Shown here piece after piece: positions 1-64,000 of a stretch of 64,000 bases of DNA. Below the pieces are notes generated by a model. That model was not told the DNA's origin, made no database searches, and worked only from the letters and a program-made list of their open reading frames with translations. Both the position numbers and the translations under genes were made by a program. Source of the DNA: Gemmatimonadota bacterium (GTDB lineage Bacteria > 4572-55 > J002); contig RFFQ01000095.1 in assembly GCA_003697105.1 (NCBI GenBank), positions 1 through 64,000 on the forward strand, written 5' to 3'. Position 1 is the first letter of the stretch; each line of letters starts with the position of its first letter.

Positions 1-156
1 GTCTTTCAACTCTTTGTCGGCATTCATCTTCTCAGTATTCAGCATCACATCCAAGTGGTGCTAAATCTCAATGAAACACACTAAACTATTCTGGACGGTC
101 TCGGACCCCGATATAAAAATGTCTATTCATAACATAGGGGGTGCGGAATGTCGGGC

Positions 157-1080
157 TTATGGGCGATAGAGGTGCTTCAATACCTGATGGTAATGATCCT
201 CAAATAGGGTTAGAATCTTATTTTTGTGATCGTTGGAGTGCTTTTTCAAATAGCCGGTTTCCAACTTCATTCCACTGATCTTCCCATGTTGAATCTGCTT
301 CCGCAAGTAATTTCCGTGGTGTTGAAATAACTGATGTTCCACGATGTTCCCCACCGGTGAGGCTAATATCCGTTCCCAAACTTTCTTTTGATAACGTTGA
401 CCTGCCGTAGGCATAAATTGGTAATGGTTCGCTTCGGAACACCGGGCATTTGGGAAAAACCGGTGTATCCACTGATTTTGATCTAGAAACTGCCGGTAAA
501 CGGCATAACCAAAAATTGGTTTTAAGCTAATGACTTGGTGTGCCGTAAAAAGGTCTTCTTTTAAAATATGATAGTGATTTGTATCGATGATAAAATTATG
601 GCAAAGTACTTTTGCTTGCTTTGAAAGCTTGTGAAACAGGGTTATCCCAAAATTTACGGTCCAAGCTCGGTTTTTTTCGGCAATGATAAACAGATCGATG
701 TCATCCCCGTAGCGGGAATTTTCAAAACTGGTTGCGCCGGAAAATGCTACCATGCGTACAAACGGCATGGCAATCACCGTATTGATCACCTGTTGGTACT
801 TGTTTAGCAGTTCGCGCGTCTGGTGCTGCCGGATTTTCCGTTCTGTTACCAAAGCTTCTCGACCCTGAAGCAGATAAAAATCATCAATGTGATTCAAGTA
901 GCCGCGAAGGAGGGATGATTCCGTTAATACGCGCTGCAACTCTTCTTTCGCTATCTGAAATTCAAATAATCCCTGATGGATTTCATCGAGCGTCAGGGGA
1001 TAGCTAAACATGTCTGCATAGCAGATCGTCTTTAAAATCGCCTCTTCTGCACTGGTAAATGGCGTTGGATAGGACATCAT
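157..1080 (-). CDS. Nucleotidyltransferase-fold protein with N-terminal winged-helix-like region
   Basis: A 307-residue soluble protein. Around residues 110-130 it carries the pol-beta-type nucleotidyltransferase signature: a Ser-Gly loop (VAFSGATSFENS), then an Asp-x-Asp strand (GDDIDLFII) that would bind the metal. The first ~80 residues, with helices around an LTLDEIHQGL stretch, look like a winged-helix segment. The C-terminal ~150 residues, rich in His, Tyr and Gln, match nothing I recognise. The substrate cannot be predicted; related families move nucleotides onto antibiotics, proteins or RNA. The ATG at 1080 is preceded by AAGGT; a second ATG follows at once. It is divergent from the FmdB-type gene. 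The fold is fairly secure, the function unknown. Confidence 0.6.
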   Translation of the reverse strand: MMSYPTPFTSAEEAILKTICYADMFSYPLTLDEIHQGLFEFQIAKEELQRVLTESSLLRGYLNHIDDFYLLQGREALVTERKIRQHQTRELLNKYQQVINTVIAMPFVRMVAFSGATSFENSRYGDDIDLFIIAEKNRAWTVNFGITLFHKLSKQAKVLCHNFIIDTNHYHILKEDLFTAHQVISLKPIFGYAVYRQFLDQNQWIHRFFPNARCSEANHYQFMPTAGQRYQKKVWERILASPVGNIVEHQLFQHHGNYLRKQIQHGKISGMKLETGYLKKHSNDHKNKILTLFEDHYHQVLKHLYRP

Positions 1081-1257
1081 ACTAACCTTGCATAAACATC
1101 TTGATCCCGACGTGCCGATTTCGCATATTAATAAGACTGCATTTCAAGATCAGACGGTTTTTTTCCGTGGGATCGAATATAGAATGGCACGCATCGGTCT
1201 TGAAAACTACCGCATGAACGGTAATAACCCCCAGACTTATCTAAAAGGATACTTCGC

Positions 1258-1728
1258 ATGCCGATCTATGAGTATGAATTAATTGAGGGTACTTGTGACG
1301 TCTGCCCCGGTCGATTTGAAGCCCGGCAGTGGATGAAAGATGAGCCGCTCGCCGTCTGTCCTCGATGCCAAAAACCGGTTCGTCGTTTGATTTCCAGAGT
1401 TGCGATTCATCGACCGACAACGGCGACAGACCTTAAGTCGCAAGGGATGACCCGTTTAGTACGGCGAGATAAAGGTGTGTACGAAATTGAAGGTGCCAAT
1501 TCCGGCATTGTAGATTTATCACGCCACATTGAGGCACAGGAACAGCACCAAGCGGACGAAAATGTCTATGACCTCAGTGATTATGCGCCGGCAGATGTTG
1601 GCAGCCCGCCAGATATGGAACCCAAACAGGCGGCGGGTGTTGAAGCTCCGCTGAAACGGCAACCTGACACTAAATTTCAATCGCTTCCCTTTTATGATAT
1701 GACGCGCGTCCAACCGGATCAGGCGTGA
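1258..1728 (+). CDS. FmdB-family zinc-ribbon protein
   Basis: A 156-residue protein that opens with the FmdB-type start MPIYEYELIEGTCDVC. Two Cys-x2-Cys knuckles (CDVC and CPRC) lie about 20 residues apart in the first 45 residues and would bind one zinc. The family is described as putative regulatory, from the formamidase-regulator FmdB, but its biochemical role is not settled. After the ribbon the protein is longer than usual, with a polar, probably disordered tail rich in Gln, Asp and Pro. AAAGGA stands 8 bases before the ATG. Its stop overlaps the convergent amidohydrolase stop by 10 bases. Confidence 0.7.
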   Translation: MPIYEYELIEGTCDVCPGRFEARQWMKDEPLAVCPRCQKPVRRLISRVAIHRPTTATDLKSQGMTRLVRRDKGVYEIEGANSGIVDLSRHIEAQEQHQADENVYDLSDYAPADVGSPPDMEPKQAAGVEAPLKRQPDTKFQSLPFYDMTRVQPDQA

Positions 1729-3350
1729 TACACAATTTCGCCATCAAACACCGTCATCGTCACTTCGGTCTGCAAAATGCCGGCAGGCTCAATGGTAAAA
1801 ATATCCTGTGAAAGGAGTACCATATCCGCCAGTTTGCCGGCAGTAAGGCTCCCTTTAATCGCTTCTTCGCCGGAGGCGTATGCCGCCCCGAGGGTATAAC
1901 CTCGCACGGCATCTTCCACCTGGAGCCGCTCAGCAGGCAACCAACCCCCTTCAGGTGTACCATCTCGTCGCTGGCGGGTTACTGCCGCGTGAATTCCCAG
2001 AAGCGGATCGCAGGTCTCAACCGGCACATCCGACCCCAGAGCCAGTGGAATCCCTGCCGTCTGTATTTGCTTAAAAATATAGGTCTTCTCCAATTTATCC
2101 GGCCAATACTGCTCGGCGGTGGCAATATCTCCCGGTAAATGAATGGGCTGTACTGAGGAAATCAACCCTAATTGCTGAACCCGCGGCAATAATTGGGGAT
2201 CAATGCACTGCATGTGCTCGATTCGATTGCGAAAATAGCGATTTTGCCGGTTGTGCGAGTGGGCTGTTTCGCGGGTGATTTCTTCAAATACTTCCAATAC
2301 CTCCCGGTTACACCGATCACCAATGGCGTGAACGACACCACAAATCCCGTTCTCCGCGGCTTTTTTCAAATTTGCTTTGAGCGTGTCTCGCGGGATCGCC
2401 AAAATCCCGCAGGATTCTGTGCCGGGATAGGGGGTTTCCATGTACGCGGTTTGTGAACCCAGTGCCCCATCCGTCAGTTGTTTTAAGCCACCTAAACGTA
2501 AGTATTCATTCCCAAACCCGGAACGGATCCGGGCATCAATCACCGCATCGAGCATATCCAGCGTGATGGAACACCAAAACCGGAAACCCAAGCCCCGCCC
2601 GCCTTCACGATGATATATATCTTGTAACACCGGAAAAGGTGAGAACATTTTCGCTGTGGACATGTCCTGCGTACCAACTAAACCCAGTTTATGTGACTCT
2701 TGTATGGCGCGCTTGATCGCTTTTTCCTGTAATTCTGGGGTTGAGGATGGAATTAGGGTATCGATTCGTCTGCGGGAGTCTTCAAACAAAATACCGGTGG
2801 GGTTGCCCGCCGTATCTTTCATAATTTCATTATTGGGATCGGGCGTGTGGCGATCCACACCGGCAATTTCCATCGCTTTGGAATTAACCCAGATCGAATG
2901 TCCTTCCTTGCCGTGCAATAAAATCGGGTTTTCTGGCGAAAACGCATCCAAATCGGCAGCGGTGGGAAACCGTCCCAGTTGCCAGACGTTTTTGTTCCAG
3001 CCATAACCGGTAATCCATTCCCCCGGTGAGGCGTTTTCGACAGCGGCGCGAATTTGATCCAAAGCTTGGTGAAAATCGGTCGTTTGGGTCAGATCAACCT
3101 GAAAAAAAAGTTCACCATATTGCAAAAAGTGGCTGTGCGCATCGATCAAGCCCGGTATAAGGGTCTGTCCCTGACAGTTGATGATCTCGCGCTGGGGCAG
3201 CCCACACCCTAGAATCTCCGTATTTGACCCTACCGCAAAGATTTTATTCCCCGTCGTGGCGATTGCTTCCGCACGGGGTTGGTGGTTATCCATCGTATAT
3301 ACATTCGCATTGATAAAGAGTTTATTTTTTGCCATAACCGGTACTTTCAT
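1719..3350 (-). CDS. YtcJ-like metal-dependent amidohydrolase
   Basis: A 543-residue cytosolic protein of the amidohydrolase superfamily (amidohydro_3, YtcJ-like), about the usual family length. Metal-site motifs appear in order: DAHSHF near residue 70, an internal HAIGDR segment, RIEHMQ, and LGSDVPVE near residue 440. The family hydrolyses amide or ester bonds in varied small molecules, and the substrate here cannot be told. The start codon lies 5 bases after the stop of the GAF-GGDEF gene, so the two are probably cotranscribed. An alternative in-frame ATG lies at 3335; neither start has a clear Shine-Dalgarno sequence, which fits translational coupling. Confidence 0.85.
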   Translation of the reverse strand: MKVPVMAKNKLFINANVYTMDNHQPRAEAIATTGNKIFAVGSNTEILGCGLPQREIINCQGQTLIPGLIDAHSHFLQYGELFFQVDLTQTTDFHQALDQIRAAVENASPGEWITGYGWNKNVWQLGRFPTAADLDAFSPENPILLHGKEGHSIWVNSKAMEIAGVDRHTPDPNNEIMKDTAGNPTGILFEDSRRRIDTLIPSSTPELQEKAIKRAIQESHKLGLVGTQDMSTAKMFSPFPVLQDIYHREGGRGLGFRFWCSITLDMLDAVIDARIRSGFGNEYLRLGGLKQLTDGALGSQTAYMETPYPGTESCGILAIPRDTLKANLKKAAENGICGVVHAIGDRCNREVLEVFEEITRETAHSHNRQNRYFRNRIEHMQCIDPQLLPRVQQLGLISSVQPIHLPGDIATAEQYWPDKLEKTYIFKQIQTAGIPLALGSDVPVETCDPLLGIHAAVTRQRRDGTPEGGWLPAERLQVEDAVRGYTLGAAYASGEEAIKGSLTAGKLADMVLLSQDIFTIEPAGILQTEVTMTVFDGEIVYHA

Positions 3351-3355
3351 GGTGA

Positions 3356-5470
3356 TTATTGTTGAGGCGTTTCCATTTCGGTGTTATACCATTGCACCCG
3401 ATTTTTGCCGAGAGCTTTTGCTTGTTGTAAGGCTTCTTTACCGAATTCGATCATCCCTATTTTAGTGGAGGCGTCACTGGGATAATGCACCAACCCGATA
3501 GAAACCGTAATATGAAACGGACGTTTTTTATCGATCATGAAGGTATGATCGACGATTTGATGGTGTAATTGAATGGCTAATTCTAAGGCACGTTCTCGTG
3601 TGGCATCACGTAGCAGTGCGCAGAATTGGTCCCCGCTAAACCGCCCGACATGCCCATATTTCCCCACAAAATCTCGCACTAATTGGGCTAAGTCTTTTAG
3701 AATCAAATCCCCAGCGGAAAACCCTTCTTTTTGGTTAATCTCATGAAATTGATCAATATCAATTAGCAATAACGCTAAACTTGACCGTTTTTTGTGTGCC
3801 TCTTGCAGGGCATCATCTAAAGCCACCTGAATTTGAGCATGGGTGAGTAAACCGGTCAACCCATCCGTGCGGGCGAGCCGTTCTACCTCGGCAAACAAGC
3901 TATAATTAGTCAAGGTCATTGCGACCAGATTGGCTAAAATCTGGACGATCTGCAGCGTATCCTCATTGTACATGTGTGGTGCTTTATGTTCCAGCACCAA
4001 TGCCCCGACAATATTGTGGCGGGTTCGTAAAGGTACTCCTAAAAACGACCGGAAGGGGTACGGGGGTTCTGTGCGGTAAAAGCGGGTAACTCGATTCTCT
4101 TTTTGCTGTAAATCATTCAGCAATAACGGTTTTTGATGGGTGATAATCCAACCGGTAAGCCCGCCGTCAAGGGCAAATTCGGTATGCGGTAAAAATGGAT
4201 ATGCCTCACCTTGAACTACTTCCGTGATAAATAGCTGCCGGTGTTCGTCAAAACTACTAATCACCAGACCATCACAAAGGACTATCTTACGGGTGATGTC
4301 TGCTAACAAATGCAGGGTTTCATCTGGGCGGAGGTTGGCGGTAAACATGCGGCTGATTTCATAAAGGGCATTCAGATATTGCACATTGCGGCGGTTTTGT
4401 TCATGTTCCTGATATTTTTGGATGAATTGGGCAATGATCTGGGCAAAATGTTCTGCTTGTTCCCGGTGCGCCGGGGAATAGGCGTCTTTGGGGGTCGCAT
4501 CGATCACCAAAATGCCGTCAACCGGCTCATGCGCCGCCTGAATGGGTACTGCAATTAAAGATTGAACATCCGGAACTTGCTGGTAATAAACGAGTTCTTT
4601 AGTCCGATTCCCCAAATGGTTGATGAGCAATCCCCGCTTTTCCCGGGCAACCCACCCGAGCGTCTCATTTTTTTCGGAAAAGGCGGCTTCAGGGGTAATA
4701 GGGGTGGTGCTCTCCGTATGAATTGCACGAAGCGTAAACTGCTCCTGTTGGGGGTCGTATAAAAAGAGTGCTGCCGTATGCCCCTGTAACGCAAATTTGC
4801 ATACGGTTAGTACCCGTTTCACGTCCGTCTGAAAACGTAACCGTTGGTTCAGCAACCGCTGGTGATCTTCGGTGCTGGAAACCGCAACCGTCTGATCCAC
4901 CTCGTTGCTTTGAGGCTTATTCCGGATGGTCTGGATGTCTTGTTCGATCCGCTGGGCATACTGTTGGGCGGTTTCTTTGGCCTGCCGCTCCTGCTGAAAC
5001 AGCCGTTGTAACAAAAAGATAATGACCCCGCTAATCAGCATATAAACCAGCAAAGCGTTCCACACCGGGGTAGTGCCTTTGAAGAAAAGTGCCGAACCTT
5101 CCAGTAAGCTGCTTACTGCAATGATGGCAAGACCTGCCCCGAAATGGTAGCGAAATCCGGCAAGAAGAGCCAGCAATAGATAAAACAAGATTAGATACGA
5201 ATGGAAACCGCCACTGAGTTGTACAGCAAGATTGGTGAGAACGAAGAGGAATAGATACGTGCGATGTTCCCGTTTGCCTCGCAAGAATACGGCGGGATAA
5301 ACACCGAAAATAATTCCGTAAGTGCCACTTAACAAAAGCGTTAAACTTAATTGCCAAATAAAGTCAGGTGCACGATAAAATAGCCCCAATAAACTCAGAA
5401 TGCTGTAAATGATAACACCCATGCCCGCAATCATCGTCAACGAGAATGGGGGAGGTTGTTTGATGTTCAT
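3356..5470 (-). CDS. Membrane sensor with GAF domains and a degenerate GGDEF domain
   Basis: A 704-residue protein. Residues 1-160 hold about six hydrophobic segments, followed by a short coiled coil (~165-195), two GAF domains (~210-360 and ~370-520) and a C-terminal GGDEF-type cyclase domain (~540-700). Diguanylate cyclases make cyclic di-GMP from two GTP. The signature loop reads SGDQF at 612-616 instead of GG(D/E)EF, while the upstream metal Asp (LLIDIDQF) is kept. No RxxD inhibitory site sits before the loop. The enzyme may therefore be weak or may act as a GTP or effector receptor. It has its own promoter and probably shares a transcript with the amidohydrolase. Confidence 0.85.
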   Translation of the reverse strand: MNIKQPPPFSLTMIAGMGVIIYSILSLLGLFYRAPDFIWQLSLTLLLSGTYGIIFGVYPAVFLRGKREHRTYLFLFVLTNLAVQLSGGFHSYLILFYLLLALLAGFRYHFGAGLAIIAVSSLLEGSALFFKGTTPVWNALLVYMLISGVIIFLLQRLFQQERQAKETAQQYAQRIEQDIQTIRNKPQSNEVDQTVAVSSTEDHQRLLNQRLRFQTDVKRVLTVCKFALQGHTAALFLYDPQQEQFTLRAIHTESTTPITPEAAFSEKNETLGWVAREKRGLLINHLGNRTKELVYYQQVPDVQSLIAVPIQAAHEPVDGILVIDATPKDAYSPAHREQAEHFAQIIAQFIQKYQEHEQNRRNVQYLNALYEISRMFTANLRPDETLHLLADITRKIVLCDGLVISSFDEHRQLFITEVVQGEAYPFLPHTEFALDGGLTGWIITHQKPLLLNDLQQKENRVTRFYRTEPPYPFRSFLGVPLRTRHNIVGALVLEHKAPHMYNEDTLQIVQILANLVAMTLTNYSLFAEVERLARTDGLTGLLTHAQIQVALDDALQEAHKKRSSLALLLIDIDQFHEINQKEGFSAGDLILKDLAQLVRDFVGKYGHVGRFSGDQFCALLRDATRERALELAIQLHHQIVDHTFMIDKKRPFHITVSIGLVHYPSDASTKIGMIEFGKEALQQAKALGKNRVQWYNTEMETPQQ

Positions 5471-5510
5471 ACTGGTGCCTTATGGAGAGTGAAGCGAAAA
5501 TGTGCCATTC

Positions 5511-5539
5511 ATTCTAACCGCTAAGACCCATGTTGTCAA
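5511..5539 (-). promoter_or_regulatory. Sigma-70-type promoter for the GAF-GGDEF gene
   Basis: On the minus strand TTGACA (5539-5534) and TAGAAT (5516-5511) are separated by 17 bases. The site lies about 40 bases before the ATG at 5470. Confidence 0.75.
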
Positions 5540-5566
5540 GCCGTTTTGCGAGATGCACGGGGGATC

Positions 5567-5598
5567 AAAAAAGGGAGCGTTTATCGGATGGCGCTCCC
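5567..5598 (-). terminator. Rho-independent terminator after the VOC gene
   Basis: Inverted repeat GGGAGCG / CGCTCCC (7 bp stem, 12-base loop), followed on the minus strand by six T. It lies about 40 bases past the VOC stop and just before the next promoter, closing the operon that starts at 8695. Confidence 0.8.
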
Positions 5599-5638
5599 GT
5601 TATGTTATGTTCATCCGCACGGAATGACCCGTGTGGTA

Positions 5639-5992
5639 TTAATGATCTTGCGGGTTCACTAACTGAAACCAATTCCCATCTATATCTTGAAAGGTCAGGC
5701 ACTTATCGGTACCATCCGTGCCCTGAAACGTCAGCCCACGTGCGCGTAGGGTGGCGGCGGTGGTGTCAAGGTCATCGGTATAGAGCACGATGGCGGCGTT
5801 TGCCTCTTGATACGTTTTCCCAACGGGATGGGGGTTGCCGGGGCGTAGCATGATTTCGGTGTCACCGATTTTCAGCCACACAAATTGACCCTCCTGCACA
5901 AAAATCACTTCCACGCCGAGGATTTCTTCATAAAATTCTTTGGCTTTTAATGGATCGCGGACAAATAGTTCGATGTGACCAAATCGCATCAT
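5639..5992 (-). CDS. Glyoxalase/bleomycin-resistance (VOC) family protein
   Basis: A small VOC-fold protein of about 117 residues. The paired beta-alpha-beta modules are visible: the first begins MRFGHIELFV, contributing a likely metal His, and the second ends in LTFQDIDGNWFQL with a Glu- or Gln-type ligand region. VOC proteins include glyoxalase I, dioxygenases and resistance proteins, so the reaction cannot be named. I place the start at the ATG at 5992, whose ATGA overlaps the stop of the TPR gene; the longer ORF to 6025 would run inside that gene. Last gene of the operon before the terminator at 5567-5598. Confidence 0.75.
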   Translation of the reverse strand: MMRFGHIELFVRDPLKAKEFYEEILGVEVIFVQEGQFVWLKIGDTEIMLRPGNPHPVGKTYQEANAAIVLYTDDLDTTAATLRARGLTFQGTDGTDKCLTFQDIDGNWFQLVNPQDH

Positions 5993-7734
5993 GTATAGCC
6001 ATCCTTTTCTAGTTTTGCTACCCATTTCCGCGCGACCGGATGATCCGGATGAATTGTCAAGGTTTGACGAAAAACGGCGAGGGCATTACTCATTTGACCC
6101 AGTTGGTAGTATAATTCACCAAGAGCGGCATATGCCATAGCGAATTTCGGCGCAATGCGGATCGTATTCATGTATTCCTCAATGGCGCGTTCGGTGTTGT
6201 TCATTTCCCGGTAGAGATTCCCGAGTTCAAAATGGGCTAAAAAGAACGTTTCATCGACCCGGATGGCATTTTTTAATGCGACAATTTTATGAGCTCCTGC
6301 CAGTTTTTTGGCGTCTTCATAGTAATCTTTAGCGGTTTTTGCGGTGGAGTTTGCTTCGGGGGATTTGCCGGTGGGGGCAGAAGCCGCTGTTTCGCGGTTG
6401 TCTAACGCACCGCTTGCTAAATAGCGCTCTACGGTCGCAACACGATCAGGGTAATCCGCCTTTCCGAATTCAATAAATGTCTGGTAGGCTTTTTTGGCTT
6501 GATCCCGTTTGCCCATCTTTTCAAACATAACGCCCAAATTGTAGTACGTAAACGGGTATTGGGGGTTAAGGTCTATTGCCTTTTGGAACGATTGAAATGC
6601 CGCATCAAAATGATCTTTTCCCGCCAAAACGGCACCCAAATTGACATGCGCCAGAACATGGTCTGGATTTAACGTGATGGCTTTTTTATAAGCTACCAAG
6701 GCGCCATCGGGCATCTTTTTCAGGTCAAACATCAGACCTAAATGATAAAATGCTTCAGGATTTTGGGGGTCAACCTCTGTGACGACTTTGAAAATTTGGA
6801 AGGCTTCTTCAGTATTGCCGAGTCGGTATTCACATTGTCCCAGCGCAAAAAGGGCTAATTTATGACGGGAATTATGTTTCAGCACCATCTGGAAACAATA
6901 TTTAGCTTGATCCACCATGTTCATCGTCTGGTAGAGGTGACCTAATTCATAATAGGCCGCGTCATTTTCGGCATCACACCGGACGACTTCACTATATTCA
7001 CGGGTAGCTTTTTCCAGTTGATTGCTCTCAACGTATGCTCGGGCGAGGTCGAGCCGGGCAGGAAGGTGCGTCGGGTCGAGCTCCAACACCCGTTCCAAAA
7101 AGCCAATTTTCTGGGACCCCTCCAAAGTTTGAGCAATCTCATACGCCTCATCTGCGCTCTGGTTGATCTCTTCGGCAGTGAGTTCTGGAGCACTTTCGAC
7201 TTCTACATCCAAGTCCACATCCACATCATCTTGACTGATTTCGTATGTTGTCGGCGCAGAACCGAGTGCATTGCCGGCACGCTTGAGTTGTTCTTCAATA
7301 TAGGTTTTTTGGCGTTCTGTGGGACCCAGTAGAAGCGCCCGTTTGTATGCAGGAATCGCGGTAGGGGCATTGTCCAATTTTTTGAGGTAAATATCGGCAA
7401 TGCGAATTTGGAGTTGGATGTTGTTGGGGTCCTCGAGGAGTTTCTGCTCCAGTTGCTCTACTTCAGCTTGGGCGTCCTGTTGCCGTTGGGCGACGGCGGC
7501 GCGAGCCGTGGAGGTGGTTGTTGCCGGCGAAACACTGGCAGTCGTGGATTCCGATATTAGCAAGTAACCAATATAAGCACCGGCTAATATCAGAACCCCA
7601 GAAATAAGATAAGCCGGCATCATAAATGACCGGCTTGTGAGATTGCTCAGAAATGAGAATAGAAAAAACACAACAATAATAGCGATGGTAATACCAATTA
7701 ATGCGGCAATTTTAGCGCCCTTGCTTTCCAGCAT
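5989..7734 (-). CDS. Membrane-anchored TPR repeat protein
   Basis: A 581-residue protein with two N-terminal hydrophobic segments (about residues 10-28 and 38-60). A short coiled coil with a TPR pair follows (~75-150), then an acidic linker rich in Asp/Val, and a long TPR array (~180-440) with signature spacing such as AYYELGHLYQTMN and AHVNLGAVLAGKDHFDAA. A second TPR block lies at ~470-575. Such proteins usually scaffold complexes at the inner membrane; no catalytic motif is visible. The start is 12 bases after the PdxJ-like stop, so it is cotranscribed with that gene. The stop overlaps the VOC start. Confidence 0.8.
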   Translation of the reverse strand: MLESKGAKIAALIGITIAIIVVFFLFSFLSNLTSRSFMMPAYLISGVLILAGAYIGYLLISESTTASVSPATTTSTARAAVAQRQQDAQAEVEQLEQKLLEDPNNIQLQIRIADIYLKKLDNAPTAIPAYKRALLLGPTERQKTYIEEQLKRAGNALGSAPTTYEISQDDVDVDLDVEVESAPELTAEEINQSADEAYEIAQTLEGSQKIGFLERVLELDPTHLPARLDLARAYVESNQLEKATREYSEVVRCDAENDAAYYELGHLYQTMNMVDQAKYCFQMVLKHNSRHKLALFALGQCEYRLGNTEEAFQIFKVVTEVDPQNPEAFYHLGLMFDLKKMPDGALVAYKKAITLNPDHVLAHVNLGAVLAGKDHFDAAFQSFQKAIDLNPQYPFTYYNLGVMFEKMGKRDQAKKAYQTFIEFGKADYPDRVATVERYLASGALDNRETAASAPTGKSPEANSTAKTAKDYYEDAKKLAGAHKIVALKNAIRVDETFFLAHFELGNLYREMNNTERAIEEYMNTIRIAPKFAMAYAALGELYYQLGQMSNALAVFRQTLTIHPDHPVARKWVAKLEKDGYT

Positions 7735-7746
7735 TGGGAATCCCCC

Positions 7747-8463
7747 TTAAGGACGTTTAACCCATTGGGCTAGTTCTTGTACCGCACGCTCCATACCAAC
7801 CAGCATCGCACGCGCGATGACAGCATGCCCGGCAATAACCCCGTGAACACCTTCTAATCCTAACAAATTATGGATATTTTGATAATCCACCCCATTTTCA
7901 AGGGTGACCATCAGCCCTAAGCGGGATGCCATTGCTGCTGCCGTGGCTAACCGCTCGATTTCCGTTGCGTATTCGTCCAACGTAAATGAGCCGGCGTAAT
8001 CGCTCACGTTCAGTGCTACACCATCAACCCCTAATTTATGGGCGGTTTTTATCTGATCCAGTTCCGGATCGATAAAAAGGCAAATTGTCCGGTTGCCGCG
8101 TAAGGTTTTCAACCGGTCGGCGATCAGTTCACTGTGCTGAATAACATCCAGCCCGCTATGAAGTGTTAATTCCGGCTCTTTTTCGGGAACCAGCGTGACG
8201 ATATCCGGATTAAGTGCTAACACCGCCGCAACCATTGCCTCCGAAAGACTCACATGCAAATTCAAGCGGGTGCGAATCACACTTTTGAGCAGATTAGCAT
8301 CCCGGTCCTGAATGTGTGCCCGATCTTGCCGTAAGTGAATGCTAATTTGATCGGCGCCACCCATTTCTGCTAAAATGGCAACCGCTACGGGGTCTGGCTC
8401 CGTTGCCTGCCCAGATTCCCGCAAAACTGCCACGCCATCTAAGTGTATTCCTAGCCGGGGCAT
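7747..8463 (-). CDS. PdxJ-like TIM-barrel protein with altered active site
   Basis: A 238-residue protein alignable from end to end with pyridoxine 5'-phosphate synthase (PdxJ), which condenses deoxyxylulose 5-phosphate with aminoacetone phosphate. Family blocks are kept: the N-terminal G-x-x-L-D strand, ADQISIHLRQDRAHI, LVPEKEPELT, SGLDV and AGHAVI. Against E. coli PdxJ from memory, the catalytic His45 is kept as His43, but catalytic Glu72 is His70 and catalytic His193 is Asn190. The substrate-binding Asn-Ile-Asp-His is His-Leu-Asp-Gly, and the His-Thr-Gly loop is Asn-Val-Ser. It may be a paralogue with another substrate. No pdxA is nearby. Homology is very likely; PdxJ activity is doubtful. 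Confidence 0.8.
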   Translation of the reverse strand: MPRLGIHLDGVAVLRESGQATEPDPVAVAILAEMGGADQISIHLRQDRAHIQDRDANLLKSVIRTRLNLHVSLSEAMVAAVLALNPDIVTLVPEKEPELTLHSGLDVIQHSELIADRLKTLRGNRTICLFIDPELDQIKTAHKLGVDGVALNVSDYAGSFTLDEYATEIERLATAAAMASRLGLMVTLENGVDYQNIHNLLGLEGVHGVIAGHAVIARAMLVGMERAVQELAQWVKRP

Positions 8464-8479
8464 TGTTTATCCTTTGTGA

Positions 8480-8695
8480 TTATAAGGTGAAATACTCTTC
8501 ATCACCGGCAGGTACCAGATGAATCAAGGCTTCCTGACCCGAAAACCGCTTGGTGAAGGCGTCAATGGCTTCATTCATATTTTTGGAGTGTGAAACCACT
8601 TCATCCAAATCCAATTTGATTGTGACCCACTCCCCCGGATATTTTGCCAGTTCTGCTTCATGATTTTTAATCCATTGATCTAGATTGGCATCCAT
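8480..8695 (-). CDS. Small DUF5678-like protein
   Basis: A 71-residue acidic protein. A Trp-Val-x-Ile strand (EWVTIKLDLDEVVSHSKNM) followed by a helix resembles the DUF5678 pattern, in which a short beta-hairpin precedes a helix; the role of that family is unknown. The start is well supported by GAGGTGA a few bases before the ATG. It is the first gene after the promoter at 8761-8789 and lies 16 bases before the PdxJ-like gene, so they are probably one transcript. Confidence 0.55.
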   Translation of the reverse strand: MDANLDQWIKNHEAELAKYPGEWVTIKLDLDEVVSHSKNMNEAIDAFTKRFSGQEALIHLVPAGDEEYFTL

Positions 8696-8760
8696 TTTTT
8701 ATCACCTCACTCGCAAAAGCGGATTTAAAACAATTCTGTTTGAATCCGAATAATAGGTAC

Positions 8761-8789
8761 AGTTTATTAGGTTTTAGGCAAAATGTCAA
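8761..8789 (-). promoter_or_regulatory. Sigma-70-type promoter for the DUF5678-pdxJ-TPR-VOC operon
   Basis: Minus-strand TTGACA (8789-8784) and TAAACT (8766-8761) with a 17-base spacer, about 65 bases before the ATG at 8695. It begins right at the stop of the upstream methyltransferase. Confidence 0.7.
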
Positions 8790-9602
8790 TCAAAAATTCG
8801 GAACATTTACGCTTGTAATACGAATCCACGCAAATGGTGAGTCTGTAACACCCAACACCCGGCGTTGAAGCCGGTTCCACCAGCGGCGCGGATCATACGG
8901 CATATCAACCTGAAAAAAATTTAACTCATCCCACAACGGTTGGTGATAATATTTCGCCATTTCCGGCACGCCGCGGGACTGAAAATACGCTTTTGATCGG
9001 GCTTCTGCCGATAATGCTTCCGCCACGGTATAAAATGGACTATCGAGGATGTGAATTTCACCCGATGGGGCAAGCAACGAAATTAACCGCTCAATCAGCA
9101 ATTTTCGATCCGGAAAATATTGGATCGAACTCCCCAAAATCACCGCATCAAACGCCTGTGCGGGTAGCGATACCGCCATTATATCGGCATACAAAAATGT
9201 TAGGGCTGGGTTGGGAGAAAAAACCCGTGCCCCTTGTTCCAATTCCGTCTGGTTCACATCTACTGCCCATACGGTGCTTCCCCAAATGTGGCTTAATTGA
9301 TTCGACATCCAGCCATTTCCACAGCCAATATCCAATAGCGTTAACGGGCGGTTAAAACGCCGGAGATAATGGGATAATCGCCGTAGAGATGTCGCCCGGA
9401 TGCGCCATTCCGAGGACAACGGATGATCCGGCGGGACGACCGGTAATTGCCGCAGTTGGTCGTCCGAGTATAAACGTCCCTCCTGATCCCGAATTTTGAT
9501 GTAACAGGCTTCTTTTTCCTGATAAGCGGCGGGATCAGAGAGATAATAGACGCCATTTTTCAGCGTGTGACGGTATGTGTCAAGATAATGAGCTAAATTC
9601 AT
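8790..9602 (-). CDS. Class I SAM-dependent methyltransferase
   Basis: A 270-residue protein. After a ~80-residue N-terminal extension comes a Rossmann methyltransferase core: motif I LLDIGCGNGWMSNQL near residue 95, an acidic residue at the end of beta 2 (VWAVDVNQ), and the motif IV region FDAVILGSSIQYFPD near 155. The substrate is unknown. As the last gene of a glycan operon, two bases behind a GT4 gene, a sugar or lipid-linked glycan acceptor is a reasonable inference, but nothing in the sequence proves it. Confidence 0.8.
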   Translation of the reverse strand: MNLAHYLDTYRHTLKNGVYYLSDPAAYQEKEACYIKIRDQEGRLYSDDQLRQLPVVPPDHPLSSEWRIRATSLRRLSHYLRRFNRPLTLLDIGCGNGWMSNQLSHIWGSTVWAVDVNQTELEQGARVFSPNPALTFLYADIMAVSLPAQAFDAVILGSSIQYFPDRKLLIERLISLLAPSGEIHILDSPFYTVAEALSAEARSKAYFQSRGVPEMAKYYHQPLWDELNFFQVDMPYDPRRWWNRLQRRVLGVTDSPFAWIRITSVNVPNF

Positions 9603-9604
9603 GA

Positions 9605-10723
9605 TTATCCGTGTTGAATGAGGTGTTGGTAGATACGGGTTACGGTTTGTCCTAACTGGGAAAAACTCAATTGGGATTGAAAATAGCGAGCGATTTGCCT
9701 TGAATCTTCAGAAATTGACCGGCGGAGTGCTCGTTTGGCGGCGTCCTGAAAGGAATTCGGGTCGCCGGGAGTCCAAAGATACCCGTGATTTTGTAAAATC
9801 CACCGGAACGAAGGTATGCGGGTGACAATGGGGATGACGCCACATGCCAGCGCTTCGATCAAGGCATAACCACTGCCTTCGTAGTGACTGCCGAGCACGA
9901 AAAAATCGGCGCTGTTGTAGTAGCATTCCATTTGGTTGTGTTGGATGTGCCCTAACAACGTTACAGCACGGGTTAGCCGGGGGCTCCGGTCTATCAAGGC
10001 ATGTACCGGTTTTAACAGGGTTTCATCTTTGTAAATCATGTAGAGATGTGCTGCCGGTTGATCTGCTAACAGCCGGTCGAATCCTTCCAGCACGGTCAGC
10101 GGGTCTTTATTTTCGGTTAGATTGCCGACCCACAAAAAAATCGGATTGCCGCTCAGATGGGATATGCGCCGGTTTGGGGCGCGCTCGGCATACCGGAAAT
10201 GGGTGGAATTTTCCAATACGGCATAAACGGGGGTGGAATGTGCGATAATTCGGGCTTCTTGATAAGGTGCGACCATCCCGGTACCGGTAAAGAAAAAGGC
10301 ATCCACTTGGCGAAGTCCCCACCGTTGCAACCATCGCCGCCAGCCATGAAACGGTTTTTCGGCATGGTGCTGTACCACCACCGGAACATTTGGTAACTGC
10401 TGTTTCAATGCCATTGTTTGGTACGGAAAAATCAAACCGTTAATATGGATAATGTCCGGTTTCAAGGCGGCGATATAACGATGCATGGCGACCGGAAGTT
10501 GGTACCCGCGCAGACGACCACCAAATGGATCGGCGATAAACGCATAGGTCACACCTTCCTTTTCCAGATAGACCGTTTCCCGGTAACGGTGGGCAACGGT
10601 CACTTGCGCCCCGCTATCCCGCATCATATTTGCCCAATCAACGGTGGTTTGGTAGCGGGCGAATAAATCCCGGTAGGACGCTAAATCCTCATCATAATAA
10701 TAGTGGACAAATACAATGTGCAT
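9605..10723 (-). CDS. GT4-type glycosyltransferase
   Basis: A 372-residue GT-B fold protein. The N-terminal acceptor domain has an IHINGL segment. The C-terminal donor domain has the glycos_transf_1 signature: FLWVGNLTENKDPLTVLEGF near residue 190 and the E-x7-E motif (EGSGYALIE) near 295, which binds the nucleotide-sugar. GT4 enzymes are retaining cytosolic transferases that extend lipid-linked glycans. It lies two bases from the preceding GT4 gene in the same operon. Donor and acceptor cannot be predicted. Confidence 0.85.
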   Translation of the reverse strand: MHIVFVHYYYDEDLASYRDLFARYQTTVDWANMMRDSGAQVTVAHRYRETVYLEKEGVTYAFIADPFGGRLRGYQLPVAMHRYIAALKPDIIHINGLIFPYQTMALKQQLPNVPVVVQHHAEKPFHGWRRWLQRWGLRQVDAFFFTGTGMVAPYQEARIIAHSTPVYAVLENSTHFRYAERAPNRRISHLSGNPIFLWVGNLTENKDPLTVLEGFDRLLADQPAAHLYMIYKDETLLKPVHALIDRSPRLTRAVTLLGHIQHNQMECYYNSADFFVLGSHYEGSGYALIEALACGVIPIVTRIPSFRWILQNHGYLWTPGDPNSFQDAAKRALRRSISEDSRQIARYFQSQLSFSQLGQTVTRIYQHLIQHG

Positions 10724-10725
10724 AA

Positions 10726-11856
10726 TCAGGTTGCGTAGAGATGAATCAGTTGTGCGACCAACGGTTCCCAGCGAAATTGGTGCTGGATACGGATGGTGGC
10801 ACGTTTTCCCATCGTGTCCCGTTCAGGGTGATGGGCTAACCGGATCAGGGCTTCGGCGACTGCCCGTGCATCCCCAATGGGGACGATGAAGCCGGTTTGC
10901 CCCGGTTGGATGACCTCTGGAAGAACGCCCACCGGCGTGGCAATCGCCGGTAAGCCACATGCCATGCCTTCTAAAATAGACAGACAAAACGATTCATGCC
11001 GGGAGGTCAGCGCCACTACATCGGCTTGCTGGTAATAGGCGGCTAATTTATGATGAGGAATCCAACCCGGCAGCCGCACCCGATCTGCCAATCCCTCCTG
11101 CTGGATGAGGTATTGCAGGGCTTCGCGTTGCGAACCCTCTCCGATGAGATCAAGCCGGAGCTTGACCCCCTGCCGGTAGGCGAGAGCGGCTCCGCGAATA
11201 AGGGTGGCATGATCTTTCACCGGAATCAAGCCTCCCACGGCGATAAGGCGCAGTTCACCCGTGCTTGTGGCTTTTTCCGGTAGCGGTGAAAAGTGTTCTA
11301 TCTCAACCCCTAACGGGATTTTGTGCAATTTGGCGGTACTCGCCGGAAATAACGACCGGCACTGATCTCGGATATAATCCGACCCCACGACTATCTGATC
11401 GGCTTGATTCAGCGTGTAGCGCACACATTGCCGTTGCAAACCTGATAACTGGCTGCCGTAACGGATGTCCTTCAGCCCGGTGAGTTCACCGCCGGCAAGG
11501 GTGACCGTCAAGGGCAATTTGAGGCTTTTTGCCACCAGCGCCGCGATGGCGCCGGGTTCGTTTGCCCAGATGGCATGTAACCGGTCAAACGGTTTCCGGC
11601 GATGTTCTTGTACCATCGTCCACCAGCGATTTTGCACCATCCTAAGCCAATGGATGCCGGGCAGTTGCCCTTTCGCATGGGGGAACACCCAAACGTTATC
11701 CACCTGATACGGTTTGTCTTGTACCGGATAACGTAACGGAAACACCCGTACCGCGACCTTTTTCTGTAACTCATGAACGAGCCGGGTTTGCCACGGTAGA
11801 AACCAATCGGTTTCATGTGCCCGAAAACCGGCGGTGACCAGTCCAATATTCAGCAT
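10726..11856 (-). CDS. GT4-type glycosyltransferase
   Basis: A 376-residue GT-B glycosyltransferase, distinct from its neighbour. The donor-site E-x7-E motif (ESFCLSILE) lies near residue 285, preceded by LIAVGGLIPVKDHATLI. The N-terminal domain has a Gly-Gly-Glu-Leu loop (LAGGELTGL) as in many GT4 enzymes. Its start overlaps the upstream amidohydrolase stop by 7 bases, which suggests coupled translation. Probably adds a sugar to the same glycan as the next gene. Confidence 0.85.
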   Translation of the reverse strand: MLNIGLVTAGFRAHETDWFLPWQTRLVHELQKKVAVRVFPLRYPVQDKPYQVDNVWVFPHAKGQLPGIHWLRMVQNRWWTMVQEHRRKPFDRLHAIWANEPGAIAALVAKSLKLPLTVTLAGGELTGLKDIRYGSQLSGLQRQCVRYTLNQADQIVVGSDYIRDQCRSLFPASTAKLHKIPLGVEIEHFSPLPEKATSTGELRLIAVGGLIPVKDHATLIRGAALAYRQGVKLRLDLIGEGSQREALQYLIQQEGLADRVRLPGWIPHHKLAAYYQQADVVALTSRHESFCLSILEGMACGLPAIATPVGVLPEVIQPGQTGFIVPIGDARAVAEALIRLAHHPERDTMGKRATIRIQHQFRWEPLVAQLIHLYAT

Positions 11857-12986
11857 ACTTTTACCGGCAGCGTGAGCGGGACATCAATTTTACGGAGCAT
11901 TTTTTTCATATCTCCCTGCAAGATTTTTTCCACGCCGTGGATGGTAAACCGGCTAATTTTGCCGGAGAAAAGTTCGGCAAATTCGGGGTCTCCGTACACC
12001 GGTTGACCGTTTCGGATGAGCAAACAAATATCGTGTGGCATACAATCGAGCAGTGGTGCGCGGGTGAGCAGGACATTTGCGGGGTTGTCAGGCGCGAATC
12101 GTCCCAGTTCCGGGCGACATAGTAAGGTCGCTGGGGCGGTGGTCACCAGGTCAAGCAGGTCGGTTTCTGTCCAACCGCTAAGTTGCTGTGCCCAGCGGAG
12201 TTCATCCAGCAGGGTAGGTGACCCGCTCAGGGTGCTGTCACTGCCAAGTGCCAGCGGTACTCCAGCCGCTCGCAATGCCGCTATTGGCGCCGTTTGCCCG
12301 AATAGAAACTGGTTGGAGGCAGGACACCAGACCAATCCTCGCCCGTTCATCTGGAGCGTGCGTATATCGTTCTCACTCAAATTGATTCCGTGAATAATCA
12401 CCGTGTTTTTTCCCAGTGCCCCCAGTTGGTCTAATTGTACCAATTCTGCCGCCGTTTCGGCATCCGTGCCCTCGGCGAGATGGATAAAAAAGGGCACTTC
12501 TGGCGGCGTGGCGCGATATTTTGCCTCGACATTGGTCTCAAACTTCAGAGAATGCGCCCAGCCATACGGGGCAAATACCTCCACCGGAAAATCCGGTCGA
12601 TTAAATTCGGTGTGATACTCGCCATGATGTACCACTGTGGTGACCCCGGACAACACGTTTTTAAGTGCGCCCCAGTACAATCGCACTGGTAAGGGTACTG
12701 CCAATACGGGATCGATAACCGGCGACCGTTTTCGTTGCGTGATCTCCAAACCCCATTCGTAGGAGTTGGGGTATGGGGGCGATCCCAAGCGGGGAAACAG
12801 ATTAAACTCCAAATGGTCATGGCTGTTGATCAAGCCCGGATACAGATAACCGGTTTTTTGCTCAATTCGGTGTGCCTGAGGTGGCGGGGAAAGGGCGTCC
12901 ACCGCCTGAATTCGATTGCCGTGAATCGTAATCGACCCGGATGCGGTCTCAATAAAGAGGGGAGTGGGGTGTGTTCGCCGAAACAT
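11850..12986 (-). CDS. Amidohydrolase-superfamily protein (TRZ/ATZ-like) in a glycan operon
   Basis: A 378-residue metal-dependent hydrolase. Motifs run in order: NSHDHLEFN near residue 57 (His-x-His), HLAEGTDAE near 168, VIIHGINLSEND near 197 and LALGSDSTLSG near 247, the usual metal ligands of TRZ/ATZ and cytosine-deaminase-like enzymes. The family deaminates or dechlorinates ring compounds or cleaves amides; the substrate is not evident. It sits between a flippase and a GT4 gene with gaps of 1 base or an overlap, which is unusual. A role in modifying a nucleotide-linked or sugar precursor is only a guess. Confidence 0.8.
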   Translation of the reverse strand: MFRRTHPTPLFIETASGSITIHGNRIQAVDALSPPPQAHRIEQKTGYLYPGLINSHDHLEFNLFPRLGSPPYPNSYEWGLEITQRKRSPVIDPVLAVPLPVRLYWGALKNVLSGVTTVVHHGEYHTEFNRPDFPVEVFAPYGWAHSLKFETNVEAKYRATPPEVPFFIHLAEGTDAETAAELVQLDQLGALGKNTVIIHGINLSENDIRTLQMNGRGLVWCPASNQFLFGQTAPIAALRAAGVPLALGSDSTLSGSPTLLDELRWAQQLSGWTETDLLDLVTTAPATLLCRPELGRFAPDNPANVLLTRAPLLDCMPHDICLLIRNGQPVYGDPEFAELFSGKISRFTIHGVEKILQGDMKKMLRKIDVPLTLPVKVC

Positions 12987-12987
12987 A

Positions 12988-14190
12988 TCACGTGGATTGC
13001 CTTAAAAAGGGGACAAAACAGCACATCAGCACGATTTCCGAAAGTACCGTTGTGACGGTGGCGGCATACAAGCTGTAGCGTGGGATGAACAGCCAGTTGG
13101 TGAGAATGTTAAATACCAAGCCCACCGTCATACCGCCCAACACCAGCCGTTGACGGTGATGGGCGTATAGATCGGAAATCATCACCGCATTGACCATCAG
13201 GAATGGTAATGTCCAAATTAAAATTTGAGCCGGACGGGTGGCACCGGTAAATTCGACACCAAATGCCAGCCGGATGAATTTCTCTGCAAGGAGCGTGACT
13301 AGCAGTGCCAACCCACTCCCACTCAAAAAAAGGTACGGATAAAGGCGTTGGGCGATCTTCCGCCCGGGTTGCTCGGCGATCAGGGGGAAAACAGCCCCAA
13401 AAAAGGCATTGGGTACCAGCCGTACCGCCGTTAATATCGCCAAAGCAATGGCGTAAAGTCCCACCGGTTTATCTCCCGCCAGCATCGAGAGCATAATCAC
13501 ATCAATTCGGGCATAGAGAATCCCCACAATGCCGATCAGGGCAAAGATCAAAGCGGCACGGAATATTGAAAGGACACTTCCGGTTTCAACGGGATGCTTG
13601 GCGGCAATCAAAGGGATTCCCCATATCAAACTGATGATGGCTTTAAGGCTATCGACCAGTACAATAATGCCAATGACCATCACCAGATCGTGACCCTGCC
13701 ATAGCGCTCCAAAGATACCACCGACTTCTAACACACTTTGTCCAATATTGATGACCATCAGGATGTCCATCCGTTGAAACGCACGAAACAACGCATCCAG
13801 AGTATAATTGAGACTAAGCGAAATTAGCCAAAGGCAAGATAAAGCTAAACCCCATTTGATGTCCGCCGATTTTTCGGCGGCGAACCCGATGAAGGCAACT
13901 AATCCCAAAATGCTGAGGAGGGTGAGTACTGCCCGAATGCGCAACACATGCTGAAAATAGGTGCGGGCGTGTTCCGGTGTTGCCGCCACATCGCGAATAA
14001 ACAGCGTGTTCAGCCCAAAACCGATGAGCACCGTAAATTGCATCACCAACGTGGTGATGAGTGTGTATTGTCCCATCCCCACATCGCCCAAAAAGCGGGC
14101 AAGGAGGATCATTTTGACCAACGATAGCCCGGATTTGCTAATATTGGAGATTGCTAAAAATGACGTATTTTGGAGCAACTTCCGGCTCAT
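12988..14190 (-). CDS. Wzx-like polysaccharide flippase
   Basis: A 400-residue integral membrane protein with about twelve hydrophobic segments spread over its length. Its N-terminal LLQNTSFLAISNISKSGLS is typical of the MATE-like polysaccharide transporter family (RfbX/Wzx). These proteins move undecaprenyl-linked repeat units across the inner membrane. It follows the sulfotransferase by 10 bases, with AAGGAA before the ATG. No polymerase (Wzy) or chain-length gene is seen nearby, so the exported unit may be short or finished elsewhere. Confidence 0.8.
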   Translation of the reverse strand: MSRKLLQNTSFLAISNISKSGLSLVKMILLARFLGDVGMGQYTLITTLVMQFTVLIGFGLNTLFIRDVAATPEHARTYFQHVLRIRAVLTLLSILGLVAFIGFAAEKSADIKWGLALSCLWLISLSLNYTLDALFRAFQRMDILMVINIGQSVLEVGGIFGALWQGHDLVMVIGIIVLVDSLKAIISLIWGIPLIAAKHPVETGSVLSIFRAALIFALIGIVGILYARIDVIMLSMLAGDKPVGLYAIALAILTAVRLVPNAFFGAVFPLIAEQPGRKIAQRLYPYLFLSGSGLALLVTLLAEKFIRLAFGVEFTGATRPAQILIWTLPFLMVNAVMISDLYAHHRQRLVLGGMTVGLVFNILTNWLFIPRYSLYAATVTTVLSEIVLMCCFVPFLRQST

Positions 14191-14200
14191 TATTGTTCCT

Positions 14201-14965
14201 TCATAGGTGAGTGCATTTGTCCCGAAGGGTGTTCTCGGTAGCGTGATACACCTCTTGCAAATGCCGGTGAACAGCTACGGGTAGGTCGGGTAGCGGGCGG
14301 GAGGTGGGCGGCTGAATGTTGCCGGTACGGATTCTGGGGGAGGGGTCGCCGTGCTGCCCCGTGAAGGAAAATTGGTGGTAATCCGGAGTCAACGGGTGTT
14401 TCATTTGTAAAAAGTGTTGTAATGCCGGTAAAAGATGCTCCGTACGTTGGGTCAAATCGGTGTAGCTCAGATAGAAGCCGCGTTGGGGGTCGTTTAAAGT
14501 TTGGGCATACTGTGCTAGTTGGTGCAATCGATGGGGGTAGTACGTAAGTGCATCGTCTAAGGAGAAGCCGTAAAAATGTCCCAGTACGTCCACCATGCTT
14601 GCCAAACTCGCTTCTGGTTCTCGGATCAAAAAAATAAAGCGCCCGTGCGGGTGAGCGAGGAGCTCTGGTGAGAGAAATCGATTGTGATTCAATTGATCCA
14701 CTACATAGGGGATGGGTTGGCGCCAGCGACGGTAATGCCAGTAACTATCAACGATTAGCCGCTCCACATCGGCTTGGGAGCGATACGGTGCATTGCGTTC
14801 GCCGAGACCCAGTACTTCTGGATGGCTCATCAAAATGTGAGCCAGCAACGTTGAACCGGAACGCATGTGAGCTAAAATCAGGATGAAGCGCTGTTGATTT
14901 CCGGTAATTAGCCGAAAGTAACGTGAAAGCAGATAGCGCGCACCGCGCCGGAAAAATCGAACCAC
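14201..14965 (-). CDS. PAPS-dependent sulfotransferase family protein
   Basis: A ~254-residue sulfotransferase-like protein. The 5'-phosphosulfate loop appears as LAHMRSGSTLLAHIL near residue 30, and the 3'-phosphate segment as RFIFLIREPEASL near 110. It probably transfers sulfate from PAPS to a glycan. I put the start at the GTG at 14965, six bases after GGAGG. The longest ORF would start at a TTG at 15016, but that TTG belongs to the -35 box and the next bases to the -10 box. First gene of the surface-glycan operon. Confidence 0.8.
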   Translation of the reverse strand: MVRFFRRGARYLLSRYFRLITGNQQRFILILAHMRSGSTLLAHILMSHPEVLGLGERNAPYRSQADVERLIVDSYWHYRRWRQPIPYVVDQLNHNRFLSPELLAHPHGRFIFLIREPEASLASMVDVLGHFYGFSLDDALTYYPHRLHQLAQYAQTLNDPQRGFYLSYTDLTQRTEHLLPALQHFLQMKHPLTPDYHQFSFTGQHGDPSPRIRTGNIQPPTSRPLPDLPVAVHRHLQEVYHATENTLRDKCTHL

Positions 14966-14987
14966 ATCTATCCTCCAGTCCGCCCCG

Positions 14988-15016
14988 ATCATACATGGTA
15001 TGGTGTGTGGTGTCAA
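14988..15016 (-). promoter_or_regulatory. Near-consensus promoter of the glycan operon
   Basis: Minus-strand TTGACA (15016-15011), 17-base spacer, TATGAT (14993-14988). Transcription would start near 14982, about 17 bases before the GTG at 14965. Confidence 0.85.
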
Positions 15017-15028
15017 TAATATTTCTTA

Positions 15029-15057
15029 TTGACAGAACCTCTTGATTTTCATAACAA
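15029..15057 (+). promoter_or_regulatory. Divergent promoter for the radical SAM gene
   Basis: Plus-strand TTGACA (15029-15034), 17 bases, then TAACAA (15052-15057), a weak -10. The two -35 boxes of this divergent pair are only 12 bases apart, so their use may be mutually exclusive. Confidence 0.5.
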
Positions 15058-15084
15058 GAGGCAACATTAAACGGAGGAAGATGT

Positions 15085-16125
15085 ATGATTTCACCACGGG
15101 ACATGGCAAAACGACAACTTAATTTAATAACGCACCGCATCCATACCCTGCCGGTACTGGTTTTAATGCCGCACAGTAGTTGCAATTGCCGCTGTGTGAT
15201 GTGCGATATTTGGAAAGCAAACCAGACCCAGCAACAGTTGTCTCCCGCAATTTTACAAGCGCATCTGGCACTGTTCCAAAAATGGGGGGTCCGTTGGGTA
15301 ACACTTTCCGGTGGAGAGCCATTGCTTCACAAAAATTTGTGGGATTTTTGCCAGTTACTCAAATCATTGAAGATAAAAATCACGCTTCTTTCCACCGGTT
15401 TGTTGCTCCAGCGCCATGCAGAAAGTGTAGTACGCTGGTGTGACGAGGTGATTGTCTCCTTGGATGGGAGTCGGGAGATTCACAACCGGATTCGCAATAT
15501 TCCTAATGCGTATGATAAATTAGCGGCAGGTGTGGCGGCATTACGCCACATTCACCCCGATTTTCGGGTGACCGGGCGGACGGTTTTGCAACAACAAAAT
15601 TTTCGGGATTTACCCGAGATCATTCGTTCCGCGCATGCTATCGGCTTGGATCAAATCTCGTTTTTAGCGGCGGATGTTTCTACAGAGGCGTTCAATCGTC
15701 CAGAATTATGGGATGAAGAACGTTCTGCTATCGTGGCACTATGTCCTGCGGAGGTTCCGGAATTTGCAAATATTGTGGAACAGGTGATCGCTGATTTTGC
15801 TCCTGATTTTGAATGCCGCTATATTGCAGAATCCCCAGACAAATTGCGACAATTGCCCCGTTATTACGGGGCGTTGCTCGGTCAAAATCCATTTCCCCCC
15901 GTGACGTGCAACGCGCCGTGGGTTTCGGCAGTGATTGAAGCGGGCGGTACGGTGCGACCCTGCTTTTTTCATCCCTCACTTGGCAATATCCATGACGCCC
16001 CCCTCGATGAGATTTTAAACCATGAGACGGCAATTCAATTTCGCAAACACCTGCAGACGGGTGCGGATCCAATCTGTGAAAAGTGTGTTTGTTCGCTGAA
16101 TTTAGGCATTCGGACGGCGCTTTAA
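15085..16125 (+). CDS. Radical SAM protein with SPASM-like C-terminus
   Basis: A 346-residue radical SAM enzyme. The 4Fe-4S motif C-x3-C-x2-C is in SCNCRCVMCDIW near residue 33-41, and the SAM-binding GGE motif is in TLSGGEPLL near 75. The C-terminal ~80 residues carry further cysteines (a Cys-Asn-Ala-Pro segment, then RPCFF, then CEKCVC) like a SPASM or twitch auxiliary-cluster domain. Such proteins modify peptides, or act on sugars, alcohols or cofactors. Start supported by GGAGG upstream of the ATG. Divergent from the glycan operon; no precursor peptide gene was found next to it. Confidence 0.85.
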   Translation: MISPRDMAKRQLNLITHRIHTLPVLVLMPHSSCNCRCVMCDIWKANQTQQQLSPAILQAHLALFQKWGVRWVTLSGGEPLLHKNLWDFCQLLKSLKIKITLLSTGLLLQRHAESVVRWCDEVIVSLDGSREIHNRIRNIPNAYDKLAAGVAALRHIHPDFRVTGRTVLQQQNFRDLPEIIRSAHAIGLDQISFLAADVSTEAFNRPELWDEERSAIVALCPAEVPEFANIVEQVIADFAPDFECRYIAESPDKLRQLPRYYGALLGQNPFPPVTCNAPWVSAVIEAGGTVRPCFFHPSLGNIHDAPLDEILNHETAIQFRKHLQTGADPICEKCVCSLNLGIRTAL

Positions 16126-16242
16126 CGCCTCTTTTTTCCGGTGAATCTTGGCATTATATGGATTCAAAAAGAAAATTCTATTATAGGATATTGAATGGCT
16201 GAAATCCATTCTATCAGGAGTGAGAGATCGTTTCTCACCAAG

Positions 16243-17046
16243 TCATTGGTTGGTGTAACGGGCAATAATCATCACATGGTCTGCCCACCGGTTGAACGGG
16301 AATATCCCTCCCCACCGTTCATCGAGCCGTTGTAAAAAGCGGTAGATTTTCGGATGCCGCCGGGCGAATCCCACCTGATCCGGGGTGGGGCTGATCGACC
16401 CAAGCCCGATGACCCGTTGCACCGTAAAGGTTGAGCCGAGGGCACGCTTTATGCCCGTTGGGGTGAAATAATAGGTTCGGGTCGGGATACCGCTAATATC
16501 TGCCATAACACCACCTTTTTTCCACCGTCGCGTGGCAAATCTCACCTTCCCTTTCAGTACCATCAATAGTTCCCACGGACAAACCGGCGGCATGATAACC
16601 CAGACCACGAATCCGCCGGGTTTTAAAACCCGTGGCAGTTGAGCGGCAACCACACCCACATCCGGGATGCAATTTAGACCACCCAAGTTTGAAAAAACGC
16701 AATCAAATTGACCGGTGATCGGGCTTAAATCAGTGAAAGGGCATTGTTGGGTAGAGATGCGCTGGTGGAGATCGAATTGGCTAATTTTTTGTTGAATTTG
16801 TTCTACCATGCCGGAACTAACATCGGTTGCCAGTACGTGGAAGCCGTGTTGGGCTAAAAATACAGCATCCGTACCGGTACCGGCGTTAAGTTCCAGTATA
16901 GAAGCGTTGGCGGGGAGGATAGAAAGGAGGTGGTGTTGCACCTGATGGCGCATCCAACGCAGGATTTCGTTTTCCGCTTCCACCTGATCGTAGGTTTGGG
17001 CATGACGGCTAAAGGCGTGGTCTAACTGTTGCCAAGAATGGTTCAT
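16243..17046 (-). CDS. SAM-dependent methyltransferase (Methyltransf_11/25 type)
   Basis: A 267-residue class I methyltransferase. Motif I is ILELNAGTGTDAVFLA near residue 50, followed by ATDVSSGMV (ribose-binding Asp) and FDCVFSNLGGLNCIPD near 115. The N-terminus (DHAFSRHAQTYDQ) and the post-core segment, with a WVIMPP strand, resemble UbiE- and polyketide-type O/C-methyltransferases. The start overlaps the glycosyltransferase stop through ATGA, so the pair is translationally coupled. Substrate unknown, perhaps the product of that glycosyltransferase. Confidence 0.8.
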   Translation of the reverse strand: MNHSWQQLDHAFSRHAQTYDQVEAENEILRWMRHQVQHHLLSILPANASILELNAGTGTDAVFLAQHGFHVLATDVSSGMVEQIQQKISQFDLHQRISTQQCPFTDLSPITGQFDCVFSNLGGLNCIPDVGVVAAQLPRVLKPGGFVVWVIMPPVCPWELLMVLKGKVRFATRRWKKGGVMADISGIPTRTYYFTPTGIKRALGSTFTVQRVIGLGSISPTPDQVGFARRHPKIYRFLQRLDERWGGIFPFNRWADHVMIIARYTNQ

Positions 17047-18248
17047 TCGCGAATAACCTCAAGCACTTTGCCGGTTTTGACATCCACTTTGTAGGTGATA
17101 TGGCGCCACACCATCGTCAACACGCCATTTTTCACCCGCCGCAAGGTTTGGAGCAGTGACCATGCTCCTAACACAAATGTGATGGGGGTCATTATCATCC
17201 ACAGGATGGTGTTGTAATCGGGGTCTTCGGGGTCAACACTGGCCGGGTTGACGGGCACCCCTTTGCGCATGATATAACCGATTCCACCTAACACCACCAT
17301 CACGTAAGTACTTGCCATCAGGGCTTGGCTATCCTGTGCCACGACCCCGTAGCCCAAAACCACCGGCAACAGCAAAATCCAGAGGGTCAGGGGCATCACC
17401 AACACATAATAAAGGACATACGGAACTTTGAGGTAAATCTGAGAGAATTGAGTCTGCCGGATAAACCACTCAATGGTATTTTTCAGGGACATATCGCAAT
17501 AACTTTTTAAGGTGCAACTGGGGATGTATTTTCGGCGAATGTTATGCTGGCGTAAGGCGTGCATAATGGCAATATCATCGACAATTTCTGTTCCAAGCCG
17601 TTCGTATAGATTATACGCATCCATCATGGATTTTCGTAAGGCTAAACTACCTCCCCATAGCGGTTTTTCGGAATCATTGGTCATGCCCACATTGATAAAC
17701 GCCGCAAAAATACCGGCGACATAATCCCCCATCCGAAATTTTTTGACCATCGGAATCCGGCGAAAAAAACCCGTGGTCGCCCCGATCTGATCATCTCCGA
17801 AAGGCGCAATCATCTCTTGTAACCACGTGGGGTGGGGTTGGATATCGGCATCGGCGATGACAAAAATATCGGGGTGATTTGCCAGTTCCATCCCTTTGAG
17901 AATGTTGTATGTTTTTTGGGAGCACCATTCGGCTAAACCGGCAATACAAACCCGGATGTTTTCGCCGGTCTGGGCAATCCGGCGAATTACCGGTACGGCG
18001 CTATCGGTCTCACTTTCCGCACAGAAAATAAATTCCACATCACCATCGTAATGTTGGCGGGTGATGTTGCTCAAATTGTTTTCAAAATCTGGATCATCAT
18101 TACCTTTGCAGGGGATCAGCACCGACACCCGAAATCCACCGGTCGGGGGGTATGTCCGGCTACGCTGAAGCCGGATCAAATGGGTCAGGGCGATGTACAA
18201 AATCAGGCTTGAGGAGATACTAAAACCCCACAAATAAACCGTTAGCAT
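17043..18248 (-). CDS. Membrane GT2/GT21-like glycosyltransferase
   Basis: A ~401-residue processive-type glycosyltransferase with one N-terminal membrane segment and about four near residues 280-370. Catalytic motifs are visible: VLIPCKGND near residue 50, the D-x-D metal site in FVIADADIQ near 135, and a base Asp in GTEIVDDIA near 235. The arrangement resembles ceramide glucosyltransferase and HpnI of hopanoid synthesis (GT21), so the acceptor may be a lipid. The usual (Q/R)xxRW motif is degenerate (RQTQF). I chose the ATG at 18248, with GGAG upstream; the longer ORF would overlap the ATP-grasp gene. Confidence 0.75.
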   Translation of the reverse strand: MLTVYLWGFSISSSLILYIALTHLIRLQRSRTYPPTGGFRVSVLIPCKGNDDPDFENNLSNITRQHYDGDVEFIFCAESETDSAVPVIRRIAQTGENIRVCIAGLAEWCSQKTYNILKGMELANHPDIFVIADADIQPHPTWLQEMIAPFGDDQIGATTGFFRRIPMVKKFRMGDYVAGIFAAFINVGMTNDSEKPLWGGSLALRKSMMDAYNLYERLGTEIVDDIAIMHALRQHNIRRKYIPSCTLKSYCDMSLKNTIEWFIRQTQFSQIYLKVPYVLYYVLVMPLTLWILLLPVVLGYGVVAQDSQALMASTYVMVVLGGIGYIMRKGVPVNPASVDPEDPDYNTILWMIMTPITFVLGAWSLLQTLRRVKNGVLTMVWRHITYKVDVKTGKVLEVIRE

Positions 18249-18277
18249 CGTGGAAACTCCAGTCGTCAGAGGTGAGC

Positions 18278-19222
18278 TTAAAGGAAAAGGTGTTTCACCC
18301 AATTGGGTAGCTGGTGATTGTGTGGCGGTTTGAACACATAGTCCACGCACATGAGGGCGATCCGTTCGACCAGTTCGCTAAAATAAAACGGGGTAATGAT
18401 TTCCGGTTGGATGTCTGGAATCGGATTTAACATATCCACGATATACAGTTGACCGGCTTTGAGCCCGTATTCAATCATGTTGATGTCATAACCCAATAAC
18501 TGGCTAATGGTGAGGCTGGTGGTTTCGATTTCCAGTCCTAATTTGTCGGATAGATGCTGGTGATCGGGCACATATTGGTGCTGGTGAGGAAGGTACTTGA
18601 TGTTGATCACCCAATTTTTCCCGATGGTATAGGACCGGACATACTGGTCGTAGTCAAGCCAGGCTTCGAGCATGACGGGTTCCGATCCTGTTTGGTGGTA
18701 GGCGTGTAGGAGTTCATCCACGCTGCTCACATATTGATCCGTTAGGGCGGAATTGCGGTGTACCGGACGTAATCGCGCCGGAAAGCCCACCCATTCCGTA
18801 ATTGCTTTCCAGTCCAAGGGATACTTTAAATTGCGGAAATCTTGTGGCTGGAATTCTCCATTTGGCTGTTGTTGGGGGAGAAACACGGCTCGGGGCACGG
18901 GCATGTTCCAGCGTTTGGCGAGGGCATATCCCAAAAACCGATTTTCGATCATCTCCAACCAATACGGATTGTTGATGACATATGTCCGGTGGAGCAGGGT
19001 TTGTTTCAGGGCGGTGCGGTAAAAAGGCATTTTATGGGATGCCCAATCTAAGATAACCCGGTACGGCTGGCCAAAACCCGCCCGCAATTCACTCAGTTTC
19101 ACCCACTCTGCCACAATGTTGCACTCTCGGGCTTTCGGGGAGGTGTTAATGATATTTAACAGCGTCGAAATAAAGCGATAATCCTGTATCGCCAATACTC
19201 CGATTTTTTCGCCTTTTGCCAT
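18278..19222 (-). CDS. ATP-grasp-like protein
   Basis: A 314-residue protein with an apparent RimK-like ATP-grasp layout. There is an N-terminal alpha/beta domain (~1-110), a central domain with a Pro-Ala-Arg-Leu-Arg-Pro strand near 160, the segment VMLEAWLDYDQYVRSYTIG near 190-210, and a late metal-binding D-x-x-N-P motif (DMLNPIPD) near residue 275. ATP-grasp enzymes join a carboxylate to an amine or thiol through an acyl-phosphate. Substrates are unknown. It lies 14 bases from the metallophosphoesterase and 29 before the glycosyltransferase, suggesting one small pathway. Confidence 0.55.
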   Translation of the reverse strand: MAKGEKIGVLAIQDYRFISTLLNIINTSPKARECNIVAEWVKLSELRAGFGQPYRVILDWASHKMPFYRTALKQTLLHRTYVINNPYWLEMIENRFLGYALAKRWNMPVPRAVFLPQQQPNGEFQPQDFRNLKYPLDWKAITEWVGFPARLRPVHRNSALTDQYVSSVDELLHAYHQTGSEPVMLEAWLDYDQYVRSYTIGKNWVINIKYLPHQHQYVPDHQHLSDKLGLEIETTSLTISQLLGYDINMIEYGLKAGQLYIVDMLNPIPDIQPEIITPFYFSELVERIALMCVDYVFKPPHNHQLPNWVKHLFL

Positions 19223-19236
19223 GATTCGTCTCGCTA

Positions 19237-19977
19237 TTAATCTCCTGTTGCCAAACGGTCTGCAAGCAATTCGGGTAACCCGGCATTGATAATTTTTTCC
19301 TGTGCGGTTTCAATATCATAATCCACGCGCTTAATCTGAACCGTCATTGCCTCTGTATCAAAAATACAATAGGCGGACTGGGGATTCCGGTCACGAGGTT
19401 GCCCCACAGACCCCACATTTACAATATACCGGCTATGGGGGTCGATGGGGACCACACCGGTACCATTTCGCGCCACGATTACATTCAGTTCGTCTGCGGT
19501 CTTTTGGACAATCATGGGTTGGTGCGTATGCCCGATAAAACAGATTTGTTCGGTAAACATGCGGAATTCATATTTGGCTTCATTGCGGGAAATAATATAA
19601 TTCCATTTTTCCGGCTCGGATGGGGTCGCATGGACGATCATAAATCCATCGAATTTTGCCACAAGGGGTAAACTCCGCAGATATTTATCATTTTCCGCCG
19701 TTAAGACCGTGCGGGTCCACGCAACTGCTTTTTGCGCCACCGGATTGAAGAAGGTTGTATCGGTCAAATCCAGTGCCGCCCAATCATGGTTCCCGGCAAG
19801 AACTGTCTGGCTGGTTTGACGGACTAAATTCGCACATTCATTGGGATTGGCACCATAACCCACCACATCCCCCAAGCAGAGTAATTCATCGGGTTTTTCC
19901 ACCTCATCCAGAACCTTCAGGACGGTTTCTAGCGCTTCTAAATTCCCGTGAACATCCGAATATATTCCATATTTCAT
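19237..19977 (-). CDS. Metallophosphoesterase (YfcE/MJ0936-like)
   Basis: A 246-residue calcineurin-like phosphoesterase with the full metal-site set: SDVHGN near residue 7, GDVVGYG near 38, GNHDW near 63 and GHTHQP near 150. Family members hydrolyse phosphodiesters or phosphomonoesters with a two-metal centre in the cytosol. AAGGAG stands six bases before the ATG. It leads the four-gene run with the ATP-grasp, GT21-like and methyltransferase genes. Physiological substrate unknown. Confidence 0.85.
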   Translation of the reverse strand: MKYGIYSDVHGNLEALETVLKVLDEVEKPDELLCLGDVVGYGANPNECANLVRQTSQTVLAGNHDWAALDLTDTTFFNPVAQKAVAWTRTVLTAENDKYLRSLPLVAKFDGFMIVHATPSEPEKWNYIISRNEAKYEFRMFTEQICFIGHTHQPMIVQKTADELNVIVARNGTGVVPIDPHSRYIVNVGSVGQPRDRNPQSAYCIFDTEAMTVQIKRVDYDIETAQEKIINAGLPELLADRLATGD

Positions 19978-20040
19978 ACCGTTCTCCTTTTTTTGAAAAT
20001 GTGACTGATTCTAGCCGATTGGCTACTTGGCTGCTTCGGC

Positions 20041-23000
20041 TTAATCTCCTGACCCAAATAGAATCAGGTTTGCCCAATAACTGGGATGCGGAAATCGTTC
20101 CCGAATCATGGATTGGGCGGCGTTTAGGGCGTCTTCCGTCGTGTTACCGGGTAATGCCCGTAAGTATCGTTTGATGGCAATCGCTGTCGATAAATTATCG
20201 GACCGCCAAAGCGCGCCGACAACCGTTGGTGCCCCGCTCAAAAGAAATGCGGTGGGGATGCCCAGTGGAACGATGGCGGAAACGGTATCGGGTAAATCCA
20301 ACAAACCCCCACTAATAGTAATGTGTTTTAGTCGATGTTCCAAGTCTAAAATGGAATAAACCGCCAATTGATGGTCTCCCCATGTGATATGATGGTACAA
20401 TGGATTTGCGGGTGTGGTTTCCAGTGGGCATGAAAATAAGGCTTGGTTTGCTGTCACCAACATCGAATCCACCCGCCCGCGTTGGATGTTCATTTCGGTT
20501 TGCAATATTACCCCCGGTACTAGCCGCTTTGCGCTGATCGCTTCTTTTGCCATCAAGGGTTCGGTAATAGAACTCAGGACGACCATTCGATTTGCAACGG
20601 ATGCAGACGCCGGTGGTAACGGTATGGCAAACATGGCGGAAGGGGCATACCGGAGCCGGTGGGTATCCATTAGATACGAGTCTGGAGCCGGTTTTAAAGC
20701 CCCAAATGATAGTGACGCCAGTACCCGATCCGGTACGATACACCAGCGGGCATATTGTTGCACGTGATCTTCTACCGGTGCAATTAGGGCGGTGTATAAG
20801 GCAAGTGCCGTTTGAGCGGTATCCATTACGTAATAAAGTTGCCGCTGATATTCTGCCACCTGACCGGCTAACTGTTCGGGATGGATGTGTAGCGGAACGG
20901 CACGAACCGCCTGAGCCGAAATCACCCAAACCCAAACCTCGGATGCCATCCAGAAATAGTCCAGCACAACTGTGTCTTTCGGGAGATGGGCTTGGACCCG
21001 CTGAAGGTCAATTGCCGCCGTGGAAACCATCAAGGATGCGCGGGGCTGATCCGTGACAAGATGCTGGATTTCACGGGCGATCTTCCGGGACTGCTCCCCA
21101 AGCTGGTGTTGCAACTGCTCCGGCAAGGCAATCCCTTGTTTTTGGTAAAGCCGCGCCTGCTGAATATGGCTTTGATATGCCGATTTCAAAGATCGATACG
21201 CTTTCAGCTCCGAGCGTTGCCCCGGAAATGGGCTGATCCATTTCAGATAATCCCACCATTTTGCCCGGGCAGCAACTTCCCATGCCGCTTCAGGTTTATT
21301 CTGTGCCAATAGCAACCGCACCAATGATTCATATATCTCCCGCTCTGGAATGAAAAAACCATACTCCAAAGCAAACGCGCGTGAATCTGACCGCTCTATA
21401 TAGTCCAGGGCGCGACGATAGTACACCACGGCAGAATCTACGTGCCCTGTATGCGCCATGTTGGCGGCAATCACCGCTAGAATTCGTCCTTCCAATTCCG
21501 GTAGAATTGCTTGGTGGGCATGTTGCCAAGCGTTTTGGAGAAGGGAATCTGCTTGTTCTATTTGCTGTTCTTGGTAAGCGATCTCCCCCAGTCGCAATTC
21601 CACGGCACTTTGCAAGACCGGATCGGGTGTACCGGCAAGCCACGCCAACGCGGTATCTAAATGCGTTTTTGCACGAGCAACCTGAGCCGCCTGTAAACAG
21701 GCAACCGCCAAATTATAATGACATTTTGCCCCATCAGGCAATGATTTAAATCCGTCGTTCGTTGCCAAAACCTCGGAAAAATAGAACTGGGCACGGGTGG
21801 GATGGTGTTCTTGGAGGTACATCAACCCGAGTTGGGATTTTAACATGATTATACCGTGCCCTTGAACCGGGTTCAGTTGGGCATGTTGCAGTGCTGTTTG
21901 CAACACCCTAAAACTTTGTTTTGATTTGCCCTGAAGCCACAAAATATGGCTTTTTAGCCGGGTGATCTCCCATGGGGTGGAGGGTGGCGCCGGATTCCCA
22001 GCACGGAGTTCGGCGCGTTCTACCCACTTCAGGGCTAAGGTGTAGTCACCGTATTCCAACGCGGCAGTGGCAATTTCTTGTGCGAGGGTCATTTGGAGGG
22101 GGGCGGTTCCCAATACACGTAAGTATTGATCTGCCTGCTGGAATGCCTCCAATGCGGAATCTGGGCGGGCAAGAGTGAGGTACAGCCTGCCGATCTGCCA
22201 GAACACGTGGGCAATTTCTACCGTATCTGCCAGTTGCTGGTAAATGGGTAACGCTTGCCGGTAGCTTGCCAGTGCCGCCGCCACGTTGATTTGCCGGAAT
22301 GCAAGATCACCCCGAAGCCGGAGCACTTTTGCCAACACATCCGGACGGTTGTGTTGTTGGCTGTACTGCTGGGCGTCATCCAGATGTTGCTTTGCTGGAT
22401 CATATGCTTCCAGTTCTATTTCCAACTCGGCAAGGGTCGTGTATGCTAGTGGGAAGTGGTCGCTGAGTTGTTTCTCGTGTAAAAATGCCACGTAACGTTC
22501 CTGATAGCGTAATGCCAATTTGGGTTGTTGGGCGGCGCGTAAACAGCGGACTAACATCCGGTGTGCCTGTGTGATGTTCTCTATGGGAGTTGTCCGGTCT
22601 TTCTGGAGACGGGTTAATTGTTTTTGCTGGGTGGTTGCCGCCTGCCGGTAGTCACCATTCTCATATAATGCCTGGACCAACTCGTTGTAAATGGGCGAGA
22701 TGCGCTGTGGCGCCGCATATTCTGCGAGGCGTAAAGCGGTTTCTAGGGCATGGATGGCACGTTCCCACTGGCCAGCGTTCCGGTAATGCAATGCTTGTTG
22801 GTAGGACTGTTCCAATTGCTGGCGGGCAACTTTTTGTAACGATTGTGCCGGGAGACCCGGAAATCCCCATAGCCGAAACCCAGCCCACTCCCGGACGGTT
22901 TGCTGGCGTTGAATTGCTTCGATCTGGGTTTGTTGTAACGCACCGGCAATGGTGTTTTGTGCCTGCTGGTACTCATATAGATGTCCAAGTAGAGCGATTC

Positions 23001-26000
23001 GTGCCGCCGGTTCGATCTCCCATTGGGAAACCAGCACCGACGATACTCCCGCAAAGAGTAGCGCACGTTCCAATGCGACCATCACGGGTTCTTCGGCGTC
23101 CGGATCCGCATCCGGCATGTTCCAACCACTGATTGTTACCAAATTTGCCTGAAGCGGTATCTCAAACCATTCAAAGAGCGACATCGTTTGATTGTATGCT
23201 AAATAGAGGGGTGTGCGCAGTGGCAGTTGCGGTCGCGGCGAGGCTCTCAATGCCAAATGCACCAGCCCGTAATCCGGTAGCATCCGTCGGAGCGTTGCTG
23301 GCGAGAGCGAATCTCCCTCCAATAGATACGGTTGCGGTAACGAGAAGACCAATTCACCCACTTCAGTCAGAGACCCTGCTAGGGTAAATGCCGTCCGGCG
23401 TTCTTCTGTTGCGACTAAAAGGGTATTCATGGCGGGGAGATACTGCTGTTGCTGTGCCACCAGCACACTGCTCAAGCTGGAGGCGTACGTCACACGGTGA
23501 TCTTCAATCACATAACGCCCATTGTGCCGCAATGCCGCAAACGGGATGGCGTACAGCATTTTATCCGGCAAGATGGTCCACTCCGAATAGGTCGCTAATT
23601 CTGATGTAACAGGTTGTAATATCGCATCATACACCCATTCTAAAAAGATGTTCAGCGAATCCAGATTGTGGGATAGCTGGTCGTGTAAGGTGTGGGTCAA
23701 GGATGCCAACTGGGTGGTGGAGAGCGGCAGGCGAGCGGATACAATTCGATTTTTGGAAATAACCCAGACCACCGATTGGTTGTATCCCACATGATAAGCA
23801 ATCAGGGCTTGGGTGGCGGTTAGCTGTTGTTGGATATTATCAATTGCCGGCGGGTTGACTCGAAATAGATCATACACCGCGGTGTCCGCTAAGGTGAGTG
23901 CGCTGAGTTCCGCTTCTGCCCGCTCCCGTTGGAGATGGTACTGTTGGCGTTCCTGTTTCTGTTCCGGAAGCAATGTTTGCATGTGATAACGTATATTGAC
24001 GATCTGCCGTCCCAATTGAAGTGCTCTATTTTCCGTGCTATCTGGCAGATTGAGGCGCTGGTTGCCGCTTATGTCGATCAGTTGGTGTGCCCGTTGGCGT
24101 TCCTTTACGATGAGTGCGGCTCGTACTCGATTCTGTGCCATCAAGGTGGCAATGGTTTCGGCATACACGCCCTCCTGATCCGCGGGGTTGGTCGGGATGG
24201 TTGGGGGCAGTGCTTCCACTATATCCAATGCCTGATAGAGCAATTTGAGCCGTTCATCCGCCGCTTGCGTGACCTGAGCTTGAATGTACAGCACTTGCCA
24301 TAGCAGTTCCGGTAAACCGTGCGTTGCGGCTAATGACCGGGCGGAATTGGGACCAACACTCAGGTACGATAGCGCTGTTGCCGTATCTCCCTGAGCCAAA
24401 TAGACCAGTGCCACATTTTTGCGGATCAGGGCACGCTCCCGGGGATGATCATACCGGAATGAGAGCCGATCTGCCTGAAGATAATAGGCTAGGGCTTGTT
24501 GGTAAAAGGTGTCAAAAATGGTGGAGGTGGCTTGTTGGTTAAGATACGTTGTCAGGTCGGAGTCTAACCCCAAATCATAGCCGGTCTGTTGTTTCAGGTC
24601 GGTTAGATAGCGGCGAATCACCTCTTGACTGGATTTTATCTGATTTTGGCGCTCGATGTCATCCGTGGCTTTCTCGCCCGGCAACCGTGGGTCCAATTGA
24701 TTGCGGTAGAGGGCGAAATAAATACTGGCGAGTTGGTGATAAATCGCCAACTCCATCCGTTGGTCTTCAACAGTGAATACCGGACGCTCTGCTTTTCGCC
24801 GTTGGATTAATTCCAATGCCTGTGTTTGGTAATGTAATGCTTTGCGCCCGCGCCACACCGGTACCGGTTTCCGGTTCGGGGAGGTACTGGCAGACCGGTC
24901 TAGCATTGCGAGATACACTTGCCCTAAATTTTGATAATTGATTAATGCGCCTACCTGAAAATCATGTTTTGGGTCGCGGCATATTTGAAGGGAATTCTCA
25001 AAATGAAACAGAGCTTCGTCTTCATTTTTAAGCTGTAAGTAGATGTTTCCCAGATTATTATAACAGATTGCGCGCTCTTGCGCATTTCCGCTCATCTCCA
25101 AAATCTCTAATCTTTTCTGTGTGAAGTCACGTGCGCGTTCATAATCTTGTAGTTGATAGTAGCTTTCCGCTAGGATGCTGTAGACCAATGTGATTTCGTC
25201 ACTGGGTGAGAACGGTTTTTGTCCGCGAGATTCGCCAATGGTGGTGGGGATTCGCACAAATGGCATGGCAAAAGTGAGCAACCGGAGATTATAGGGGACG
25301 ATTTGAAGGGGAGCAAGTTGGGTGCGCTCCCGGCGGAAGTCCTGATGTTGCCACTCGTGTTCGGCTCGTTTTGCCCAGTAGATGGCGGAGTCATAGTTGC
25401 CCATGTGGAGGGCATTCGTGGCAATTTGCCGGAAACATAATCGTTGGAGGTGCTGTCGTTCTTCTGCCGGAAGTTCAACGTCATCCAGTTGGTGTAATGC
25501 CCGTTGGATATAACGGGAAGATGCCGGATAATCTTTGGCGACATAGTACAGTGCCCCCAGTTGTTGGTAAGCCTCATATACCAACGCCGAATCCCGTTGG
25601 AGACGAGCGAGTTCAATCAGGCGGTGAAATGCCCGGTTGCCCGCCGAAACGTCTTCCAAAAAGAAGGCACACCGCCCCATTCGCCGCTGGATTTCGATCT
25701 CCTGTGATACGGATTGGAACGTCGAATCCATTTCTATTTTTTGTTGGTAGTAGTAATATGCTTTTTGGAAGCTGGTTTCATCTCCGTTATCGGCGAGATG
25801 GTAGAAGGTATTTGCCAAGTTGAGGAGCAACGCGGCTTCCCATTGTGGAAACTGCTGTTCATCGTTGAGTGTGAGCGCAATTTGATATTTCTCGATAGCC
25901 AGTTCATAGAGGAATTCCCGTTCATCCGGTTCAATGCGGTTTTCGCGGCGTTGCTGTTCGTAATCTTTTCGCAAACCTTCGTACACGTATCCCAATGCCA

Positions 26001-28353
26001 GATAGGTATCAATTTGGCGAAAATCCAGATCGAGTGCTGTTTCCAATGCCGGTCGTGCCGCGGCAAGTTGCTGCATATTTGAGGTCTGATGGAATTGTTC
26101 GATTCGGGCGAATCCGGCGGCGTAATGGTAGGTGGCTTCATGTGAAAATTCGGTGCGGAGCGAGTCATAATGGGCAATAATGGCGGGTAGTTGGTGGTGT
26201 TGGCTGCGAATCCAACCGCGATGTGCCGCCCAATGGAGTGAATCTTGTTGGAGTGCTTGTTGAAAAAAGGCGGCTGCGGCTGCCGGTTGGTGTTGGTCCA
26301 AAGCATTTTGTCCCTGATTGAGGTAGGTTTGTACCAAATGTTCGCGGGCACGTTGACCCACGGTGCCGTTTTCATACCGTCCGTACTCCTGAATGATGAG
26401 TTTATAGAGGGCTTCGGTGCGATCATCGCCGGTGTGACTATAGATACGACCCATCGCGAACAGCGCCTGAATCTGCCAGTCATGTTCGTTGGGGTATTGC
26501 TGGATGAGTTGCTCGTATGCGGAAAGCGCCGCATCGTACTGCTGTTGTTGCTCATAAATTGTGCCGATCTGGAATTGTGCGCGGGCACACAAGGAGGTAT
26601 AAAAGGGATAGGATTGGATGATTTGATAAAATCCGGTCAGTTGGTCCATTGGATTGTCATATGCGGTATAAAAGGCGATAATGCGCTTTTCAGCCACTGC
26701 CGTCCATTTTTCTGAGGTGAAATAGGTCTCCAGTATGTGCAAGTAGCGTTCGATTCCACTGCCACGGTCTCCCAATTGGGTATAAATATCGGCAATTTTA
26801 AGGTTCGCTTCCGCGGCACTATCGTATTGGCGTGGGAACTGATCCACCACATGCTGGTATTGCTCCAGCGCCCGGGAATTTTCACCTACTACGTGATGTA
26901 AATCCCCCATTGCCAGATAGATACGAGCTAATGCCCATTCATTTTGCTGGTGTTCTTCTAGTAATCTTTGGTATGCCTTCTGAGCAGCAACAGCGTTATG
27001 TTGATGCTTCCATTGTGCTTGGATGTAGGCAATTTGAATCAACGGTTTAAGAGGTGTTTCCGGGTAGTTTTGCAATGCCGTTTGATATGTGTCGAGTGCT
27101 AGGCGTTGTTGGTCGGTTTTTTCGTACAATTGCCCTAACTGGTAGAAGGCTTCGGCGGCGTATGGACTTGCCGGAAAATTATCAATGACGCGATGATACG
27201 CCAACATAGCGGTAGTGGCAGACCGGTTATTTCTGATCCAGTGGGCATATCGTAATTGGAACTCCGCGGAAGGGGCGATGGGAACTTCCCCGAAGGCAGG
27301 CATTTGCCAAATATCCATATTTCCACTGCGGTTGGTGGCGAAGTAGATTGAGCGACCATCCGGGCTCCACACGGGTTGGTAATTGATGTACTCATGCGTG
27401 GTCAGAGGTATGACCCGGCGGGTTGAAAGATCGATCCGGTATAGCCCGGGGTTATCAGCGAGTGTGACATGCCCATCACCATTTGTATCTTGATGGTAAC
27501 GGGCAAAGACGATCTGTTGCCCATCGGGACTCCAAGCGGGCGTGAGGTCATAATCCGAACCGCTGGTTAATTGTACCAGTGAATCCCCATTGGCGGAAAT
27601 TAACCACAAGTCGCCGTTATTATCCGGTTTACCCCGAAAAGAGACATGAGCAATCCACTTTCCATCCGGGCTCCAGCGGGGGGCAAAACCGCCATCTTGG
27701 GTGAGCGGCCGGGCATTTTCCCCTTTGGCAGTGCATAACCAGAGATTTCGTTGAGGTGGGGAGGTACTGGTTATGTGTCGTCGGGAAGTAAATACAATCT
27801 GATCTCCGCTGGGATGCCAATCTGGATCGGTATCCTCGCCATTAAAATGGGTCAGTTGGGTCGCGTGTTCATCTGTTTGGTCGAGATCATGGATGGGGAT
27901 AGTCCACAGATCACCACCGGCATCCTTCCGCCGGGAGACATACACCAATTGTTCCTTTTTTGGATGCCATGCCGGTTCGACATCGGCACTGGTATGGCGG
28001 GTCAATTGGCTGGGGCGGCTGCCGTTTACGGCCCGTTTCCACAAATTCCAGTTGGCATTTTGATCGGCATCGGTTCGCCCGGAAACAAAGACCAACGTTT
28101 GCCCATCCGGGGAAATTGCCGGAAAGAGGTCTATATCGGTATTGGTGGTAATTTGCTGGGGCACTTGATTGCGGATGGACTCGAACCATTCTTCGTAACG
28201 GATTGATGCTTCCGATGCCGGGGCTATTGGCGGGGTCGATATGGGAAGCGGAAGGTGAGGGGTTACGCGGGAGCTTGTACACCCCCCACTAAATATGATG
28301 AGTAGAATCAGAGTAATATAACCGCCGGAAGGGCACCGTTGGGGGTATTGCAT
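20041..28353 (-). CDS. Giant lipoprotein: TolB-like propeller, TPR arrays, two degenerate CHAT modules
   Basis: A 2770-residue protein with a lipoprotein signal (hydrophobic segment, then FSGGC near residue 25). Residues ~70-360 hold PD40/TolB-like propeller blades, with repeated WSPDG motifs. A long TPR region follows (~370-1450), then CHAT-like module 1 (~1490-1830), a second TPR region (~1840-2400) and CHAT-like module 2 (~2445-2770). CHAT domains are caspase-like proteases with a His/Cys dyad. In module 1 the His position reads VHLALRAS and the Cys position ISGWN; in module 2 the corresponding segments are ALFSCPLE and ISGGLLD. Neither keeps the dyad, so both look like pseudoproteases. 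It follows an Ig-like lipoprotein by 9 bases. Confidence 0.85.
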   Translation of the reverse strand: MQYPQRCPSGGYITLILLIIFSGGCTSSRVTPHLPLPISTPPIAPASEASIRYEEWFESIRNQVPQQITTNTDIDLFPAISPDGQTLVFVSGRTDADQNANWNLWKRAVNGSRPSQLTRHTSADVEPAWHPKKEQLVYVSRRKDAGGDLWTIPIHDLDQTDEHATQLTHFNGEDTDPDWHPSGDQIVFTSRRHITSTSPPQRNLWLCTAKGENARPLTQDGGFAPRWSPDGKWIAHVSFRGKPDNNGDLWLISANGDSLVQLTSGSDYDLTPAWSPDGQQIVFARYHQDTNGDGHVTLADNPGLYRIDLSTRRVIPLTTHEYINYQPVWSPDGRSIYFATNRSGNMDIWQMPAFGEVPIAPSAEFQLRYAHWIRNNRSATTAMLAYHRVIDNFPASPYAAEAFYQLGQLYEKTDQQRLALDTYQTALQNYPETPLKPLIQIAYIQAQWKHQHNAVAAQKAYQRLLEEHQQNEWALARIYLAMGDLHHVVGENSRALEQYQHVVDQFPRQYDSAAEANLKIADIYTQLGDRGSGIERYLHILETYFTSEKWTAVAEKRIIAFYTAYDNPMDQLTGFYQIIQSYPFYTSLCARAQFQIGTIYEQQQQYDAALSAYEQLIQQYPNEHDWQIQALFAMGRIYSHTGDDRTEALYKLIIQEYGRYENGTVGQRAREHLVQTYLNQGQNALDQHQPAAAAAFFQQALQQDSLHWAAHRGWIRSQHHQLPAIIAHYDSLRTEFSHEATYHYAAGFARIEQFHQTSNMQQLAAARPALETALDLDFRQIDTYLALGYVYEGLRKDYEQQRRENRIEPDEREFLYELAIEKYQIALTLNDEQQFPQWEAALLLNLANTFYHLADNGDETSFQKAYYYYQQKIEMDSTFQSVSQEIEIQRRMGRCAFFLEDVSAGNRAFHRLIELARLQRDSALVYEAYQQLGALYYVAKDYPASSRYIQRALHQLDDVELPAEERQHLQRLCFRQIATNALHMGNYDSAIYWAKRAEHEWQHQDFRRERTQLAPLQIVPYNLRLLTFAMPFVRIPTTIGESRGQKPFSPSDEITLVYSILAESYYQLQDYERARDFTQKRLEILEMSGNAQERAICYNNLGNIYLQLKNEDEALFHFENSLQICRDPKHDFQVGALINYQNLGQVYLAMLDRSASTSPNRKPVPVWRGRKALHYQTQALELIQRRKAERPVFTVEDQRMELAIYHQLASIYFALYRNQLDPRLPGEKATDDIERQNQIKSSQEVIRRYLTDLKQQTGYDLGLDSDLTTYLNQQATSTIFDTFYQQALAYYLQADRLSFRYDHPRERALIRKNVALVYLAQGDTATALSYLSVGPNSARSLAATHGLPELLWQVLYIQAQVTQAADERLKLLYQALDIVEALPPTIPTNPADQEGVYAETIATLMAQNRVRAALIVKERQRAHQLIDISGNQRLNLPDSTENRALQLGRQIVNIRYHMQTLLPEQKQERQQYHLQRERAEAELSALTLADTAVYDLFRVNPPAIDNIQQQLTATQALIAYHVGYNQSVVWVISKNRIVSARLPLSTTQLASLTHTLHDQLSHNLDSLNIFLEWVYDAILQPVTSELATYSEWTILPDKMLYAIPFAALRHNGRYVIEDHRVTYASSLSSVLVAQQQQYLPAMNTLLVATEERRTAFTLAGSLTEVGELVFSLPQPYLLEGDSLSPATLRRMLPDYGLVHLALRASPRPQLPLRTPLYLAYNQTMSLFEWFEIPLQANLVTISGWNMPDADPDAEEPVMVALERALLFAGVSSVLVSQWEIEPAARIALLGHLYEYQQAQNTIAGALQQTQIEAIQRQQTVREWAGFRLWGFPGLPAQSLQKVARQQLEQSYQQALHYRNAGQWERAIHALETALRLAEYAAPQRISPIYNELVQALYENGDYRQAATTQQKQLTRLQKDRTTPIENITQAHRMLVRCLRAAQQPKLALRYQERYVAFLHEKQLSDHFPLAYTTLAELEIELEAYDPAKQHLDDAQQYSQQHNRPDVLAKVLRLRGDLAFRQINVAAALASYRQALPIYQQLADTVEIAHVFWQIGRLYLTLARPDSALEAFQQADQYLRVLGTAPLQMTLAQEIATAALEYGDYTLALKWVERAELRAGNPAPPSTPWEITRLKSHILWLQGKSKQSFRVLQTALQHAQLNPVQGHGIIMLKSQLGLMYLQEHHPTRAQFYFSEVLATNDGFKSLPDGAKCHYNLAVACLQAAQVARAKTHLDTALAWLAGTPDPVLQSAVELRLGEIAYQEQQIEQADSLLQNAWQHAHQAILPELEGRILAVIAANMAHTGHVDSAVVYYRRALDYIERSDSRAFALEYGFFIPEREIYESLVRLLLAQNKPEAAWEVAARAKWWDYLKWISPFPGQRSELKAYRSLKSAYQSHIQQARLYQKQGIALPEQLQHQLGEQSRKIAREIQHLVTDQPRASLMVSTAAIDLQRVQAHLPKDTVVLDYFWMASEVWVWVISAQAVRAVPLHIHPEQLAGQVAEYQRQLYYVMDTAQTALALYTALIAPVEDHVQQYARWCIVPDRVLASLSFGALKPAPDSYLMDTHRLRYAPSAMFAIPLPPASASVANRMVVLSSITEPLMAKEAISAKRLVPGVILQTEMNIQRGRVDSMLVTANQALFSCPLETTPANPLYHHITWGDHQLAVYSILDLEHRLKHITISGGLLDLPDTVSAIVPLGIPTAFLLSGAPTVVGALWRSDNLSTAIAIKRYLRALPGNTTEDALNAAQSMIRERFPHPSYWANLILFGSGD

Positions 28354-28362
28354 GGAACACTT

Positions 28363-28812
28363 TTACTGGTTTGGGGAAGGATAAATATAGATACCCACTG
28401 TATCCTTCACGTTTGGATCGGTATCCCACCAGCCTTCTACGATGGCTTTCACACCTTGTACCGGGGGGTTCGTTTGAAATCCACTGAACGTAACGGATGT
28501 TTGTCCGGTATTATCAGTGACACCAAAGGCTTGAATTTCACCTATATCGGTGCGGAAAATCACGGTTTCTCCGCTCAAAGCCTGATTATCTCCGTCACGC
28601 AGGGTGGCGAAGACCTCCGCATAGACTGAATCCCCACCGGCATCGTAAACTGTGGTTGGCGTAGCGGTCAAGGTTAATTTTGCTGGCGACGTATCCCGAT
28701 TTTCGCACCCGGTTAGGAGCACGAGAAGGCTCAACTGAACAAAGATACAAACGCTGATGATGGGGGAGACTCCCTTTGAGACCTTTAGGGCTTTTTTGTC
28801 ATTAAAACTCAT
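28363..28812 (-). CDS. Small Ig-like (Big-type) lipoprotein
   Basis: A ~149-residue lipoprotein. The hydrophobic signal runs into the lipobox LLTGC near residue 37-41. The mature part resembles a bacterial Ig-like fold of the invasin/Big-1 kind (LTLTATPTTVYDAGGDSVYA, GETVIF, NTGQTSVTFSGF). These domains are structural and often lie on the cell surface. The ATG at 28812 is preceded by AAGGAG at 7 bases; the GTG at 28818 is too close to that site. It sits directly upstream of the giant CHAT lipoprotein, so the two probably work together in the envelope. Confidence 0.75.
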   Translation of the reverse strand: MSFNDKKALKVSKGVSPIISVCIFVQLSLLVLLTGCENRDTSPAKLTLTATPTTVYDAGGDSVYAEVFATLRDGDNQALSGETVIFRTDIGEIQAFGVTDNTGQTSVTFSGFQTNPPVQGVKAIVEGWWDTDPNVKDTVGIYIYPSPNQ

Positions 28813-28966
28813 ACTCACACTCCTTTCCGAGAGAAGAATTAAACATCATGTTGCTTTTTTTGACCTTATTTCCGGAGTAGTCCTGAGATGCTCTGGCAGT
28901 AAAATATAGATATAGCCTTGATTTTAGGAGGTTGATGAACATCGGCATTAAATCTGCTGAAGACAT
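28802..28966 (-). CDS. Possible 54-residue ORF coupled to the Ig-like lipoprotein gene
   Basis: An ATG at 28966 follows a strong GGAAGGAG site, and the frame stays open to a TAA that overlaps the start of the next gene. The product is unknown and matches no family I recognise; it could be a small protein or a leader that couples translation to the downstream gene. A purely untranslated leader is the alternative. Confidence 0.35.
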   Translation of the reverse strand: MSSADLMPMFINLLKSRLYLYFTARASQDYSGNKVKKSNMMFNSSLGKECEYEF

Positions 28967-29011
28967 GTTACTCCTTCCCCTCCAGTAGCCGCTATACAAT
29001 GGCGGTTATAC

Positions 29012-29053
29012 AAAAACCAGTTTCTTCGATGGCGAATCGAGGAAACTGGTTTT
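29012..29053 (-). terminator. Rho-independent terminator of the outer-membrane operon
   Basis: Long inverted repeat with outer arms AAAACCAGTTTC / GAAACTGGTTTT and inner TCGAT / ATCGA, followed by a T-rich stretch on the minus strand. It lies about 37 bases past the stop at 29090. The arms are also T-rich on the plus strand, so it could work in both directions. Confidence 0.85.
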
Positions 29054-29089
29054 CTTTATTTCAGCCAATAACCTAAACTGGAGAAATGG

Positions 29090-29938
29090 TTAGAATTGGT
29101 AGCCGAATCCAAACTGGTGGGTCAACGGTAGTTTTTCATGGTTTGTCAGGGCATAATCCAGTTGGATATCAGAAAAGGAAAAGCCCAATCCGGTGGAGAA
29201 GCGGTTGGGTTCGGTTTGAACACCTGCCCGAACGTCACAGCGCATGTTGAGCAGAGGGTCCTCGTACACTCGAAATTCCATTCCGACCAGTGCCCGTACC
29301 GGTTGACCTTTTTCTTTGGAAAGATCAAATGCTGTCAATACTCCGGTCAATGGTGTGTAGGAAATACCGACATTAATCAGTTGGGGGAGATCGTTGGTAT
29401 GGGCATTTTTTACCGTACTCTCAATTTCTGGGCGATTGGCATTGTGGATAAACGCACCGAGCCGCCAGCGGCGGTAAATTGTTGCCATAAAACCGGCATC
29501 AACCCCGTAAGTTATGGCATTCCCCAAGCGGTCACCTTGGTCGATTTGGTATCCGGTCAGGTTGTAACCAAATGCCAAATCGCGTGTGAGAGCGAGTCCG
29601 TGTGAAATTGTCAATGCCCGTTCGCTAAGTTGGGAGAATCCCATATCCTGATAACCCACACCCCAGGTACCCCACCGCGTGGGGTAGGCGACATCAAGCG
29701 TTCCGTTATGGATGCCACTGCCGTAGAGGTCTTTGTATTGTGCCCGAAGCTCGGGACGATCTACCCGGCTTAAGCCGGCAGGATTAAACCGGATGGCAGT
29801 GGCATTGTTCGCTACAGCAGTAAATGCCCCTCCCATCCCTTGTGCCCGAACTCCAAATTCCATATCCTCAAAAACCCCGGCATGGAGGCTCATGGGGATG
29901 AGCATAGCACTGACCCATAATATCCACATGCGTTTCAT
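29090..29938 (-). CDS. PorV/PorQ-like outer-membrane beta-barrel protein
   Basis: A ~282-residue protein with a signal peptide ending near LHA. The family opening then follows: GVRAQGMGGAFTAVANN and AIRFNPAGLSR (~35-60). Amphipathic strands ending in aromatic residues fill the rest, and the C-terminus is aromatic (FGYQF), as in outer-membrane barrels. Related PorV/PorQ and UPF0164 proteins act in type IX secretion or as FadL-like barrels; no Por/Gld secretion gene is seen in the window. ATG at 29938 chosen over the GTG three bases earlier. Last gene before the terminator at 29012-29053. Confidence 0.75.
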   Translation of the reverse strand: MKRMWILWVSAMLIPMSLHAGVFEDMEFGVRAQGMGGAFTAVANNATAIRFNPAGLSRVDRPELRAQYKDLYGSGIHNGTLDVAYPTRWGTWGVGYQDMGFSQLSERALTISHGLALTRDLAFGYNLTGYQIDQGDRLGNAITYGVDAGFMATIYRRWRLGAFIHNANRPEIESTVKNAHTNDLPQLINVGISYTPLTGVLTAFDLSKEKGQPVRALVGMEFRVYEDPLLNMRCDVRAGVQTEPNRFSTGLGFSFSDIQLDYALTNHEKLPLTHQFGFGYQF

Positions 29939-29963
29939 CACTTGAATTTCCTCAGAGAATCGA

Positions 29964-30362
29964 CTAGTTAAGACCCCGCCCCATTTTAGCTGAGACTTTG
30001 GGTTTAAAAATATATTCTTTTTTGTAAATGATCAGATCAACGGTTTTTTTGTAAGGGCGTACCGCAATTTCCATATCCCCGGGTTTGGGGTAGTTTCGAC
30101 GGATACGGATATCGTATTCGGGGTCTCTAATGGGGATATTGTGTTTTTTTGCCACCTCCATGATGGCCGTTCGCACAACTGCGTCCGTTTTGACCTGCCC
30201 AAACCGAGCTTGTTCATCCATCACGCTAATCAGGGCATTAAAGCCAATTTTGGGGGTTGCCAGACGGATAACGGCATTCACAACGACCCCCAAAATTACC
30301 AAAAAAATGATAACTTTAATTCCGGTGCTAAGTCCCCGTTGGTGTTGCTGGCGTGTAAGCAT
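29964..30362 (-). CDS. Small membrane protein (DUF4845-like layout)
   Basis: A 132-residue protein. A short basic N-terminus (RQQHQRGLS) leads into one membrane segment (~residues 15-33), then a ~95-residue alpha/beta domain with basic strands (IRIRRNYPKPGDMEIAV) that would face the periplasm. This resembles DUF4845 proteins, but the match is by layout only. AAAGAGGTG precedes the ATG. It sits between two PorV-like genes in the same operon. Function unknown. Confidence 0.5.
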   Translation of the reverse strand: MLTRQQHQRGLSTGIKVIIFLVILGVVVNAVIRLATPKIGFNALISVMDEQARFGQVKTDAVVRTAIMEVAKKHNIPIRDPEYDIRIRRNYPKPGDMEIAVRPYKKTVDLIIYKKEYIFKPKVSAKMGRGLN

Positions 30363-30373
30363 GAATCACCTCT

Positions 30374-31846
30374 TTACCGAAGATACCGTTCACATTTCTG
30401 AATCCAGTGAGTTGCTTCGCCTCCGACAACCGGTTGGCTATTGGGATACCTATCGATAACGGCTTGGAAAGCCTCCTTGGCGGCGTTGTAATTTTGCTGA
30501 AAATAATAACAATACCCAATCATCAGTTGACCGTCGGGGTCCATATCCGTTTCTCGCGTATCTTGAATAACGCGTTCAAAATAGCGCATCGCCATCTGGT
30601 AATCCCCCCGTTCAAAATAGCATTGTCCGATCATGTAAAGTGCTTCGTCAGTTTTGCTTGAGCTAGGGTATTCATCCAAAATACGTTCAAATAGCTCTTG
30701 TGCGGCATCAAATTGTTCATTTTGGTACTGAAATTTACCCGCTTTATATAGTTCCGTTGCCGCCTGCTCTTCCTCTGCTTGAAGTTTGTCTTCTGCGGGC
30801 GGTACCGGGAGCGGGGTCTTTTTTTCGACCACAACGGGTGGTGGTACTGCCGGAGGCTGGTTCACCACCGGCGTGGGGTTTACCGGTGTGGGGCTGGGGC
30901 TTACCGATGGTACGTTGCCAAAATGAAATGCGAGTGAGAACCGATGGGTCTCACCGAGATTCCCGTAAGGCACAAAGGCATAATCCAAATGGATCGTTCC
31001 GACCCGAAAACCGGCACCCGCCGTATATCCGGTATCATCACCTAAGGCATCCGTGCCTTCTGTTTTGTATTTGTAACCCGCACGAAGCGCAATCATGTGC
31101 TGGATCCAAAATTCCATTCCGCCGTATATCCGCACATTGTTATCATTCGGGATTTCCATATCCGCGGCCAGTAGCAGATTCTGGTTCAACATTTCGTAAG
31201 CGGCTCCGGCACGGATGGTCATCGGTAATGCTTGTGATTCGGCTTCAAATTTCATTTCTGGACCCAAATGCTGGGCAGTAAGGGCTAGCTTCAAATGACG
31301 TGCGGGTCGATAGGTCAATCCCACATCGGCGGCGAATCCGGTTGCCGAATACTCATCAATGGATTGGTAAATTCCTTTGATGGTGACTCCGATGGCAACC
31401 ATATTGCCTAGTTTTTGAGCTAGCGTTGCTCCCAACACATAATCTCCGGCGCTAAATTCATTAATGGGGCTGTTATATGTTGCTCCACGGCCCTCAATGC
31501 CAGCGGTGTACAACCCACCACCAAAGAATCCCACATGCATGTTGCGAGAAAGCGGATGGGAGAATCCCAAATAGTCATAACGAATATCTTGAAACCACTC
31601 GTAATGGGATAGTGTAACCGAACTGGACGTGTGAAAAGCCAATCCTGCCGGATTCCAATAGGTCGCCTCACCTCCAGTGGCGAGCGCAGAAAACGCTTCA
31701 CCCATCCCGCTTGCACGAGCACCCACGGGAATTTTGAGAAATTTAGCGCCACTTTCACCCGCAGAGGCATTAATCTCACTGGCAAATGCAGGTACTGCCA
31801 GAGAAAGCGCACAAAACAAAGATAAAACCTGCATGAAATGTTTCAT
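30374..31846 (-). CDS. PorV-like outer-membrane protein fused to a periplasmic TPR domain
   Basis: A 490-residue exported protein. After a signal peptide (~1-22), residues ~30-330 form a PorV-type barrel, starting with SGAKFLKIPVGARASGMGEA and ATYWNPAGLA. A Pro-rich linker (~335-375) then leads to a TPR domain (~385-490) resembling YbgF/CpoB/BamD-like repeats (FDAAQELFERILDEYP, DEALYMIGQCYFERGDY). The TPR end would lie in the periplasm. AAGGAGG precedes the ATG, and a -35/-10 promoter lies at 31916-31945. First gene of the operon. Confidence 0.8.
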   Translation of the reverse strand: MKHFMQVLSLFCALSLAVPAFASEINASAGESGAKFLKIPVGARASGMGEAFSALATGGEATYWNPAGLAFHTSSSVTLSHYEWFQDIRYDYLGFSHPLSRNMHVGFFGGGLYTAGIEGRGATYNSPINEFSAGDYVLGATLAQKLGNMVAIGVTIKGIYQSIDEYSATGFAADVGLTYRPARHLKLALTAQHLGPEMKFEAESQALPMTIRAGAAYEMLNQNLLLAADMEIPNDNNVRIYGGMEFWIQHMIALRAGYKYKTEGTDALGDDTGYTAGAGFRVGTIHLDYAFVPYGNLGETHRFSLAFHFGNVPSVSPSPTPVNPTPVVNQPPAVPPPVVVEKKTPLPVPPAEDKLQAEEEQAATELYKAGKFQYQNEQFDAAQELFERILDEYPSSSKTDEALYMIGQCYFERGDYQMAMRYFERVIQDTRETDMDPDGQLMIGYCYYFQQNYNAAKEAFQAVIDRYPNSQPVVGGEATHWIQKCERYLR

Positions 31847-31915
31847 TAGCGGTTCCTCCTTATAAAAAACTAAAAGATCACACCGCTATGGGGCGCACGG
31901 TGTTAGAACGGAATA

Positions 31916-31945
31916 AATGTACCATAATTCCGAAAGTCTTGTCAA
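31916..31945 (-). promoter_or_regulatory. Promoter of the PorV operon
   Basis: Minus-strand TTGACA (31945-31940), 18-base spacer, TACATT (31921-31916), about 70 bases before the ATG at 31846. It overlaps the end of nothing: the nfi stop is at 31970. Confidence 0.7.
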
Positions 31946-31969
31946 GTACAAAGTTGGTCAAAAGCTCGA

Positions 31970-32656
31970 TTATTCCTGCTGTGCGAGGGCGATCCGTTTG
32001 TATTCCGCCACTCGCCGGTCTGCTTGCCGGGTGGGTTCCGGTAATCGATAGCGGGAGGTACAGGCTAGCGAGATTTTTACGGCAGATGTGAGGGACATCC
32101 GGTGTCCGGGCGAGATGAACAGCGGGCGCACATTTGTTCGGGTGCGGACAACTTTTCCGATAACTTCATTTTGGTCCATTAAATTTGAGGTAGCGCCTTT
32201 TTCTAAAGCCGGTAATATGTATGACCCGACCAAGCGTGACTTGGCACAGCCAATTGTCGGGGAATCTAGCAGTACTCCCAAATGGGCGGCGAGTCCGAGC
32301 CGGCGAGGATGGGCAATGCCGTGCCCATCAAACAAGATGACATCCGGGGTGTGCTCCAGTTGTGCAAATGCTTTTAAGAGGACTTCTCCCTCCCGAAAAC
32401 TTAAAAACCCCGGAACATAGGGAAACCGTACCCTTACTCGGGCGTAGCATTCTTGAACACATTCTAATTCTGGGAAATGGAGTAGGATAACGGCGGCAAA
32501 CGCTTCATCATGATGAAATGCCACGTCGGCGCCGGCAACCCACTGGATGGACTCCAGGGGAAGATCGGTAAAGACTAATTTTTTGACTAACTCGTTTTGC
32601 AGGGCTTTGGCGGCGGTTGTGCTCAGGCTCCATTCGTGAGTCACTACCGGTGTCAT
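31970..32656 (-). CDS. nfi: Endonuclease V (deoxyinosine 3'-endonuclease)
   Basis: A 228-residue protein of the usual length for Nfi, which nicks DNA one base 3' of deoxyinosine. Family motifs are present: VAGADVAF near residue 40 with the first catalytic Asp, Pro-Tyr-Val-Pro-Gly-Phe-Leu-Ser-Phe-Arg-Glu near 80 (wedge and second acid), and LFDGHGIAHPRRLGLAAHLG near 110. The start ATG overlaps the stop of the MBL gene, so translation is probably coupled. Last gene of the long run that begins at infC. Confidence 0.92.
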   Translation of the reverse strand: MTPVVTHEWSLSTTAAKALQNELVKKLVFTDLPLESIQWVAGADVAFHHDEAFAAVILLHFPELECVQECYARVRVRFPYVPGFLSFREGEVLLKAFAQLEHTPDVILFDGHGIAHPRRLGLAAHLGVLLDSPTIGCAKSRLVGSYILPALEKGATSNLMDQNEVIGKVVRTRTNVRPLFISPGHRMSLTSAVKISLACTSRYRLPEPTRQADRRVAEYKRIALAQQE

Positions 32657-33429
32657 AATTCTACCAGAGGTGTCGGGGCGTGTTGTTGCCCCACATGGAT
32701 CGCAATTTGAGGATGATCACTTTTTCGAACCGTATCCACGGCGAGACGGTGGGCGAGGTCAGGGCAGTTATTTTCTTCACTAAGGTGTGCCAGAAACACC
32801 GCTTCGAGGTCGCAATGGATCAATTTGGAAAGGGCATTGTTAAATGCGCCGTTCGATAAATGCCCGTTTTTGCTGAGAATTCGTTGTTTCAATGACCACG
32901 GATACTTTGACGATTTGAGCATCTCTTCGTCGTGGTTACTTTCCAACACGATCAGATTGGCACCGATCAAATGGCGTCCCACCCGACGGGTAACAAACCC
33001 CAAGTCCGTTGCGATTCCAATTTTGGAGCCATTATGCTGGATGATTACACTGATCGGATCGGCGGCATCATGGGGCGTTTGCACCGGATGTACCAAAATC
33101 TCACGGGCGATCTCAAAAGGTTCATTTGTCGTGATCAAATGAGGTTGGAACGCCTGTTTTAGAGTTCGGCTGAGATGATGATACGTCCCTTGATTCAGAT
33201 AAACGGGAATTGAATAGGCACGGACAAGCCGCGCCAGCCCTTTAACATGATCGTAATGTTCATGGGTGATAATAATGGCATCTAACTGCGAGGGCGTAAT
33301 CTGGATGCGCTCCAAGCGCTGAATTAAATCTTTCAGGGTTAATCCAACATCCACCAACAGCCGAAATCCATTGATCTCCACAAACGTTGAATTTCCTTTG
33401 CTACCACTTGCCAGTAAACAGACCTTCAC
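32653..33429 (-). CDS. MBL-fold metallohydrolase, WalJ/YycJ-like
   Basis: A 258-residue protein opening with LLASGSKGNSTFVE, the hallmark of the YycJ/WalJ subfamily, followed by the metal motif ITHEHYDHVKG near residue 55-62. A later His ligand is in PHDAAD and an Asp in ATDLGF. WalJ-type proteins have been linked to cell-wall/replication coordination and DNA repair as 5'-exonucleases. It lies 15 bases after rny and overlaps nfi, so a nucleic-acid role is the likelier reading. Confidence 0.85.
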   Translation of the reverse strand: MKVCLLASGSKGNSTFVEINGFRLLVDVGLTLKDLIQRLERIQITPSQLDAIIITHEHYDHVKGLARLVRAYSIPVYLNQGTYHHLSRTLKQAFQPHLITTNEPFEIAREILVHPVQTPHDAADPISVIIQHNGSKIGIATDLGFVTRRVGRHLIGANLIVLESNHDEEMLKSSKYPWSLKQRILSKNGHLSNGAFNNALSKLIHCDLEAVFLAHLSEENNCPDLAHRLAVDTVRKSDHPQIAIHVGQQHAPTPLVEL

Positions 33430-33444
33430 CGTTTATCGCCTATG

Positions 33445-35016
33445 TTATGTTGCGTATGCAATGGATCGCGTTTCTCGAATCACGGTTACTTTAATACTGC
33501 CGGGATAATCGACTTGTTTTTGAATTTCTTTGGCCACTTTATTTGCGATTTCATCGGCTTGGGAGTCGTTGACTTTATTGGGTTTGACCATGATTCGGAT
33601 TTCCCGCCCGGCTTGAATCGCATAGGATTTATCGACCCCCTCAAACGAACTCGCGATTTCTTCGAGTTTTTCCAGCCGCTTAATGTAGGCTTCCAATGTT
33701 TCCCGCCGGGCACCGGGGCGAGCGCTCGAAATGGTGTCTGCGGCGGAGACCAGCACTGTAATTAAAGAGGATGCTTCGGTATCTTCGTGGTGTTCGGCGA
33801 TGGCACTGATAACCTCTTTCGGTTCATTATAGCGTTTGGCAACTTCAACTCCTAATTCCACATGGGAGCCTTCGCTTTCGTGGGTTAATACTTTGCCAAT
33901 ATCGTGCATTAATCCGGCACGACGGGCAATACGGGCATCTAAACCCATTTCTTTTGCCAACATTCCCGCAATCACGGCAACCTCTTTGGAATGTTGGAGC
34001 ATATTTTGCCCGTAGCTGGTACGGTATTTTAAGCGTCCGATGAGTTTTTGCATTTCTGGATGGACATTATTCAAGCCGAGTTCGAGGCAGGTTTCTTCGC
34101 CCAACTGGGCGATACCCTCTTCCACCACGGCATGGGATTTTCCCACAATATCCTCGATACGGGCTGGGTGGATTCGTCCATCGCTGACCAGTTTTTCCAT
34201 GGCGACCCGGGCAACTTCACGCCGGATGGGGTCAAATCCAGAGATCAGCACTGCTTCTGGGGTATCATCAATGATGACATCCACGCCGGTCAGATTTTCA
34301 AAAGCTCGGATATTCCGCCCTTCGCGTCCGATAATACGCCCTTTCATGTCATCACTTGGCAGAGAAACTACCGCCACGGTACTTTCTGCCACGTGTTCTG
34401 CCGCATATCGTTCGACCGCCAAACTGATAATGTGTTTTGCCTCTCGTTCGGCTTCCCGGGTGGCTTTATCTTTAATATCCCGAATGAGTTGCGATGCCTC
34501 CATCTTGGCTTGATTTTCCATGTTGCGGATCAAGAGTTGTTTGGCTTCTTCTGAAGTCATTCGTGAAATTTTTTCCAGCATTCGGGTTTGTTCGGCGATC
34601 AGTTCATTAAGTCGCTCATTTTGTTCGTCAATGACCCGAGCTTTGGTTTGTAATTCCCGTTCCCGGGCAGAGACCGCTTTTTCCTTTTTGTTAAGGACAT
34701 CTACTTTGCGATCCAAGTGAGATTCTTTGGTTGCTAAGCGTTTTTCACGGCTTTTCAGCTCCTTACGGATATCTTGAAGTTCCCGTTCTAGCTCTACCTT
34801 ACGTTCGTACCACTCATCTTTGGCTTCTAAAATGGCTTCTTTTTTGAGTGTCTCGCTTTCTTTTCGGGCTTCATCCAAAATTTTTTGCGCCAAGTCCTCG
34901 GCGTCTTGCAATTTTGCCTGACTGACTTTTTTATTCCAGTACCACCCTAAAATGAATGCGATCACTGCCGATGCCAGAATAGAAAACATAATTAAAATTG
35001 GCTTCAACAGTTCCAT
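33445..35016 (-). CDS. rny: Ribonuclease Y
   Basis: A 523-residue membrane-anchored endoribonuclease that starts mRNA decay. One N-terminal membrane helix (~5-25) leads into a long charged coiled coil (~30-200), a KH domain with GRIIGREGRNIRAFE (~225-245), and an HD domain with the His-Asp pair in LMHDIGK (~365-372). The length is typical. GGAGGT lies 12 bases before the ATG, slightly far. Located directly downstream of the 6S RNA gene and zapA, a gene order seen in several bacterial groups. Confidence 0.95.
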   Translation of the reverse strand: MELLKPILIMFSILASAVIAFILGWYWNKKVSQAKLQDAEDLAQKILDEARKESETLKKEAILEAKDEWYERKVELERELQDIRKELKSREKRLATKESHLDRKVDVLNKKEKAVSARERELQTKARVIDEQNERLNELIAEQTRMLEKISRMTSEEAKQLLIRNMENQAKMEASQLIRDIKDKATREAEREAKHIISLAVERYAAEHVAESTVAVVSLPSDDMKGRIIGREGRNIRAFENLTGVDVIIDDTPEAVLISGFDPIRREVARVAMEKLVSDGRIHPARIEDIVGKSHAVVEEGIAQLGEETCLELGLNNVHPEMQKLIGRLKYRTSYGQNMLQHSKEVAVIAGMLAKEMGLDARIARRAGLMHDIGKVLTHESEGSHVELGVEVAKRYNEPKEVISAIAEHHEDTEASSLITVLVSAADTISSARPGARRETLEAYIKRLEKLEEIASSFEGVDKSYAIQAGREIRIMVKPNKVNDSQADEIANKVAKEIQKQVDYPGSIKVTVIRETRSIAYAT

Positions 35017-35084
35017 TGTATTGTTCTAACCTCCAACAAATTTCAACTAAACTACTTCTCGGATTAATGCCATCAATCTGCAAT

Positions 35085-35282
35085 AAAAACCCCGCTATCT
35101 CGTGTGACTCAAAGTAACATTGAACCCAAACTTTAGATACGGTGGTTTGTCCGTATGGTAAATTAATGCGTCCCCTAAACCTCTACGAGGGGGGCGTGCA
35201 CGCTTTTACCAGTTAGGATTCCCTAGTGTTTAATGTTAGCTCAAGTACCTTCAAATCATCACGAAGACAGCGGGGAATCTGA
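35085..35282 (-). ncRNA. ssrS: 6S RNA
   Basis: The 316-base space between rny and zapA holds an RNA with the 6S shape. The 5' arm CCCCGCTGTCT (35275-35265) pairs over 11 bp, with one G-U, with the 3' arm AGATAGCGGGG (35100-35090), 186 bases apart. Inside there is a large open region, and an apical arm with TGGTAAA/TTTACCA, GCGT/ACGC and a C-run/G-run pair. The 3' arm is followed by five T, which would terminate transcription. It has its own promoter at 35293-35322. 6S RNA binds and sequesters the housekeeping RNA polymerase. Length, shape and the zapA neighbour agree; a covariance-model search would settle it. Confidence 0.82.
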
Positions 35283-35292
35283 ATATCTATTC

Positions 35293-35322
35293 AACTTAGA
35301 ATAGTTAGATTCGAGATGTCAA
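35293..35322 (-). promoter_or_regulatory. Promoter of the 6S RNA gene
   Basis: Minus-strand TTGACA (35322-35317), 18-base spacer, TAAGTT (35298-35293). Transcription would start near 35286, about 11 bases before the first stem base of the RNA. Confidence 0.6.
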
Positions 35323-35332
35323 GAGAGCATGA

Positions 35333-35674
35333 TTAATCTTCATCTGTATTCGACTCGGATTGGGGTTGACCCTCCTCATCTTGGATTGTACGAGTTAGTG
35401 TTTCTGAGAGGCCGTTTAATTTTCCTTCAATTTCCAACAGTAAGCGTTGTCGAAGTTCGCGTTCCTGATACAGTTCATCTGCAATATTGATAGCTGCTAA
35501 AATGGCAACTCGTGCGGATGAGGCAATAGACAGGTTATCGGTGATTTCCCGCATTTTGGAATCCACATAGCGGGCAACTTTGCCAATATGATCTGGATCG
35601 ACATCACCTTTAATGCCATATTCAGAGCCAAATATGTGAACTTTTACTGTTTTGGTTTGGTCTTCGGTTGTCAT
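35333..35674 (-). CDS. zapA: Cell division protein ZapA
   Basis: A ~113-residue protein with the ZapA layout: an N-terminal beta-rich head (VKVHIFGSEYGIKGD) followed by a long helix with the hallmark RVAILAAINIADEL, then a coiled coil and a polar tail. ZapA bundles FtsZ filaments at the division site. I start at the ATG at 35674; a TTG nine codons upstream is possible but has no good ribosome site. Between the coiled-coil gene and 6S RNA in the infC-to-nfi run. Confidence 0.88.
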   Translation of the reverse strand: MTTEDQTKTVKVHIFGSEYGIKGDVDPDHIGKVARYVDSKMREITDNLSIASSARVAILAAINIADELYQERELRQRLLLEIEGKLNGLSETLTRTIQDEEGQPQSESNTDED

Positions 35675-35762
35675 GTTTATGGTAACTTTCCCAATCAACA
35701 CTATCTCGGTTGTTCAACATCAATCTAATACAGATGAGGCCTAAAATCAACAATTGATCTCA

Positions 35763-36023
35763 TCATAACTCCAGTTCTTCAAACTTGGAGAGCATTTGCT
35801 CTACTTTTAAGCGAATTTTTTCGCTGTCTTGCTTTAAAGCCTCCTCTTCAGCCGTTGTCGTCGCACCGGTGTCCGGGGGTGTTTCTGCAGGAGATGTACT
35901 TGTTTTTCCCCGCAATTTTTGATTCTCTTCACGCAATATTTTGTTTTCGTGCCGCAGTTGAACAATCAGTTTTGTAGCTTGCGCAATTTTATCTTCTAAT
36001 GTTTTAAGGCTCGGTATTTCCAT
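35763..36023 (-). CDS. Short coiled-coil protein, ZapB-like
   Basis: An 86-residue protein almost entirely helical. Residues ~5-45 form a coiled coil (LEDKIAQATKLIVQLRHENK), then comes a Thr/Pro/Ala linker and a second short helix with conserved-looking KVEQMLSKFEELEL at the C-terminus. Its place just before zapA, its length and its heptads suggest a ZapB-type division factor, but the identity is inferred from context more than from sequence. It starts 35 bases after the pheT stop. Confidence 0.65.
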   Translation of the reverse strand: MEIPSLKTLEDKIAQATKLIVQLRHENKILREENQKLRGKTSTSPAETPPDTGATTTAEEEALKQDSEKIRLKVEQMLSKFEELEL

Positions 36024-36058
36024 TGATAATCTTTGTCCTCATTACCGGATAACCCGAT

Positions 36059-38119
36059 TTATTGACGGAGTTCAATTCCAAACGTGGCAGCGAGTTCCGC
36101 CAAAATTTGGGATTGAATCTCATCGACTTCTTGATCCGCCAACGTTTTCTCGGCGGATTGGTAGGTGATAGCAAAGGCCAGACTTTTTTTACCCGCCGGT
36201 ACGGGGTGCCCCATATATTGATCGAACACGGTGACATCCCTAACTAAATCAAATTTGCGGATACAGTCAATGATTTCTTGCGAAGAGACCTCCAGAGGCA
36301 CCACGAATGCCAAGTCTCGTAATGATGGCGGAAATGAAGATAAGGTCTGGTACTGCATTGTACGGGGTAAATGATTCTTCAATATGGAAATGTTGAGTTC
36401 CGCCACCAGTGGGGGTGCATCCAACCCAAACTGTTGGGTTACTTTATAATGAAGTTCACCAAATGTTCCAATCCGATCGCCATTGACAAACAGGGTTGCC
36501 GCTTTTTTTGGATGATAAAATGGTTCCTCACTCATGTCAAACTGCTTGCCGGAAATATGAAGACTTTCCAAGAGGGTCTCAATGGCGCCTTTGATATCGA
36601 AGACATCCAACGGGATAATCGATTGGCTCCAGTGGGGGGGATGGCGATCACCCATCATGATCAAGCCCAGCGTCATATCTTCCTGCGGTAATTTTTGCCC
36701 CTCTACCGGCTTAAATGTTTTGGCTAATTCAAATAATCGTAGCTGTTTTGTTCCCCGATTTTGATTCCATTTGGCGGTTTGGAGCAACTGGGGTATAAGC
36801 GTGGTTCGCATGGTAGCTTGATCTGCACCCAAAGGGTTGCTAAGTTCAATAGTCTTCCGGCGTGCATCTGTTTCAGGGAGGTTTAATTTATCGAATAGAG
36901 CCGCATCCATAAAACTGAAGTTGTAAATCTCTGTAAAGCCAATGCCTACCAGCCGTTCCCGAAGTCGATCCACGCATATTTCCGAAGGAGAACGCCGGGC
37001 TGAAAATGAGCCTCCTTTTGGTAGCGTTGTTTCAATATTATCATACCCGTATAAGCGGGCAATTTCTTCGATAATATCCACTTCCCGATCCATATCGGTG
37101 CGGAATGTCGGCGCTTGGACGGTGATGACTGCCGTATCTGTGATATACGTCTCAAATTCGATGGTTTCTAGGAGCGAAACCATCGTACGGGCATCCAGAT
37201 TGGTACCCAGTAGATGGTTTACCCGCGAGGGTCGCACGGTCACGGTTGGGTTTTGCCATTCGGTTTGTCCAGCATCGATTTGCCCGTGCAAAAGTTCTCC
37301 ACCGGCTAGGGATAGAATTAACTGGGCGACCCGATCCAACGCCAGCGGTACCCCATTCGGATCCACTCCGCGCTCAAACCGGTGCGATGCTTCCGTGTGG
37401 AGTTTGACAAATTTAGACCCCAGACGAATTAAGCGTGGGGTGAAATAAGCACTTTCCAACAGAATGTTTTGGGTTTCCGGCGTAACTTCGGAGTTCAAAC
37501 CTCCCATGACCCCGCCCAGTGCCACTGCGCGTGATCCATCCGCAATGACGACTGAATCTGGAGCGAGCTTACGTTCCACTCCATCCAATGTAATAAATGT
37601 TTCGTTTGATGTCGCTTGACGTACAATGATCCGGTGCTCATCGAGTTGGTCCAGATCGAAGGCATGAAGGGGTTGTCCCATTTCTAACAGGACATAATTG
37701 GTCGCATCAACGATGTTATTAATCGGACGAATGCCGCAGGTTTCTAATGTGCGTTGAAGCCACTCCGGCGAAGGTTCAATTTTAACGTTGCGGATAACCC
37801 GGGCACAGTAGCGCGGGCATCCTTCCGGATAATCAATCTGAACCGAAGTGACCTCCGTGATCGGCGTTTCGGACTCTTGAAATTTAACTGGAGGATACGT
37901 AACGGTTTTTCCCAGATGGGCGGCAATTTCCCGGGCAATCCCAATGTGGCTTAAACAGTCTGATCGATTTGGCGTTATTTCAAACTCAATACAAAAATCA
38001 TCGTGGATGGGTGTGACTTTTTCTACTTCTAACCCGATCAACGTCAGTTTATCCGCTAATTCGTCGGGTGTTAGATGGAAATGCACGAGTGATTTTAACC
38101 AATTGTAACTTGCTTTCAT
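36059..38119 (-). CDS. pheT: Phenylalanyl-tRNA synthetase beta subunit, short form without the tRNA-binding OB domain
   Basis: A 686-residue PheT, shorter than the common ~790-800. The N-terminal B1 piece (MKASYNWLKSLV to GLEVEKV) runs directly into the B1 return segment FEITPNRSDCLSHIGIAREI near residue 50. The ~110-residue EMAP-like OB domain usually inserted there is absent. B3/B4 editing (~180-390), B5, the catalytic-like core with RRKTIELSNPLGADQATMRT, and the C-terminal FDX-anticodon-binding domain (FPPSLRDLAFVV to the end) are present. It pairs with PheS as an (alpha-beta)2 enzyme; the start is 11 bases after pheS. Confidence 0.93.
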   Translation of the reverse strand: MKASYNWLKSLVHFHLTPDELADKLTLIGLEVEKVTPIHDDFCIEFEITPNRSDCLSHIGIAREIAAHLGKTVTYPPVKFQESETPITEVTSVQIDYPEGCPRYCARVIRNVKIEPSPEWLQRTLETCGIRPINNIVDATNYVLLEMGQPLHAFDLDQLDEHRIIVRQATSNETFITLDGVERKLAPDSVVIADGSRAVALGGVMGGLNSEVTPETQNILLESAYFTPRLIRLGSKFVKLHTEASHRFERGVDPNGVPLALDRVAQLILSLAGGELLHGQIDAGQTEWQNPTVTVRPSRVNHLLGTNLDARTMVSLLETIEFETYITDTAVITVQAPTFRTDMDREVDIIEEIARLYGYDNIETTLPKGGSFSARRSPSEICVDRLRERLVGIGFTEIYNFSFMDAALFDKLNLPETDARRKTIELSNPLGADQATMRTTLIPQLLQTAKWNQNRGTKQLRLFELAKTFKPVEGQKLPQEDMTLGLIMMGDRHPPHWSQSIIPLDVFDIKGAIETLLESLHISGKQFDMSEEPFYHPKKAATLFVNGDRIGTFGELHYKVTQQFGLDAPPLVAELNISILKNHLPRTMQYQTLSSFPPSLRDLAFVVPLEVSSQEIIDCIRKFDLVRDVTVFDQYMGHPVPAGKKSLAFAITYQSAEKTLADQEVDEIQSQILAELAATFGIELRQ

Positions 38120-38130
38120 CTGTCTACTTT

Positions 38131-39150
38131 TTAGAATTGCTCTAGGAATCGTAAGTCATTTGTGTACAACAGCCGCATATCATTAATATTGTATTTAAGC
38201 ATGGCGATCCGCTCAACACCCATCCCAAACGCAAAGCCTGTCCATTCTTCAGGATTATACCCAACGGCGGCAAACACATTGGGGTCTACCATGCCCGAAC
38301 CTAAAATCTCAAGCCAACCCTTTTGTTTACAGACATTACACCCGCTCCCTTGACAAAAAATGCAGGTCATGTCCACTTCGGCGCTCGGTTCTGTGAAGGG
38401 AAAAAAGGAGGGTCGAAACCGGAGTTGCGTAGTTGGTCCAAACATCTGGTGGATGAATTCGGTCAGGACGCCTTTGAGATCACCCATTGTGACGCGGCGG
38501 TCCACATATAATCCTTCCACTTGATGAAACACCGGGGAGTGAGAGGGATCAACTTCGTCGGTGCGGTAAACGCGCCCCGGCACAATAATTCGCACCGGGG
38601 GATGTTGTTTTTCCATGACCCGAGCTTGCACAGGGGAGGTATGCGTTCGTAGAATGACATCGTCTTGAACATAAAAGGTATCTTGCATATCCCGAGCGGG
38701 GTGTTCTGGAGGGAAATTGAGCTTATCAAAATTATAGGCTTCAAGCTCAACATCCGGACCCTCCGCCACCGAGAATCCCATACCAAAGAAAATTTCACGG
38801 ATTTCATCGAATGTTTGTTGTAGCGGATGTTTTCGACCAAGCCAAAAACGACGTCCCGGCAACGTTATATCTGTATATTCATTAGCAATGGCGCGTTGCC
38901 GTTCCGCTTCTTCATATTGTTCCAATGCTTCTGTGAACCGGGCTTGAAGCCGTGTTTTAGCTTGGTTCACCAAATTTCCGATGCGGGGTCGATCTGCCGG
39001 GGGAAGGGCACCCATCCCTCTTAGTAAGGATGTTAATTTACCTTTTTTACCCAAATATTTAATCCGCAGCGTCTCCAGCATCTTTTTGTCCGTACAGGAC
39101 TCTATTTCGGAGAGTGCCGCCCGTTCGATACCCCGAATTTGATCTTCCAT
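38131..39150 (-). CDS. pheS: Phenylalanyl-tRNA synthetase alpha subunit
   Basis: A 339-residue protein of usual length. An N-terminal coiled coil (~1-85) precedes the class II catalytic core: motif 1/2 segments around FGMGFSVAEGPDVELEAYNF (~115) and PGRVYRTDEVDPSHSPVFHQ (~205), and the motif 3 region GFAFGMGVERIAML near 310. It charges tRNA-Phe with PheT. A 13-bp perfect hairpin lies upstream at 39195-39229. No strong Shine-Dalgarno is seen at the ATG. Confidence 0.95.
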   Translation of the reverse strand: MEDQIRGIERAALSEIESCTDKKMLETLRIKYLGKKGKLTSLLRGMGALPPADRPRIGNLVNQAKTRLQARFTEALEQYEEAERQRAIANEYTDITLPGRRFWLGRKHPLQQTFDEIREIFFGMGFSVAEGPDVELEAYNFDKLNFPPEHPARDMQDTFYVQDDVILRTHTSPVQARVMEKQHPPVRIIVPGRVYRTDEVDPSHSPVFHQVEGLYVDRRVTMGDLKGVLTEFIHQMFGPTTQLRFRPSFFPFTEPSAEVDMTCIFCQGSGCNVCKQKGWLEILGSGMVDPNVFAAVGYNPEEWTGFAFGMGVERIAMLKYNINDMRLLYTNDLRFLEQF

Positions 39151-39194
39151 GAGTTCTACCCAATTTACCGGAATTTTATAACGTCCTAATGCAG

Positions 39195-39229
39195 ATAAAG
39201 ATTCTGTCCTGAAAGAACAGAATCTTTAT
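39195..39229 (-). promoter_or_regulatory. Perfect 13-bp hairpin between rplT and pheS
   Basis: Inverted repeat ATAAAGATTCTGT / ACAGAATCTTTAT with a 9-base loop, 17 bases after the rplT stop and 45 before pheS. No U-run follows it on the minus strand, so it is not a standard terminator. It may be an mRNA processing or stabilising element, or an attenuator part. No phenylalanine-rich leader peptide or T-box is visible. Confidence 0.5.
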
Positions 39230-39246
39230 CCGAATGCGTCCTTCAT

Positions 39247-39603
39247 TTATGATAAGCTTGATTTTGCTAATTCAGCTAATCGACCAAAGTTATCCGGATC
39301 GTTAATCGCCATATCGGCTAAAATTTTCCGATCTAAATCCACATTTGCTTTTTTAAGCCCATTCATGAAACGGCTGTAAGATAATCCATTTAATCGCGCG
39401 GCGGCATTAATACGGATGATCCATAGCCGGCGGAATTGTCGTTTTTTTGTTTTGCGGTCGCGGTAGGCATACACTCCGGCGCGATCCAGCGTTTCCTGAA
39501 CGGTACGAATTAAATTTTTGCGTCCTCCGCGAAAGCCTTTTGCCGCTTTAATAAATTTTTTACGACGTTTTCGGGAGGCAACTGCTACACGTGCGCGTGC
39601 CAT
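39247..39603 (-). CDS. rplT: Ribosomal protein L20
   Basis: A 118-residue basic protein, the usual L20 length, starting [20 protein letters not shown] and holding the conserved [28 protein letters not shown]-like stretch in its first 55 residues. L20 is an early 50S assembly protein that binds 23S rRNA. GGAGAG precedes the ATG. Third in the infC-rpmI-rplT set. Confidence 0.97.
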
Positions 39604-39663
39604 TCAAAACTCTCCTTCACTATAACGATACAACTTACCATAGATTGATGTTAACAGTTCATC

Positions 39664-39858
39664 TTAGTAGGGCATCATGCGTTCAACACGGGGTTGATCC
39701 ACCTCGCTGATGTAAGTACCCTGACGAAGTACACGTTTCCGTTTCCGGCTCTTTTTACTCATGATGTGCCCCGCATTTGACCGGCGTCGTTTAATTCTTC
39801 CACCGGGTAATTTTTTAAACCGTTTTGCCACGCCTCGGCGGGTTTTGATTTTCGGCAT
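39664..39858 (-). CDS. rpmI: Ribosomal protein L35
   Basis: A 64-residue highly basic protein of exact L35 size, starting MPKIKTRRGVAKRFKKLPGG and containing the typical NAGHIMSKKSRKRKR block in its middle. Part of the 50S subunit. GGAAGGAG lies upstream of the ATG. Between infC and rplT in the conserved translation operon. Confidence 0.96.
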   Translation of the reverse strand: MPKIKTRRGVAKRFKKLPGGRIKRRRSNAGHIMSKKSRKRKRVLRQGTYISEVDQPRVERMMPY

Positions 39859-39898
39859 TGTCTTTAGCTCCTTCCTAAAATAAATCGATTATATTTTT

Positions 39899-40423
39899 CT
39901 ACTTTTCTGAGGATTGAGGTGCGAGGATGGTACTCATATTCCGCCCCTCCATTGTCGGGGGTCGTTCGACTATAGCGATATCCTCTAAGTCGGCGATAAA
40001 GCGTTGCAGTTTTTCTCGACCTAATTCCGTGTGTGCCAACTGACGTCCCCGAAATCGAACCGTAATTTTGACTTTATCACCTTCCATTAAAAATTTTCGA
40101 GCATGTTTTTCCTTAAACTGAATATCGTGCTCTTCGGTTATCGGGGTAATTTTGATCTCTTTGACTGTAATGGTATGTTGTTTTTTCTTTAATTCGCGTG
40201 CTTTTTTACTTTGTTGGTATTGGTACTTGCCAAAGTCAATGATTTTGCAAACTGGGGGTTTTGCTGCCGGCGCAACTTCCACCAAATCCAATCCTTGTTC
40301 TTGCGCAAGTTGAAGGGCTTCACTGGTCGGTAGAATGCCCACTTGTTCGCCATCTGCCCCAATCACTCGTACTTGCGGAACTCGAATTTCTTTATTCACA
40401 CGATTTTTTTTCTTACTGCTCAC
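39899..40423 (-). CDS. infC: Translation initiation factor IF-3
   Basis: A ~174-residue protein with both IF-3 domains: N-terminal (NKEIRVPQVRVIGADGEQVG) and C-terminal (VKEIKITPITEEHDIQFK, then KVKITVRFRGRQLAHTELG). IF-3 keeps the 30S subunit free and checks the start codon. I start at the GTG at 40423, which follows GGAGG by four bases. The longest ORF (ATG at 40477) would begin at the transcript start, given the promoter at 40480-40508. infC often uses AUU as an autoregulatory start; here it appears to be GTG. Confidence 0.95.
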   Translation of the reverse strand: MSSKKKNRVNKEIRVPQVRVIGADGEQVGILPTSEALQLAQEQGLDLVEVAPAAKPPVCKIIDFGKYQYQQSKKARELKKKQHTITVKEIKITPITEEHDIQFKEKHARKFLMEGDKVKITVRFRGRQLAHTELGREKLQRFIADLEDIAIVERPPTMEGRNMSTILAPQSSEK

Positions 40424-40479
40424 ACATCCTCCACAAAACTCAAGAAAACGAAAACAACCCCACCAAATTAATGGCATTG

Positions 40480-40508
40480 ATATTAAGTGATTACCTATCT
40501 GTTGTCAA
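40480..40508 (-). promoter_or_regulatory. Near-consensus promoter of the infC operon
   Basis: Minus-strand TTGACA (40508-40503), 17-base spacer, TAATAT (40485-40480). Transcription would start near 40473, leaving a ~50-base leader before the infC GTG. Confidence 0.85.
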
Positions 40509-40548
40509 CAGAAAATAAAGCGCTGGTTACCTTGTTGACCACTCCCGT

Positions 40549-41865
40549 TTAAGGAGCGCTTTCCAGCGTGGCTTGGACAAACCGGTCAAGTTGGGACTGT
40601 GCTCGGTTCAACGTTTCGATAATATCCGCGTTGTTTAAAATAATGTCATTATGGACTTGTTGTAGCAACGAGGATAGATCATGGTAGTAGGGCACTTTGG
40701 GTCGGTTGGCAAAATTAGCAAACATGGCAGGAAGCATGGTATCCACATCCTGAATATCCCACAACAACACTTTCATAGAGTCACTCAATGCAGCTAATGC
40801 ATCGCCTCGAATTGGGATATGTCCGGTGTAGGATTTACCTGTTTGGGGATTCCAGATCGCCTTATTTTGCATCTCTTTTGTCATAAGAAATTCAATAAAT
40901 TGACGTGCTTCTTCCGGGTGTGGTGATTTTTTTGGTATTGCAAACATCCATCCGCCGGAGCAGATCGGGCGCATATCGGATTTGCCTTTTAACTGAAGCA
41001 TGGGATGGAGCCCGATATAGTCTGCCCCTTTATCAACGCGCATTCGCAACAATTCTGAATCCCAGTTTGAGAACAACCAAATGGATTCCGCCGCCATATC
41101 GGTGATGATGACCGGATAATCATTATAAAGGGGCTGTTTCACATACGGATAAAGTTCTTTTAAGAATTGAAACACTTCGACGATTTCGGGATTCGTTTCC
41201 ACATCAAATAATTTCGCCGGGTCTTTATCGTAAGATAAGGCATTAAAGCCGTACAGAAAATTCATCAAAGCGGTGGAGAGTCCTTCGCCGTTACCCCGAT
41301 AGGAATAGCGGCCGGGGTTAGCTTTACACCACGTGAGCAATTCTTCGTATGAGGTGGGCAGTTCATCTTCTGCGATTTTATTCCGGTTGTAGAGCATTAA
41401 ATCAGCACTAATGTGGTGCGGAACACCAATCATTCGCCCGTCTGTTGTTGATGCGGCATGGATGAATGCCTTCGGCAATTGGTCTCGAAACGGTGCGACC
41501 AGATCGCTTAGGTCCATCAGTAAATCGGCTTTTTCATATGCGGGGACATCCATCAGGTCGATCCACATAAAATCGGGAATATTTTTATCCTGATTAACGG
41601 CAACGCGTAACGCGTTCAACACATCGGGAGAATTGGCATAATGTTGGATTTTAATATCAATTCCCGTTTTAGCCTTAAATTCTGGGATAAACATTTGATT
41701 CATCCCGCGCTCAATTCCTTCCCAGTAGCGTCCAGAGGTCATGAGTTTGACGGTGCCGGTTTTTTCTTCTTTAGGCGGCTGCGGTTTATTTCCGTTACAG
41801 CCTATCAAGATTCCCGATATGAGAAGAATGACCAGTAAACTATACGGGCGTTGGGAAACATGCAT
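40549..41865 (-). CDS. Extracellular solute-binding lipoprotein (family 1, sugar type)
   Basis: A 438-residue lipoprotein: a hydrophobic signal ends in the lipobox ISGILIGC near residue 23. The mature protein has the family-1 binding-protein pattern (KAKTGIDIKIQHYANSP near 65, PDFMWIDLMDVPAYEKADLL near 95-115, a YRGNGEG-type hinge segment, and a C-terminal HPEEARQFIEFLM). Such proteins feed ABC importers for sugars or related solutes, but no permease or ATPase gene is next to it. AAAGGAG precedes the ATG. Third gene of a transcript with the transporter-HEAT and cyclic-nucleotide-binding genes. Confidence 0.8.
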   Translation of the reverse strand: MHVSQRPYSLLVILLISGILIGCNGNKPQPPKEEKTGTVKLMTSGRYWEGIERGMNQMFIPEFKAKTGIDIKIQHYANSPDVLNALRVAVNQDKNIPDFMWIDLMDVPAYEKADLLMDLSDLVAPFRDQLPKAFIHAASTTDGRMIGVPHHISADLMLYNRNKIAEDELPTSYEELLTWCKANPGRYSYRGNGEGLSTALMNFLYGFNALSYDKDPAKLFDVETNPEIVEVFQFLKELYPYVKQPLYNDYPVIITDMAAESIWLFSNWDSELLRMRVDKGADYIGLHPMLQLKGKSDMRPICSGGWMFAIPKKSPHPEEARQFIEFLMTKEMQNKAIWNPQTGKSYTGHIPIRGDALAALSDSMKVLLWDIQDVDTMLPAMFANFANRPKVPYYHDLSSLLQQVHNDIILNNADIIETLNRAQSQLDRFVQATLESAP

Positions 41866-41882
41866 GATGAAACTCCTTTTGG

Positions 41883-42371
41883 TTAACCGGATTTCTGCTG
41901 ATCGGTCATAACTCCTTGTTGAATATACATTTCGACTAAGCGATTGGTGTCATCTTGTTTTTTCACGAGTACCCGGAAAATTTCAAACGATAACTCTGGA
42001 TATTCCCGGATGATTTCCCGAAATTCATCTTTCGGAATGGCAAGGGTCCGCACATCGGTGTTTGCTTTCACCGTCGCGTTTCGGGTATGGTCGGTGATGG
42101 TTGCCATCTCTCCGAAAATACCGCCTTCCCCGCCTTTGACCGTGGTGATGTACACTTGTTTTCCTTCTTCATTTTCCTTAAAAATATCCACATCACCATC
42201 AACGATAATATACATTTTATCCCCGAGGTCACCTTGTTCGATGATGGTTTCGCCTTGCAAAAATTCTTCTTCCACACAAATCTGGCTGATAATTCGTAGC
42301 TGTTCGCTGGTCATTCCTTCAAAAAGTGGAACTTTATTCAGGAACAGAATTTTCTCCATCGTCGATAGCAT
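41883..42371 (-). CDS. Cyclic-nucleotide-binding domain protein (CRP-like, no DNA-binding domain)
   Basis: A 162-residue protein that is a single cNMP-binding domain: FLNKVPLFEGMTSEQLRIISQ near residues 10-30, GETIIEQGDLGDKMYIIVDGDVDIF near 40-63, and the phosphate-binding cassette region GGEGGIFGEMATITDHTRNATV near 77-100. There, Gly-Glu-Met-Ala-x4-x-x-Arg-Asn-Ala is close to consensus. No helix-turn-helix follows, so it likely works by protein contact. It lies six bases after the transporter-HEAT gene; related proteins often carry this domain on the same chain. Confidence 0.85.
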   Translation of the reverse strand: MLSTMEKILFLNKVPLFEGMTSEQLRIISQICVEEEFLQGETIIEQGDLGDKMYIIVDGDVDIFKENEEGKQVYITTVKGGEGGIFGEMATITDHTRNATVKANTDVRTLAIPKDEFREIIREYPELSFEIFRVLVKKQDDTNRLVEMYIQQGVMTDQQKSG

Positions 42372-42377
42372 AAAATC

Positions 42378-45356
42378 TTACATCTCCACATTAGGCAACT
42401 GGGTCTGACTCAACTTATTACGAGCTTCTTCCGCTGCTTCCTGAACAAACCGGTCCTCTGTAGTTTGGGCGTTTTGTATCCAAGGGAAGAACACCTCGGC
42501 TTTAAGCTCACCGACGGCATAAATTGCACAAGCCTGAATCCAAGTATCTGAGCTTTCAAGACATTCTCGAATCACATCTTCATATGAAGATGGAAACGAA
42601 ATTCCCCACTGATGTACCGCTATTTCCCGGCAATCTTGAATGCGGGTGCCATCTAGCAGGGGCACAAATAACCGCTTGATTATTTTTGGCTCCACAGAGT
42701 CCAGTGCTTCTACGGCGGTTGCCCGGATACGCTCGTTCGTACTTTTGAGTTTCTGATCAATTATGTCAAGTTGATGCTTCTTGTTATCTAAAACTCCCAA
42801 GGAAAGCAACATCAGGGTTTGAAATTCGTTACAGCGTTCTAACAAGACTTTTCGCAACAACGTTGTGGCGTGGTTGACTGCTGGTGTAGCTGTGAGAATA
42901 TCAATTGCTGAGCGGTATTGATAACATTGCTTCAGGGTTTGTTCGATAAATTCCAAAACCCGTACTTTGCGACTTGACGATTTCACATCACGTAGCGCCC
43001 GTAACGCATTTTCTCGCATACGAAACGTTGCGTGCGGATTAAATGCCACCTCAAGTAACGCATTTGTGGCGGGTTTCCCGATTTGATGTAACGCAATAAT
43101 CGCTGCTTTTCGAACCCGATGGTAAGGGTCATCTAATCGGGCAATTAATGGTTTGATGGCTTCCGGACGGTTTGTTCTGCCGAGTGTTCGAGCAGCGCAC
43201 TGCCGGATCCGGTCATCTTTAGCCTCAAGTGCTTTGAGCATTGACTGGGTAGCAACCACGCTGTGTACGGCGGCTAAATTTTCGACCGCTAATGCGGCTT
43301 GATAGCGTACTTCTTTATCGTCATCCTCCAGCATCAATTTGGAGAGCAAAATAATATAACGGGGATCGTTCAAGTTGCGATACGCTACCACGGCAACAAG
43401 CCGTTCTTTTGCTAGCGGGGAAAAGAACAACTCTGTTAAAATGTCAAAACCCGCTTCTGCATATTTAGGAACATGGGTGCGAACCAGAGCTGTTGCCGCA
43501 ATTGACCGAACTTGAGCGTCGTCATCTGTAATGAGGGGCTGAAGAGCGGCGGCAATTTCATCTACGGAAGCTATCCATGGTCGAGTTAATGTTTCTGCCG
43601 CAGCGCGTTGAATTTGCGGTGCCCGGTGTCCTAGGTTCTCTAATACAATCGGTTTTGCCCGTTTATCTTCTAAATCCCCCATTGCTTCCAAAATTCCAGC
43701 TTGTACGGGAACGGATACGTTGGGGAAGACTTCCACAAAGGTGTCAAAAACTTCTGGATGCCCTTTACCAACGCGCCCCAAAATCCGAGCGGCATGGACG
43801 GCAATTTCGTCATCTGTGTTTCTCAATTGCTGGAACATCGGGCGTAAGGTTTCGGCATCAATTCGCCCAAAATCTTTCGCGGCAAGGGCGGTTAAATCCA
43901 CATCTTTTTCACGGAGTAATTTGATAACCGATTGCACATAGGCATCTTTTTGCTTGTAACTTAAATAAATGTAAATGAGACCTAACAGAGTGCTTATTAC
44001 TCCCAGCAATTTTAACACACCAGAAATCCCGAAAAACTCCCGGTTGTAGTCAAAGAACATAATCAAAAAACCGGCAAGGATCGTGCCCACCGGTGAGATG
44101 AAACCGACAGCAAACGCACGGGCTCGCCCCCGTATCCGGCGAGGAACGCAGTTGTAAAGCAACTCCGTTGTGGGCTTTTTAAGTGACTTTTTGAGGGACT
44201 CCCGGACAAAACGAGCAACGATTGCACTTCCATAGCTCATATTGGTGAACACCAAACTTGCCGCCGCCACTGTGGTGACGATGGGATAAGCTAAGTTGGC
44301 CAGCCCGACACCCAGCCGGTCGATCAACTGGCGACCGATAACCAAGGGGATGAAAAGGGAAATCAAACCCGCTACTAATTTAAACCCTCCAAAGAACGCA
44401 ATCAAATTGGCGGTATCCACTTTTTCTGCCTGAAAAACTCCGCTATATTCATAGCGCAAGAGTTGCAACAGAATCACCATCACCAACGTTGTGCCCAACG
44501 TGTATTGCATGAATGTTGAACTTTTGGTAAAAACAACAATTTGGCGGATGTTTTCAAGAGTGGGGGCTTTTTGCTTTTGAACCTGATGGCGGCGGGTAAT
44601 GTCGGACTCATGATCCGCTAAAGCATGGGGATATAAATGCTGGATCCAATAGACCACAACAATCCCGATTCCACACAATCCGATGCTTAAAAACATCAAT
44701 TCTTTCGCATCCAGAATGTTCTGCCATAATAAAAACGCCGCTAGGATTGAACCGGTAATCTCAATGGAGGCAATCAGGGACACCAGTCGTTTGTACTCCA
44801 AGATATTATACAAACCCGTTAGATATACCGGTAAGTGGGTGTTAATAATCATTAACGTGACATAGCTGAGCGCATTTAAAAAGAGAAAATAAGCAATCGG
44901 GATAACAGACTGCCAACTGGTTCCGAATTTCAGATAATCCTGATTTTCAAAGAGCTGACCCGCGGTCTCTCGCGGAGATACCTGTTCCGTAAGGGGGATG
45001 ACCCGGGAGATTTCGGGAATAAAAATCGTTAAGATCAGAAATGTAGCGCTTATTGCCACTAGAAAATGGATGAGCAATTTATCGGCAGGAATTCGGTCGG
45101 CGAAGGTTGCATAAAGCAACGAAACCAAAATTCGCAACCCCCCGCTGATCAGAAACATCAGGGATAGATTGCTGAGATCGAGGTGTCCCAAAAATAAGGC
45201 TTCCGTTGTTGGATCCAAAATTGCCATTGACATGCCTAACACAAATTGGAGAAGCAATACCAATGACAACTTGCCCCATTCCCCGGGGCGTACACTCAGA
45301 AAGTGCCCAACAACGGAGGCGAAACGACGTAATCGTTCACGGATTCCTGCGCTCAT
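42378..45356 (-). CDS. Membrane transporter-like domain fused to HEAT repeats
   Basis: A ~992-residue protein. Residues ~20-480 hold about twelve hydrophobic helices resembling the MFS and ATP:ADP-antiporter (NTT-like) fold, with a large loop near 120-150. Residues ~500-990 are HEAT-type repeats (DNAs encoding RSIAATALVRTHVPKYAE, DDRIRQCAARTLGRTNRP, and similar) that would lie in the cytosol. Start at the ATG at 45356: the TTG at 45380 lies inside the -10 box of the promoter. The neighbouring cNMP-binding gene suggests ligand control. Substrate unknown. Confidence 0.75.
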   Translation of the reverse strand: MSAGIRERLRRFASVVGHFLSVRPGEWGKLSLVLLLQFVLGMSMAILDPTTEALFLGHLDLSNLSLMFLISGGLRILVSLLYATFADRIPADKLLIHFLVAISATFLILTIFIPEISRVIPLTEQVSPRETAGQLFENQDYLKFGTSWQSVIPIAYFLFLNALSYVTLMIINTHLPVYLTGLYNILEYKRLVSLIASIEITGSILAAFLLWQNILDAKELMFLSIGLCGIGIVVVYWIQHLYPHALADHESDITRRHQVQKQKAPTLENIRQIVVFTKSSTFMQYTLGTTLVMVILLQLLRYEYSGVFQAEKVDTANLIAFFGGFKLVAGLISLFIPLVIGRQLIDRLGVGLANLAYPIVTTVAAASLVFTNMSYGSAIVARFVRESLKKSLKKPTTELLYNCVPRRIRGRARAFAVGFISPVGTILAGFLIMFFDYNREFFGISGVLKLLGVISTLLGLIYIYLSYKQKDAYVQSVIKLLREKDVDLTALAAKDFGRIDAETLRPMFQQLRNTDDEIAVHAARILGRVGKGHPEVFDTFVEVFPNVSVPVQAGILEAMGDLEDKRAKPIVLENLGHRAPQIQRAAAETLTRPWIASVDEIAAALQPLITDDDAQVRSIAATALVRTHVPKYAEAGFDILTELFFSPLAKERLVAVVAYRNLNDPRYIILLSKLMLEDDDKEVRYQAALAVENLAAVHSVVATQSMLKALEAKDDRIRQCAARTLGRTNRPEAIKPLIARLDDPYHRVRKAAIIALHQIGKPATNALLEVAFNPHATFRMRENALRALRDVKSSSRKVRVLEFIEQTLKQCYQYRSAIDILTATPAVNHATTLLRKVLLERCNEFQTLMLLSLGVLDNKKHQLDIIDQKLKSTNERIRATAVEALDSVEPKIIKRLFVPLLDGTRIQDCREIAVHQWGISFPSSYEDVIRECLESSDTWIQACAIYAVGELKAEVFFPWIQNAQTTEDRFVQEAAEEARNKLSQTQLPNVEM

Positions 45357-45379
45357 AAAGGTAGGTCTAGTGCGGGACA

Positions 45380-45408
45380 ATCATACTATACATCGGAAAT
45401 GTTGTCAA
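45380..45408 (-). promoter_or_regulatory. Near-consensus promoter of the transporter-HEAT operon
   Basis: Minus-strand TTGACA (45408-45403), 17 bases, TATGAT (45385-45380). It begins within 10 bases of the radA stop and gives a ~17-base leader before the ATG at 45356. Confidence 0.88.
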
Positions 45409-45415
45409 TCTTTTT

Positions 45416-46786
45416 TTATTTTAAGACCGCGTCCAGGGCTTCCCAAACATAATGGATACCCACCAGTTGAATTTGATAGCTCGTCACTTCCAAAGCCTTC
45501 AAATTATTTTGGGGGATCACCGCCTGTTGGAAGCCAAGCTTTTCGGCTTCTTTCAAGCGTTTATCCATGTGGGTAACCGTGCGAATTTCACCCCCCAAGC
45601 CAACTTCTCCGATCAATACCGACCCCTCTGCAAGCACCTGATTTTTGAAGCTAGAGGTAATCGCACACGCGGTTCCTAAATCTACCGCCGGTTCGTCGAG
45701 TTTAACCCCGCCGGCGACATTAATAAACACGTCGTCACGTGAAATATGTAAACCTAATCGTTTTTCCAATACGGCGAGCAACATAGCCAAACGGCGGCTG
45801 TCAATCCCGGTGGACACCCGTTGGGGAACACCATATCCACTGGAACTTACCAGTGCCTGAATTTCGACGAGCAGCGGGCGTGAGCCTTCTAAACTGCACA
45901 CCACCGCGGAACCGGGCGTCTGCACCGAGCGCTCCGAAAGGAATATTTCCGAAGGATTTGTTACTTCCTGTAATCCATCCGCTTGCATTTGAAAAATGCC
46001 GATTTCATTGGTACTCCCGAAGCGATTTTTCACGGCACGTAAAATCCGGTAGGTGTGATGCCGTTCTCCCTCAAAATACAATACGGTATCAACAATGTGT
46101 TCGAGCACCATGGGACCGGCAATGGCGCCGCTTTTGGTCACATGTCCAATGATAAAAATCGTGATGTTTGCTGTTTTTGCTAAGGTCATTAAAAAGGAGG
46201 CACACTCCCGTACCTGACTCACACTGCCGGGAGCACTTTCCACCCGCTCTGTGTAAATGGCTTGAATACTATCAATAATCACCACTTGCGGTTGAAGATG
46301 GTCAATTTGACTGGCTATGGCTTCCAAAGAGGTTTCGGCTAAAACGTACACCTCTTGCGATGCGAGTTTAAGCCGTTGGGACCGCAGTTTTAACTGGTGG
46401 GCAGATTCTTCACCGGAGACATATAGCACCTTTACCTGCCGTGAAGAGAGTTCGCAACCGGCTTGCAACGCCAGCGTGGATTTTCCGATGCCCGGACTTC
46501 CCCCAATGAGGGTCAAGGAACCAATGGTCATTCCACCGCCAAGCACTCGATCAAATTCGGTAATCTGCGTGTTCAAACGGCTTTCCTGAACGGAGGAAAT
46601 CTCTTTGATCAACTGGGGTTTGCTCGTACGGCGTTTGGGATAACGTCCGGGCTGCCCACTAGCACCGGTACTAAGGACTTCCTCTACCAGACTGTTCCAG
46701 GATTCGCAATTGGGACATTTCCCAAGCCAGCGGGGTGAGACATGCCCGCAGTTCTGGCACACATATTGGGTTTTGGTTTTTGCCAT
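45416..46786 (-). CDS. radA: DNA repair protein RadA
   Basis: A 456-residue RecA-like branch-migration factor of usual length. The N-terminal zinc finger (CQNCGHVSPRWLGKCPNC, ~10-27) is followed by Walker A GGSPGIGKSTL (~90-100), the RadA-specific KNRFGST motif (~250), and a C-terminal Lon-like domain (~280-450). It processes recombination intermediates. The ATG is not strongly supported by a ribosome site, but the conserved start MAKTKTQYVCQNCG fixes it. Confidence 0.96.
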   Translation of the reverse strand: MAKTKTQYVCQNCGHVSPRWLGKCPNCESWNSLVEEVLSTGASGQPGRYPKRRTSKPQLIKEISSVQESRLNTQITEFDRVLGGGMTIGSLTLIGGSPGIGKSTLALQAGCELSSRQVKVLYVSGEESAHQLKLRSQRLKLASQEVYVLAETSLEAIASQIDHLQPQVVIIDSIQAIYTERVESAPGSVSQVRECASFLMTLAKTANITIFIIGHVTKSGAIAGPMVLEHIVDTVLYFEGERHHTYRILRAVKNRFGSTNEIGIFQMQADGLQEVTNPSEIFLSERSVQTPGSAVVCSLEGSRPLLVEIQALVSSSGYGVPQRVSTGIDSRRLAMLLAVLEKRLGLHISRDDVFINVAGGVKLDEPAVDLGTACAITSSFKNQVLAEGSVLIGEVGLGGEIRTVTHMDKRLKEAEKLGFQQAVIPQNNLKALEVTSYQIQLVGIHYVWEALDAVLK

Positions 46787-46805
46787 GATTCTTGAATGAA
46801 ATAAG

Positions 46806-46843
46806 CAAGCGCAGGTTTTTCAACCGTGACTAACCTGCGCTTG
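46806..46843 (-). terminator. Rho-independent terminator-like hairpin before radA
   Basis: Perfect 12-bp inverted repeat CAAGCGCAGGTT / AACCTGCGCTTG with a 14-base loop, followed by CTTATTTC on the minus strand. It lies 36 bases past the stop of the DUF2723 gene and probably ends that transcript. Confidence 0.65.
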
Positions 46844-46878
46844 AGAAGAATTAGTGATGTCAGGTTCTATCCCATGCC

Positions 46879-49800
46879 CTATTGTGTTTTTTGAAGTTCC
46901 TGATCGATCAATTGCCGGTAACTCCGGACCAAGTTGTTGTTCGGGTCTCGTTCCTGCCAGCGATCCAATACCTCCTGAGCAAGTTGGAATTGACCCCCCT
47001 GCACTAAATTATTCAGAATATTTTGGTACAGTTGAACTTCGCCGGTTTGGGCAATCCCCTGTTCATAGGTTTGGATCATTTTGAGTGTATCGCCCACGTC
47101 CTTATAGGTTTCCGCCATGATGGCATAGCCCTGCGGATCGGTCGGGTGGGCTTCAACATATCCCTGAATGGCTCGGATCGCCTCCTCGTTCCGACCTAAC
47201 CGAACCAGTACTTGAGCTTGCCCCTGATATGGCAAGATTTCGTCCGGTTCGCGTTGGGCATATTCCTGCCAGGCATTCAATGCTTTTTCATATTCACCCA
47301 ATTCTTCGTAAGCGATACCGAGTCCTTGTAATAAGGGGGTAAATTGAGGGGTGACAATGGTCGCCATTTGGAACTGTTCTAGTACCCGATTTCGGTACTC
47401 TTGTTTTTTCGCCGGATCCGTTTCCCGATCCGCTAACGAGCGATAATGAGAGGCTAAACGAGAAAATCCGGCAGCATAATTGGAAGTCAATTTGGACGCA
47501 TTTTCATCTTTATACACGCCGACGGCATGGCTCAACCGTCCTTCTGCCAGAAGTTGGCGGTAATCGGCGTCTTCATACGGGGATTCATCCCCATCAATCG
47601 CTAACAATCCTCGATATTTGTAGGTTTCCCACATGTTTTCTTCCATCTTGACGGCATCCATTGATTTACGATTGACTTTATTTGCCGGATCAAGTTGGAA
47701 TACCAAGCCTTCAATGCTCAGATAACCTTGTTGGTCAAAGTCCATCAGGTCGGCGACGGTTACCGCAAAATAGATTGGGCGGCGCCACTTCAACTTCACT
47801 AAATCCTGATAGGCTTGTCCCAGTTGTTGTCGCTGGGATTCGGGAATCCGATCCACATCAATGTAGATACTTTCCTTTTCAATTGCCGGATTCCCAAACC
47901 GTTGCTCAAATTTCGGTAGGATGGTTTTCGCTGCCGGGTATTTCTGGAGAAAGGCATCATATTCTGCCGGATTAAGGAATGTCGCCAAACGGGCATTTTG
48001 CTCGATAATGTTATACACGGCTAAATCCTTGACGGTGACCACATCGGTGTTGGGGTCCCCCGGTACATTAACGGTCATACCGGCAATTTTTTGGGGTGTC
48101 CGCTGTGGCACCCGGAACGGGTACAGCTTACCGGGCATATCTTCATAACTAAGTTCGCGCTCGGTGAACGAAATTGCTAAACCCCATTCGTCCCGAAGTT
48201 GTTTGATATACCACTGGGTATTCAGCAAGCTCAAATTGGCGACCGTGACATCCCGTCGGATGTGCTTCACTTCTTGGATAAACCACAAGGGGAAGGTATC
48301 ATTATCCCCATTGGTAAAGATGATGCCATTGGGATCACAAGATTCCAGCAAATTCAAACCGTAATCATGGGCGATGTATTCATTGGTACGGTCGTGAGAG
48401 TGGAATTGCGTGTACATATTGCCCAATGGTAAGGCGATAAAGCCCATTCCCAGTAATCCGGTAACAAGGTATTTACCAATAGAAGCCGTCTTAAACCAGC
48501 GGGAGACCCAATACACAATACCGCCGGTACCTAGCCCCATCCAAATTGCCCAGATCATGTAACCGGGAGACCAAAAATAATCCCGATCCCGAACTTCATG
48601 ATCTGTCAAATTCATAAAAAAGACAAAACCCACCGTGGTGATGAACACCAGTAAAAACAGCAGAATAAAATGACGATAAGGGCGGATAAATTGCGATACC
48701 CACGCCCCGCCGGCGATAATTAAAAATACAATTGCCGGACCGATGGCGGCTAATGCGAGTAGCGCAATAAATTGCGGTACCGTTCCGGTCACATTGGTCA
48801 AAATGGAGTTGAACAGAAGGTTGTTAAATGGATTTGGATTCGGCGTGCCCCATAAAATCAAAAGAAAAATACCGTACAGAAAATAGCGCCGGCTACTGAA
48901 TACCCGCACGAGGTAATCATCAAACGAAAGATATGATTGCGGTCTGTCTTCGCGTTCTTTACCGGTGAACCAGTGGACTAACCCCCCCAGAAGCCCAATA
49001 AATAACACCAAAAAGCCGTACACCGATTTGACCGTCTCTAAAAGTGCCCCTTTTAGTTGGGGATACCAATATTGCAGTTGTTCAAAATTAAGGTATTGCC
49101 ATGAATGGTATTTAATATAATCCCGGAATTGAATGGCAAAAGGCGCGGATCGTTCAAACAAGCGGTACGGGCGATACTGCTTTCGTTGAATATACTCCCC
49201 AAACATATACAGATTGTACGGGTCTGCCTCATCAATCCCCGGGTTGACCTGCGTCCGCACAATCAAATACAGATGAATGCTGTAACCCAAGGTAGCAAAG
49301 ACCAGTAGCAAAAACCAAAGTTTTGTGTCCAGTAATGTCCGGTAATCACTAATCAGGATAAAGATGATCAACGCGGGTATGATGAGTACCGCAGTTTGGT
49401 GGATACCAAAAGCAAGGGCGAATAAATAAACAATCAAGAGGATATGCATGTGATGCCATTTGTTCTTGATCTGGTCGCCCCAATATAGCACGTACCAGCA
49501 GATGAGCGCCATGAAAAAGACCAAGGGTCCATAGACCTCGGCTTCAATCGCGTTTGTCCAAATCGTAAAGGAAAAGGCATAAAAGAAGGCGGCGGAAATC
49601 CCGGCAACATAGCGGGGGATATCTTCAAGGATAGTACTGCCCCCCCAATTTTTGGTAAACCGGAACGTCATTAAAAAGATTAACATCACGGAAAAAGCAG
49701 TCGATAGGGCTGACATGAAATTCACCCGCCACGCTACTTCTTCTCCGTAGGGGATCATCGAAAATAACCGGCCAATCAATACGTACAGTGGGTTGCCCGG

Positions 49801-49959
49801 TGGATGCGGGATTCCTAAAATGTATGCACAAGCAATATACTCCCCAGAATCCCAAAAGGAGGTTGTCGGGGCAAGCGTTATCGTGTAGATTGCCAAAGTA
49901 AATAAAAATACAAACAAAACAGCTATCCAATGGGGATATTGCTTCACATTGCCAGCCAT
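46879..49959 (-). CDS. DUF2723 multi-pass membrane protein with C-terminal TPRs
   Basis: A 1026-residue inner-membrane protein. The DUF2723 signature lies near residues 35-60: FWDSGEYIACAYILGIPHPP, with an Asp-Ser-Gly-Glu like the catalytic loop of PMT-type (GT-C) glycosyltransferases. About 11-13 membrane helices fill ~10-530, then a soluble domain (~540-850) and TPRs (~860-1020; GLGIAYEELGEYEKALNAWQ). NCBI names this family GT117-like. The role is probably glycan transfer to a lipid or protein at the outer face of the membrane, not demonstrated here. AAGGAG precedes the ATG. Confidence 0.8.
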   Translation of the reverse strand: MAGNVKQYPHWIAVLFVFLFTLAIYTITLAPTTSFWDSGEYIACAYILGIPHPPGNPLYVLIGRLFSMIPYGEEVAWRVNFMSALSTAFSVMLIFLMTFRFTKNWGGSTILEDIPRYVAGISAAFFYAFSFTIWTNAIEAEVYGPLVFFMALICWYVLYWGDQIKNKWHHMHILLIVYLFALAFGIHQTAVLIIPALIIFILISDYRTLLDTKLWFLLLVFATLGYSIHLYLIVRTQVNPGIDEADPYNLYMFGEYIQRKQYRPYRLFERSAPFAIQFRDYIKYHSWQYLNFEQLQYWYPQLKGALLETVKSVYGFLVLFIGLLGGLVHWFTGKEREDRPQSYLSFDDYLVRVFSSRRYFLYGIFLLILWGTPNPNPFNNLLFNSILTNVTGTVPQFIALLALAAIGPAIVFLIIAGGAWVSQFIRPYRHFILLFLLVFITTVGFVFFMNLTDHEVRDRDYFWSPGYMIWAIWMGLGTGGIVYWVSRWFKTASIGKYLVTGLLGMGFIALPLGNMYTQFHSHDRTNEYIAHDYGLNLLESCDPNGIIFTNGDNDTFPLWFIQEVKHIRRDVTVANLSLLNTQWYIKQLRDEWGLAISFTERELSYEDMPGKLYPFRVPQRTPQKIAGMTVNVPGDPNTDVVTVKDLAVYNIIEQNARLATFLNPAEYDAFLQKYPAAKTILPKFEQRFGNPAIEKESIYIDVDRIPESQRQQLGQAYQDLVKLKWRRPIYFAVTVADLMDFDQQGYLSIEGLVFQLDPANKVNRKSMDAVKMEENMWETYKYRGLLAIDGDESPYEDADYRQLLAEGRLSHAVGVYKDENASKLTSNYAAGFSRLASHYRSLADRETDPAKKQEYRNRVLEQFQMATIVTPQFTPLLQGLGIAYEELGEYEKALNAWQEYAQREPDEILPYQGQAQVLVRLGRNEEAIRAIQGYVEAHPTDPQGYAIMAETYKDVGDTLKMIQTYEQGIAQTGEVQLYQNILNNLVQGGQFQLAQEVLDRWQERDPNNNLVRSYRQLIDQELQKTQ

Positions 49960-50031
49960 AAGTACTCCTTAAATGTCAGTTGAATTTGAAAAACAGTGAC
50001 CTGTTGTGGACTCTAAACTCTAAGCGGTCCC

Positions 50032-50742
50032 TCAGGATTTCTGACACACATATAACAATCCCAGAGCGAATAGGGTGGGTAGCCGTTGAGGTATTTTAAG
50101 AGCATTCACCAGATCACCCAAAAATTGTACCTTTTTCCACGAGGTTTCACTGAACTTTTGCGGAAAATAAAAATAGCGCTGCGTGACTTTGAACGATGCC
50201 TGATCCAGCAACGTTTCTAATGTCGATTTTGAAAATAGGCGAATGTGTTCCGAAAACAGGGCATTTGTTCGGTGCGCCACATCCATCACATCCACAAATT
50301 CACCCCGCAAAAAATGGATGCGATTAAATAGATTCAATATATTGGGTACACAGACGATGAATGTCCCCTGCGGAACTAATTTGGCGTGAATCTCTTTGGT
50401 TAATGCCAGGGGATCAAAAACATGTTCCAGAACATCCAAGCAGATGATGACATCAAAAAACTGGTCTGGGTAAGGTAATTCCATTTGGTTGGCATCGATA
50501 GCCGCCGTACGTATCCCTTTTTCGGCAGCGGCTTTCAAAGCAACTGTAGAAATATCCACACCATACGTTTCAAATCGATCCACAAACGAAGCCGCGATAA
50601 ACCCATTGCCACACCCGACATCTAACAGACGCTTGCCACTTAAAGGCAATCCTTCTACAATCGTTTTTTTCCAGACCAAATGCGGTGATCCGGTTTGAAT
50701 ATGATCTTGCTCCCAATAATGCTCGTAATATTCGTCTGACAT
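50032..50742 (-). CDS. Class I SAM-dependent methyltransferase (UbiG-like)
   Basis: A 236-residue methyltransferase with motif I LLDVGCGNGFIAASF near residue 40, then YGVDIS (ribose-binding Asp) and a late-core FFDVIICLDVLEHVFDP near 110. The LEHV segment is typical of UbiG/COQ3-type enzymes. Substrate unknown; neighbours concern membrane glycans and lipids. A good promoter lies 94 bases upstream. Confidence 0.8.
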   Translation of the reverse strand: MSDEYYEHYWEQDHIQTGSPHLVWKKTIVEGLPLSGKRLLDVGCGNGFIAASFVDRFETYGVDISTVALKAAAEKGIRTAAIDANQMELPYPDQFFDVIICLDVLEHVFDPLALTKEIHAKLVPQGTFIVCVPNILNLFNRIHFLRGEFVDVMDVAHRTNALFSEHIRLFSKSTLETLLDQASFKVTQRYFYFPQKFSETSWKKVQFLGDLVNALKIPQRLPTLFALGLLYVCQKS

Positions 50743-50835
50743 TTGGCGTTAATCGGGTTGAGGTGGTGTCAGGATCGTCGTCGCTGATTTGATGAACCTT
50801 CCGCTGAAGACATCTTGTCGCTAAAAGAAAAATCG

Positions 50836-50864
50836 AACTTAATGTTTCTCTAGTTTGATGTCAA
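50836..50864 (-). promoter_or_regulatory. Promoter of the UbiG-like methyltransferase gene
   Basis: Minus-strand TTGACA (50864-50859), 17 bases, TAAGTT (50841-50836), giving a leader of about 85 bases. Confidence 0.65.
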
Positions 50865-50925
50865 TGGAAAATCGGTTCGGCTGCCGGGAAGCGTTTTTCC
50901 ATTTAACCGGTTGGTATGCAATGGA

Positions 50926-51933
50926 TTACCCGGTAATCGTCTCTTCTTTAATCGGACGGATCAGCTCGGTTAGTTGGATCCCGATAGAACTCAACGCAAT
51001 TACTCCCCATAAGGCGACCAGAAAACCGGTGATCACATGAGCAAAGGCGGTCACCGCGCCGACTAAGTTTTCATCGAGTCCTAAACTAACGCTAAAAATG
51101 AACAAAATCACCAGTTCGGCGCTACCAATCTGAGCCGGAGGACTCGGTAAAATGTAGGATAAGGTGACAAGCGTGTAACCAAATAACGCGAGGGAAAACG
51201 CTAAATTATAGCCAAATGCTAAAAAGAGAATCTTAAAAAATAATGCTTCCAGAATAACGGCGCAAAACGTCAACACGACGAGTAACAACCATTTGAGCGG
51301 CGTTTGGGTCATCAACCCGACTGCCACCACAAAACGATCAATAAAATCAAATATGTTGTCCTTAAATCGAGGTGGTAACCAGAAAAATATCTTTTTCAAT
51401 ACGTCAATCACGAATTTCTCGTTTTTGACGGACAGGACTAAAATCGCAACCGCCGCCCACAGGATAATTACCAGAATTCCACACAGGATCAGTAGTTCCG
51501 GGCGGACATGAACCGCTACAAAAGGCAACATCCCCCACACCAGTAAAATGGGCACTAAATCAAATGCCTTGTTAAGTAAAATCGTCGGGAGTGATTTTGA
51601 AATCGGTGTCTCTTTTAGCCGTTTCAAAAATACACTTTTGGCAACCTCACCCGCACGAATCGGGAGCAAATAATTGATGAACATCCCACTGAAAAAGAGG
51701 CTGGCAGTCTCCAGATACGAAATGCGCTGAACCGATTGTAAGATGAGCCACCAGCGCCATATCCGAAATAAGTAGGCGCTGAAATAAAATAGACAGGCAG
51801 ACGCGGCAAGCAACAAATTGATGCGTTTGAGATAGTAAGACATGGCGTCCATCTCGACAAAAAAGGCAAACCAGATGCCGATGAGCACCATTCCGACAAT
51901 CAGCCCCAGCGCAAAACGATAATTGGCATTCAT
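50926..51933 (-). CDS. YbhN-like integral membrane protein (LPG_synthase_TM / flippase-like)
   Basis: A 335-residue protein with about eight to nine hydrophobic helices from residue 7 to the C-terminus. The family's FFSGMFINYLLPIRAGEVAKS signature lies near residues 80-100, followed by LPTILLNKAFDLVPIL and, near 270, LPSPPAQIGSAELV. The family (UPF0104) includes the membrane half of lysyl-phosphatidylglycerol synthase and putative flippases such as AglD-type proteins; only the membrane part is present. It probably handles a lipid or lipid-linked sugar. Confidence 0.8.
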   Translation of the reverse strand: MNANYRFALGLIVGMVLIGIWFAFFVEMDAMSYYLKRINLLLAASACLFYFSAYLFRIWRWWLILQSVQRISYLETASLFFSGMFINYLLPIRAGEVAKSVFLKRLKETPISKSLPTILLNKAFDLVPILLVWGMLPFVAVHVRPELLILCGILVIILWAAVAILVLSVKNEKFVIDVLKKIFFWLPPRFKDNIFDFIDRFVVAVGLMTQTPLKWLLLVVLTFCAVILEALFFKILFLAFGYNLAFSLALFGYTLVTLSYILPSPPAQIGSAELVILFIFSVSLGLDENLVGAVTAFAHVITGFLVALWGVIALSSIGIQLTELIRPIKEETITG

Positions 51934-52013
51934 AAATTGTATCAGATCGGGTGGATAAAATGAGGTGATGCAGGTTGTTATTGATGTTTATTTGTATGTG
52001 TTGAAGTCGCCCG

Positions 52014-52042
52014 AAAGTAATATCCCTCTCTAAACCTGTCAA
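52014..52042 (-). promoter_or_regulatory. Promoter of the YbhN-like gene
   Basis: Minus-strand TTGACA (52042-52037), 17 bases, TACTTT (52019-52014), giving an ~80-base leader. It starts immediately after the T-run of the preceding terminator. Confidence 0.55.
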
Positions 52043-52054
52043 CAAAAAAGAACT

Positions 52055-52078
52055 GGGTAGGGTCTTGTACCCCTACCC
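52055..52078 (-). terminator. Second of two tandem terminators after the cyclase-TPR gene
   Basis: Inverted repeat GGGTAGGG / CCCTACCC (8 bp, 8-base loop), followed on the minus strand by AGTTC and six T. Confidence 0.75.
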
Positions 52079-52095
52079 GGAGTGGGTTCACAAGA

Positions 52096-52134
52096 AAAAC
52101 CGGCAATTACCATCTTTTGGTAATTACCGGTTTT
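52096..52134 (-). terminator. First of two tandem terminators after the cyclase-TPR gene
   Basis: A long inverted repeat with outer AAAACCGG / CCGGTTTT and inner AATTACC / GGTAATT (one mismatch), followed by five T on the minus strand. It begins about 29 bases past the stop at 52163. Confidence 0.82.
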
Positions 52135-52162
52135 CCAAATAGTTGTTTGGTACACTAGAAAC

Positions 52163-54157
52163 TTAAAAGCGGAAGGGTCCCAACGCCTCCAAGACCTGTT
52201 TTTTTTGTTGATGTTGTCCCAGTTGGTCGAGTAATTTGAGATAGTTTTCGTAAATTGCGCGGCGAGTTTCGTCCTCAAAAAATGCGCGCTGATGCGCCTC
52301 CGACAGGGAACCCCAAACGCGATCCAATGCCTCACTTGCAAGCCGGTAATGTTCCACAGCTCGATCCAACTGTTCCTGTTGGGTGTAGATTTGAGCCATC
52401 GCCCCGTGGACTTGCCATTGGCTTAGCAACTCATCCTCCCGCATGATGTCTAAACAGTGCTGGTAATCTTGTAAAGCGGCGTCCAAATCTCCGCTTAAGT
52501 AATGATAACGCCCCCGGTTTTCCAAAAAACGGAAACGGTCTTCTTTATTTTCGGTAGATTCCAGTAACTCCTGTGCCTCCATAAAAAGTGCCTCTGCAGT
52601 TTCCATGTTGCCTTGCTCGGCATGCCAGCGACCCATGCAAGAGAATGTTTTTGCTTGCTCCAGTGGGTCCTCATTTGCCATGGCGATTTCCAACGAGGCG
52701 TCAAAATCCAAGCCGGCGGCTTCAAAATCACCCATGTACTGGTAGGTCACACCTTGATGGCGCAACGCAATGGCTTCTTGTTTCTGATCATCCAATTGCC
52801 GGACAACTTCCAAACCGCAATCCCAGTGAACCAAACTTTGCGTCCAATCTCCGATTTCATGGTACAACTGCGCTAAAGCAAAATAGACCTGCGCTAATGT
52901 CTCCATCGCATCCGGTTGGTAGGTGGCAATGCTCAAAATTTGCTGATAATAGGCAATGGCAGTTTCATATTGATCCTGCTGGCGAGCCACTTTTGCCGCC
53001 TGTTGCAACCGGTGAAAATCCTGTTCCAATTGGTTGGTGTCATCAAATAGAAAGCGGTACTGGGTTGCTTCTACTACTTCCGGTGAAACGCGCACCACCC
53101 GATTGCCCAACGTGGAAATCTCATCCCGAACCCAATTTAAACCGCTGCCGGCAACACCAAACGTTTTCCGCCGTTCCGAACCGTATGTCCCCACAAATGA
53201 GCGGCAGGTATGCACCACGGCCCGTACTTCGGGAATATCGCGTAACTGATTGACCCAGTCGGAGGCTAAACTGACCAATTCTGGCACGGCTTCGGTTGAC
53301 CAACACGTCAATTCTACCTGACCCGTATGCACCGACAGGTGTTGTACATTCAATGTCAACTGGCGTGTTTTTGAAAGTATCTGATCGATTGTGGAGCGGA
53401 ATGGGAGGGAGGGTTTCGCCGCGGTAAATCCACCTAAACTGAGCCGTAATAATGTGACCTTATCGATTTTATTTTCCCGTGGGGGCGGGGTAAATCGGGT
53501 CAAGGATTCGCTAAAAGGTGTGAGAGCTTTCAGTTCCGGGTACGTGAGGGGTTTCTTGCGCACGGTACGGTGCAGCCGTTGGACTGGCACCGTCCCGTTT
53601 TGGGAAGTACCGGTTTCGACACCGGGCACGTTTTCCAGAGCAGAGCGGAGTGCCACCAGTTGGCCGCCTTCTGCCCAGCGCACGGCTTGATAAGCCTCGT
53701 CAACAGGAGTTCCGGTAATCACAAGTTGGGAGGGGATGGTTTCATGTTGAACGACAATGGTTTCAATTTTGCCGGTACTAACACCGGCGCGCACGGTAAT
53801 TCCCGCTTGGAATTTCCGAAGAGCCCGTTTCAGGCGTAAACCGGCTTGAATGGCGCGCTTTACGGGGGTCGTGTGCCGCTCCCGGTATTGACGCGGGAAA
53901 AACGCGATAATCTCTGCCGTGTCAAAGTGGGGTACAACCCCGCCGTTGGTATGACAAATATGGATAATCTGGTTAAAAAATGGGTCTAGCGCGCTGGTGA
54001 TTGTCTCCGCTTGCTGTTGCCGGTCAACCCAATCGCCCAGACCGGAAATGTGGATTACCAGAACTGCCGCCTCAAATTGGTTATCCGTAATGCGTGATGT
54101 CGCCAGTAAGTCGGTGAGAACCGTATGCGGAACGTAAGGAAGAAGTTGATTCAGCAT
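52163..54157 (-). CDS. Tandem cyclase-like domains with TPRs (sAC-like layout), probably degenerate
   Basis: A ~664-residue protein. Two class III nucleotidyl-cyclase-like domains lie at ~20-190 and ~225-375, then TPRs at ~385-650. In domain 1 the first metal Asp position reads VLVIHISGLGDW, so Asp appears to be His, while the second keeps Asp in HFDTAEIIAFF. In domain 2 the late motif SGLNWVRDE resembles the VN-x-AR stretch, with Asn kept, but the metal Asps are not evident. Two cyclase domains followed by TPRs is the arrangement of soluble adenylyl cyclases. Whether it makes cAMP is doubtful; it may be a receptor. ATG at 54157 chosen over a GTG three codons earlier. Confidence 0.65.
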   Translation of the reverse strand: MLNQLLPYVPHTVLTDLLATSRITDNQFEAAVLVIHISGLGDWVDRQQQAETITSALDPFFNQIIHICHTNGGVVPHFDTAEIIAFFPRQYRERHTTPVKRAIQAGLRLKRALRKFQAGITVRAGVSTGKIETIVVQHETIPSQLVITGTPVDEAYQAVRWAEGGQLVALRSALENVPGVETGTSQNGTVPVQRLHRTVRKKPLTYPELKALTPFSESLTRFTPPPRENKIDKVTLLRLSLGGFTAAKPSLPFRSTIDQILSKTRQLTLNVQHLSVHTGQVELTCWSTEAVPELVSLASDWVNQLRDIPEVRAVVHTCRSFVGTYGSERRKTFGVAGSGLNWVRDEISTLGNRVVRVSPEVVEATQYRFLFDDTNQLEQDFHRLQQAAKVARQQDQYETAIAYYQQILSIATYQPDAMETLAQVYFALAQLYHEIGDWTQSLVHWDCGLEVVRQLDDQKQEAIALRHQGVTYQYMGDFEAAGLDFDASLEIAMANEDPLEQAKTFSCMGRWHAEQGNMETAEALFMEAQELLESTENKEDRFRFLENRGRYHYLSGDLDAALQDYQHCLDIMREDELLSQWQVHGAMAQIYTQQEQLDRAVEHYRLASEALDRVWGSLSEAHQRAFFEDETRRAIYENYLKLLDQLGQHQQKKQVLEALGPFRF

Positions 54158-54240
54158 GGATACCACTTTCGTTATGGATTATATCAAAAAGATAGGCAAT
54201 CAATACACTTCAAATACAAATTCTCCAACAGATGATTAAA

Positions 54241-54269
54241 GTCTAACCGAGAGTTGCACGGCTTGTCAA
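54241..54269 (-). promoter_or_regulatory. Promoter of the cyclase-TPR gene
   Basis: Minus-strand TTGACA (54269-54264), 17 bases, TTAGAC (54246-54241), about 85 bases before the ATG at 54157. It lies just after the stop of the subtilase gene. Confidence 0.6.
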
Positions 54270-54282
54270 CAAAAAAATCGGT

Positions 54283-56466
54283 TCAAGGTGTCCAGTTGCC
54301 GGTGACTTCTCCGTATAAAATCCCGGTAAAATCTTGATCCGGTTGATCGGCATCGAGTGGCAGATAATCGTACTGTGGCGGCTGGAAAGCCCAAGTACCG
54401 GTACGGGATTCACTTTCCAAGCCGATGGCGTACCGTGCAATCAGAGCGGCGTCATACGCTGTGACCTCGCCATCGCCACTCACATCTGCCGCCAGTTGCT
54501 GGTGACCATCAAACTCGATCACGCCTATCGCAAATTGGGCGACGCGTGCCGCATCAAAGACCGAAATCCCATTTACACCATCCGTTTTGGAGGGGACTAG
54601 CTGGTAATTTGCTGCGGGAATATCGTTTAATACAAATAGTCCGGTGGAGCGTGTAGTCCGCCGGTACAACGCCCCCAACTGTAACCGGACATTGCTCAGC
54701 CGCTGTTGACCCTCGCGGTACAGTACCCGCCCATCGATTGTATAGCGCTCAATGGCTTGCCCGCTGATGATCAGGCTGTAATCCTGTGACCCACCGGCTA
54801 ACTCGTTTTTGTGGCTCACGCGGATGGTGTATGTGCCGGCGATGGGAGTCGATAACCAAATTTGCTCGACATTATCACGGATATTATCGCCCGTGATAGC
54901 GGGTGCAAGCGGGTTTTGGGGATCGAGTACCCACGGGTAAAAGGTTTCGCCTTCATATTCCACCCGTAGATCGAGGTCATTGACCAACATCCGGTCTGGG
55001 GGATTCAGTGCCGGTGCGACGGGTGTCCCGGGCGGGTCTGTCCAGCAAAGGGTGACCCGTAAAGGCTCTTCCCCGTTGCTTTCTAGGGTAAATTCATCCA
55101 CGGTACCGTTGAGCAAACTCCACTCGTGGATGGATTCATGGGTCACATCGGTCGTGATTAAATAGCCTGCCCGTTGGGCGTTGAGTAAGCCCCAACCGAA
55201 GGCGTAATCGGGCCCGTCCGCTGTGCCGCACTCATCCGCCGTGTGGATTGCCAGTGCCTTCAGCGTTGCCGACCGCATCGATGCCCCCTCATGGGTTTGT
55301 TGGTAGTGTTGTTGCAGGAGCGCCAACGTACCGCTGGCATTCGGCGCGGCGAGTGATGTGCCGCTTTTACTCCCATAACTAAAATCGGATGCTGGCCCAG
55401 TGGTGTACAAATTGACACCATTCGCTACAAGGTCTGGCTTAATGCGTCCATCATCGGTGGGTCCGTAGCTACTGAACCAACTCATCAGGACCGATTCCGG
55501 ACCCGCATAATCGATGACATCCCGTACAGCCCCAACAGTTAGGATATTTTTCGCATTTTTCATGGAAGGCATACAATCAAAGCCGAATTCACCCCCATCT
55601 CGGATACGGTAGCCGGTGGCGAGCACCCACTCCTGCTCTGCGGGATCAAAGACCCAGTGCGCGGTGGTGTCGGGATGCTCCGGACCCGCATCACTGCGGT
55701 GATTACTGGCAGAAATGACAATCAGGTAGAAAGGGGCATTATAGGCAATTTCATCCCAATCCCGCGCCCGCTCGCTGTAAAAACCGAATTTATAATCCTC
55801 TTCGGTACTGATCGAGAGGTCGCCGTGCCATGCCCAGAGCATATCCCCAAAATAATTCAGATACCATCCCGCGGCGACCCCGTAAGAGTGGTTTGATACT
55901 AACATGCCGTCTGCCGCTTCTGCCGCCATTTCTGCCGCATCCGTGTTCCAGTCGTAGGAGATCATATCGGCTTGGTACGCCATGCCGTGCGCTTGTTGGC
56001 GTATGCCGGCGGCGATCATCGTCCCGGCGACATAGGTGGCGTGTGGATCGGGTTCAAAGCCATCATCGCCGGCAGTGATGCGCTCGCCAAATTCTCGGTG
56101 CGTGCGGCGCACAATGCCGCTGTCCCAAATGCCCACTTCCAACCCGGCACCACTGACCTCAAAATCACCTTCCCAGAGGTAATCCGTGCGGGTGGTAATG
56201 GCGGCATACCAGTTTTCGGTTTGGTAGTAAACCGGTACACCGTTTTGGATCGATTGAACTTCCGTGATGGTCTCATCGGGTAGGGTGAATCGCTTGACAA
56301 GGTGGGGTGGAATTTGAGCGCGATCCTGTTCCGCTTGCCGGCGAAATTTCTGCTCCAGTTGGTGCAATTGGACACGGTTGGTTGTGCGTTGGGGGGGTGT
56401 TTGGGCAACCAACAGACCCGGCAGTAGGAGCAGTAGGGTTGTTATGAGGAAACGACCGTTGAACAT
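54283..56466 (-). CDS. Secreted S8 (subtilisin-like) peptidase with dockerin-like tail
   Basis: A ~727-residue exported protease. A signal peptide (~1-22) is followed by a propeptide-like stretch and the S8 domain: catalytic Asp in VGIWDSGI (~115), His in DPHATYVAG (~142, HATYVAG instead of HGTHVAG), and Ser in SGTSLAAPNA (~370). A beta-rich P-domain-like region (~430-580, with VTLCWTDPPG) follows. Near the C-terminus, two calcium-loop-like repeats (FDAARVAQFAIG; VSGDGEVTAYDAALIARYAIG) resemble a type I dockerin. The triad looks intact. ATG at 56466 chosen because AGAGG precedes it; 20 bases after the SWIM gene. Confidence 0.85.
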   Translation of the reverse strand: MFNGRFLITTLLLLLPGLLVAQTPPQRTTNRVQLHQLEQKFRRQAEQDRAQIPPHLVKRFTLPDETITEVQSIQNGVPVYYQTENWYAAITTRTDYLWEGDFEVSGAGLEVGIWDSGIVRRTHREFGERITAGDDGFEPDPHATYVAGTMIAAGIRQQAHGMAYQADMISYDWNTDAAEMAAEAADGMLVSNHSYGVAAGWYLNYFGDMLWAWHGDLSISTEEDYKFGFYSERARDWDEIAYNAPFYLIVISASNHRSDAGPEHPDTTAHWVFDPAEQEWVLATGYRIRDGGEFGFDCMPSMKNAKNILTVGAVRDVIDYAGPESVLMSWFSSYGPTDDGRIKPDLVANGVNLYTTGPASDFSYGSKSGTSLAAPNASGTLALLQQHYQQTHEGASMRSATLKALAIHTADECGTADGPDYAFGWGLLNAQRAGYLITTDVTHESIHEWSLLNGTVDEFTLESNGEEPLRVTLCWTDPPGTPVAPALNPPDRMLVNDLDLRVEYEGETFYPWVLDPQNPLAPAITGDNIRDNVEQIWLSTPIAGTYTIRVSHKNELAGGSQDYSLIISGQAIERYTIDGRVLYREGQQRLSNVRLQLGALYRRTTRSTGLFVLNDIPAANYQLVPSKTDGVNGISVFDAARVAQFAIGVIEFDGHQQLAADVSGDGEVTAYDAALIARYAIGLESESRTGTWAFQPPQYDYLPLDADQPDQDFTGILYGEVTGNWTP

Positions 56467-56486
56467 GCGACCTCTCATGATGTTGA

Positions 56487-56907
56487 CTATTGGTCAACCA
56501 TTCTTTCAACCGCTTCAATGACTTCAGGGTTTATCTGGCAAAGATTGAGAATTATTTCCCCCCACTGAAGCGGATCAAGCTGATCGAGTAACTCTGTTAT
56601 GGGGGGTTTCTCTGGAATTTGTTTCGGGTGATAGTGGTACTCCAACAAGGTTGCCACAATCTGTTTGCACCAGCCTCCCCAATCATACGGGCAGGTACAG
56701 GAGGCGAATTCAATGCCGGTATTATTGAAACCAATGGTTACGATATACGGTTGCTCATCCGACCCCTTGGACAAACGCTTGGAGGTGTTGGCCTCGTAAT
56801 GTGGCGGAAAGTACCATACCGTTATAATAATACCGTTCGCCACGATTGTACGATTGCTCCGAGGAGTTTAGACGGATGAGGTCTTGAAAAATCGTGGGAA
56901 TGTTCAT
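56487..56907 (-). pseudogene. SWIM zinc-finger protein gene with a +1 frameshift
   Basis: From an ATG at 56907, after a good AAGGAG site, the frame encodes a SWIM-type N-terminus (QSYNRGERYYYNGMV, then GQHLQAFVQG) and then hits a TGA. Removing one base from the run of four C at 56763-56766 (GGGG on the minus strand) joins it to the 3' frame, whose FVQG continues as SDEQPYIVTIGF and CTCPYDWGGWCKQIV. The joined protein would be ~139 residues. SWIM proteins bind DNA or protein through C-x-C-x(n)-C-x-H; here the last ligand is Gln (CKQ). A sequencing error in the homopolymer cannot be excluded, but the lost His also suggests decay. Confidence 0.7.
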
Positions 56908-56921
56908 GATGAACTCCTTGA

Positions 56922-58472
56922 TTACAACGGAATATTTCCATGTTTTTTGGGTGGGTTGGTATCCCGTTTATTTTCCAGCATGTGCAAAGCCGTAATGAGT
57001 TTGGGGCGGGTATGGCGGGGATCGATTACCTCATCAATATAGCCCCGTGCCGCGGCAATATAAGGATTCGCAAATTTTTCGCGATATTCCGCCACTAACT
57101 CAGCTTTTTTGGCGGCGGGATCATCTGCCTCGGCTAACTCTCGCCGGAAAATGATATTCACCGCGCCATCGGGACCCATCACGGCGATTTCCGCGGAGGG
57201 CCAGGCAAAGTTCATATCGCCGCGCACATGTTTGGAACTCATCACGTCATAAGCGCCGCCGTATGCCTTGCGTAGAATCACTGTAATTTTGGGAACGGTG
57301 GCTTCGCAGTAGGCATACAAAAGTTTTGCTCCATGTTTGATAATACCACCGAACTCTTGAGTCGTGCCGGGCAAAAAGCCGGGCACATCCTCGAAGGTGA
57401 CCAAAGGGATGTTGAAACAGTCGCAAAACCGGATAAACCGGGCTCCTTTTAAGCTGGAATCAATATCCAAACAGCCAGCTAATACGGCGGGTTGGTTGGC
57501 GACAACTCCCACCGGTTTGCCATCCAACCGGGCAAAGCCGACGACGATATTTTGGGCATATTCCGCATGAACTTCAAAAAATTCGCCGTCATCAACTACT
57601 CGTTCAATGACCTGCTTTACATCATAGGGTTTGTTGGGGTTATCGGGGACGATTTCCAGCAATTCTTTATCTTGCCGGTAGGGGTCATCGGTGGGCTCGA
57701 TTGACGGGGGATCCTCCACGTTATTTTGCGGGATAAAACTGAGCAATGTTTTGATCTGCTGGATGCAGTCCAGTTCGTTGGCACAGGCAAAATGGGCAAC
57801 TCCACTTTTGCTGGCATGGGTATGAGCGCCGCCGAGTTCTTCATGGGTAACTTCCTCATGCGTCACAGTCTTGACGACTTCTGGTCCCGTGACAAACATG
57901 TAGCTGGTCTGATCTACCATGAAAATAAAATCCGTGATTGCTGGGGAATAGACCGCCCCACCGGCACACGGCCCCATGATGGCGGAAATCTGGGGAATTA
58001 CCCCGCTTGCCAACGTATTTTGCAGAAAAATATCGGCATAACCACCTAAACTGACCACACCTTCCTGAATTCGTGCACCGCCGCTATCATTTAACCCGAC
58101 AATCGGTGCGCCGTTTTTCATTGCCAGATGCATCACCTTAAGGATTTTTTCCGCATGCGCTTCACTCAGGGAACCCCCAAAAACGGTAAAATCCTGTGAA
58201 AATACATACGTCAATCGACCGTTGACCGTACCGTAACCGGTCACAACCCCATCCCCAAGAATCTTTTGCTTATCTAAACCAAAATCAGACGAACGGTGGG
58301 TGACAAACATATCCAGTTCATTAAAACTGCCTTTGTCCAACAGTAGTTCGATCCGTTCTCTCGCGGTCAATTTCCCTTTTTCGTGCTGTTTCGCAATACG
58401 CTTTTCGCCACCACCCTTACGAGCTTCTGCTTTTCGCTGTTCCAAGTGTTTGAGTTTATCCTGCATCGACAT
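56922..58472 (-). CDS. Acyl-CoA carboxylase beta (carboxyltransferase) subunit
   Basis: A ~516-residue PccB/MmdA-type carboxyltransferase, the usual length. Oxyanion and CoA-binding segments are visible: [20 protein letters not shown] near 140-160, [13 protein letters not shown] near 185, and [20 protein letters not shown] near 380. It carboxylates propionyl- or acetyl-CoA or works in methylmalonyl-CoA decarboxylation; the window has no biotin carboxylase or carrier gene. Start at the ATG at 58472 with AGGGAG upstream, because the promoter lies at 58524-58552 and an ORF start at 58538 falls inside it. Followed by the SWIM gene and subtilase. Confidence 0.9.
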
Positions 58473-58523
58473 AGTGTGAATTCTCCCTAAAAAGGACTCG
58501 TTCCAATTTGATTTAACGGTAAA

Positions 58524-58552
58524 ATTATAGCGGATCAATGCCGAACAGACAA
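58524..58552 (-). promoter_or_regulatory. Promoter of the acyl-CoA carboxylase operon
   Basis: Minus-strand TTGTCT (58552-58547), 17 bases, TATAAT (58529-58524), about 52 bases before the ATG at 58472. The divergent TDO-like gene starts at 58637; a weak plus-strand TTGCCA/TACCAT pair lies at 58564-58592. Confidence 0.75.
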
Positions 58553-58636
58553 GGATTTATTCATTGCCAACCCAAACAGAATCCCTTACCATTTATTACC
58601 TTTAATAATTTTATCACTTCACATCAGAAAGGAGAT

Positions 58637-59380
58637 ATGATGGATCGAGAATATTTTTACCAACTCATTGGGGGTGAGGGGAAGTTTGATTACGAAATCT
58701 ATCTGAATACCCAACAACTGCTATCCTGCCAAAAAGATTATGACGAGTTGTGTAATGCTGATGAACTTCAATTTCAGATTGTACACCAGTCTGAAGAGTT
58801 ATGGATGAAATTGATCGCCTACACCCTGTTGGATATTGATGATTATTTGCAAGCCGGTAATACCATGCGGGTGTTGACCCTTTTTCGCCGGGTTTATCTG
58901 ATTCAAAAATTGATGATCCAACACCTCGAGATTTTAGAGACCATGTCGCCCAAAGAGTACCAAGAAATCCGGTTGCATCTCGGGAATGGGAGTGGTCAGG
59001 AATCGCCCGGTTTCCGCACGTTGCTACGGATGTTTAAACCGTTGTGGCAATCATTCAAAACCACTTATTTGGATGCCAAAGGGCTTACGGTTGAAAAAAT
59101 CTATGATTCCGAATACGATCGCGGGGAAGCCTACATGGTGGCGGAAGCTTTATTTGAGTTTGATTTGCTCTTTCAAAATTTCCGCTATCACCATATCAAG
59201 TTGATCCACCGAACGATTGGTTTACACGCTAAGTCTCTGAAAGGCAAAGCGGTGGATATTCTAAATGATGGCTTAAAGATGCAATTTTTCCCGGAACTGT
59301 GGGCAATTCGCGGTGAAATGACCGATCGGTGGGGGGGTCAATATGGGGTGGTACGTGACTCCTTGAGTACCGGCCATTAA
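58637..59380 (+). CDS. Tryptophan 2,3-dioxygenase-like haem protein with altered substrate loop
   Basis: A 248-residue protein alignable with TDO, which opens the indole ring of tryptophan. Kept relative to Xanthomonas TDO (from memory): FQIVHQSEELW with Phe46 and distal His50, Arg127 matching the carboxylate-binding Arg117, and haem-ligand His186 in HHIKLIHRTIG. Changed: SGFQSxQ-type motif to SGQESPG, and the GTGGSSG loop that holds the substrate ammonium to SLKGKAV. It is also shorter than the ~290 usual. The substrate may not be tryptophan. AAAGGAG precedes the ATG, and a kynureninase-like gene follows by 32 bases. Confidence 0.75.
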   Translation: MMDREYFYQLIGGEGKFDYEIYLNTQQLLSCQKDYDELCNADELQFQIVHQSEELWMKLIAYTLLDIDDYLQAGNTMRVLTLFRRVYLIQKLMIQHLEILETMSPKEYQEIRLHLGNGSGQESPGFRTLLRMFKPLWQSFKTTYLDAKGLTVEKIYDSEYDRGEAYMVAEALFEFDLLFQNFRYHHIKLIHRTIGLHAKSLKGKAVDILNDGLKMQFFPELWAIRGEMTDRWGGQYGVVRDSLSTGH

Positions 59381-59412
59381 TTCCATGAACCTCAGGGAAA
59401 GAGAGTTTAAAC

Positions 59413-60525
59413 ATGAATTATCGGGACCACTTTGATGTTCCCGCGGGCACGTATCTCTTGAGCCATTCGGTGGGATGCTTGCCACAGCCAACACGTGCGG
59501 CGGTACAGCATTATTTGGATCAATGGGCGACACAGGGAGGCCATGCGTGGGGTGATTGGTTGGATTGTATCAATCACTTTACCTCAGCTTTGGCAAATAT
59601 TTTGGGTGGGAATGCTTCTGATTATTGCCCGCAAGTCAATCTTTCTGCCGGTTTGACGAAATGGTTGGGCGCATTGCCGCGTCGTGCAGGGCGCACTAAA
59701 ATTCTGCTAACGGAACTGGATTTTCCCTCGATGGGTTTTGTGTTGGCGCAGTTACGCCGGGAGGGGTATGAACTGGTCTATTTACCGGCGGAGCAGGGGG
59801 TGATTTCACTGGACGTGTGGCTGGAGCATCTCCAACCGGATGTCCATCTGGCATTTATCACCCATTCCCTCTCCGAAAACAGCTACCAACAACCGGTGGC
59901 AGAGATTGTAGCTCGTGCCCGTGAAGAGGAGATTTATAGTGTGGTCGATGTGGCACAATCTGCCGGAATTCTCCCGATTGATGTGGTGCAATGGCAGGCA
60001 GACGCGGTGATCGGCTCTTGCGTCAAATGGCTTTGCGGAGGTCCGGGTGCCGGCTTTTTGTGGGTCAACCCGGCATTAATTGAGCATCTGACGCCACGCG
60101 ATGTGGGGTGGTTTTCGCATTCAAACCCGTTTGAGTTTGATATTCATCACTTTGAATGGGCACATGATGCGCGGCGGTTTTGGGGTGGGACACCTTCGGT
60201 TTTGCCCTTTGTGGCGGCAACGGAAGGACTCCGCCTGTTACACTCGATTGGCGTTGAGACGCTCTACCGGCACAACCGGCAGTTGACTACCCAGTTGCGC
60301 CAGATCGCCCATGAACAGGGCGTAACGGTCAATACTCCGATGTTTCCACAGTGTGGTGGTACGGTTGTGTTGGATTTTCCGGATCGGGTTCGGGCGGCCC
60401 AAGTGTTTGACCAACATCAAATTCATGTTGACCTGCGTCCCACATTTGGCTTCCGATTTTCGCCCCATATCTATACGGATGTCGCCGACATTCAATGTTT
60501 GGCCGATATTTTCCGGCAGGTGTGA
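59413..60525 (+). CDS. Kynureninase-like PLP enzyme (aminotransferase class V fold)
   Basis: A 370-residue fold-type I PLP enzyme. Pyridine-N Asp is in YSVVDVAQSAG (Asp179), and the Schiff-base Lys in GSCVKWLCGGPGAG (Lys205), a motif close to kynureninase (a K-x2-x-GGPGA stretch). The late segments FWGGTPSVLPFVAATEGL and DLRPTFGFRFSPHIYTDVAD also match kynureninase, which cleaves kynurenine to anthranilate and alanine. Other class V enzymes such as isopenicillin N epimerase or cysteine desulfurase are alternatives. Its place right after a TDO-like gene supports the kynureninase reading; AAAGAGAG precedes the ATG. Confidence 0.7.
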   Translation: MNYRDHFDVPAGTYLLSHSVGCLPQPTRAAVQHYLDQWATQGGHAWGDWLDCINHFTSALANILGGNASDYCPQVNLSAGLTKWLGALPRRAGRTKILLTELDFPSMGFVLAQLRREGYELVYLPAEQGVISLDVWLEHLQPDVHLAFITHSLSENSYQQPVAEIVARAREEEIYSVVDVAQSAGILPIDVVQWQADAVIGSCVKWLCGGPGAGFLWVNPALIEHLTPRDVGWFSHSNPFEFDIHHFEWAHDARRFWGGTPSVLPFVAATEGLRLLHSIGVETLYRHNRQLTTQLRQIAHEQGVTVNTPMFPQCGGTVVLDFPDRVRAAQVFDQHQIHVDLRPTFGFRFSPHIYTDVADIQCLADIFRQV

Positions 60526-60592
60526 CATCCTGCCCGGGAGAGCGATTAAAGGGAAAGTGGGTGTTCGGTGTGTTTGCTGAAAGGGGGGGAGG

Positions 60593-60829
60593 TTATGCGG
60601 TTCGTTCCCACTGGTCACAGACATAGTTTTTGAGAATATCAGTTTCGGGGGATTTGCTCATGTCTGCCCGTTCGCACTTAAATGCGGTGCGGTCCCAACG
60701 TTTGATTTTAAAAAAATGACATGTTCCACAGGATTTCGTCCGATCGGAACTGCGGCGATAGTTATTTTCAGCTTTGAACGCCTCAAATTTTGCGATTCTT
60801 TCGGCGTCTGATTCTCGATTCCAGAACAT
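60593..60829 (-). CDS. Small four-cysteine (zinc-ribbon-like) protein
   Basis: A 78-residue charged protein. Four cysteines, arranged as SCGTCHFF, FKCERAD and YVCDQWE over residues ~33-70, could bind zinc or an iron-sulfur cluster. No known family is recognised. It is convergent with the kynureninase-like gene. No strong ribosome site precedes the ATG, but the Cys pattern and length argue for a real gene. Confidence 0.45.
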   Translation of the reverse strand: MFWNRESDAERIAKFEAFKAENNYRRSSDRTKSCGTCHFFKIKRWDRTAFKCERADMSKSPETDILKNYVCDQWERTA

Positions 60830-60947
60830 AATCTATTTTGAAGCGTATCGGGGATAAGGTCTAAAATATGGGATAGTGGGACGCTACTTTAACCGCTCTG
60901 GGACGTTATGTGTTTTCCCACCAATATCTTCCATCTGTAAAAACACG

Positions 60948-60977
60948 AAGAACCTGATAGCACACTATCAGGTTCTT
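60948..60977 (-). terminator. Rho-independent terminator of the cold-shock gene
   Basis: Perfect 13-bp inverted repeat AAGAACCTGATAG / CTATCAGGTTCTT with a 4-base loop, followed on the minus strand by CGTGTTTTT. About 35 bases past the csp stop. Confidence 0.88.
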
Positions 60978-61011
60978 CTATGGAAAAGAGTAGCTTGTTA
61001 GCGAAAACTAC

Positions 61012-61218
61012 TCATGAAATTGGCTGAACATTTTTGGCAACCAAGCCCTTTGGACCGTCTTCAACGTCGAACTCCACGCGATCATTTTCGTGCAATGTCC
61101 GAAAACCATCGCCTTGGATTTCACTATAGTGGATGAAAACGTCTTTATCGCCATTGTCTTGGGTGATAAAGCCGTAGCCCTTCTTTTCATTAAACCACTT
61201 AACAACACCTGTAGCCAT
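61012..61218 (-). CDS. Cold-shock protein (CspA family)
   Basis: A 68-residue single-domain OB-fold protein with RNP1 KGYGFI and RNP2 DVFIHY, starting [17 protein letters not shown], the usual CspA size. It binds single-stranded RNA as a chaperone. The ATG at 61218 has GAGGT eight bases upstream; the ORF's earlier start at 61233 is not needed. The ~220 bases upstream, up to the DUF3467 stop, hold no gene and may include the long leader common in cold-shock mRNAs. A clear terminator follows. Confidence 0.95.
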
Positions 61219-61444
61219 TACTGCTAACCTCACTAAAAAACGTTAAAACATAATATGTACAACTTGTTACGTGCTACTCACATACTTCAGGGACATCCAT
61301 CGGACTTGGTTCAAAGAACGAAATCACCTTCAGCATACTGATGCCAAAACAAGCGTACTACCAATTTATTTCCCCGAAAAAGGGTAACCGAAGATAGCAT
61401 GTTTCCCAGTAAAGATCAAGGATTATTTTACCAACGTGCCGGAT

Positions 61445-61765
61445 TTACACGTCAAAATTATCAAAATTGAACGGTGTATCCGGTGGCTTATGCCCCGGTT
61501 TGGGTAACGAAATTTCACCGAACTGATTTTCATAGCGGTGGATGTTCTCGTGAAGGGCGTTCAAAAAGGCTTTGGCGTTCGGAGCATTCATCACGACGCG
61601 GGTACGCACTTTCCCTTTCGGTTGACCCGGAAGCATACAAACAAAATCCATTACAAATTCCGTTCCGGTATGAGAGATGATCGCCAGATTCGCATAAATG
61701 CCCTCGGCGGTTTCGGGGGTAAGTTCAATGTTGATCTGCTGTTTTTTAGGGGGTTGTTGTGCCAT
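61445..61765 (-). CDS. DUF3467 family protein
   Basis: A ~106-residue protein matching DUF3467: a short Gln/Pro/Lys-rich start, then INIELTPETAEGIYANLAII and FVMDFVCMLPGQPKGKV, with a helix ending HENIHRYENQFG near residue 85. The function of the family is unknown, though it is widespread and often stand-alone. GAGGAT precedes the ATG at 61765; the longer ORF to 61825 has no support. Lies downstream of the truncated glycerate kinase. Confidence 0.8.
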   Translation of the reverse strand: MAQQPPKKQQINIELTPETAEGIYANLAIISHTGTEFVMDFVCMLPGQPKGKVRTRVVMNAPNAKAFLNALHENIHRYENQFGEISLPKPGHKPPDTPFNFDNFDV

Positions 61766-61814
61766 TATATCCTCGTTTCTAGGGGAGATGGGCGCTGATG
61801 ACCGGCAGTGGCAA

Positions 61815-62723
61815 TTAATTGACAATCAATATATGGAGATCACCGACATTGGTATGGGTAGCACCGGTTTTCAGCAAAAAACCTGTTTGTTGGAAAAAGC
61901 GATAACTGTCGTTGTTCCGTAGATAATGGCTTGGATTTAGGTTTAAGGCAAGGCTTTTTTCCAGCACCGGTTGCGCCGCAAATGCGCCGGCGGCATCAGT
62001 TAGCCCATCGATGCCATCCGTTGCGGCAGAAAGGAAGTATATCCCATCATTGCCGTGAGGTGTTTGGCGGAGTTCATTTACAAATGATAACGCCAGTTCC
62101 TGATTTCGCCCACCTTTACCGTGACCCCGCAACGTCACGGTCGTTTCGCCCCCGGCAATCACGCACGCGGGCTTCGGGATGGGGTGGTCATGTTGTTGGA
62201 TTTCCCGCGCAATCCCCACAAACATTTTGGCGACTTCTCGTGCTTCTCCGGTAATCTGTGAGGAAAGAATCAAGGTGTGATACCCCAATTGTTTTGCCTG
62301 TTCTGCGGCAGCGACAACACTTTGATGGTTTGACCCGAGCAAAAGATTGTGCGTCGCCTTAAATATAGGATTATCCGCCGTAGGGGTTTCGGGAAGATGC
62401 CCTGCCGCACCCTCCCGCAAAACCGAAATGACCGTTGGTGGCAGTTGATCGAGAACATCGTAGTATTGCAAAATCTGAAGTGCTTCTTCAAATGTGCTTT
62501 CATCAGGAACCGTCATCCCAGAAGCGATTGTCTCCAGTTGATCGCCCACCACATCGGAAAGAATCAGGTTGATCGAGGTCGCCGGGTAGAGCCATTGGGC
62601 CAATTGACCCCCTTTAATCTGGGAAAGATGCTTGCGCACACAGTTCAGTTCATGAATCGTCGCACCACATGCCAGTAACGTTCGGGTAACCGCTTGAAGA
62701 TCGGCAAGCGTGAGCGTGGGCAT
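61815..62723 (-). CDS. Glycerate 2-kinase (MOFRL family), N-terminally truncated
   Basis: A ~302-residue protein matching the C-terminal two thirds of GckA-type glycerate kinase (usually ~420-450). It begins MPTLTLADLQAVTRTLLACG and runs directly into GATIHELNCVRKHLSQIKGG, SDVVGDQLETIASG (near 50-75), and the MOFRL region VIAGGETTVTLRGHGKGGRNQE (~190-215) to the end. The N-terminal ~110-130 residues, with the Lys/Gly-rich SGGGSAL-type phosphate loop, are absent. GGAGG stands right before the ATG at 62723. So it is either a decayed gene or a new stand-alone form. The start is 16 bases after the acyl-CoA synthetase stop. Confidence 0.75.
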   Translation of the reverse strand: MPTLTLADLQAVTRTLLACGATIHELNCVRKHLSQIKGGQLAQWLYPATSINLILSDVVGDQLETIASGMTVPDESTFEEALQILQYYDVLDQLPPTVISVLREGAAGHLPETPTADNPIFKATHNLLLGSNHQSVVAAAEQAKQLGYHTLILSSQITGEAREVAKMFVGIAREIQQHDHPIPKPACVIAGGETTVTLRGHGKGGRNQELALSFVNELRQTPHGNDGIYFLSAATDGIDGLTDAAGAFAAQPVLEKSLALNLNPSHYLRNNDSYRFFQQTGFLLKTGATHTNVGDLHILIVN

Positions 62724-62739
62724 GATTCCTCCGAGAGTA

Positions 62740-64000
62740 TCATTTTTCCACATGAATGCGTGCATCAACGGCGATAACCTGTTCACCGGTGCCAAGCAAC
62801 GGATTTATATCCAGTTCGGTGATCTCTGGAGCTACTTGTAACAATGCGGAGAGATGCACAATGACCTCTGCGAACCGGTCTTCATCAATGCCACGTTGTC
62901 CCCGGACCCCTTGAATCAATTTGTAACCTTTTAACCGGCGGATCATTTCGTGTGCTTCTGGCATACCCAGTGGTGCTAAACCGGCCATGACATCTTTCCA
63001 TACTTCGATGTAAATCCCGCCTAAGCCGCACAAAATCAGGTGTCCAAAAGGGGGTTCTTTTTTCGCACCGGCGAACAATTCCATGCCGGTGAGCATCGGT
63101 TGGATCAGTACCGCCGTTGCCCCGTTAATACGCATCAATCGATCAAATTGGGAGATGACCCCAGCACGATTGGTTACATTGAGCGCAATACCGCCTACAT
63201 CGGATTTATGCACGGGTCCGACCACCTTCATCACCACCGGAAAGCCGAAGGTTTCCGCCTGTTCAAGCGCGTCTTCAATGCGGTTCACCACCGCTTCCCT
63301 CACGCGGGGAATACCGGCGGCATCCAATAGCCCTTGCACTTCCGCGGGCGGTAAATAACCGGATTTTGCTCTCTCGATAATTGCCCGAATTGTTGCCGTA
63401 TCGATGTCCGGTAATTGGGGTGAACCTATTGCCGGTGCAGGGGTGTGGTACACTTTTGCCAGCGCTCGCCCCAAGGCGACCTCATCCGGGCAGTTGACCC
63501 GTCCCAAACTCAGGAAATACTCCACCTCTTTTGCCGCGGTCACAATAGAAGGCAGTACGGGATAAATCGGTTTTTGGCAACAATTCATTTTATCATTAAG
63601 AACCGTGTACACCTCGGTGATGTCGAACAGACCGGGTGTGCCAAAGATGACCACCATCGCATCAATGTTAGCAAATTTTTGGTCAACATAATCGATGATA
63701 GTTCCCAGTTGTTCCGCGGTGCCGGTAGCCAAAAAATCGATGGGATTTCCCACCGCCGAGCCGGGATAAAGCTTGGTAAGCAGTTCGTCTGCCGCTTCAC
63801 CGGTAATCGGAGGGACGTTCAACCCCCCTTCAGAGAGGGCGTCCGCCAGCATAACCCCGGGACCACCGGCGTGGGTGATGATGGCAATGTTCTTTCCGGT
63901 TAGTGGTTTATAGCAAAAAATTCCGGCAACCGTGATCAGTTCTTCCCGGCTATGGCAGCGCACAATACCGGCTTTACGGAAAAGGGCTTCTGTGGCGGTG
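62740..64000 (-). CDS. ADP-forming acyl/acetyl-CoA synthetase, partial (runs off the right edge)
   Basis: The frame is open to the window edge, so the start is missing; ~420 residues are seen. The first part covers the C-terminal portion of the CoA-ligase half (YKPLTGKNIAIITHAGGPG, LYPGSAVGNPIDFLATGTA). The ATP-grasp half follows (FPVVMKVVGPVHKSDVGG, GMELFAGAKKEPPFGHLI, then TELDINPLLGTGEQVIAVDAR). Such enzymes make ATP from acetyl-CoA or another acyl-CoA, or the reverse. The phosphate-carrying His lies in the part outside the window or is not visible to me. Adjacent to the truncated glycerate kinase. Confidence 0.85.
   Translation of the reverse strand, partial: TATEALFRKAGIVRCHSREELITVAGIFCYKPLTGKNIAIITHAGGPGVMLADALSEGGLNVPPITGEAADELLTKLYPGSAVGNPIDFLATGTAEQLGTIIDYVDQKFANIDAMVVIFGTPGLFDITEVYTVLNDKMNCCQKPIYPVLPSIVTAAKEVEYFLSLGRVNCPDEVALGRALAKVYHTPAPAIGSPQLPDIDTATIRAIIERAKSGYLPPAEVQGLLDAAGIPRVREAVVNRIEDALEQAETFGFPVVMKVVGPVHKSDVGGIALNVTNRAGVISQFDRLMRINGATAVLIQPMLTGMELFAGAKKEPPFGHLILCGLGGIYIEVWKDVMAGLAPLGMPEAHEMIRRLKGYKLIQGVRGQRGIDEDRFAEVIVHLSALLQVAPEITELDINPLLGTGEQVIAVDARIHVEK

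Follow-up and report, generated by a model that had tools for sequence, protein, structure and literature searches.

The window, by which we mean the whole 64,000-nucleotide stretch analysed here, carries an intact gene for a PdxJ homologue whose presumed catalytic residues have been extensively replaced, in an organism whose vitamin B6 is almost certainly made by PdxS-PdxT, judging from gene content and known pathway biochemistry. The protein is very probably not a working PNP synthase. The best explanation of the evidence as a whole, to which we give about an even chance, is that the gene is a retained, remodelled pdxJ with a new phosphorylated ligand.

The gene and its surroundings

The features of the region that bear on this finding are as follows:

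7747..8463 (-): gene for a PdxJ-like protein of 238 aa, a TIM barrel with substituted active-site residues (ORF, profile and structure comparison)
8254..8256 (-): codon of His70, equivalent to Glu72 of E. coli PdxJ (sequence read directly, and alignment)
7894..7899 (-): codons of Glu189-Asn190, equivalent to Gly192-His193 of E. coli PdxJ (alignment)
8480..8695 (-): gene for a DUF5678 protein of 71 aa, with which the presumed operon starts (PF18929, E = 7.7e-8)
5989..7734 (-): gene for a TPR protein of 581 aa with hydrophobic segments at its N-terminus, presumed to belong to the same operon (Pfam/ORF)
5639..6025 (-): gene for a glyoxalase/VOC-fold protein, whose reading frame overlaps that of the TPR gene at its end and which is presumed to belong to the same operon (PF00903, E = 5e-14)
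8761..8789 (-): match to the sigma-70 pattern, TTGACA-17-TAAACT, lying upstream of the DUF5678 gene (weak; no better than chance in this region)

The original prediction had called the gene intact, and this is borne out by an open reading frame with an ATG start and no internal stops, and by a codon usage that equals that of the neighbouring genes and exceeds that of all its other reading frames. The neighbours had also been correctly named as a DUF5678-like and a TPR protein. The DUF5678 gene is separated from the pdxJ-like gene by 16 bp, and the TPR gene begins 12 bp downstream of the latter; these three genes and the glyoxalase-fold gene presumably form one operon. As for the good promoter attributed to it, the motif is present, but such matches are no commoner in the region than expected by chance (14 found versus 10 +/- 3). 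The operon partners provided no functional clue, and no B6 genes were seen near the pdxJ-like gene.

Elsewhere in the window, positions 20041-28353 (-) encode one predicted protein of 2770 aa, in which a CHAT (caspase-like) peptidase domain is combined with TPR repeats and with propeller repeats of the PD40/TolB type; the next gene encodes a small protein resembling lipoproteins, which matches a bacterial Ig domain weakly. At 58538-60525 (+), a gene resembling that of tryptophan 2,3-dioxygenase precedes one for a class V aminotransferase similar to kynureninase, and the two may form a short tryptophan-degradation operon. A 1000-aa protein (42378-45380, -) has HEAT repeats, its sole Pfam match, after a long N-terminal part that is transporter-like by eye.

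A PdxJ barrel with replaced active-site residues

The window protein matches PF03740 over profile positions 1-232 of 234 (E = 3e-64; 216.7 bits versus a cut-off of 24.5). A phmmer search against the PdxJ entries of the PDB (1m5w, 1ho1 and 6rg0) aligned residues 4-233 with E = 2e-47 and a single one-residue gap, so that the register is secure, and the same register was obtained from a 27-row alignment and from larger alignments of PdxJ homologues. Structure prediction agrees: the AlphaFold2 model computed from the 27-row alignment is a confident PdxJ barrel (pLDDT 92, pTM 0.90) that superimposes on 1ho1 with a Z score of 35.8 and an rmsd of 1.3 A over 231 residues, and its closest solved structures are all PdxJ (Z about 36).

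In this alignment, Glu72 of E. coli PdxJ is His70 and His193 is Asn190, while the NIDH and EIHTG motifs read HLDG and ALNVS, respectively, as had been proposed for the two residues, for NIDH and for the HTG part (NVS) of the second motif; comparison with many PdxJ sequences revealed no shift that would restore Glu72 or His193. The loss is larger than was first stated, as it also includes Asn9 (His7), His12 (Gly10), Arg20 (Gly18), Glu153 (Ala150), Thr156 (Val153) and Gly192 (Glu189), in addition to His155 (Asn152) within the altered motif. The catalytic roles assigned to these positions are those known from the E. coli enzyme structures. Conserved in the window protein are, in E. coli numbering, Asp11, Arg17, His45, Arg47, Arg50, His52, Gly194, Gly215 and His216; in its own numbering the kept residues are D9, R15, H43, R45, R48, H50, G191, G212, H213 and G223. 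In 81 canonical PdxJ sequences, 45 alignment columns reach an invariance of at least 95%; the window protein departs from the consensus at 16 of them, versus 0.4 on average and 3 at most in the canonical rows. The changed columns are not significantly enriched on the active face of the model (p = 0.75); almost every invariant column of the PdxJ family lies close to the active site in any case.

Vitamin B6 genes of the genome

A canonical pdxJ or pdxA was sought elsewhere in the genome, and neither was found: the window protein is the only PdxJ homologue detected genome-wide, and a PF04166 profile search of the 97% complete genome gave no match to PdxA. In contrast, PdxS and PdxT are adjacent and intact, pdxS being located on a contig other than that of the pdxJ-like gene. 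PdxA is the supplier of the amino-ketone substrate of PdxJ, which, with no PdxA detected, has no evident source in this genome. The combination of a single PdxJ homologue, no PdxA and an intact PdxS-PdxT pair thus makes it very unlikely that the window protein is a PNP synthase. The same-class genome, the sole other member of the phylum compared, has canonical PdxJ and PdxA and is devoid of PdxS. Overall, the window protein resembles the PNP synthase PdxJ (PF03740; TIGR00559; 1ho1, 1m5w, 6rg0) in fold, length, sequence (36-45% identity), the His/Arg cluster of strand 2 and the glycine/GH phosphate rim, and departs from it in lacking E72, H193, N9, H12, R20, E153, T156 and G192 and in belonging to a genome with PdxST and no detectable PdxA.

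Altered PdxJ in other PdxS-positive bacteria

The window protein had first been viewed as a single case; the case is real, yet far from unique, as the alteration is met again in many families of bacteria and goes along with the change to PdxST. When 93 genomes with a PdxJ homologue, each from a different family, were scored for the presence of PdxA and PdxS, the H45/E72/H193 triad was found to be altered in 7 of 7 PdxS-positive genomes versus 1 of 86 PdxS-negative ones (Fisher p = 8e-10, uncorrected for phylogeny), and the sole exception, G092, is also devoid of PdxA. In an extended sample, in which PdxS was searched in 386 genomes and PdxJ in 80 selected ones, most PdxS-positive genomes had no PdxJ homologue at all, while in the 15 that had one (the window genome and 14 others) it was altered without exception. 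PdxA was absent from 12 of these 15, present in G046 and G345, and represented in G321 by a weak partial match only.

The 15 proteins differ in the extent of the change, as (i) 12 are changed at many sites, while (ii) three from one family (possibly Fibrobacterota), which are likewise PdxS-positive and PdxA-negative, are changed at one or a few sites, with one catalytic residue replaced in each, and are otherwise close to canonical PdxJ (E72Q in G090 and G230; in G358, H193R and a shortened lid). The strongly altered proteins of other lineages (G054, G055, G056, G075/G216, G179, G295, G321, G329, G345 and G046) are similar to the window protein in that they come from PdxS-positive, mostly PdxA-negative genomes, have H45/E72/H193 replaced and keep the rim glycines. 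They have lost His45, His52 and His193 in every case, mostly with Gly at 193 and often with Arg at 72, and Glu153 is often kept. The window protein displays the complementary pattern: H45, R47 and H52 of the strand-2 cluster are kept, E72 has become His and H193 Asn, and it is the residues of strands 1, 3, 6 and 7 that are replaced. This differing pattern indicates that it probably represents a separate conversion.

Several further PdxJ variants were encountered. Genome G112 encodes a second, strongly altered PdxJ paralogue (L150:9244-10002), preceded by a degenerate, divergent gene for a polysaccharide deacetylase and followed by a SecD-like one, in addition to PdxA and a PdxJ with Lys in place of His12. 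The latter type forms a well supported subclade (L079, L081-L083, L085, L155, L156 and L158) in which Asp11 is replaced by Asn and the lid is changed as well; Glu72 and His193 are kept and PdxA is mostly present, making it a natural active-site variant. In Holophagaceae bacterium UBA1801 (DCFP01000120.1; L017:6001-6690), PdxJ carries Ala for Glu72 and Arg for His193. Small lipoproteins starting with Cys-x-Asn-Pro-Phe, without Pfam match, recur near altered pdxJ genes of several lineages (L148, L174, L175, L177, L179 and L180).

Descent and selection

The gene order around the altered pdxJ of G179 is glmM-pdxJ-acpS, a classic pdxJ context, and in G055, G056, G295, G321 and G329 it is located behind a divergent Polysacc_deac_2 (PF04748) gene. 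This deacetylase and the altered pdxJ, also paired in G112 and others, were considered as a new functional module, a proposal that was rejected as the same gene equally precedes canonical pdxJ (G002, G007, G052, G059, G067 and G137); the linkage is thus ancestral and uninformative on any new role. In the window genome, Polysacc_deac_2 is on a contig other than that of the pdxJ-like gene. The presence of altered copies at ancestral pdxJ loci indicates descent from pdxJ in place.

Altered PdxJ in the lineages measured is maintained by strong purifying selection. Between the congeneric G075 and G216, dN is 0.11, dS is saturated and dN/dS is about 0.04, as low as that of the adjoining ligase-like gene; for G090/G230 the ratio is 0.06. 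It is likely that selection also preserves the window gene, at least for a protein that folds.

In a careful tree, the window protein stands apart from the other altered PdxJ, among canonical rows, on a branch of 1.7 changes per site. By the AU test, one clade holding all altered PdxJ (p = 0.41) is not rejected, and neither is a grouping of the window protein with its class-mate's canonical PdxJ (p = 0.36). A conversion independent of the others is favoured, though unproven. Searches of the sampled genomes, plasmids and viral contigs turned up nothing close to the window variant.

What the protein may do now

We propose that PdxST took over B6 synthesis and that the residues for substrate condensation and ring closure then disappeared from the old PdxJ barrel. 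Alignment and model show that its fold has been kept, as have the glycine/GH phosphate rim on strands 7 and 8 and, on strand 2, the His/Arg cluster. The remodelled barrel would bind, and may convert, a phosphorylated small molecule different from the two substrates of PdxJ. The new His7, His70, Glu189 and Asn190, together with the old Asp9 and His43, may form a new centre for acid-base chemistry, or conceivably for a metal as in ribulose-phosphate 3-epimerase, where the barrel opens at its C-terminal side, the pocket geometry being deduced from the alignment and strand ends. That the protein still binds a phosphorylated ligand appears moderately probable, and that it catalyses a new reaction, as opposed to binding alone, falls slightly short of an even chance. 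The fullest form of the proposal, in which PdxJ was repeatedly kept and converted after the PdxST takeover and the window protein is an independent new enzyme acting on a phosphorylated metabolite, perhaps metal-dependently through His7/His43/His70/Glu189, is tentative. The original prediction of a distinct enzyme built on the PdxJ barrel, and not a pseudogene, therefore holds in part: given the undetected pdxA, the complete PdxST, the confident fold, the normal codon usage and the purifying selection seen elsewhere, the gene appears to be neither a pseudogene nor a PNP synthase gene and possibly encodes a distinct protein, with catalysis as a candidate role. The general fold is shared with ribulose-phosphate 3-epimerase and further TIM barrels that bind phosphate (Z 19-20). 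By strand order only, His43, His70 (near the end of strand 3) and Glu189 (an acid at the end of strand 7) occupy positions like those of the epimerase's His/Asp metal ligands on strands 2, 3 and 7, whereas its strand-2 Asp metal ligand is Arg45 in the window protein, and a profile comparison of PdxJ with the epimerase gave no useful alignment and detected no sequence relation.

Instead of a new enzyme, the barrel could be a non-catalytic carrier or sensor that binds a B6 vitamer or sugar phosphate and tunes PdxST or B6 homeostasis. Retention of the phosphate-rim glycines and GH alongside loss of the acid-base residues is in line with such a role, as are the recurrence of altered PdxJ in PdxST organisms and its strong purifying selection in other lineages. 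Nevertheless, the new charged residues H7, H70 and E189 at catalytic positions suggest replaced chemistry over plain loss, and pdxS is on a different contig, with no B6 gene seen close by; we regard this role as possible but rather unlikely.

It is less probable still that the window copy is a relic drifting since PdxJ became dispensable with the acquisition of PdxST. The long window branch would fit decay, as would the catalytic changes that differ among the related G090, G230 and G358 (E72Q versus H193R with a lid deletion). A relic is hard to reconcile, though, with an intact reading frame, tight spacing to its neighbours, normal codon usage and a confident fold; altered copies elsewhere evolve at dN/dS 0.04-0.06 and persist over many families, and the many PdxS-positive genomes without PdxJ show that the gene can be lost.

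Continued PNP synthesis by means of His70, Glu189 and Asn190 as substitute residues is very improbable, because PdxA is undetectable and PdxST complete, and because the triad broken here is intact in 85 of 86 PdxS-negative genomes; the whole fold, the kept strand-2 cluster and a score above the NF003625 equivalog cut-off are what can be said for it. Although pdxS and the pdxJ-like gene are on separate contigs, a binning or assembly artefact joining two organisms is scarcely credible in view of a contamination of 0.66% at 96.85% completeness, the IF-3, apparent L20 and PheS-PheT genes and uniform codon usage of the window contig, and the pairing of PdxS with altered PdxJ in 14 other genomes.

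Implications for annotation and for the family

The favoured reading of the window gene as a remodelled pdxJ bears on how PdxJ homologues are named. NCBIfam NF003625 scores the window protein at 224.5, above its equivalog cut-off of 190, and so would name it PNP synthase, as it does several of the other altered homologues, while the TIGR00559 score of 190.3 is just below the cut-off of 192.75; current family models thus over-call PNP synthase. The gene pdxJ has been used as a signature of the DXP-dependent B6 pathway, and ten genomes, including those of Caldithrix abyssi and Fibrobacter succinogenes, have been described as having both B6 pathways, the DXP branch being perhaps incomplete there (PMC9997740). 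The available passages of that paper make no mention of altered catalytic residues. Their occurrence in the PdxJ of every PdxS-positive genome sampled here offers a direct candidate explanation for the "both-pathway" genomes, and the rule that the presence of pdxJ means B6 synthesis by the DXP route fails for PdxS-positive bacteria with altered PdxJ. For the family, these proteins amount to a repeated natural experiment: in several lineages an enzyme barrel no longer tied to its reaction has been preserved by strong selection.
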